Shown: positions 1 through 26,335 of the stretch, piece after piece | How the letters are laid out: each line of letters opens with the position of its first letter | Numbering within the stretch: the first letter of the stretch is position 1 | Translations under genes and position numbers: made by a program | From: a virus | Reading direction: 5' to 3' (one strand) | DNA length: 26,335 nt | Virus record (IMG/VR): IMGVR_UViG_3300033153_012539 | Coordinates: 1-26,335 of that record | The notes under the pieces: generated by a model | What the model was told of the DNA's origin: nothing | What the model saw: only the letters and a program-made list of their open reading frames with translations | Databases searched by the model: none

Positions 1-985
1 CTTGTCATCAAGATAAACTTCTTGCATCAACTGTTACATTTGTAATAGTGCCTGCTGACTCTCAAGAAACTGGTGACCAAGTTGTAGCAGAAGTAAATTT
101 ATTTGAAGCAAAATTATTTACCGCTTTTTTTAAATTTGTCAAAGTTACCTTTTTGTTTGCAGTATCACCAACACTATAAATAATTGCTTCATCTACTCAA
201 ACTGGAGTAGTTTTTTCTGGTAAAGAATTAATATCAGTAGAAGGAACAATTGCAGTCGCCTCTTGTCAGCTAAATTGAAAAACATCAAGGCTAGAATTAT
301 AAACTGCTGTAAAAATTCACTCTGCTAAAATATCTCAAGTTACTAAATCTTCATTTCATTGGTTTTTCTTTAAATCTTTAGCTCCAAAAGCATTTATTTG
401 CAAGGTTGCAACTCAAGTATTTGCTACATCTGCTTGCACTCTAAAAGTTGTTCAATTAAGCAAAGTATCTACTGAATCCGCTGTAATTGCGTAATCATCA
501 TTTCAAGTAGAAGACGCTTTAAAAACTGTTGCTCATTTTAATTCAGATTTTTTAAAAACACTAATAGCAAGAGTTCAGCCTCAAACGGCGTCAGTTTCTC
601 AAAGTTTAATAAAATTTCAAGAAGGGTAAGCGTCTGCAATTTTAATTTCTCAGATTCAAGTTCAGTCTGCTTGGTCGTTTTCTGCTGGATCATCAATATT
701 TGCTTGTGTAATTTCGATAAATATTTTTTTATTATCTCAAGCGGTTAAAACTACGTCATCAGTATTTTCAAAAAGTGTTAAGAAAGTTTTGTCCGGCGTT
801 CAGTTTCTAGTTACTTCTACAAGTGCTTTTCAAAGTGGCACTGTAATATCTGCTCAAGCACCTCAAGCTTGTGTGGGAACAAGTCAGGAAACTGCTCAAG
901 ATGTAACAATTCATTCAATTAAGCTTGAAATGTCGTAATCTTGCCACAAATTACTTTCTCCGTTTAAAATGGAAACTCTTTGCAT
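1..985 (-). CDS. Tail fibre / receptor-binding protein (C-terminus beyond window)
   Basis: Last gene of the tail module; it starts at ATG 985, nine bases after the stop of the hub gene, and is still open at position 1, so only about 328 N-terminal residues are seen. The protein is rich in Thr, Ala, Gly and Asn and in beta-type repeats, including a stretch with VGDTANKKVTLTNLKK, a wording typical of phage fibre and baseplate-upper proteins. There is no signal peptide or membrane segment. Being last after Dit and Tal fits a receptor-binding or baseplate-periphery protein that contacts the host surface. Many of its glycines are UGA codons. The receptor domain itself lies outside the window, so specificity cannot be judged. 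Confidence 0.75.
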
Positions 986-994
986 ATTTTTTTA

Positions 995-2056
995 TTATTT
1001 TAATAATATTTTTTGTACTTTGTCTTGTAATTCTATAAATTCATTTACAAAATTTCTAGTAATTACATTTACAGGAGATAATTTAAACTCAAAACTCTCC
1101 CCCTCACTAACAGTGTATTTTTTTTCCAAAACTTTGACAGTTCAATTAAAATTTATTAAATTATTTTCTCAAACAATTTCAGAATCTACTAAGTCTCAGA
1201 GTCAAAGCTCGTTATAGCTTTTTATTTGTGGGATAATTGTAAGCTCTTTAATACTGTCTTTAAGCTCTGCTAATTGATTTGTTACATAATTTGTAACATC
1301 TCAGTCGGCAACTAAAGTTTTTTCAATTCTTCCAAATTCTGTAATCGAAGTGTTGTCTTGAACTTCTGCATAATCAGATCCTGCTTTTCAAACTAAGGCG
1401 TTTGCAATATTTTTTGAATTTATTATTGCATTCACATTTTCTACATTGTTATTAAAAGGATCTAAAACATTGTATTCATATTTAAAGTAATTTGGATTTG
1501 CCGGATTTGTTTTGTCGTCTCAAATATTTACATTAAATTCTAGCTTTGAATTTCTTGTTACAAATTCATATCAAAGTTTTGCTAAAGTAGTTAAAACATT
1601 AAAAAAGGTTTCTCATCTGGAAAAATTAACCTCTTCGGTAATTGTATCAGTTACGCTTGTTTGAAGAGTGTAGCCAGTGCCAAACCTTGCGTTTATTTCT
1701 CATAAAAGACCGCTTAAAATAGAACTTATTGTAGTAGTTGCAGTGTAATTTTTATCAGTGTAAACAAGTTTATTTTTCCAAATACTATTTTGATCACTAA
1801 AAACAACTTTTACATTTCAAGTAGAAACTTCTAATCCGCTAATAAATCACTTAAACAAAAATTCCTCTTGATCTGTGTAAAGCTCAATTACATTAAATTC
1901 TTTTAAATTAGTTGCACTTATTGAAGCGTCATTTGCGGGTATTTCAAAAAATCAATTTGAAGTTGCGCTTATTTTTTCAACAATATTTGCAGAAATAATT
2001 TTAGTAAATTCAGCAAGTAAAGTTGTGCCTGTGTTTTCGTAAATTTTTATAATCAT
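995..2056 (-). CDS. Tal-like baseplate hub / tail-tip protein
   Basis: 353 residues, starting at ATG 2056 one base after the stop of the Dit gene. Position directly after Dit is that of the Tal (tail-associated, gp27-like hub) protein of siphophages. Visible features fit a hub: an N-terminal beta-rich domain (strands around IIKIYENTG and FEIPANDAS), a central segment with SRGETFFNVLTTLAKLGYEF (the helix-plus-strand found in gp37/Tal-type proteins) and a C-terminal region of beta strands ending in a short helix. It is shorter than Tal proteins that carry an enzymatic domain and I see no lysozyme or peptidase motif. It probably closes the tail tube below the Dit ring. Assignment rests on order plus partial sequence resemblance. 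Confidence 0.7.
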
Positions 2057-2057
2057 T

Positions 2058-2906
2058 TTATAAAAGAAGATCACGCCATTCTATTGAGACTGTAAAATCT
2101 CAAACTAGATCTGTGTCAGAAATAACCAACTCAGAATTTTCACTAATTGAAAGCCAAGAGCTTCAAGCTTCTTTGTCTCAAATTATTGAAGACCCATTTT
2201 TTGTAGCTGTTCTAGTATCAGCGTCAATTACAATTACATCTCAAGCAGTACAAGAAGTGTTTGTTTGGTAAAATTCTCAATTTGTTGTGTTTAAAATTTT
2301 TATAAAACTGTCAACTTCTCAAGTGACTGTAATTGTAATTTTAAGGGGTGTGGGGATCGAGGTAGCTGTAACTAAACTTGTTGCTACTGCTTTTTTATTA
2401 AACGCTGTAGGGAAAGTAGTAGGAAAGGTTTGCCCTGCTAAAATTCATTCATTTCAAGTTGCAATAAATAAATCTTTAGTTTTATAAAGAGCTTCTGAAA
2501 GAAAAATTGTAGCCCTGTATTTTCCAGTGTAATCTTCTAATTTAAAAACAGGCATTTCTTTGATCCTTCCTTGAGCCTCCCAAACAATACCATTTTCGTC
2601 AGTAATTTCTAAAGTTCTTACTCCTTGCCCTACCGGTATCCAGTCAATCGAAAAAAGTTTTTTAATTTCTTTAACGTAAGCCAATAGCTCTGCTGTTGTT
2701 TCTGCTATAATATCCCCCTCAATTACTACAAGTCTTCATCTGATGAAAGTTGCAGAAGAATAAACCCCTTGAACTCAACCAAGATTTTTAACACTGTCGC
2801 TTTGAAGCAATCAAGAGTGCCAGTCAAAACTAGTAGTAATAAAACCTTTGTTTCAAGTTTCTATTTTGTCAAAATTAGTCCCGTCAAATTTATAAACTTC
2901 ATTCAT
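2058..2906 (-). CDS. Distal tail protein (Dit, SPP1/TP901-1 type)
   Basis: 282 residues from ATG 2906; an in-frame TAA lies two codons upstream, fixing the start. The N-terminal half carries the Dit pattern of a beta barrel followed by RGRLVVIEGDIIAET and a helix, TAELLAYVKEIKKLF. The C-terminal half has the galectin-like domain wording DVIVIDADTRTATKNGSSI, then SWLSISENSELVISD, which matches the conserved C-terminus of the siphovirus tail component family. Dit forms the hexameric ring that joins the tail tube to the baseplate. It sits between tape measure and Tal-like hub, with ten bases to the former and one to the latter, so the three are surely co-translated. UGA-Gly codons occur throughout, including the GEF turn of the C-terminal domain. 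Confidence 0.92.
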
Positions 2907-2915
2907 TATTTATTT

Positions 2916-5201
2916 TTACATTTGCCAAAGCATTTTTCAGAAAAACTCTTGTGCATCAATTCAGCTGTTTAAAGTAACTCCTCAAACATTTAGGTTTTTA
3001 GAATTGTCGTTTGAAACACTACCTCAAGTCCTCATTTTTTCAAGTCATCAAACTAAATCCGGAAGAGAATTTACCATATTTTTTGGGATTACATATTCTC
3101 ATCTGTGTACCACTCCGGCTACTTGGTTCTTACCTCAAGATCAAGTAAATCAACCGCTAGCAAATCAAGTTGTAGAGGTTGTTTCTGTAGCCTGTGCCGA
3201 GCTTAATTCTCTTAACGCTCTCGCAGTTGCTAAAGCTTGATCTTGAACCTTTTTAAGACTGTCAATTCTTTTTACATTTTCTTGTTCAAGTTGACCTGTA
3301 ATTTCAATTTCAAGATTAAATTTTTCTTCCTTAAATTTTTCTTCTAAAATTATTTTTGCATTAGTAAATCATTCTAAAATTAATTCTTCATCGGCTTTTT
3401 GAGTTTCTAGGTCTAATAATTCTTGTGCTTTAATTGCCTTTTTTTCTTCAAGTATTTTCTTTTCTTCTTCAAAATCTTCTAAAAATTTAGCAGTAGGAGA
3501 AAGCTCGTTTATTCTTTTAGCTTCATTAAGTTCTGCTTCTGTTGAATTTGCTTGAATAAGTCTTTTTTCTGTTTGTAAAGCATTAAATTCAGCTAATAAT
3601 CTGTTTTCATTTTCTAAAAAATCACTAGGTCTTTCTCAAGCTCTTAATTCTTTTAATTCTTCTCTAATTTTTTTCTCCTCTTCTAAAATTTCAATATTTC
3701 TTTCTCAAAGAGTTTCAGCTCTTCAAGTTTCTAGCTCTCAAATTTCTGTCTGAATATCTTTTAAAGCTCAATTTGCTTTTTCAATTTCATTTGTAAAATC
3801 CTTAATTTTTTTAGTAGATTTTCAAATTTCATCATCAATTACGTCTGTAGTTTCTTTGAAAGATTGATTTAGAGGCTTTAGAGCATTTTCTAGCTCTTTA
3901 GTTGCCTTTGTAGCCCCTCAAGTTGCTTTTGTTGCTCCATTAAGTCAATTTTTATATTTGTCTGCAATATCTCAAATTTTATCAAATTCAACTTTGTAAT
4001 CTTTTCCAGTTGCAATATTATTCTCTAATCATTTATTAAAAGTTATAACCTCTCATCAAAGATCTAAAAATCTATTTTTTAAATTGCCTAAAGTTTTTCA
4101 AAACTCTTCTGCAGGATTTTTTGCAGTTCAAAATAAATCTACAAAATTTCCTCATAAATCTGCAAATCATTGAGCTACAATCCCCAAACTTCTAAATCAA
4201 ATATTTACAGCATTAACAACTTTTGCAATTATTTTACCCCAAGAAAGTGCATCGTCTGCACTATCTGAAAACATTCAATTAAGACTTTGAAATAATAATC
4301 TAAATCATTCAAAAGCTTGCCCTAAGATTGATCAAATTCAATTACCGACATTTTTAAAAGCGTCTATTATATTCCCCCCGCTTTCATTTAAAAAATTTGT
4401 GGTAGTTCTTAAAAATCAAGCTGTACCTTCTGCAATATCTTTTCAAGCACTTGCAATTAAATCTTTCCAAGCACCTTGAAGTCTTTTTAATTCATTTGCA
4501 AAACTTCAAGCAGTTCTAACAGCGTCCCCTTGTGCGTCAGCTGTATTTGCAAGTAGCAAATTGTACGTTGCTAGCGTTTTTTGTTGTTTTGTTAATGTTG
4601 CCCCCTGTTTTGCAATTCAAGACGTGTAGGCTTCTGTTTTTAGGTCAGCTTCACTAATTACAATTCAAAGAGTTTTTAAAGCTTCTCTTTCTCAAGTTAG
4701 GGCACTTCTAAAAGCGTTAACTGCTTGAGCGTCTGAAACATTGTTAAAACTGGCTACATCAATAGCAAGCTTTGTCATATTTGTAGATAATTTTAAAGCC
4801 TCCTCAGTTGTAAATCACATTGGCTTTAAAACATCTCCTAAATTTCCTCAAAATTCAATTAATTGTAGCCTAGACCTTCAAACAGCGTCAGCCATAGCGT
4901 TAAAAGCAACTTGAGCTTCTTTTTCTACTCAAGCAAAAACTACATTAAATTTTGATGTAATTTCTTCTAAATCGCTTCAAAAAGTTAAAAGTTGTTTTCA
5001 AAAAGCTAATATTGCAGTAATAGAAAAAGCTCAAATAATTGCAGTTTTTAAATTTCAAAAACTAGAAGAGGTTTTCTTGGTCGATTTGTCAATGTTTTTA
5101 TTTCATTTGTTAATCGTTTTTTCTACTTCTTTGTAATCTTTTTTAAGTCAAAGAGTGTCTAAATCAATTCCGATATTAAGATCTCAAATTTTGAAAGCCA
5201 C
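2916..5201 (-). CDS. Tail tape measure protein
   Basis: 761 residues, the longest gene here. No ATG is available after the upstream in-frame TAA at 5211-5213; I chose GTG 5201 (reading MAFKIGDLNIGIDLD). The N-terminal third shows the TP901-type tape-measure signature: a hydrophobic segment, then GFTTEEALKLSTNMTKLAID, the following VASFNNVSDAQAVNAFRSAL and TGEREALKTLGI. The middle and C-terminal parts are long charged coiled coil, ending in a short globular tail near GVTLNSGIDAQEFFGKML. Tape measure proteins set tail length at about 0.15 nm per residue, which would suggest a tail near 110 nm. It follows the chaperone candidate and precedes Dit, the standard order. Confidence 0.95.
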
Positions 5202-5267
5202 GATAAACAGTTATTTACTACTTACCTCAATTTTAGTCAGCAAAGTTAAAAAATCAAACTAACTAAA

Positions 5268-5780
5268 TTATTCTACAAGTTTTTTGAACTTTTTTAGGTC
5301 TGGCGTTGTTTTTTTTCAATCCTCAATTTCTTTTAGAGTTTTTCAGCTTTGCAATTTGTTTATATCTGGGATTTTCTTAGTAAGCTCAACGTAAACATTG
5401 TAAGGCATTTGCATTACATCGTCATACTTAGTCCCAACATAAAATTTTAGAAATAAAGCTAGAGAAAGAAGTGCGTGAGTTTCTTTCTTCTTTTTTTTCT
5501 TTGACTCTTTTTTTACCTCTTTTTGTTTTTCAATTTTAGAAAAAACTAGGTCGAGAATTACGTTGATCTGAGGCGTGTCTAAATCATCTATTAAATTTAG
5601 ATCAATTTTATTTGCTACAAATATTTTCCTAATTAATAAGTAAATATTTTCATCTGTTTCATTTCAAGAAATATAATCAGAAAAAAACACTATTTCAGTA
5701 GAAACAGCTTTAATTAAATAAAATTTCTTTTTCAATTTTATTAACGAATCTTTACCGACTAAAATTTCTAAATCTTTCAT
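5268..5780 (-). CDS. Putative tail assembly chaperone (gp15-like)
   Basis: 170 residues from ATG 5780, placed between the tail-tube protein and the tape measure, where siphophages encode the tail assembly chaperone. The protein is largely helical and Lys-rich: an acidic/hydrophobic N-terminal half, a Lys tract around residues 93-102 (KKESKKKKKKE), then a helical C-terminus with MPYNVYVELTKKIPDI, similar in feel to gp15-type chaperones. Many phages make a longer form by -1 frameshifting; the Lys tract contains an A-AAA-AAG heptamer, but the -1 frame closes after about 20 codons and no ORF follows the stop, so a long frameshift product is not supported. It starts just after the tube-gene terminator. 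Confidence 0.55.
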
Positions 5781-5795
5781 AAATAAATATTACAA

Positions 5796-5823
5796 TAAAA
5801 AAAGACCCCCGCAAGGGGAGTCT
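5796..5823 (-). terminator. Strong Rho-independent terminator after tail-tube gene
   Basis: On the minus strand a GC-rich stem AGACTCCCC / GGGGGTCT with a four-base TTGC loop is followed by seven T residues. It lies 22 bases after the stop codon of the tail-tube gene and 15 bases before the chaperone ATG. The highly expressed tube protein is often followed by a partial terminator that lowers expression of the tail genes downstream. Confidence 0.9.
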
Positions 5824-5845
5824 AATTTAGTAAATCTAAATAGAT

Positions 5846-6625
5846 TTAAACTACAGATTGTTCATCAGTAATTTTGAAAAGATTTACAGCTGTTGAGCTT
5901 GCGTCTGCTTTTGGGAAAGCAGAAATTGAAACCGGCATATCTGCTGGGTCTTCGTCTTCGTCTCATTGGAAGTTAATAGCTACTCCTTCGCTATTGAAAC
6001 CTTTTAAAATTTCAAGTCTAAAGATTTTTCAATCAGTGTTAGTGTTTGTAAATCTAAATCCTTGAAGGTTTAAGGTTTGGTCAGCGTCTCAGTATTCTAA
6101 AACTTTTGAAGCGTTTGGAGTGTAGTCGTAATCAGCGTCAAGCACTCAAGATTGTGCAGTGATTGGATTAATCCAAGTGTAACCTTCTCAGTCTATAAAT
6201 GCTGAAAAATCTACATCTACATCAATGGGAGTTCCTCAAGCGTCAATTACAATATTTGTAACCTTTGAGTTGTCTCAGTTTTTGTTTGCCAATTTAATTG
6301 GAACATCTTTAGTCCACCCAGTTCAAAGGGCTTCTCAAGTAATATTCACAAGAGTTCAATCAACAATTGAATAAGTAGCGTCTCAGTCAATTAAATTGAT
6401 TGTAGACAAATCGATTTCGTAAAGACTAAAATTAAATTTAGCTTCTGTAATTCTTGATTTTGGAGAAGTTTTTGCGTTTGATCAGATAAATTGTTTGATT
6501 AATTTTGTAACCTCTAGGTTGGCGTCTCTAATCATTCAAATATTTACCCAAGCAGACCCATTAAAAACTTCACATACTCAAGATCAAAAACGGACTGAAT
6601 CCTCTTTTTGTACATTAGTTTGCAT
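5846..6625 (-). CDS. Major tail (tube) protein
   Basis: 259 residues from ATG 6625. Position after the tail-terminator gene and before chaperone and tape measure, size, and a beta-rich composition all fit the siphophage tube protein. Supporting details are an N-terminal segment that reads as a tube-subunit beta sandwich (FNGSAWVNIGMIRDANLEVT), the strand-rich middle with WINPITAQSGVL, and QGFRFTNTNTDGKIFRLEIL near the C-terminus, resembling the KxxRxEI strand of tail-tube folds. The strong terminator directly behind it is typical of an abundant structural gene. No Ig-like C-terminal extension is evident. UGA encodes many of its glycines. Exact family is not identifiable by eye. Confidence 0.8.
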
Positions 6626-6646
6626 AATTTTTTATTAAAATTTGTA

Positions 6647-6865
6647 TTAAGTTTGGATTTTAAATCCAAGTTGTTCTTGTAAGAGTTTTGCGTAAGTTTT
6701 ATCTACTTCAATGATTTCACCCTGCCTTGCTACTTTCATACTTCTTAGTAAAACTTGCTTAGTCACTAACACTTTAACCAAACCGCTTTTGCCTTGCTTT
6801 ACAGCAGGAACAACTTTTTTTAGTTTAGCTTTTGTGCCTTTAGTGTTTTTAAGTGCTTTTTTCAT
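6647..6865 (-). CDS. Small basic protein in head-tail region, unknown
   Basis: 72 residues, with no UGA codons at all, between the tail-terminator and tail-tube genes (19 and 21 bases away). The first 30 residues are very Lys-rich; the rest reads as a small beta fold with VKVLVTKQVLLRSMKVARQG and EVDKTYAKLLQEQLGFKI. That pattern (strand, loop, 'G-E-I-I-E-V-D', then a helix with A-x-L-L) recurs in small phage proteins beside connector genes, but I cannot name the family. A minor tail or neck role is possible from context only. Confidence 0.75.
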   Translation of the reverse strand: MKKALKNTKGTKAKLKKVVPAVKQGKSGLVKVLVTKQVLLRSMKVARQGEIIEVDKTYAKLLQEQLGFKIQT

Positions 6866-6884
6866 ACAGATTTATTTTAGTTGG

Positions 6885-7262
6885 TTAAAAATTTTTGTCT
6901 AGTAGTTTAAATTTGAAGGTTATGTGATGTCAAAATTCCTTAATTTTATTGTCGTAAGTGGGCACGGAGCTTTCAAGTGTAGCAAATTTAACTTCCCCCT
7001 CTTTCCACCTGTTAAAAATGTCAATGACAATATCTCTAAGTTCATCTGACTTAAGTTTTGAATTTTCCCAAACTGAAATTTGATAAATTCAAAGCCTCCT
7101 TCAAATTTCATTTGAATTGTTGGAAATCTCGTTAATTATTAAATTTGGAGCTTTCACGCTTTCTGGTGCTTCGTTCCAATCTATTGTAACGCCTGGATAG
7201 GCAATAATTCTAGAGTCGGTGTTAAGCCTGTCAAATACGATTTTAGCTAAATTAATTGCCAT
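6885..7262 (-). CDS. Tail terminator / tail-completion protein (DUF3168-like)
   Basis: 125 residues from ATG 7262, one base after the stop of the HK97 gp10-like gene. The central wording RLGIYQISVWENSKLKSDEL followed by a long helix (RDIVIDIFNRWK) matches the strand-helix pattern of the DUF3168 / gpU-like tail-completion family, which caps the tail tube at the head-proximal end. N-terminal MAINLAKIVFDRLNTDSRI is the usual first helix of that family. Length is normal. Order (head closure, gp10-like, tail terminator, tube) supports it. An exact copy of the AT palindrome described separately lies 16 bases upstream of its ATG. Confidence 0.75.
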
Positions 7263-7263
7263 G

Positions 7264-7665
7264 CTATTTAAGTTTAGTTTTTAATAATTTTATTAAAAAG
7301 TTTTGAAGGGGTTTAATATTGTCAAATATTCATTTCCTCAAAAAACTTCTTGGCCTCATAAATTTTGTTCAAAATTCAAGGTGCATTCAATAAGTGTTTG
7401 TCTCTTCGCCTGAGGCTGTATTTGTAGCCCCCATTTTTGACCCCACTTTGTATTTTCATTTTCAAACCTTTTCGTAACCAATGGAACGCTTAAGACTTCA
7501 AGTAACCCTAGCTTTTGAATCCTTAGGCGGTCTTTTTAGATCTCTAGGGGTAATTGAAACAACTTTGTCCACCGCTTCAAGTGCAAGCTCTTCTAAAGCA
7601 CTGTCTAAAACATTTTCAAAACCTTTAATCCCTTTTACGTTTTTAATAAATTTTGTTTTTGACAT
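7264..7665 (-). CDS. HK97 gp10-like neck protein
   Basis: 133 residues from ATG 7665. The C-terminal motif YGMHLEFGTKFMRPRSFLRK is the hallmark of the HK97 gp10 family (Y-x-x-x-x-E-[FY]-G-T then R-P-F/S-L-R), with the Gly of EFGT written as UGA. The N-terminal part is a basic helix followed by SITPRDLKRPPKDSKARVTG, the expected loop leading to GSLKRSIGYE. It sits between head closure and tail terminator, two bases and one base away. Members act at the head-tail joint. The last ten codons carry a copy of the AT palindrome (7278-7299). Confidence 0.9.
7278..7299. repeat. AT palindrome copy 1 (TTTTTAATA-NN-TTTATTAAAAA)
   Basis: Exact match to the 22-bp AT palindrome also seen at 13501-13522 and 20394-20415; only the two central bases differ between copies. 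Here the centre is AT. It lies within the 3' end of the HK97 gp10-like gene and 16 bases upstream of the tail-terminator ATG. Function unknown; see findings. Confidence 0.6.
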
Positions 7666-7667
7666 CT

Positions 7668-8057
7668 TTAATCTATTAAATTCAGAAAAAGAACACAGTG
7701 ATCAATTAAATTTACATCTCACAAAGCTCAGTGAACAAAAGAGATCTGATAAACTTGGCTTCAAATTACAACCCTGTCTTTTTCAGTTACATTTGTGATC
7801 TCTGTAGCGTCTACAGCTTCTCAAATATCTACAAGCTCAAGCCTGCAAAAATATTTAGCTTTTACTAATTGTTTTTGAGCAACCTCGTTGTCGTCTCATT
7901 GCTGAGAAGTTAAATCAAAAATACATTTTTTATCTGAATAAATCGGAGACCAGGTTTTAATTTTTTCTCAAATATCGTTTGTAACTTCAGAAAAACGCTG
8001 AATTGTTACGCTATTATTCGGAAAACTTGCCAAAAATTCTGAAAGTACGCTAGGCAT
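7668..8057 (-). CDS. Head closure protein (head-tail adaptor, SPP1 gp16-like)
   Basis: 129 residues from ATG 8057. The reading (SVTIQRFSEVTNDIGEKIKT, WSPIYSDKKCIFDL, KYFCRLELVD, VTEKDRVVIGSQVYQISFVH) gives the small beta-barrel of the SPP1 gp16 / phage head-tail adaptor family: an N-terminal 'V-T-I-Q-R' strand, W-x-P-x-Y, and the D-R-V-x-I-x-G-x-x-Y-x-I block. It plugs the portal-connector opening after DNA packaging. Flanked by the gp6-like connector (two bases upstream) and the gp10-like protein. Length is normal. Confidence 0.85.
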
Positions 8058-8059
8058 GA

Positions 8060-8656
8060 TTATAAAATAAAAGTTTTTTTGTAAATATCTAAAACTGAGT
8101 AATCACTAGGTTTTCAATTCCCTCAGTCATTTCATCAAGTTTCTTGAAAAGTAGACTCTTTTGGAGAAAAATAAGTCAAAGACAAAGTTCAAAGTTTTTT
8201 TGTTTTTATCAATAAATCTCAAGAAGTTCAACTTGAAGTTAAAACTAAATCATTGTAAGCAGTAACTCACCACGACAAAGCAACTCCTTTTAGATCGGCA
8301 GGCAAAACAGCATTACTTGCATAACCTGTTTGATATTCAATTTTTACCTTTCCTCAAACTGTAGCGTCTGATAAAAAAATCAATCTATCGTCCACATAAT
8401 CTAAAGTGTAAGTGGCTCAAGTGTCTTTTTCAGTAATTACTATAGAATTTTCGTCAGCAATAAATCTAGTTACTCAAAAAACGCTTACGGCTCATTCGTC
8501 GTAATATTCTGTTAAAGTTTGAAGATCTAAAGAGTAGCCTAAATAATTTTCTACAATTGCAGAAACTCTGTCAATTACAAGATTAAGCTCAGTGTCTTTG
8601 TCTTCGTCTGTGATTCAAAGCTCAAATTTAAGCTCTGCTAGTGTAAATAATTTCAT
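8060..8656 (-). CDS. Head-tail connector (gp6/gp15-like)
   Basis: 198 residues from ATG 8656. The N-terminus MKLFTLAELKFELGITDEDK, then ELNLVIDRVSAIVENYLGYS, is the helical start of the gp6-type connector family (phage_connect_1), and the later YTLDYVDDRLIFL and GGKVKIEYQTGYA give the typical beta segment ending in Y-x-x-G-Y. These proteins form the ring below the portal. The last 40 residues, with a Gly/Asn-rich stretch (QETGGNDGGNGK), are less usual. UGA supplies the Gly of NYLGYS? No: that Gly is GGC; UGA is used at GITDE and in GYA-adjacent loops. It is followed after two bases by the head closure gene. Confidence 0.85.
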
Positions 8657-8659
8657 AGG

Positions 8660-9007
8660 TTAAATTTTAGTATTAAAAGGTGTTCAAGGTTGTAAAACTC
8701 TTTCTTTTTTAAAATGATTAAGTGCAAATACTGAAAATAAAATATTAAAAAACGTTACGAAATAAAAACAAGTAGCGCTGTCGTCTGATGTAAAATAATA
8801 AATGTGAAATTTGGAAAAAGTCCAGAAAGTCACAAAAATGCTTAGTGATACTAAAATTCAGATGTGCTCTGCTGTATGGTGAACATCATTCTGAACCATT
8901 CCTTTTTTCTTCTTAATTGCTTTGTACAAAGTCCCTACCTCTACCAAGGAAACTGACACAGTGTAGATTGTAGAAAATCACGCTAAAATAATTATTATTT
9001 CTTGCAT
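8660..9007 (-). CDS. Small membrane protein, three predicted TM segments
   Basis: 115 residues from ATG 9007; its start overlaps the end of the holin-like gene by 13 bases. Hydrophobic segments lie at about residues 2-22 (EIIIILAGFSTIYTVSVSLV), 48-65 (IGILVSLSIFVTFWTFSK) and 80-97 (TCFYFVTFFNILFSVFAL), separated by a Lys-rich loop (AIKKKKG) and a His/Asp loop. It ends with a polar tail. The tight coupling to the holin candidate suggests a lysis-related or holin-modulating role, but no sequence signature proves this; it could equally be a membrane-acting virion or exclusion protein. Confidence 0.75.
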
Positions 9008-9324
9008 TGTTTTTGTTTATTTTCTAGTTTTATTCATAATTTTTTCTCAATTAACTGTTTTATGATAGCTCAAGAATAATTGTCAAGCAAATCAAAAATT
9101 CTCATAGAAACCGCCCCAGCTACTCAAGCCAGAGCCCCGCTTTCTGTATATTCTTGCACAATATATCACACAAAGGCTCAAGTTAGGATCGCTATTAGCA
9201 AAATTGTAAAATGAAAGCTTCAACTTCTAGTAAATTTGTGCAAATTCATTAATCAAGCTCAAGTAGCTCATGCCAAAACTCAAACTCCAATACCAGAAAA
9301 TGTGTTTAAGATTGCTTCTTTCAT
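8995..9324 (-). CDS. Putative holin
   Basis: 109 residues from ATG 9324. Three hydrophobic stretches are visible: a Gly/Ala-rich one at residues 9-25 (FSGIGVGVLAGATGAGL), one at 38-54 (HFTILLIAILTGAFVGY) and a shorter one near 64-75 (ALAGVAGAVSMR), followed by a short acidic-hydrophobic helix (IFDLLDNY) and a highly charged Lys-rich C-terminus. This layout and size match LydA-like and related phage holins. Nearly all the glycines in the membrane segments are UGA; read as Trp the segments would be implausible. It sits after a large virion protein and overlaps another membrane protein. No endolysin is next to it. Confidence 0.6.
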
Positions 9325-9353
9325 TATTTATTTTATTTTTTACTTTAATTCTA

Positions 9354-9384
9354 GTGAATAAGATTTATTTCACAAATAAAAGTG
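9354..9384 (-). other. Two mutually exclusive weak hairpins upstream of holin gene
   Basis: The 68-base gap between the virion protein stop and the holin ATG holds GTGA-A-ATAA/TTATTCAC (9354-9373) and an overlapping CAC(8)GTG pairing (9371-9384). Neither has a GC-rich stem or T tract, so this is not a clear terminator. Alternative pairing could affect holin translation, but evidence is slight. Confidence 0.2.
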
Positions 9385-9392
9385 ATTTTTAT

Positions 9393-10943
9393 CTAAACCT
9401 CTTCTCAAAACTCCATTGTAACACTCATTAAAGATGTTTGACTTTGCTTATTACACTGTCAAACAATTATAACATAATCTCAATGGGTTAATAGAAAATG
9501 TATTTCCTCAGCCGGTTTTGTTAAATTTCTAGTATCGTTAATAGGTATCGCAAAAGTCGCAACTTCTTGTACTTTTGCTAAATCTACTTTCATAGTACCT
9601 GCAACATCATTTTTATAATAAAGTAAAGATGACCCTTGATTTCTTTCCAGTAAAGCTGTTGGATTCAATAAGGCTGTTGGATCTTTGGTTACAAAAACTC
9701 TTAATAAAGACCTCTCATCAAACGCACTACCTATTATTCTAACTAAATGAAAATCCCTAGTTGTATGTCTTCATTTAAAATAAGGCGGTATGTATCAAGA
9801 AATTATTACAGTCTCTCAAGTAGTGTCACATTCAACACTGTCTGCTCAATTTGTAACAGAAACATAATCTAATCTGTCCACATTTCACCCCTCACTAGTT
9901 AAGTCTGCACATCAAATAAAAAGATCAAAATTTTGTCATTCATTGCTTATGTTTTTAGACTCAAATCTGATAGGTAAGGCATGATTTGATATAGATGTTG
10001 TTTTTAATTTTCAAAGATTTTCAAATTTATAAACAAGTTTTTGATTTATAAAAAAGAAATAATCTCACTGACCTCTCCATTGTGCTTGAATATCATACAA
10101 TGCTCAAAATTGTAAATCTGAAATTCAATTTACTAATCAAATATTTCTTAAATTTTGTTCTAGGATTTCTTCCTTGTAATCATCTACAACTACAATTGTA
10201 ACTTCGTCATTTACGGCGAATCCAGCGTCAAAAGTTAAAGTATTTGCAGAATCGTCAATAGTGAAATTTGTGTAATTAGAATATTCAATTCAAGTAGCTA
10301 ATTTCACTCTCGCAAAAACTGCACTTGTTGACAAAATGTCTCAAGTTGTAAATGTGAATACTGTTTGTCAATTTGTCGCAATAATTTCTTGATGTGTACT
10401 TTTTCTTCTAACTGCGTAAAGTTTTGCGTCTTCTGAAAGCTCAAAAAAGATTCAGTTTTCTTCTGTTGCAAGCCCCCACCTTCTAATTCCTCAAAGCGTT
10501 GTTGAATTGGGAATGAATCAAGCGGTAGAAAATAAAATCCCTCTGTTTGGTTGATAACGGGGGTGTCTTTTACCTCTTAAAACTCAAGATTGTCAAATGG
10601 AACTTCAAGAATTTATATTTGCGCCTCATTCTTTTTGCAATACTCTAATTGAGTCTTCAGTCCTACCTTGTTCAACTCAATCATCATCAACAATCCAGTG
10701 TTTCTCTGTAATATCAAAAGTAAACATTCAATGAAATAAAGAAAAATCCTGTACCATTTTTGGTCTTCACCAAGAATCACTTGTAAGTCAGGAAACTACT
10801 CAATTTCATCAAGCTCAAGGCACAGTAATTACAGCTCAATTTTCATCAAGCTGTAACTGTTTAGTTTTTCAATCGTATGCTCAAAGAGCTGACCTATTTT
10901 GAAACTGATCCTCTAAAGATTTTTCTCAGAATATTTTTCACAT
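9393..10943 (-). CDS. Large probable virion protein, unrecognised family
   Basis: 516 residues from ATG 10943, one base after the stop of the coiled-coil gene. It starts with a charged segment and is otherwise beta-rich with many Asn, Thr and Gly. Notable blocks are EQGRTEDSIRVLQKEGGANI, RGKRHPRYQPNRGILFSTAG, RRWGLATEENGIFFELSEDA, AVRRSTHQEI, GALYDIQAQWRGQYDFFFIN and NHALPIRFESKN followed by FIGCADLTSEGG. This order of blocks (R-x-Q-x-N...F-S-x-A, R-x-G-x-x-x-x-x-N-G-x-F-F, W-x-G-Q-Y, L-P-I-R-x-E) is one I associate with phage structural proteins of unassigned role encoded near capsid genes, perhaps head fibres or decorations. No signal peptide or enzyme motif is visible. Function is inferred from position only. 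Confidence 0.8.
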
Positions 10944-10944
10944 T

Positions 10945-11790
10945 TTAGATTTTGTTAAATTCTTCCTCCATGGAATCTAGCTCAGCTTTTACCTCTTGAT
11001 CTTCGTTTTCAGATTGTTTTTTTAAATATTCAAAATCTGCTTTTTCTTGTTTTAATTTTTGTCTTTCAATTTCATTTTCTTTTTTAATCAAAGAAGCTTC
11101 TTTTAATTCTTTTTGTACTTGGTTTTCTAGTTCTTTCAAATCTTTTTCTTTTTCTAACAAGTCGTCTGATTTTTCAGAAAGTCTTTTTGATTTTCAAACA
11201 AATTTAGCTTTAGAAGCTTTTAAATCTTTAACCTCTTTTTTAAGTGTCTTAATTTCAGCTTCCTCAATTTTTAAATCTGCACGCTTTTTGTCAATTTTAT
11301 TTGAAACAATTTCTAAATTTGATTTTTCTAATTCAAAATCCCCTTTCTCTTTTTCAAGAGCTTCACAGCCTTCGTTTAGAGTGGTTTTTTCTGTTTCTAA
11401 GTCTTCTAGCTTCAAGTCAGCTTCATCAATCTTCTTAGAGGCTATTTTGTGCCTTTTGTCTGCTCAAGCAATCAATCAATCTAGTTTAATAGATTTTTTG
11501 TTACATTCAGCAAGTTTTACACTGTAATTTTTCTTCTCAGACATTGCCAATTCTTTTAATCATTGAATGCTAGCCTTTCATTTTTTATTAGAATCTTCAA
11601 AATCTTCAACTTTTTTTTCAAAGTCGTCATCAAGAGTTTTAATTCTTCACTCCCAAACTCCTTGTAAGATTTCTCATTTTTTTCTGTACTGTTTTTCTAA
11701 CTTAAAAAATTCAGCATCAGCTAGAGTTTTTACCTCTAGCTTTACTAAATCTTCTATTTCTTGTTGTGTTTTATTTTTAATATCAATCAT
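10945..11790 (-). CDS. Long coiled-coil protein, unknown
   Basis: 281 residues from ATG 11790. From about residue 90 to the end it is a nearly unbroken Lys/Glu/Leu coiled coil (for example LEDLETEKTTLNEGCEALEK and KDLKELENQVQKELKEASLI), with very few Gly or Pro. The N-terminal 90 residues are helical with VWEGRIKTLDDDFEKKVEDF. It lies two genes after the capsid gene and one base before the large virion protein. A structural rod (for example a fibre stalk or a partner of the following protein) is plausible. The alternative, a second scaffold, is less likely because a scaffold already precedes the capsid gene. Confidence 0.8.
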
Positions 11791-11834
11791 TTTAATATTT
11801 TAACTTTTTAATAAGTCCGATTATTTTTTAGCTT

Positions 11835-12206
11835 TTACGCTTCTTTTGCAAGTTCTTTGTCAACTTTAGCAACTAAGTTTTCAAGTTTGATATTTTCGTT
11901 TGCTGGTTTTTCAAATACTTCTAAGTGTAACGCACAGTATTCTTCAAATTTTTCTTGCTCTCCTGGTGTTCTTTCTCAAGTCTTAGGTGCGTCTACTTTG
12001 TCAGCCCCTTTGTTTTTGTCAGACACTTTTGTTTCTGTTTTCTCAGTTCAAGTTTTTTTAGCAGGCTTTTGTTCTTTTGATCCTTCAATTTCTTGGAATC
12101 ATCTAGCAATAAAAAATGCTTTTCTTTCTTCTGTTTCAACTGTAACCAGACCCATAAATCTAACTCCGTTAAATACCCTTTTTTGTTTGTTTTGTAGTGT
12201 AAACAT
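11835..12206 (-). CDS. Small capsid-proximal protein, unknown
   Basis: 123 residues from ATG 12206. It has a short beta-like N-terminus (MFTLQNKQKRVFNGVRFMGL, then AFFIARGFQEIEG), a disordered Lys/Thr/Glu linker (about residues 44-83) and a helical acidic end (QEKFEEYCALHLEVFEKP onward). The N-terminal fold resembles the small domain seen in minor phage proteins encoded after capsids ('F-x-G-x-x-F-x-x-x...F-x-x-x-G-F/Y'). It could be a connector-like or decoration protein. It is separated from the capsid stop by a 73-base spacer with a stable hairpin. Confidence 0.75.
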
Positions 12207-12241
12207 AGCTTTTTAGTTAGTTGTTAATGTTTTAATTGAGA

Positions 12242-12260
12242 GGAGGAGGCTAGCTCCTCC
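12242..12260 (-). other. Stable GC hairpin without T-tract after capsid gene
   Basis: Minus-strand GGAGGAG-CTAGC-CTCCTCC is a perfect 7-bp stem with a five-base loop, 20 bases after the capsid stop codon. The bases after it (TCTCAATTAAAAC) contain no T run, so it is not a standard intrinsic terminator. It may protect the capsid mRNA 3' end, be a processing site or act as a weak pause. It is among the most GC-rich stretches in an AT-rich window. Confidence 0.7.
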
Positions 12261-12279
12261 GCTCTATGAAACATCAAGA

Positions 12280-13464
12280 TTATTTTACTTCTAAATTAGT
12301 AATTAGTCAAAGTGCGTCAACATTTTCAACTTGGAAATCCATTCTCGCAGACATTACGAAAAGTGTTCATCTAAGTTGTGCTTTTCTTTCTCTTTCGATT
12401 GTGATGTCTTTGTAAACACCCCAGATGATATTTTTCTTTGGAGTCCAAAGGATGTCAGCTCAATCAAAAGTAACTTCTTGAACAGCAGATCAAGAGGCTT
12501 GATCGTATAAAAGTGCTGTGTCGATTGTTACAGAAACTCAAGCAGAAACTGCTGTAATTGTTCAGTATTCAGTCATTCAAGCGTCAGCATTTGTAATGCT
12601 AATTCATTCTCAAACTACAAGTCCAGTTGTAGCAGTTACTGGAATAACAGTGTCTCAAGCAGAAGCTGTGTCATCCATAGTTGTAGAAGCTCAAGCTCCG
12701 TCAACTACTGGTCTTTCAGTTCTCATAAGAGGAGCAAGAGTGAAAGCAACACCTGCGTATCTGTTTCTATTTTCTGCCCCTTTGTCTGTTGTAGTTGCAG
12801 TGTTGTAAAGATCTTCGTAATCCATTTGAATATCATTTGGAACATAAAGACCGTCAAGTTCTGCTCTGAACTTAGTAGGGAAAGATTTGTAAAGCTTTGT
12901 AAACTTAGCTCTTTCAATAAATCTATCAGAGAAAAGACCAGTATCAGAAGCATCTACAACAACTCAACCATTTTCGGCTCTAGTTACTGCTCAAGTAAAC
13001 ATTCAGTAAAGATTTACAGCGTCAGTAATTGTGGCTACTGGTTTTGCGTAAAGAGAAACTTGTTCAAGTTGGTTAGCAGATTTTTTTCAAATCATTTGTA
13101 GTAAGTGATTTGTAAACGCCGCACCTTCGATGTTGTCTTGTAATTCGTCGTCAAAGACCATTACTTCAGCAAGAACTTCTTGTGCAATAAGTTGGATTTT
13201 AGATCCAGTTGCTTCAACTCTTTTTGAAGCGTCAAGTGCAACTCAATGAACTGCAGGGTGGAAAATTTCATCTCAGATGTTAATTTTCGCAATGTTTTCA
13301 ATTGGTAATTGCATTCTTGCAATTCTCGAATTTCAAAGCACAACTGATTCATCTTTGATGTAATCAATGAATTTGTCAGCTTGTTTTGTGTTTAGGTGAA
13401 CTAAGTCAGATGCTCAAGTTCACGAGTCAAAGGCTTTTTCAATTTTTTTATTTATTTCACTCAT
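12280..13464 (-). CDS. Major capsid protein (HK97 fold)
   Basis: 394 residues from ATG 13464. It follows protease and scaffold genes, as in HK97-fold head operons. An N-terminal arm leads to strands such as IFHPAVHGVALDASKRVEAT (E-loop region), then a long helix with FTNHLLQMIGKKSANQLEQV (spine helix) and the P-domain. The C-terminal A-domain strand KNIIWGVYKDITIERERKAQ and final RGTLFVMSARMDFQVENVDA, ending in LEVK, are typical. Residues about 255-325 form a Gly/Thr/Ala-rich beta insert (TASAGDTVIPVTATTGLVVG onward) that is extra to the core fold. The AT palindrome lies 37 bases upstream of the ATG, and a stable hairpin follows the stop. Confidence 0.93.
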
Positions 13465-13500
13465 TTGGTTAAAATTAAAATTAGTATTAAAGTGTTTTTC

Positions 13501-13522
13501 TTTTTAATAAATTTATTAAAAA
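13501..13522. repeat. AT palindrome copy 2 (perfect 22-bp inverted repeat)
   Basis: TTTTTAATAAA followed by its exact reverse complement; extended by one C/G pair at each end (13500-13523) it is a 24-bp perfect palindrome. It lies in the 81-base gap between scaffold stop and capsid ATG, 37 bases upstream of the latter. It shares 20 of 22 positions exactly with the copies at 7278 and 20394. Confidence 0.7.
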
Positions 13523-13545
13523 GGTTTAGGAAGTTTTTTTAAACT

Positions 13546-13995
13546 TTATCTTCCAAGTAAAGCGTTTCAAATTTCTTCGTCTGCTTTATCCTCAGCAACT
13601 TGTTTTGCAACTGGCTCTTGAGGTTGTGCAGATCATTTAGAAGCTTTTTCAACTACTACAAGTCTTTCAACCAAACCTTCGTTTGTTTCAGTAAGCTTAG
13701 TAATTAGTGTTTGAGCTTCTTTAAATTGTTCAAGAAGTTCTGTTAAATCATCAGCGTTTGCGAAAAGTTCAGCGTATTTTTTAATACGTGCTTTTTCTTT
13801 TTCCGCTTCGTCTTCTTGAGCTTTCTTTTCTAGCTCTTCTTTTTCTTCTTCGTCTTTTTCAAGTGATTTTTCCAAAGCAGAGATTTCTTCTGAGTGTTCC
13901 TCAAGAGATTTAACTAATGCTTCAAATTCTTCATTTTTCAAAAGTTCAGAAGCTTTGGCAATAAATGCCTTTTGGTTTTCTAAAAATTTTTTCAT
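13546..13995 (-). CDS. Scaffolding protein
   Basis: 149 residues from ATG 13995. Apart from GLVERL and two residues near the end it is a helical, strongly charged protein: LKNEEFEALVKSLEEHSEEI then SLEKDEEEKEELEKKAQEDE, and a second coil DDLTELLEQFKEAQTLITKL. The C-terminus is a flexible stretch (SAQPQEPVAKQVAEDKADEE) followed by a short hydrophobic end, IGNALLGR, which could be the capsid-binding tip. Length, charge and place immediately before the major capsid gene, after the protease, are those of tailed-phage scaffolds. It contains few UGA codons because it contains few glycines. Confidence 0.8.
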
Positions 13996-14060
13996 TGGAA
14001 AATATTTAGGGTTAATAAAATTTAGCTTTTCGCTACTTTGGCAGGAAGCTTGTAAGCTTG

Positions 14061-14105
14061 TTACAAGGGGATAGGAAAGCCTGTAACCTATCTTGTCCCC
14101 TGTAA
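14061..14105 (-). other. Complex hairpin between protease partner gene and scaffold
   Basis: In the 122-base spacer upstream of the scaffold gene, TTACA/TGTAA plus GGGG/CCCC pair at the outside and ATAGG/CCTAT inside, with a five-base internal bulge and an 11-base loop that repeats the CTGTAA sequence. A tandem AAGCTT-GT-AAGCTT (14046-14059) lies right beside it. There is no T-tract, so it is not a normal terminator. It would be transcribed as the leader of the scaffold-capsid mRNA. Confidence 0.6.
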
Positions 14106-14117
14106 GAAACCTAAAAA

Positions 14118-14300
14118 CTATTTTGTAAGTTTTTCTAGTCTTTCTTTTTGTTCTTTTGACAATTTGCTTTTCTTGAAAAATTTAAACAGTCTAAAAGTTG
14201 CACCTTCAACGGCTGGTGCATTTTCTTTGCTAAGAATGCTTATTTTATCCACTACGACGCTTGATATTTCTTTAGCCATTTTAAATAAATTAAATTTCAT
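14118..14300 (-). CDS. Small protein overlapping the prohead protease, possible C-terminal protease piece
   Basis: 60 residues from ATG 14300, overlapping the protease 3' end by 11 bases in the +1 frame; an internal ATG at 14279 gives a 53-residue form. The segment KEISSVVVDKISILSKENAP then AVEGATFRLFKFFKK resembles the 'x-E-I-S-x-V-x-x-x-A-x-N-x-x-x-F-x-L-x-K' end found in many XkdF-like and other prohead proteases, so it may be that domain encoded separately. An in-frame TAG two codons before the ATG rules out a simple upstream extension. The last 15 residues are basic and helical. Confidence 0.7.
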   Translation of the reverse strand: MKFNLFKMAKEISSVVVDKISILSKENAPAVEGATFRLFKFFKKSKLSKEQKERLEKLTK

Positions 14301-14661
14301 TTGCTACCCCCCAACCTTCCATTGAAACAGCTGTAAAATTTCACTTTAAAGCTTCTTTGTAAATTGCTTCTGGTAACTGTATTCAAACCAACCAAGAGCC
14401 TTTTACAATAATGTTTCAATCTCAAAAATTTAAATCTACTGGGGCAATAAAACTTTCTACGAATTTAGCGTCCTCAATGTCTGTCCCATCTTCGTGATCA
14501 ATATTAACAGATTTTTTTTCTAAATTTAAAATAAATTCGTAAGCTGTTTTTTGGATTTCATCGGCTGTAATTAAATCTCAATTTTTGTCTACCAAGTCTG
14601 GCGTAAGAACTGGTACAATAATTGTGTTTGTAATTGCCGACTTAAAAAATTTTGTTTTCAC
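14290..14661 (-). CDS. Prohead maturation protease, XkdF-like (Peptidase S78_2 type)
   Basis: 123 residues. The only likely start is GTG 14661, three codons after an in-frame TAA. The protein shows the XkdF-like pattern in order: IIVPVLTPDLVDKNGDLITA (V-x-x-P-D-x-V-D-x-x-G-D), then a helix, then NIDHEDG with the catalytic-type His, FVESFIAPVD, KGSWLVGIQLP (K-G-[ST]-W-x-x-G) and AVSMEG with the candidate nucleophile Ser. It would cleave scaffold and capsid during head maturation. It begins 34 bases downstream of a terminator, so it may have its own promoter. It ends right after the Ser motif, shorter than usual for the family, with the following small gene overlapping it. Confidence 0.82.
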
Positions 14662-14695
14662 AAATAAATCTTATCAAAGTTTTTTTATATGTCAA

Positions 14696-14727
14696 AAAAA
14701 ACCCCTGCTTAGTCAAAGGGGTTTTTT
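14696..14727. terminator. Bidirectional Rho-independent terminator
   Basis: AAAAAACCCC pairs with GGGGTTTTTT around a 12-base loop; T runs occur on both strands. For minus-strand transcription it lies 17 bases after the stop of the 109-residue gene and upstream of the protease GTG, so it insulates that gene from the protease-scaffold-capsid transcript. Confidence 0.88.
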
Positions 14728-14743
14728 GTTGTTGTGTGTTTTT

Positions 14744-15073
14744 TTATCTAAAACAATTATCTCTTAATTGCCAAAATAAAGATTTTCTGGCATTAATTAT
14801 TTTTTCCTCTCCTCAAAATCATTCAAGAAGCGTACAAATTACGCCAGATAAATGTTTTTCTCTTAAAATAGAAATATATATCACTGCTTGCCCCCACTCT
14901 TTTTCCGTTAATTCTATTTCCTTCTGACTATTTTCCTCTATTCCTCACATTTTTTCTTCGTAAAAATAAGACCTGTAAAAATCTTCGTTGTATTTTTGTT
15001 TTAAAAATACTTTTTTATCTTGGTATTCCATTAAGTACCCTCCGTCCGCTCTAAATCATTTAATGTTTGACAT
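14744..15073 (-). CDS. Single-gene cassette (moron-like), unknown function
   Basis: 109 residues from ATG 15073. Terminator-type hairpins lie on both sides (15136-15162 upstream, 14696-14727 downstream), and it interrupts the usual order minor head protein - protease. The protein reads as a small soluble fold: FRADGGYLMEYQDKKVFLKQ at the start, an acidic middle (KMGGIEENSQKEIELTEKEW), and a helical end with AVIYISILREKHLSGVICTL. No signal peptide or membrane segment. I do not recognise the family. Independent transcription units inserted in structural modules are commonly host-directed 'morons' (for example exclusion or anti-defence factors); that role is inference. Confidence 0.8.
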
Positions 15074-15135
15074 AAACTTTACTGTTAATTAATACTAAAA
15101 CTGTGACTAAGCAATTTAATTTTATATAATTTAAA

Positions 15136-15162
15136 AAAACTAGCAAATATTTTACTAGTTTT
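15136..15162 (-). terminator. AT-rich terminator-like hairpin after minor head gene
   Basis: Minus-strand AAAACTAG and CTAGTTTT form a perfect 8-bp stem with an 11-base loop, followed by further T residues (seven T in all). It lies 75 bases after the stop of the minor head gene and 62 bases before the ATG of the cassette gene. The stem has only four G or C bases in total on its two arms' core, so efficiency is uncertain. The rest of the 164-base gap (15074-15237) is AT-rich; a TTGCTT element at 15109-15114 could be part of a promoter, but no convincing -10 box stands out. Confidence 0.55.
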
Positions 15163-15237
15163 AAGAGGTAAGCCAAAACCTTGCTAAATTCATAAACTAA
15201 ATATGAAATCAGCAATTAAATATTAATAATTATTTTT

Positions 15238-16017
15238 TTATTGTAAAGCGAGAGCGGTTTCACTCTTGTATTTTGTGAAACATCTACATCAAGGAAATCT
15301 AAGAGGTCTGTCGTCTCAAGATGAGAAAGGCTGTTCTATTTTAATAAATCAGTCACTAGAATTTTTATGACAAAGTGCTGTAACAAGTCAATCTCATTGA
15401 GTAACCCATTTTTTTAACATTTGATTTCAAGACCTTTGAGAGTAATCCTCAGCCTGCTTTATTTTTCAAACCTCGTAAGCATTTCCAATTTCATTTACTG
15501 CAATAAATTTTGCCCTAGTTTTAGAAAAAGAAGCAAATTTTTTATTTATCAGTTTTGCAACTTGGTTAAAATCTAGGCCCTCCTCTAAACTGTCTACAAT
15601 TATCTTATTTACTTGCTTTCTTGTTGTTTCGTCAATCTTGGTAATCATTTCTCCGGCCCTATCTTTTGCATATTGAACCGCTATTAAATCAGAAACTCAA
15701 AAGTCTGCTCAGATACTTAAATCTTTTAAAAATTGTTGTGCCCCTCTTGTTGCAGTGGCTCAAACTGTTGCAATAAAAATCTTTTCTAATTCTTTTCTAG
15801 CTTTTTCTAACTCCTCCTCAGTCACTGGGCTGTCTCATTCTGCTTTATTTATTTCTGTAAAATTCATTTGCTCCGCAAGCTCTGTTAAAACAAAGCCTTT
15901 TTGCACCTTAAAATAAGCTCTGTAAGCTTTCGTAAGGTCAATGACTGCTTGAGACGATCAAGGTCTAACAGCCTTTGAAATATGGATCATAAATTTTTCT
16001 AATAAATTTAGGCTCAT
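15238..16017 (-). CDS. Minor head protein (SPP1 gp7 / Mu F-like)
   Basis: 259 residues from ATG 16017, one base after the portal stop. The C-terminal domain carries the family signature: ARAKFIAVNEIGNAYEVGKI (R-x-x-x-I-A-x-x-E), KKWVTQGDGLVTALCHKNSS (K-x-W-x-x-x-x-D-x-x-V-x-x-x-C/H), then EQPFSSGDDRPLRFPGCRC, the F-P-x-C-R-C end. The Gly of FPGCRC and of TQGDG are UGA. The N-terminal part is helical and Lys/Glu-rich. These proteins attach to the portal inside the procapsid and may be ejected with DNA. Length is normal. Confidence 0.9.
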
Positions 16018-16018
16018 T

Positions 16019-17347
16019 TTAAATTTTTAAATCGTCAATTTCATTTTTTAAAATCATAACTTTTTCTATAGCTGTTAAATCCTCTTTGTTGGTTTCTTTT
16101 ACGCTTAACTCGTCTCAACCTTCTATTTCGTCTAAATCGTACTCTGACTCATTTCTAGCCTCGTTTGCTGTGATAATTCAAGCGCTAACCATTGAAACTA
16201 AAATTTTAGCTTCTTCAAACACATCTTTTGTGTCAGTTCTTGTAAAGAAAATTTCAACATTTTCTCAGTAAGATTCTGCTAATTCATTTAATTGATCTTC
16301 AAACATTTCTTGAAAAGGATCTATTGTAAAATTATAAAAATTTTCCTTAGCACTTTGCGAAGTAGATTTATTTGAATTATCCGAGTAAAGAATATCGTAA
16401 GGAATTTCAAGGTCGACTAAAATATCCTGCCTCAGTTCTTGCCTCATTGCATTAAACTGAGAAGCGTCTAAATCACTGTCTAAACCTATTTCTCAAATAT
16501 CTCAAGAAATCATAATTGAATTAAAGGCATTTTTTAACCCTTGAGCTTTTTGTTCGTAAAGAGTTTTAATTAAAGCCTTGTCTCCTGTAGTCATTTTTCA
16601 AGATTTATCATAAAGGATTTTAGCTTTCATTGTTCCTTTTTCAAAAAACTTAATAAAATATTGGTCTATCGAAGAAAGCAAAATTAATTGGTCAATACAA
16701 CTCTCAATTTTTGATTTTCAATAATAAGCTGTGTCAATATTTGCCTCTTTAATTAAAATTACATCATTTAAAGCTGGATTTCTTCAAGTTCTTTTTCTTC
16801 CTGTTCAATCGTCTGTAGACACAAGCTCTTGAGCGTTTGCACTAGTTTTTTCGTAAAACTCTTCTTTTTCTATCCTTAGCTCTTCATTTGGCTCATAAAT
16901 ATTAAAATAAGCTTCCTCGGCTCAAACTTTTTGAACTGCTCCCTCTCATCAAGGTAGAAGTCTAATTGTATCTGTAATCATTGGTAAAATTTCAATGATT
17001 TCTCATTTACCATTTTTAATTAATTCAAACCAAGCATTTCAATTTGTATAAATATTTTTTACTCAGTAAGTTACCATTTTCCTTTTTATTTTTTGGAAAA
17101 TTTTTAATTGGTCGTCGCTTAATTGTTCAGAAGTTACTTTAGTATTAACTCCTCAAACCACTTTTTTCATTGATCAATTTACAATAAAAGAACTATTTGC
17201 AACTAGTCAAAGCTTTTGTGGACTAACTGGATATTCAATTACATCAACAGAAAAACCAGTTTCCTCAGTTACTTGTTTTGAATTTTTGTTAAAGTCTGAC
17301 GCTTTAGAAATAACTTGAACAGCTGAAACTTCTTTTTTATTTTTCAT
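16019..17347 (-). CDS. Portal protein (HK97/PBSX-type)
   Basis: 442 residues from ATG 17347, between large terminase and minor head protein. Typical portal features: N-terminal SFIVNGSMKKVVGGV, YGVKNIYTNGNAWFELIKNG (the G-N-A-[WY]-x-E strand) and EIIEILPMITDTIRLLP, then a central domain leading to a long helical region with YYGKSKIESCIDQLILLSSI and DQYFIKFFEKGT (the 'Y-G-x-S-x-x-x-x' and 'F-x-x-G' blocks), FNSIMISGDIGE, RQELRQDILVDLEIPYDILY, and TIDPFQEMFEDQLNEL. The C-terminus is acidic and helical. It forms the dodecameric DNA gate and terminase dock. A 53-base gap separates it from the terminase stop. Confidence 0.95.
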
Positions 17348-17400
17348 AAGATTTTTTTGATTACAGATTAATTGTACTTTTAAGGTTTACCTTGTCAAAA

Positions 17401-18801
17401 CTATAAAATATCTACACTATTACTGTTGCATCAAGAGCCGTGTAAAAGATTTCAAACCAAACAATCCATTTCGTCATCGTGTTCTACATCTGGAAAAGTT
17501 GTAAGTTGAGTAATTAAATTTTCTTGATCTAATCCAGGCTTAAAATAAACTTCTCAAAATTCTATTTGTCATGCAACACTTAAAAGATTTGTCATTTTAT
17601 CTTTGTGTTGGTGGATTAATTCCATTGGCAAATTTTCTTCACTTCCTAATATTTTTCAAAAGTAAGCGTCTTTGTTTTTTTCGTAATAAATTTTATTTGG
17701 CTTAAATTTTGAGTTTAAAACTTTAATCATTAATTTAGTGTTTGCAGGACTTAACTTATAACCTTTTGAGTGTAAAACATATTTCTTATTGTCTTTAAAT
17801 CACATAACTCAAATTCAAAAGAAGTCAGATTTTTCTTTTGTTTCACTTGCTGGATCAAGCCACATTGTAATAAAATCAAATTCAGGCAAATGTTCCCAGT
17901 ATCTTATCCAATGATCTTTGATTACTGCGTCTTCTGAACTAAGGGCGATGTTCCTAAACTCTTGATTAAAAAGAGCTGTTCAAATTTTCTTTCTTCTTTT
18001 TATTAAATCCTCCTTGCTCCACATATCAGTCCACAAAATATTTTCAAAATCACTAGTACAAGCTTCGTATTCAATAATGTGCCAATTCTTTGTCTCTTTA
18101 ACATATTTCACCATACACATTGATCAAACAACTGTTCAAAGAATTGCAATTTTTCCTCAAGGCAAAAGAGTGTTGAAAAGAGAGGTAAAAAACCAAATTC
18201 TAGCTTTTTCTACAATTGTTTTATTTAGAACATCTTTGTTTTCTTCAAAATCATCTACAATAATCCTTTTTGGTCTCCTTCAACGAATATTTCACCCCTT
18301 TGTCATTGTTTCTATCGCCTCTCAGTTCAAAAGCTCAAGGTGTTTCATTCTCCACTTCTTGGCTCAAAATTCTTCTTTTGTTTTTTTATCTTGAGTTGGT
18401 ACAAGAACTCAAAAAACAGAATGAATTAATTTATTTGTTTCTAATTCTTTTCTAATTTTTCAAATTCACTCCTCTCAAAGTCCAGCAGGTGCGATGTAAA
18501 GCTGGCTTCAATAAATTTTATAACAAATAGCGTGTAAAATATCTATTAAGATCGTGGTGGTCTTAGCGTGTCATCTTGGACAAATAATTCACAATGTCTC
18601 GTATTTATCTAAAGCGTCGTGAATCTCTTTGTGAAATTCTGCGTTTTTTTCTCCCTTCCAGTGTTTCAAAAAATAGTCACCAAAAAAAACTTTGTCGTAA
18701 AATCATTTCCAATAAACGTACTGAGTTTTTTCCTCAACAGAAAATCAAATTGTTCCCCGTTGATCTATGCCGGCAATTTGCTCTTGAGTTAATTTAAACA
18801 C
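17401..18801 (-). CDS. terL: Terminase large subunit
   Basis: 466 residues if started at GTG 18801; TTG 18852 would add 17 residues and no ATG is possible. ATPase domain: Walker A-type CPRGHAKTTT at residues 74-83 (its first Gly is UGA) and Walker B RIIVDDFEEN at 179-188. Nuclease domain: MWLDPASETKEKSDFFGIGV from about residue 313, giving the metal-binding Asp of D-P-A, and the late acidic cluster EHDDEMD near residue 450. The layout and length are typical. It motors DNA into the prohead through the portal encoded next. A diverged copy of the AT palindrome lies about 66 bases upstream of the GTG. Confidence 0.96.
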
Positions 18802-18811
18802 TTGACAAGTT

Positions 18812-18916
18812 TTATTGTTTTTTATCTTTTTTTTGATATTCCCCGTGGGCAAAGTTGCTTTTTATTTTTTTAATAGCTTTATTAAGCCAAGTTGTTAAAA
18901 TGCCATAATACCATAT
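18812..18916 (-). CDS. Possible small ORF between terminase genes, no standard start
   Basis: The 114-base gap between small and large terminase genes holds an open frame reading WYYGILTTWLNKAIKKIKSN then FAHGEYQKKDKKQ, ending in TAA just before the terminase GTG. It looks protein-like but has no ATG, GTG or TTG; the first codon could only be ATA (in a TAATA overlap with the small terminase stop) or it could be reached by +1 frameshifting from that gene. Listed as a candidate only. Confidence 0.25.
   Translation of the reverse strand: MWYYGILTTWLNKAIKKIKSNFAHGEYQKKDKKQ
18867..18885. repeat. AT palindrome copy 4 (diverged)
   Basis: TTTTTAATA-GC-TTTATTAA matches the left arm and eight bases of the right arm of the AT palindrome family (17 of 20 fixed positions), then diverges. 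It lies upstream of the large terminase start. Confidence 0.4.
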
Positions 18917-19395
18917 TAAAGCCCCATTTCTGCTAATCTGTCTTCAAGTGGGTGACTATTTATTGCTCAAGCTAAATTTTCTGTTGGCTCTCCTTTTTCT
19001 AATTTAAAGTATTTTCACATCTCAATTTGTTCTTTTACACTTAGATTCCCTTTTATTGCTTTCTGTGCCAAGCTTTGTAAAAGAGCCTTGTGTCCTGTGT
19101 CGATGTTTCTTTTAACTTTTACCCACTCTGCTATCTGTTCAGCGTCGTAAGCTTCCTGTGCCTTTTGTATTTGTTCCCTGTGGTATTCCTTCTTTCATTT
19201 AGTCCAACCTTTTGTTTTCAATACTACTTGTTGGGTGTAAGTTCAGTGCTTATTTAAAAAAAATGCTTTTACTTCATCAATCTCACTAGCAAAAAAAGCA
19301 AGTTTCTCTTTGTCAAAGTCCCACTTCTTACAAGTTCCTTTGGCATTCTTAGGTTTAGTCTTTACCGGTGCTTTTGCTTCTTTAGCTTTAGTCAT
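18916..19395 (-). CDS. Putative terminase small subunit
   Basis: 159 residues from ATG 19395, eight bases after the preceding stop; an in-frame ATG at 19425 would add ten residues (MAQRKQLINK) but overlaps the upstream gene. It has a basic N-terminus (KAKEAKAPVKTKPKNAKGTC), a helical DNA-binding-like middle (FASEIDEVKAFFLNKHGTYT, then QQVVLKTKGGTKGKKEYHRE) and a second helical half, HKALLQSLAQKAIKGNLSVK, EQIEMGKYFKLEKGEPTEN. The last block resembles the end of small terminases that precede large terminase genes. Evidence is position, size and helix-turn-helix-like layout rather than a diagnostic motif. Confidence 0.65.
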
Positions 19396-19403
19396 TTTAT
19401 TTA

Positions 19404-19619
19404 TTAGTTGTTTTCTTTGTGCCATTCAATTAATTCACTAGTAGCCATTCACATTGCAATATCTGTTCAAAGTCTAGCGATAGCTTTGGTTCTTATCTCG
19501 CCCTCAGTTAATCAGTCAATAATTTCTAATCAATCTCTAAGGGGCTGTGTTGCTACCCTTACAGTTGTCTTAATTGGATCTTTTACAAAATCTTCCAGTG
19601 TATCTAATAATCAAAACAT
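19404..19619 (-). CDS. Small protein upstream of terminase, unknown
   Basis: 71 residues from ATG 19619, four bases after the lipoprotein stop. It reads MFGLLDTLEDFVKDPIKTTV, RVATQPLRDGLEIIDGLTEG, then a helix ending ATSELIEWHKENN. Amphipathic helices with a Gly-rich turn, no clear transmembrane segment. Membrane association with its neighbour, whose C-terminus is Gly/Ala-rich and hydrophobic, is possible. I do not recognise a family. Confidence 0.72.
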
Positions 19620-19623
19620 AAAA

Positions 19624-19947
19624 TTATCTTATCATTGCTCCTAAAACTTTTCCTCAAAGATATGTAGCCGCTCAAATTCAAACAGCTCCCATAATTCATT
19701 CTCAAACAGTTGTTTCTTCATTTTTCAACTCTTGAACCTTTACGGCTACTGGCTTACTTTTTTCAATCTCGGCTTCAATCTTCTTAAGCTCTATCTTGTA
19801 AGACCTTTCTTTTTCTAAAGATTTTTCTTTATTTTCACTTTTTGCAATTTCGTAAGCAGTTTTAGCGTCGTAACATTCTTTAGTAGAACATTCTGAAGAA
19901 CAACTTGTTAATAATAAAATCGGTAAAATTAGTAGTAGTTTTTTCAT
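19624..19947 (-). CDS. Small phage lipoprotein with Gly-rich C-terminal membrane segment
   Basis: 107 residues from ATG 19947. The N-terminus is a lipoprotein signal: MKK, a hydrophobic run LLLILPILLLTSC, and a lipobox-type LTSC with Cys16 as the lipidated residue. A charged helical stretch follows (AYEIAKSENKEKSLEKERSY, then KIEAEIEKSKPVAVKVQELK). Read with UGA as Gly the C-terminus is GIMGAVGIGAATYLGGKVLG, a hydrophobic Gly/Ala segment ending AMIR. So it may be anchored at both ends. Candidate roles are a spanin-like lysis protein or superinfection exclusion; phage lipoproteins of this size often do the latter. Neither is shown by sequence. Confidence 0.85.
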
Positions 19948-19985
19948 AATAATTTTTTTAAATTGTTTTTTATCAACGAGTTTTT

Positions 19986-20375
19986 TTAAAACCCTCCTTT
20001 GTTAAGCATTTCGTTAACCCTTTCCCAAATACATTTTTTACGTTTAACCTCTTCCTTTAGTATCTTTACTGGTGGTAATTCAAATCTTACATATTTTTTA
20101 AAATGAATCTCTTTTATTTCTTCCTCTAAGATTTCTCCTAAAGTTTCGCAAAGAGTTTTTAAATTTTCACTGACTCAGTGATCTTCTGACCTTCTCATTT
20201 CTGAGTTAATTATATTTTTTACAAAAGAAGACGCAGTTGTAGAATATATTAATCTATTTGTGCGTTTGTCATCAAATTGTTTTAGAAATTTCTCTATTTG
20301 CTTTACTTGTTGATTAAAAGAAAGGTCTTCGTTGTAAATAATTTCCTGTAGGTGGTTTTGGATTTTGTATTTCAT
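19986..20375 (-). CDS. Helical charged protein, unknown
   Basis: 129 residues from ATG 20375. Mostly helical and charged: QNHLQEIIYNEDLSFNQQVK, IEKFLKQFDDKRTNRLIYST, then GVSENLKTLCETLGEILEEE, and a basic tail CIWERVNEMLNKGGF. No membrane segment or metal motif. An exact AT palindrome copy lies 18 bases upstream of the ATG, right at the stop codon of the membrane protein gene. The next gene (lipoprotein) starts 38 bases after its stop. Confidence 0.75.
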
Positions 20376-20393
20376 AAGGCTTTTTTTAATTTC

Positions 20394-20415
20394 TTTTTAA
20401 TATTTTTATTAAAAA
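20394..20415. repeat. AT palindrome copy 3
   Basis: Exact family match with centre TT, filling most of the gap between the stop codon of the membrane-protein gene (20416) and the ATG of the 129-residue gene (20375). Confidence 0.65.
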
Positions 20416-20859
20416 CTATTTTTTACATTCACATTTCTCTTGGTGGCAATTTCCACAAAGTCCTTTTTCCTCAAAAAATATAATTGCTTCTTTTGCGGAT
20501 AAATCGTAAAAGTGAAGAAAAAGTAAAGATAAACCTAGGGCAATTGAAAAAGACCAATCTCAAACATAAAAAGCTAAAAATGGTAGTGCTAAATAATCAA
20601 CAAATGCAATTAATTTTCTCAAAATTGTTTTCCTATTTTTTAAGTGATCTTTAAGAGATTTCAAAGGTCTTTCTTCTATTACACCTTTTGCTATTGTTCC
20701 CCTTGTAGCTCAGATTACGATAATTAAAAGAACTACCTGTAGCCAGTGCATAAATTCATTAACTGCGTAAGCGTTGTGCAGTATGTTATTTTCTGTGAAA
20801 GGGTTGATAAATATCTCTAGCATAATTACTAGCGAAAATATTGATAAGGCTGTTTTCAT
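20416..20859 (-). CDS. Membrane protein with C-terminal Cys-rich (zinc-binding-like) tail
   Basis: 147 residues from ATG 20859. Predicted membrane segments: 3-19 (TALSIFSLVIMLEIFIN), about 40-53 (WLQVVLLIIVIGAT), 83-103 (LIAFVDYLALPFLAFYVGDW and following) and 104-117 (FSIALGLSLLFLHF). A basic loop (KSLKDHLKNRKTILRK) separates segments two and three. The last 16 residues, GLCGNCHQEKCECKK, hold four Cys and one His in a C-x-x-C-H-x-x-x-C-x-C array, suggesting a bound metal. Such tails on phage membrane proteins are unusual and the function is unknown. It follows the tRNA gene by 36 bases. Confidence 0.82.
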
Positions 20860-20895
20860 AATAAAATTATTATTTTTTTAAATTATTTATTTTTT

Positions 20896-20970
20896 TGGAG
20901 CGTCAAGGTCGGAGTTAAACCGCCTCTTTCCCACTGGAAGTGGGCTGTGCTATCGTTACACCACTGACGC
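20896..20970 (-). tRNA. tRNA-Gly (anticodon UCC), CCA encoded
   Basis: 75 bases including a genome-encoded CCA end. Acceptor GCGTCAG pairs with TTGACGC (last pair G-U), discriminator U73 as expected for tRNA-Gly. Anticodon arm GCCCA-CTTCCAG-TGGGA gives U33, anticodon UCC and A37. The T arm is CGG-TTTAACT-CCG extended by GG/CC around one unpaired A. Two standard tertiary bases differ: position 19 is A rather than G and position 56 is U rather than C, which keeps the D-loop/T-loop pair as A19-U56. It decodes GGA/GGG, not the recoded UGA. The first 15 bases overlap the end of the Mom-like gene. Confidence 0.85.
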
Positions 20971-21645
20971 ATTAGTTTTTTCTCAAAGGTACATTCAAGC
21001 ACCTGCTTTTTCAATCTCTGAATAGTTTAAAATTTTGTAATTTTTCTTTAAATTTGGTTTTAGGGTTTTTATGTATCTAAGCATAAATCCTTTTACCTTT
21101 TCCCACCCTGCGTGGTGGTCGTTTAAATATTTGGTTGTTGAGGTGTAGCCTTTTCTTTGCATTTCTGGATTACCTTTGTTAAACCTTAATTGGTGCACTA
21201 TTTCTCAGCTTGGCAATTTAAGTAGGGCAGTGTTTACCTTAATTTGGCTTAAATCAAATCCACTAGCTCTGTAAATTGTCCCGTCTCAACACTGGCAACC
21301 ATCAGCAAAACTTATGATCCATTTTAAGTGGGGCGCTTTTTTCTTTAAAAGTTTAACGCTAATTGCTATCGCCCTGCTTTCTGAATATTTAGGCAAAATG
21401 TCGCTAAAAGCCATTCTGTTCAGTTCGATAAATTCATTCCAGCCAGTGTTTTCGATTAATCAGATTAGCTTAGATTTGTCGGTACTTGGTCAGTAACTCA
21501 TCACACCCCCTAACAATCCTTTGTAAAACACTCAAAAATGAAGCTGTGAATTGTTTACGGCTTTTCAAGAGTAGTGGTGCTTCTGAATAAATTTACTAGC
21601 CACCTTGCTTGGTAAAACCTTTAAAACAATGTCTTTAGCACTCAT
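20956..21645 (-). CDS. Mom-like DNA-modification protein (GNAT-type)
   Basis: 229 residues from ATG 21645, overlapping the ParB-like gene by 11 bases. The order of blocks matches the Mu Mom family: KHHYSG (22-27), GVFYKGLLGGVMSYGP (38-53), ELNRMAFSD (74-82), PKYSESRAIAISVKLL (85-100) and ISFADGCQCGDGTIYRASGF (111-130; compare Y-A-D-x-x-x-G-H-x-G-x-I-Y-Q-A). Mu Mom has a GNAT-like fold and turns adenine into an N6-carbamoylmethyl derivative that blocks restriction; the cofactor is not fully settled. Several glycines in these blocks, such as G27 and G38, are UGA. The C-terminal 90 residues are basic, as suits DNA binding. The final codons and TAA stop lie inside the tRNA-Gly gene. Confidence 0.78.
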
Positions 21646-22216
21646 TTTTAGTGTTGTAAGTTTCTATGATTCTGGCTAGGGCATTTCAATTTGAATTATC
21701 ATTTCAAGTGCCTTCAAAGGCACCTAAGCTTTTACTGTGCAAAATTGCCCTTTGTAATTGCTCGTTTTGAGTCTTGTGAAGCTGAAAAGTTACCGACTCA
21801 ATTTCCGACCTTTCTCAGTCTGGCAAAGCAAAATCTTCGTCAAAATCCTCTTCAAGTTTTAAGTCGTAAAGTTCAGAAAGTTCAAGATCTCAAATTTCAT
21901 CAAGTTCAAATTTAATATTTTCTAGGTCATCATCTGCAAGCTCTGCAATTTTGTTGTCTAAAAGCCTGTATTTTTTAATTTGTACTTCTGTTAGATCATC
22001 TTTAACCACACAAGGAACTTCTTTAATTCAAAGCTTTTTTAGCGCCTGCACCCTTCAGTGCCCTGCAATAATCAAATTATTTTTGTCGATTACTACAGGA
22101 GAATTAAATCAAAATTCTTTAATTGAATTTGCTAAAAGGTTTATTTGTTTCTCGTTATGAATTTTGTTGTTAAATTCATAATTTAAAAGCTCGTCAGTTT
22201 TTTTTAAAGTAATCAT
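21635..22216 (-). CDS. ParB/Srx-like N-terminal domain protein (phage DNA-modification partner)
   Basis: 193 residues from ATG 22216. Residues 8-100 are a ParB-like nuclease domain: NEKQINLLANSIKEFGFNSP, VVIDKNNLIIAGHGRVQALK with the GHGR motif at 52-55, KLGIKEVPCVV, and KYRLLDNKIAE. G54 of GHGR, the first Gly of EFGF and the Gly of KLGI are all UGA; in this gene 7 of 10 glycines are UGA. The C-terminus is acidic then polar. Phage proteins with this domain often sit beside adenine methylases or terminases, and the motif is proposed to bind CTP or act in DNA modification; here the direct partner is the Mom-like gene, which it overlaps by 11 bases. Confidence 0.88.
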
Positions 22217-22222
22217 GAAAGA

Positions 22223-22804
22223 TTATTTAATTTCTATTAATTCTTTTGAAATTTGAGCAATTAGCTTAATGTTTCTTCTACCAGTTACTCCAGTGTTTTT
22301 AACTGCATAATGTAAGGCGTTTATAAAATAATGATCTTCAATTTCAACTTCAATTTTAGTTTCAGCAAGTTCTTTAACTTTTGCTTGCCACTTGTCGTGA
22401 ATAGATTCTTTTGTTTCTCCCCCTAGTTCCTCCTCTGATTTTTCCTTAAAAATTTCAATTTCTTGTTTTTCTAATTCTGCACCTTCTTTTAAACTCTCTG
22501 AAACTTCTAAATTTTCATTTGGAGAAGCTATTAAGTTAGTGTTAGCCTTTTTTATTTTTTCATCAAGTTTGCTAGTCATTTCTAGTAATTTTTCTTCAAA
22601 TTTTAATCTTTTTGCTTTAAGATCTGCCTGTTCTGCTTGATTTTTTCAAACAAGTTTAGTTACTTCAATTTCAAAATCTACCACTTGATCCTCGATGCAG
22701 TTAAAAACATTTGTAACGTCGCCTAAATTCTGTCTAAACTCTGTGTTGTTTAAAAGTCTGTAAACTTCTTGCAGGGCTTCGTTTGTTGTTTGTAAAGTTT
22801 TCAT
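22223..22804 (-). CDS. Helical charged protein, unknown
   Basis: 193 residues from ATG 22804. Nearly all helical and rich in Glu and Lys, with coiled coil around residues 40-85 and 95-135 (for example KLDEKIKKANTNLI and GAELEKQEIEIFKEKSEEEL). The C-terminus FINALHYAVKNTGVTGRRNI, KLIAQISKELIEIK is more like a folded domain. Only a few UGA codons. It sits six bases upstream of the ParB-like gene, so it is probably part of the same transcript. I do not recognise a family. Confidence 0.78.
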
Positions 22805-22828
22805 AATTTATTTTAATTATTGTTAATA

Positions 22829-22963
22829 TTATTTATTTTTCCAAATAGAGCTTAGTAAGTCTTTGTAAAAATTCAAAATGGTAGCCAGTGCAATAAAAAT
22901 TACTGCAAAGGGTGAAATTACTAAAAAGATTATTGTCTGTAATGTTTTTTTTAAAGTTTTCAT
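22829..22963 (-). CDS. Very small membrane protein
   Basis: 44 residues from ATG 22963: a basic start (MKTLKKTLQ), one hydrophobic segment TIIFLVISPFAVIFIALATI and a short polar tail ending WKNK. No UGA codon is used. It lies between two better supported genes with normal spacing, one base from its upstream neighbour and 24 bases before the next, which supports it being real. Function unknown. Confidence 0.6.
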   Translation of the reverse strand: MKTLKKTLQTIIFLVISPFAVIFIALATILNFYKDLLSSIWKNK

Positions 22964-22964
22964 T

Positions 22965-23132
22965 TTAAAATCATTTTAATTTATTTCTAAAGTAAGTGTG
23001 AGCCTCTCTCCGTCTTCAGAAAGTTCTTTTTGTTTTCCAAAAGAAGTATAAGAAACTTTTCTGTACTTTAAACTTACCTTTGTTTGACACTTGGACAACC
23101 CTATAATTTTTTTGTATTTCTAAAATGTACAT
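22965..23132 (-). CDS. Small basic protein, unknown
   Basis: 55 residues from ATG 23132, overlapping the nuclease 3' end by 13 bases. It reads MYILEIQKNYRVVQVSNKGK, then a strand-turn-strand (FKVQKSFLYFFWKTKR) and a basic helix (RRREAHTYFRNKLKGF). It may be a small nucleic-acid-binding protein. Two UGA-Gly codons. Only position and reading-frame quality support it. Confidence 0.65.
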
Positions 23133-23545
23133 TTTTCTAATTCTTTTATTATTTCTATTGCTTCTTTTTTTCAATAAGCAATTTTAGCAGAAACATTGTT
23201 TAATTTTTGTAATTCTTTGATCCAGACTTTTTGATTTTCTGAAACCACACTAGGACTTGCTCAAACTTTTCAATTTTTCAAAATCCTTCAAGGTCTTTTC
23301 ATTTCAATAAAAGCCAATTTTCACTTTTTCAAAATTATTAATAAATCACAAAGTCAAGGTCTTAGCCCTGTTAAATAATTCATTATTTTTTGCTTAGCAC
23401 TTTTAGTCCAAGTAGAATTTGGTATTGAAGTAAATTTGTAGTTTTTTTCTTCTAACCATAAAACAAATTCTGCTTGCTCTTTGTCTTCATTTTTAAGCCA
23501 ATGAAAATACCTGTTAAGTAGTTTGACTGTTTGCGATAAACTCAT
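23120..23545 (-). CDS. VRR-NUC domain nuclease
   Basis: 141 residues from ATG 23545. It shows the VRR-NUC (PD-(D/E)XK-type) pattern: helix AEFVLWLEEKNYKFTSIPN (residues 25-43), GLRPGLCDLLIIL with Asp67 (UGA encodes the Gly before LCD), FIEMKRP with Glu81 and Lys83 as the E-x-K pair, and SENQKVWIKEL with Gln105, then the closing helix KKEAIEIIKEL. These nucleases act as Holliday-junction or flap resolvases and are common in small phage replication modules. The length is normal. The start overlaps the HTH gene by 32 bases, so the true start might be slightly further in, though no better ATG is seen. Confidence 0.85.
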
Positions 23546-23726
23546 CTAGATCAGATTGTTTAATTCTTCTACTAATTCTTTGTAAAGTTTTATCTAAAAT
23601 GTAAGCCTTTAAAACTCATTTTTCAATATAACCAATCACAGTAGGTGAAGTTATGCCAAGTATTTCAGCAACTTGCGGAACTGTTAAAGATTTTTCCGGT
23701 TTTGTTTTTTTATTTTCTTTACTCAT
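23514..23726 (-). CDS. Excisionase/MerR-like HTH protein
   Basis: 70 residues from ATG 23726. After a basic tail it reads SLTVPQVAEILGITSPTVIG, YIEKGVLKAYILDKTLQRIS, a winged helix-turn-helix of the excisionase (HTH_17) type: two helices, then the 'I-x-x-G-x-L-x-A-x' strand whose Gly is UGA, then a basic wing leading to FIANSQTT. Such proteins act as Xis directionality factors or small repressors. There is no integrase in the window, so the repressor/activator role remains open. Confidence 0.8.
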
Positions 23727-23782
23727 TTTTTAATTTTTCTAATTTATTTAAATTTTACTAATCCTTTCTAATTATGCAAGCT

Positions 23783-24148
23783 TTATTTATTAAATTTCTT
23801 AACTAATTTGTTAAAAAAGCTTATTCAATCTTTTATTGTTTCAATATACAAGACAAAATATAATTGTCAGTCCTCAACAGTTTTAAAATAAGTTTCCTTA
23901 TTTGCTTTCACACTGTCATATTCGTGAAACTCTGAGTCCCGCATAGGAAAAATATTTATTAAAAATTTAAGAAAATCTTCTTTTAAAAGATGGGGTACAT
24001 CTGCTGTATTTCTGAATATTAAATAAAAATGAAACTTTCTAGCGTCTGAGTCCCAGTGAAACTTAAATGTAGGCTCGTTGTACAAATCTTTAACCTCTTT
24101 TGCTTCAATTGCTTCAAATATTGTTTTTGCGTTTTTTAAATTAGTCAT
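23783..24148 (-). CDS. Small soluble protein, unknown
   Basis: 121 residues from ATG 24148, overlapping the previous gene by eight bases. It reads as alternating helix and strand with many aromatic residues (EPTFKFHWDSDARKFHFYLI then FRNTADVPHLLKEDFLKFLI) and an acidic middle. The two UGA codons lie in its C-terminal quarter (VEDGLQLYF and IKDGISFFN). I see no motif. Probably part of the early operon. A 56-base gap separates it from the HTH gene; nothing notable is seen there. Confidence 0.72.
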
Positions 24149-24383
24149 TTTTTAAATTTATGTTTGTAAAGTTGTCGAATATTTCTTGATCTATTTTTTC
24201 AAATTTTTCTGAATCTATTTTTACTCCTCAGTCTTCGTAGCAAATCACACAATCTCTGTATTTGGCTTCGTTTAAAAAAACTTTTACATCTTTTCATTGA
24301 TCCTTGAAAAAGTTCTTAATTCTTAATTGTGTTGCCTTTGCTTTCTTAAACAGAAAGTGTTTATTTACTAATTTTGATTTCAT
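24141..24383 (-). CDS. Small protein, unknown
   Basis: 80 residues from ATG 24383, one base after the preceding stop. It has a Lys-rich N-terminus, KVFLNEAKYRDCVICYEDGG (a possible C-x-x-C pair, with the D-C-V-I-C spacing) and an acidic helical end. UGA is used twice. Not recognised. Confidence 0.7.
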
Positions 24384-24384
24384 T

Positions 24385-24729
24385 CTAGAAAGGTAAGTCT
24401 TCTGGTCTAATTTCTAAGCAATTTTCATCTTTTTTTTCTCATCAATTTTGGACTTCGTGTTTTTCTTGCTCTACAATTTTTGGATTTATGTTTTCTTCCA
24501 AAATATCTAAAAGCTCTCTGCAATGTGTTCAAAATTCAATTCAAACCTTGCTTGGCTCGTATCAATAATTTCTGTCTTTAAGAAAAAGTAAAAATTCTAA
24601 TTCTTTTTTTAAATTTTCCCAGTCTGTTTTTTGCATTCCTGCCAACCTTTGGCAATTTTCGTTATCAAATTGCTCAGCTTGAGAGTTTAAGTAATCTGCC
24701 TCTGCTTCTTCGTGAAATTGTCAGTACAT
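24385..24729 (-). CDS. Small acidic protein with SSB-like C-terminal tip
   Basis: 114 residues from ATG 24729. It is helical and acidic: NSQAEQFDNENCQRLAGMQK, then LKKELEFLLFLKDRNYGYEP, then GIEFGTHCRELLDILEENIN. The last residues are RPEDLPF, very like the DD(I/L)PF tip of bacterial SSB proteins that recruits replication and repair enzymes. There is no OB fold, so it is not an SSB itself; it may bind SSB partners by mimicry. UGA encodes Gly seven times. Unrecognised otherwise. Confidence 0.72.
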
Positions 24730-24732
24730 AAT

Positions 24733-25143
24733 TTAAATTTTATTAGTTGATTCTACTGAGACCGAGACCTTGCTTTCATTTAATCAAGTATCTAGCCAAA
24801 TCATTCCTTTTTCTTGTTTCACTTCCGCTCAAGTAAGTTTTTTAATTACTTTTACTTGTCTTTGCATGTTGCAAAAATTTCTTAAATCATCAATAAAAAA
24901 CTCAAATTGTTCTGCTGAAAGTTTTGCAATATGCTCAAGAGTTTTTATTTTGTATTCCTTTTGAGTTGGCTTATAATTAAGCTTTTCTTTTGGGTATCAT
25001 TTTAAATAGCAATCAAACTTAAACTTTTTTGCTACTCTTCAGATTGAATTTATTAGATCAATACTTTCTTTTATTGGTATTGCTCAAGATTCAGTTTCTT
25101 CTTTTCTTATAAATTCAACTAGTATTTTGTGTTTTTTTAGCAT
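24733..25143 (-). CDS. Small protein, unknown
   Basis: 136 residues from ATG 25143; the next gene follows after three bases. It reads KILVEFIRKEETESGAIPIK, then a Lys-rich middle (KFKFDCYLKGYPKEKLNYKP), a helix (LEHIAKLSAEQFEFFIDDLR) and a C-terminal strand-rich end GMIWLDTGLNESKVSVSVES. Possibly an alpha/beta DNA-associated protein. No diagnostic motif. Confidence 0.72.
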
Positions 25144-25159
25144 TTTTCTAAATTAATTT

Positions 25160-25990
25160 TTATAAATAAGGTTCTAAAATTTTTTTGTATTTCTTCTCGC
25201 ACAGTGCTCTAGGCTCTTTCCAATTTTTAGGTATTTCTTGTTTCCAATCTAATAATTTTTCTTTTGTAAAATAATCAATTCCCTTTTTTGTAATCAAAGT
25301 TCTTCAGCTATTTATTTTCGGTCAATCTGGTATTTGAAAACCACTGTAAATAACTCTAAACCTTAAATTATTACTTTTATTTTCTCTAGGGGCATTATTT
25401 TGACAAAGGAAGCCTTTAAATCTTAAAATCTTGAAAATTGTTTTGTATCAAAATCAAATTTTTAATCAATCAGACCACTCTTTAAAATTCATTTCTCAAC
25501 CAGATTTAAGTAAAAATTGTTCTGCAAAGTTTGCTTTTGGCATTACTTCTTTAATAATTAGCTCTAGCCTTTCGTTGTTTTCTGCAACTTCTGCGAGTGA
25601 CCTAAGAGCTTCTGAGTATGTTTGAGGTAATTTAACTTGAAAACTTTGTTTGTAAGCTTTTTCAACTTGTAAAAAATATTTTCTAGCTTGGCGTCCTTTT
25701 TCATTATTTTCAACCATTGAAATTTCTTTTGCTGTATCAAGGGTAAGAAAAACTTCTTTTTTATTATGTCAACCTCTTCACTTTTGCTCAATAAAATTAT
25801 TGAACAAAAAATCTTCATTTTCTACGAATCAATATTTTGTTAATCTGTTTTTTAACCAATTAGAAAAATCTTGTTTACTTTCAAGAAATTTAAATAAATC
25901 TCTAGCATTAATTAGTTTATTTTCTTCTCATCAAATTTCTCAGTCTTGAATTTGTAAAATTTCCGAAAGTGTATTGTGTATTTTTTGCAT
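25160..25990 (-). CDS. Phage antirepressor (AntA/AntB domain plus C-terminal ANT-like domain)
   Basis: 276 residues from ATG 25990. The N-terminal domain is near-perfect AntA/AntB: ARDLFKFLESKQDFSNWLKN (29-48), KYGFVENEDF (52-61), KGRGGHNKKEVFLTLDTAKE (70-89) and SMVENNEKGRQARKYFLQVE (91-110). The conserved Gly of YGF and two of GRGG are UGA. A Gln/Leu/Glu-rich linker follows, then a second domain with TIFKILRFKGFLCQNNAPRE and LITKKGIDYF near the end, as in KilAC/ANT-type modules. Antirepressors relieve prophage repression, so their presence hints at a temperate ancestry, though they also occur in virulent phages. It leads the early cluster here with one base to the preceding stop. Confidence 0.93.
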
Positions 25991-25991
25991 T

Positions 25992-26171
25992 TTAAGAATT
26001 TAAAAATTCATATGCTGTACTTTCAGCATGCTCTTTTGTAAAATAGGTTTTTCAAGAAAACCAAGTACTCTGTTTTCAATTAATTGTGCAAATAAGGAAG
26101 TAACATTTTTCTTGTGTAAGCTTTATTACAGCCTTTTTATCTTTGTGGTTTAAAATTTTTATTGTTTCCAT
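25992..26171 (-). CDS. Small protein, unknown
   Basis: 59 residues from ATG 26171: METIKILNHKDKKAVIKLTQ, EKCYFLICTINGKQSTWFSG, then KTYFTKEHAESTAYEFLNS. A small beta sheet followed by a helix; the two Gly codons in INGKQS and FSGK are UGA. Not recognised. It is one base upstream of the antirepressor gene. Confidence 0.68.
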
Positions 26172-26214
26172 TTTCTGGTTTACTTTTTAATTCTTACTAA
26201 TTTTACAAATCTTA

Positions 26215-26335
26215 CTAATCATTGCAAGCCTTTTCTAACTTTTCTTTTAAAAATGTTATGTGTTTGCATTTTTTGTGCCTTTTAAATCAAGGACAGGTGC
26301 AGTAGTCAAAGGTTTCATAAACTGCACTTGAATAC
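26215..26335 (-). CDS. SWIM zinc-finger protein (N-terminus beyond window)
   Basis: The frame enters from the right edge; 39 codons and the TAG stop are visible. YCTCPGFKRHKKCKHI is a SWIM-type zinc finger (C-x-C-x(n)-C-x-H), with its PG Gly written as UGA, followed by a helix TFLKEKLEKACND. Small SWIM proteins in phage early regions are usually of unknown function. The size of the missing N-terminal part cannot be known. A 43-base spacer follows its stop; nothing notable is seen in it. Confidence 0.75.

Follow-up and report, generated by a model that had tools for sequence, protein, structure and literature searches.

Among the closest described systems is Com-Mom of phage Mu. Mu Mom is said, in work by Karambelkar from 2020, to bind acetyl-CoA and iron. 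Its product is named alpha-N-(deoxyribosylpurin-6-yl)glycinamide in the title of Swinton 1983, as that title is cited in two later papers (PMC4461284, PMC3874153), and corresponds to adenine plus C2H3NO, so that exactly one glycine residue is added. Ever since the definition of this product in 1983 the identity of the donor has been unsettled, with acetyl-CoA plus iron and glycyl-CoA as proposals; the latter, an acyl-CoA, was suggested for Mu Mom in PMC7824862. In Staphylococcus aureus, FemXAB draws for cell-wall synthesis on a special tRNA-Gly that is poorly used in translation (PMC4810233; PMC6097841). Glycine is also carried by a phage DNA base in the CmoX/CmoY cytosine hypermodification, where CmoX has ParB-domain neighbours of unknown role (PMC12783734); this system acts on cytosine C5 and uses carboxy-SAM and an ATP-dependent amide ligase with free glycine, and no tRNA. 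ParB folds bind CTP, ATP or GTP, the GxxR sequence being the P-motif for NTP binding (PMC12704722). In phage ParB-DNA methyltransferases (phrog_498), a ParB domain is fused to a SAM-dependent methylase, and in Streptococcus phage Javan128, Psychrobacter phage pOW20-A and Verrucomicrobia phage P8625 such genes lie before the terminase genes.

The window analysed here is the whole stretch of 26,335 bases of the viral IMG/VR record IMGVR_UViG_3300033153_012539. An earlier note on this DNA had described an overlapping ParB-domain and Mom-like gene pair in a code-25 phage, followed by a tRNA and close to the terminase genes. Both open reading frames are indeed present on the minus strand with an 11-base overlap, and the terminase large subunit and portal genes lie downstream of them (Table 1). 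The genetic code was also confirmed. Eight Mom residues are encoded by TGA, and seven of these fall at positions with a glycine majority in the Mom alignment (33-40 of 40 rows): four are glycine in all 40 rows and three others in 33-39, the relatives using the standard code. The TGG codons of the gene coincide with conserved tryptophan columns. It is beyond doubt that code 25 holds and that UGA is read as glycine. The nearest relative is another code-25 phage (L003, 73-74% identity). TGA is the commonest glycine codon in the window (362 of 564, 64%), yet the sole tRNA-like element there has a UCC anticodon. The family and fold of Mom, its pairing with ParB and the position of both before the terminase genes, a slot occupied in other phages by ParB-methylase fusions, support their assignment as a putative DNA-modification cassette, and the gene order suggests that DNA may be modified before packaging.

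Table 1. Cassette features and neighbouring genes in the window
Feature	Position	Strand	Description
ParB_N gene	21635..22216	-	193 aa; first of pair; GHGR (GxxR) P-motif; PF02195, phrog_620
Mom gene	20956..21645	-	229 aa; GNAT fold; PF25680, phrog_1384
ParB end/Mom start overlap	21635..21645	-	11 bases, read from sequence
tRNA-Gly-like RNA	20896..20970	-	covariance model R2, MFE fold, covariation
Terminase large subunit	17401..18852	-	phrog_38 2.8e-59; context
Portal protein	16019..17347	-	phrog_12 5e-26; context

By sequence and predicted structure the 229-residue protein is a true Mom relative, as the earlier note had supposed. It matched PF25680 over residues 6-205 (E = 2.8e-49, 168 bits against a Pfam cut-off of 27.1), phrog_1384, 'Mom-like DNA modification protein' (8e-41), and the Mu Mom sequence in 8bv8 (phmmer, 2.4e-21). 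The fold comparison which that note had proposed was carried out on an AlphaFold model (pLDDT 89.6) computed from 42 window and locus sequences. Its best structural match was 8bv8, the Mu Mom structure, with 199 residues aligned at Z = 20.9 and 30% identity (Foldseek 8.9e-17), and other GNAT enzymes reached a Z of 13.0 or lower. Residue S90 aligns with S124 of Mu Mom and is invariant in all 42 rows; because 8bv8 is described as the 'inactive mutant S124A', this serine is taken to be essential. The present clade differs from the Mu group in a conserved C-terminal stretch (...GAGMYKG) that is absent from the Mu group alignment rows, and the Mu system differs in having Com upstream of Mom and neither ParB nor a tRNA-like RNA. 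In Synechococcus phage DSL-LC03 (L097, 2406-3576), Mom overlaps a gene annotated as a type II restriction endonuclease.

The ParB-domain identity of the first gene was likewise upheld by PF02195 (1.7e-7, 31.6 bits against a cut-off of 26.3) and phrog_620 (3.8e-41); the ParB-methylase family phrog_498 was also matched (1.4e-33). The P-motif could be read directly from the sequence (GHGR within AGHGRVQA). Only the N-terminal domain was matched: TIGR00180 reached 36.6 against a cut-off of 58.45, and the profile search found no match to the HTH and dimerisation domains of canonical partition ParB. A peptide-pattern search with the window protein returned no relatives, the protein being too divergent for patterns. 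Among its best relatives in phages are the ParB portions of DNA methylases. Since ParB occurs with methylases in the same slot and also neighbours CmoX, it seems to be an interchangeable partner of enzymes that modify DNA late in infection, for which it may play the role suggested below. The fused methyltransferases share with the window the ParB domain and the slot before the terminase genes; they differ in that Mom is a separate protein in the window, and among the loci of Javan128, pOW20-A and P8625 an RNA was found only in P8625. One locus (L302, 3962-6528) contains, in this order, ParB, Mom, a second ParB-like gene, the RNA and terminase, so that a single cassette has two distinct ParB genes.

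The tRNA which the earlier note had placed behind the pair is present, shares 15 bases with the 3' end of the Mom gene and is tRNA-Gly-like. That note had named it only as a neighbour; it proved to be the third, conserved component of the cassette and the most telling one, as it points to a mechanism that the note had not taken up. ARAGORN found no tRNA in the window, and the Rfam tRNA model (RF00005) gave the RNA 27.3 bits against a threshold of 29. In related loci, ARAGORN called a tRNA directly behind Mom, on either strand, which was either a tRNA-Gly or had an anticodon of two bases; RF00005 was passed by one of 20 related loci. The cloverleaf is given by fold and covariation. With the covariance model R2, built from relatives, the window RNA scored 70.3 bits (E = 2.6e-17), and no second real match was found elsewhere in the window. 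Its minimum free energy fold is a cloverleaf with a bulge in the T-stem (z = -2.74). The RNA has G1-C72, C2-G71, G3-C70, the anticodon loop CUUCCAG, U73, an encoded CCA and a bulged A in the T-stem, and thus no canonical, unbulged 5-bp T-stem. In 60 distinct rows 98.5% of the cells were paired and 18 of 20 pairs changed doubly, although this alignment was fitted to the model; more weight is therefore given to an independent count on the 11 founder sequences, in which pairing was 100%, 12 pairs were doubly changed and none of 500 shuffles was as good. The RNAs, mostly missed by ARAGORN and Rfam, form a hidden family tied to Mom. No link between a tRNA and Mom, and no description of this RNA family, was found in the literature searched, which did not extend to preprints and most subscription papers.

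The bacterial tRNA-Gly identity set consists of U73, G1-C72, C2-G71, G3-C70, C35 and C36 (PMC9976931). Among 174 distinct elements, G1-C72 was present in 172, C2-G71 in 172, G3-C70 in 161, U73 in 168 and NCC in the anticodon loop in 169, counts that are biased upwards as the search model was trained on such sequences and favours them. The full set is carried by 149 of the 174 and by the window RNA. In bacteria, U73 is nearly exclusive to tRNA-Gly and tRNA-Cys, and it shields Gly-tRNA, including non-proteinogenic tRNA-Gly, from DTD (PMC6097841). Other features depart from the canonical tRNA. The T-stem pairs only with one base, nearly always A, bulged out, and the canonical register fails (60% of T-stem cells); a bulge was found in 154 of 174 elements (A in 148) and a canonical T-stem in four. 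A correctly placed NCC in a 7-base anticodon loop occurs in 85 of 174, with U33 in 42 of these 85, and the D-loop GG is absent in 94 of 174. Control tRNA-Gly genes from host genomes had the canonical T-stem in 20 of 21 cases and U33 and the D-loop GG in all 21. EF-Tu grips the canonical 5-bp T-stem, and glycyl-tRNA synthetase normally reads the tRNA-Gly anticodon; the anticodon has been lost in the Bradyrhizobium elements. As UCC cannot read TGA, the codon for 64% of the glycines in the window, an RNA serving there as a translation helper would be the wrong tRNA. As judged by these positions, the RNA keeps glycine identity and not what translation needs, and it is probably a dedicated, non-decoding tRNA-Gly.

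A survey of ParB-Mom adjacency, as the earlier note had proposed, was performed with two IMG/VR scans and one GTDB scan, which yielded 221 distinct Mom loci. ParB adjoins Mom in 158 of the 188 loci with enough 5' flank. The ParB-Mom pair is therefore real and widespread in phages, and by itself it is not new in the sense that the note had intended. The RNA adjoins Mom in 183 of the 214 loci with enough 3' flank, across many host phyla; the other 31 have no recognised adjacent element. Where both flanks are known (181 loci), ParB and RNA occur together in 125, ParB alone in 27, RNA alone in 28 and neither in one, so that the trio of ParB, Mom and tRNA-Gly-like RNA recurs in well over a hundred phages. 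Many exceptions are tandem Mom loci, with ParB before the first copy and the RNA after the last. With covariance models, the first made from 11 ARAGORN-found elements and the second from 51, 59 of the first 83 loci were positive; a further 16 or 17 followed, the match in a plasmid locus of Bradyrhizobium (L084) being only marginal (E = 0.025). Among 67 genome loci, 54 had an element, counting one that is probably an ordinary host tRNA (L120), and among 71 additional viral loci, 66 did. The R2 score alone does not separate the family from host tRNA-Gly genes, which reach 59 bits, and for this reason position and the T-stem bulge were used as criteria. Tandem Mom paralogues were seen in phages and prophages of gut Clostridia (L100, L102-L104, L106, L108-L110, L114, L115, L181, L187, L199, L200, L213, L214), and several RNAs of these loci are exceptions without the usual T-stem bulge.

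The RNA starts a median of 14 bases before the Mom stop codon and usually sits between Mom and the terminase genes; in one locus (L054) it lies in front of ParB instead. A homology search with single sequences for terminase beside Mom was positive in no more than 53 of 163 loci, and this weak test was not relied on. The RNA was on the Mom strand in 157 elements and on the opposite strand in 33. On a FastTree phylogeny of Mom with weak deep nodes, its strand relative to Mom switches 17 times, at least nine of them on well supported branches, which indicates that the link outlives rearrangement and that the RNA does not work in cis as part of the mom mRNA. A standard-code counterpart of the window is found in Psychrobacter phage vB_PmaS_Y8A (L083), in which ParB (5391-6002) overlaps Mom (5995-6648), followed by two tRNA-Gly-like elements in tandem, both unannotated, and then by the TerS, TerL and portal genes. 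Its authors called ORF16, the ParB gene, a partition protein and left ORF17, the Mom gene, unnamed (PMC10434257). Y8A also contains a second, distant Mom (L278, OQ059336.1 39393-40157), annotated as a methylcarbamoylase, without ParB or RNA.

The association has limits in both directions. Thirteen distant Mom loci, including those of Mu, D3112-like phages, PAN70, PX29, Elizabethkingia, Porphyromonas and Enterococcus, had no RNA, the one model match among them being an ordinary tRNA-Trp; with 0 of 13 positive, it was rejected that the RNA accompanies Mom everywhere. These distant genes, Mu and 12 others, have neither RNA nor ParB and form a natural contrast; in Mu the donor would then be host Gly-tRNA or something else. 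Conversely, P8625 (L274) has a clear RNA (1995-2071, 61 bits) behind its ParB-N6/N4 methylase gene, overlapping the annotated P8625_04, and no Mom gene was found in its genome. No RNA was found at its 14 nearest ParB-methylase relatives. Altogether, 22 ParB loci without Mom were examined, in most of which a methylase fills the slot before terminase, and 21 had no RNA, P8625 being the exception; this ruled out that the RNA simply accompanies ParB. A second apparent exception, L302, was dismissed as a Mom gene is present there. On the chromosome of Bradyrhizobium valentinum (L147; 4725-5729 and 5654-5724), Mom and an element with a decayed anticodon are flanked by a sulfatase gene on one side and an RND pump gene on the other, and no phage genes, ParB or terminase are near. 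That the RNA is kept beside Mom at this place argues that it is tied to Mom and not to packaging.

The best explanation of these observations, which we regard as reasonably probable, is that ParB, Mom and the dedicated tRNA-Gly-like RNA form a three-part cassette in which the glycyl-charged RNA would serve as the glycine donor of Mom. Late in infection, the host glycyl-tRNA synthetase would charge the RNA, and the altered T-stem and anticodon arm would keep it off EF-Tu and the ribosome. Mom, with its GNAT fold, would move the glycyl group from the RNA to N6 of adenine in phage DNA by a normal aminoacyl transfer, perhaps via the essential serine; the glycyl amine may then attack C6 and migrate, giving the glycinamide in a Smiles type rearrangement. 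ParB would bind DNA and nucleotides and, as a partner of Mom, recruit it to phage DNA, as it may do elsewhere for DNA methylases, and the modified DNA would be packaged and resist host nucleases. What points to this scheme is an RNA that is built to be chargeable with glycine, is altered at its EF-Tu and ribosome contacts and lies beside a GNAT enzyme whose product in Mu bears one glycine residue. The frequency of the RNA-Mom link, the invariant S90, the UCC anticodon that does not read TGA, the contrast with the distant Mom genes and the established use of tRNA-Gly by FemXAB argue in the same direction. The Staphylococcus system is an analogy in function: a GNAT-like transferase uses a special tRNA-Gly that is withheld from translation, with peptidoglycan as the target instead of, putatively, DNA adenine. 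We know of no DNA modification that takes its glycine from a tRNA. With slightly more reserve, we also lean towards the wider claim that an aminoacyl-tRNA is a substrate for DNA modification, i.e., that a phage-encoded, non-decoding tRNA-Gly is charged by the host, Mom glycinates N6 and a rearrangement follows.

Against the use of the RNA as donor stand Mu Mom, which lacks the RNA, the two CoA-based proposals, the RNA of P8625 without Mom, the 31 loci without an element and the anticodon loss in Bradyrhizobium. Part of this would be accounted for if the RNA belonged to the cassette in another capacity, as a guide or scaffold for ParB and Mom, a decoy against host defences that cut tRNAs, or an RNA of the packaging locus. 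The usual position between Mom and the terminase genes, the P8625 case and the missing anticodons fit such a role, which we nevertheless consider unlikely, if deserving attention: 21 of the 22 Mom-less ParB loci lack the RNA, L147 has it beside Mom with neither ParB nor terminase near, and a decoy or scaffold gives no reason for U73 and the full glycine identity set. It is less probable still that the locus is an ordinary Mom cassette using a CoA-type donor, either acetyl-CoA with iron or glycyl-CoA, and that the phage tRNA-Gly merely aids late-gene translation. Both donors have been proposed for Mu Mom (PMC8072286, PMC7824862), which acts without a phage tRNA, and tRNAs are frequent in phages. 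A translation tRNA would, however, not be expected to be glycine-specific and always placed by Mom in 183 of 214 loci, to bear a T-stem bulge and lack U33 and the D-loop GG, unlike host tRNA-Gly, or to leave unread the main glycine codon of the window.

The two remaining alternatives concern single components. ParB could be unrelated to modification and partition a plasmid-like prophage, as ParB proteins often partition DNA and the Y8A paper says so for its homologue (PMC10434257). No ParA or other partition gene was recognised near the window ParB, DNA methylases in this slot carry the same ParB domain as a fusion, and ParB domains neighbour the CmoX cytosine modification (PMC12783734), which together make partition very improbable. 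The tRNA-like stretch might also be an attP site with part of a host tRNA gene. The 3' ends of tRNA genes are common at attP in temperate phages, but the element here forms a complete cloverleaf in which 18 pairs change doubly, has a bulge absent from host tRNAs and lies in mid-genome beside terminase and not beside integrase, and Y8A has two copies in tandem; we give this explanation hardly any credence.

The conserved tRNA-Gly-like partner points to glycyl-tRNA as the donor of Mom and makes the donor question directly testable. If glycyl-tRNA is the donor, a charged tRNA would feed DNA modification as charged tRNAs do in cell-wall and lipid modification, and an RNA family that has largely escaped ARAGORN and Rfam would gain a function. 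The code-25 phages of Patescibacteria would then share an anti-restriction chemistry with phages of ordinary bacteria. It would also answer the donor question for Mom as a whole and establish DNA modification that depends on tRNA as a class.
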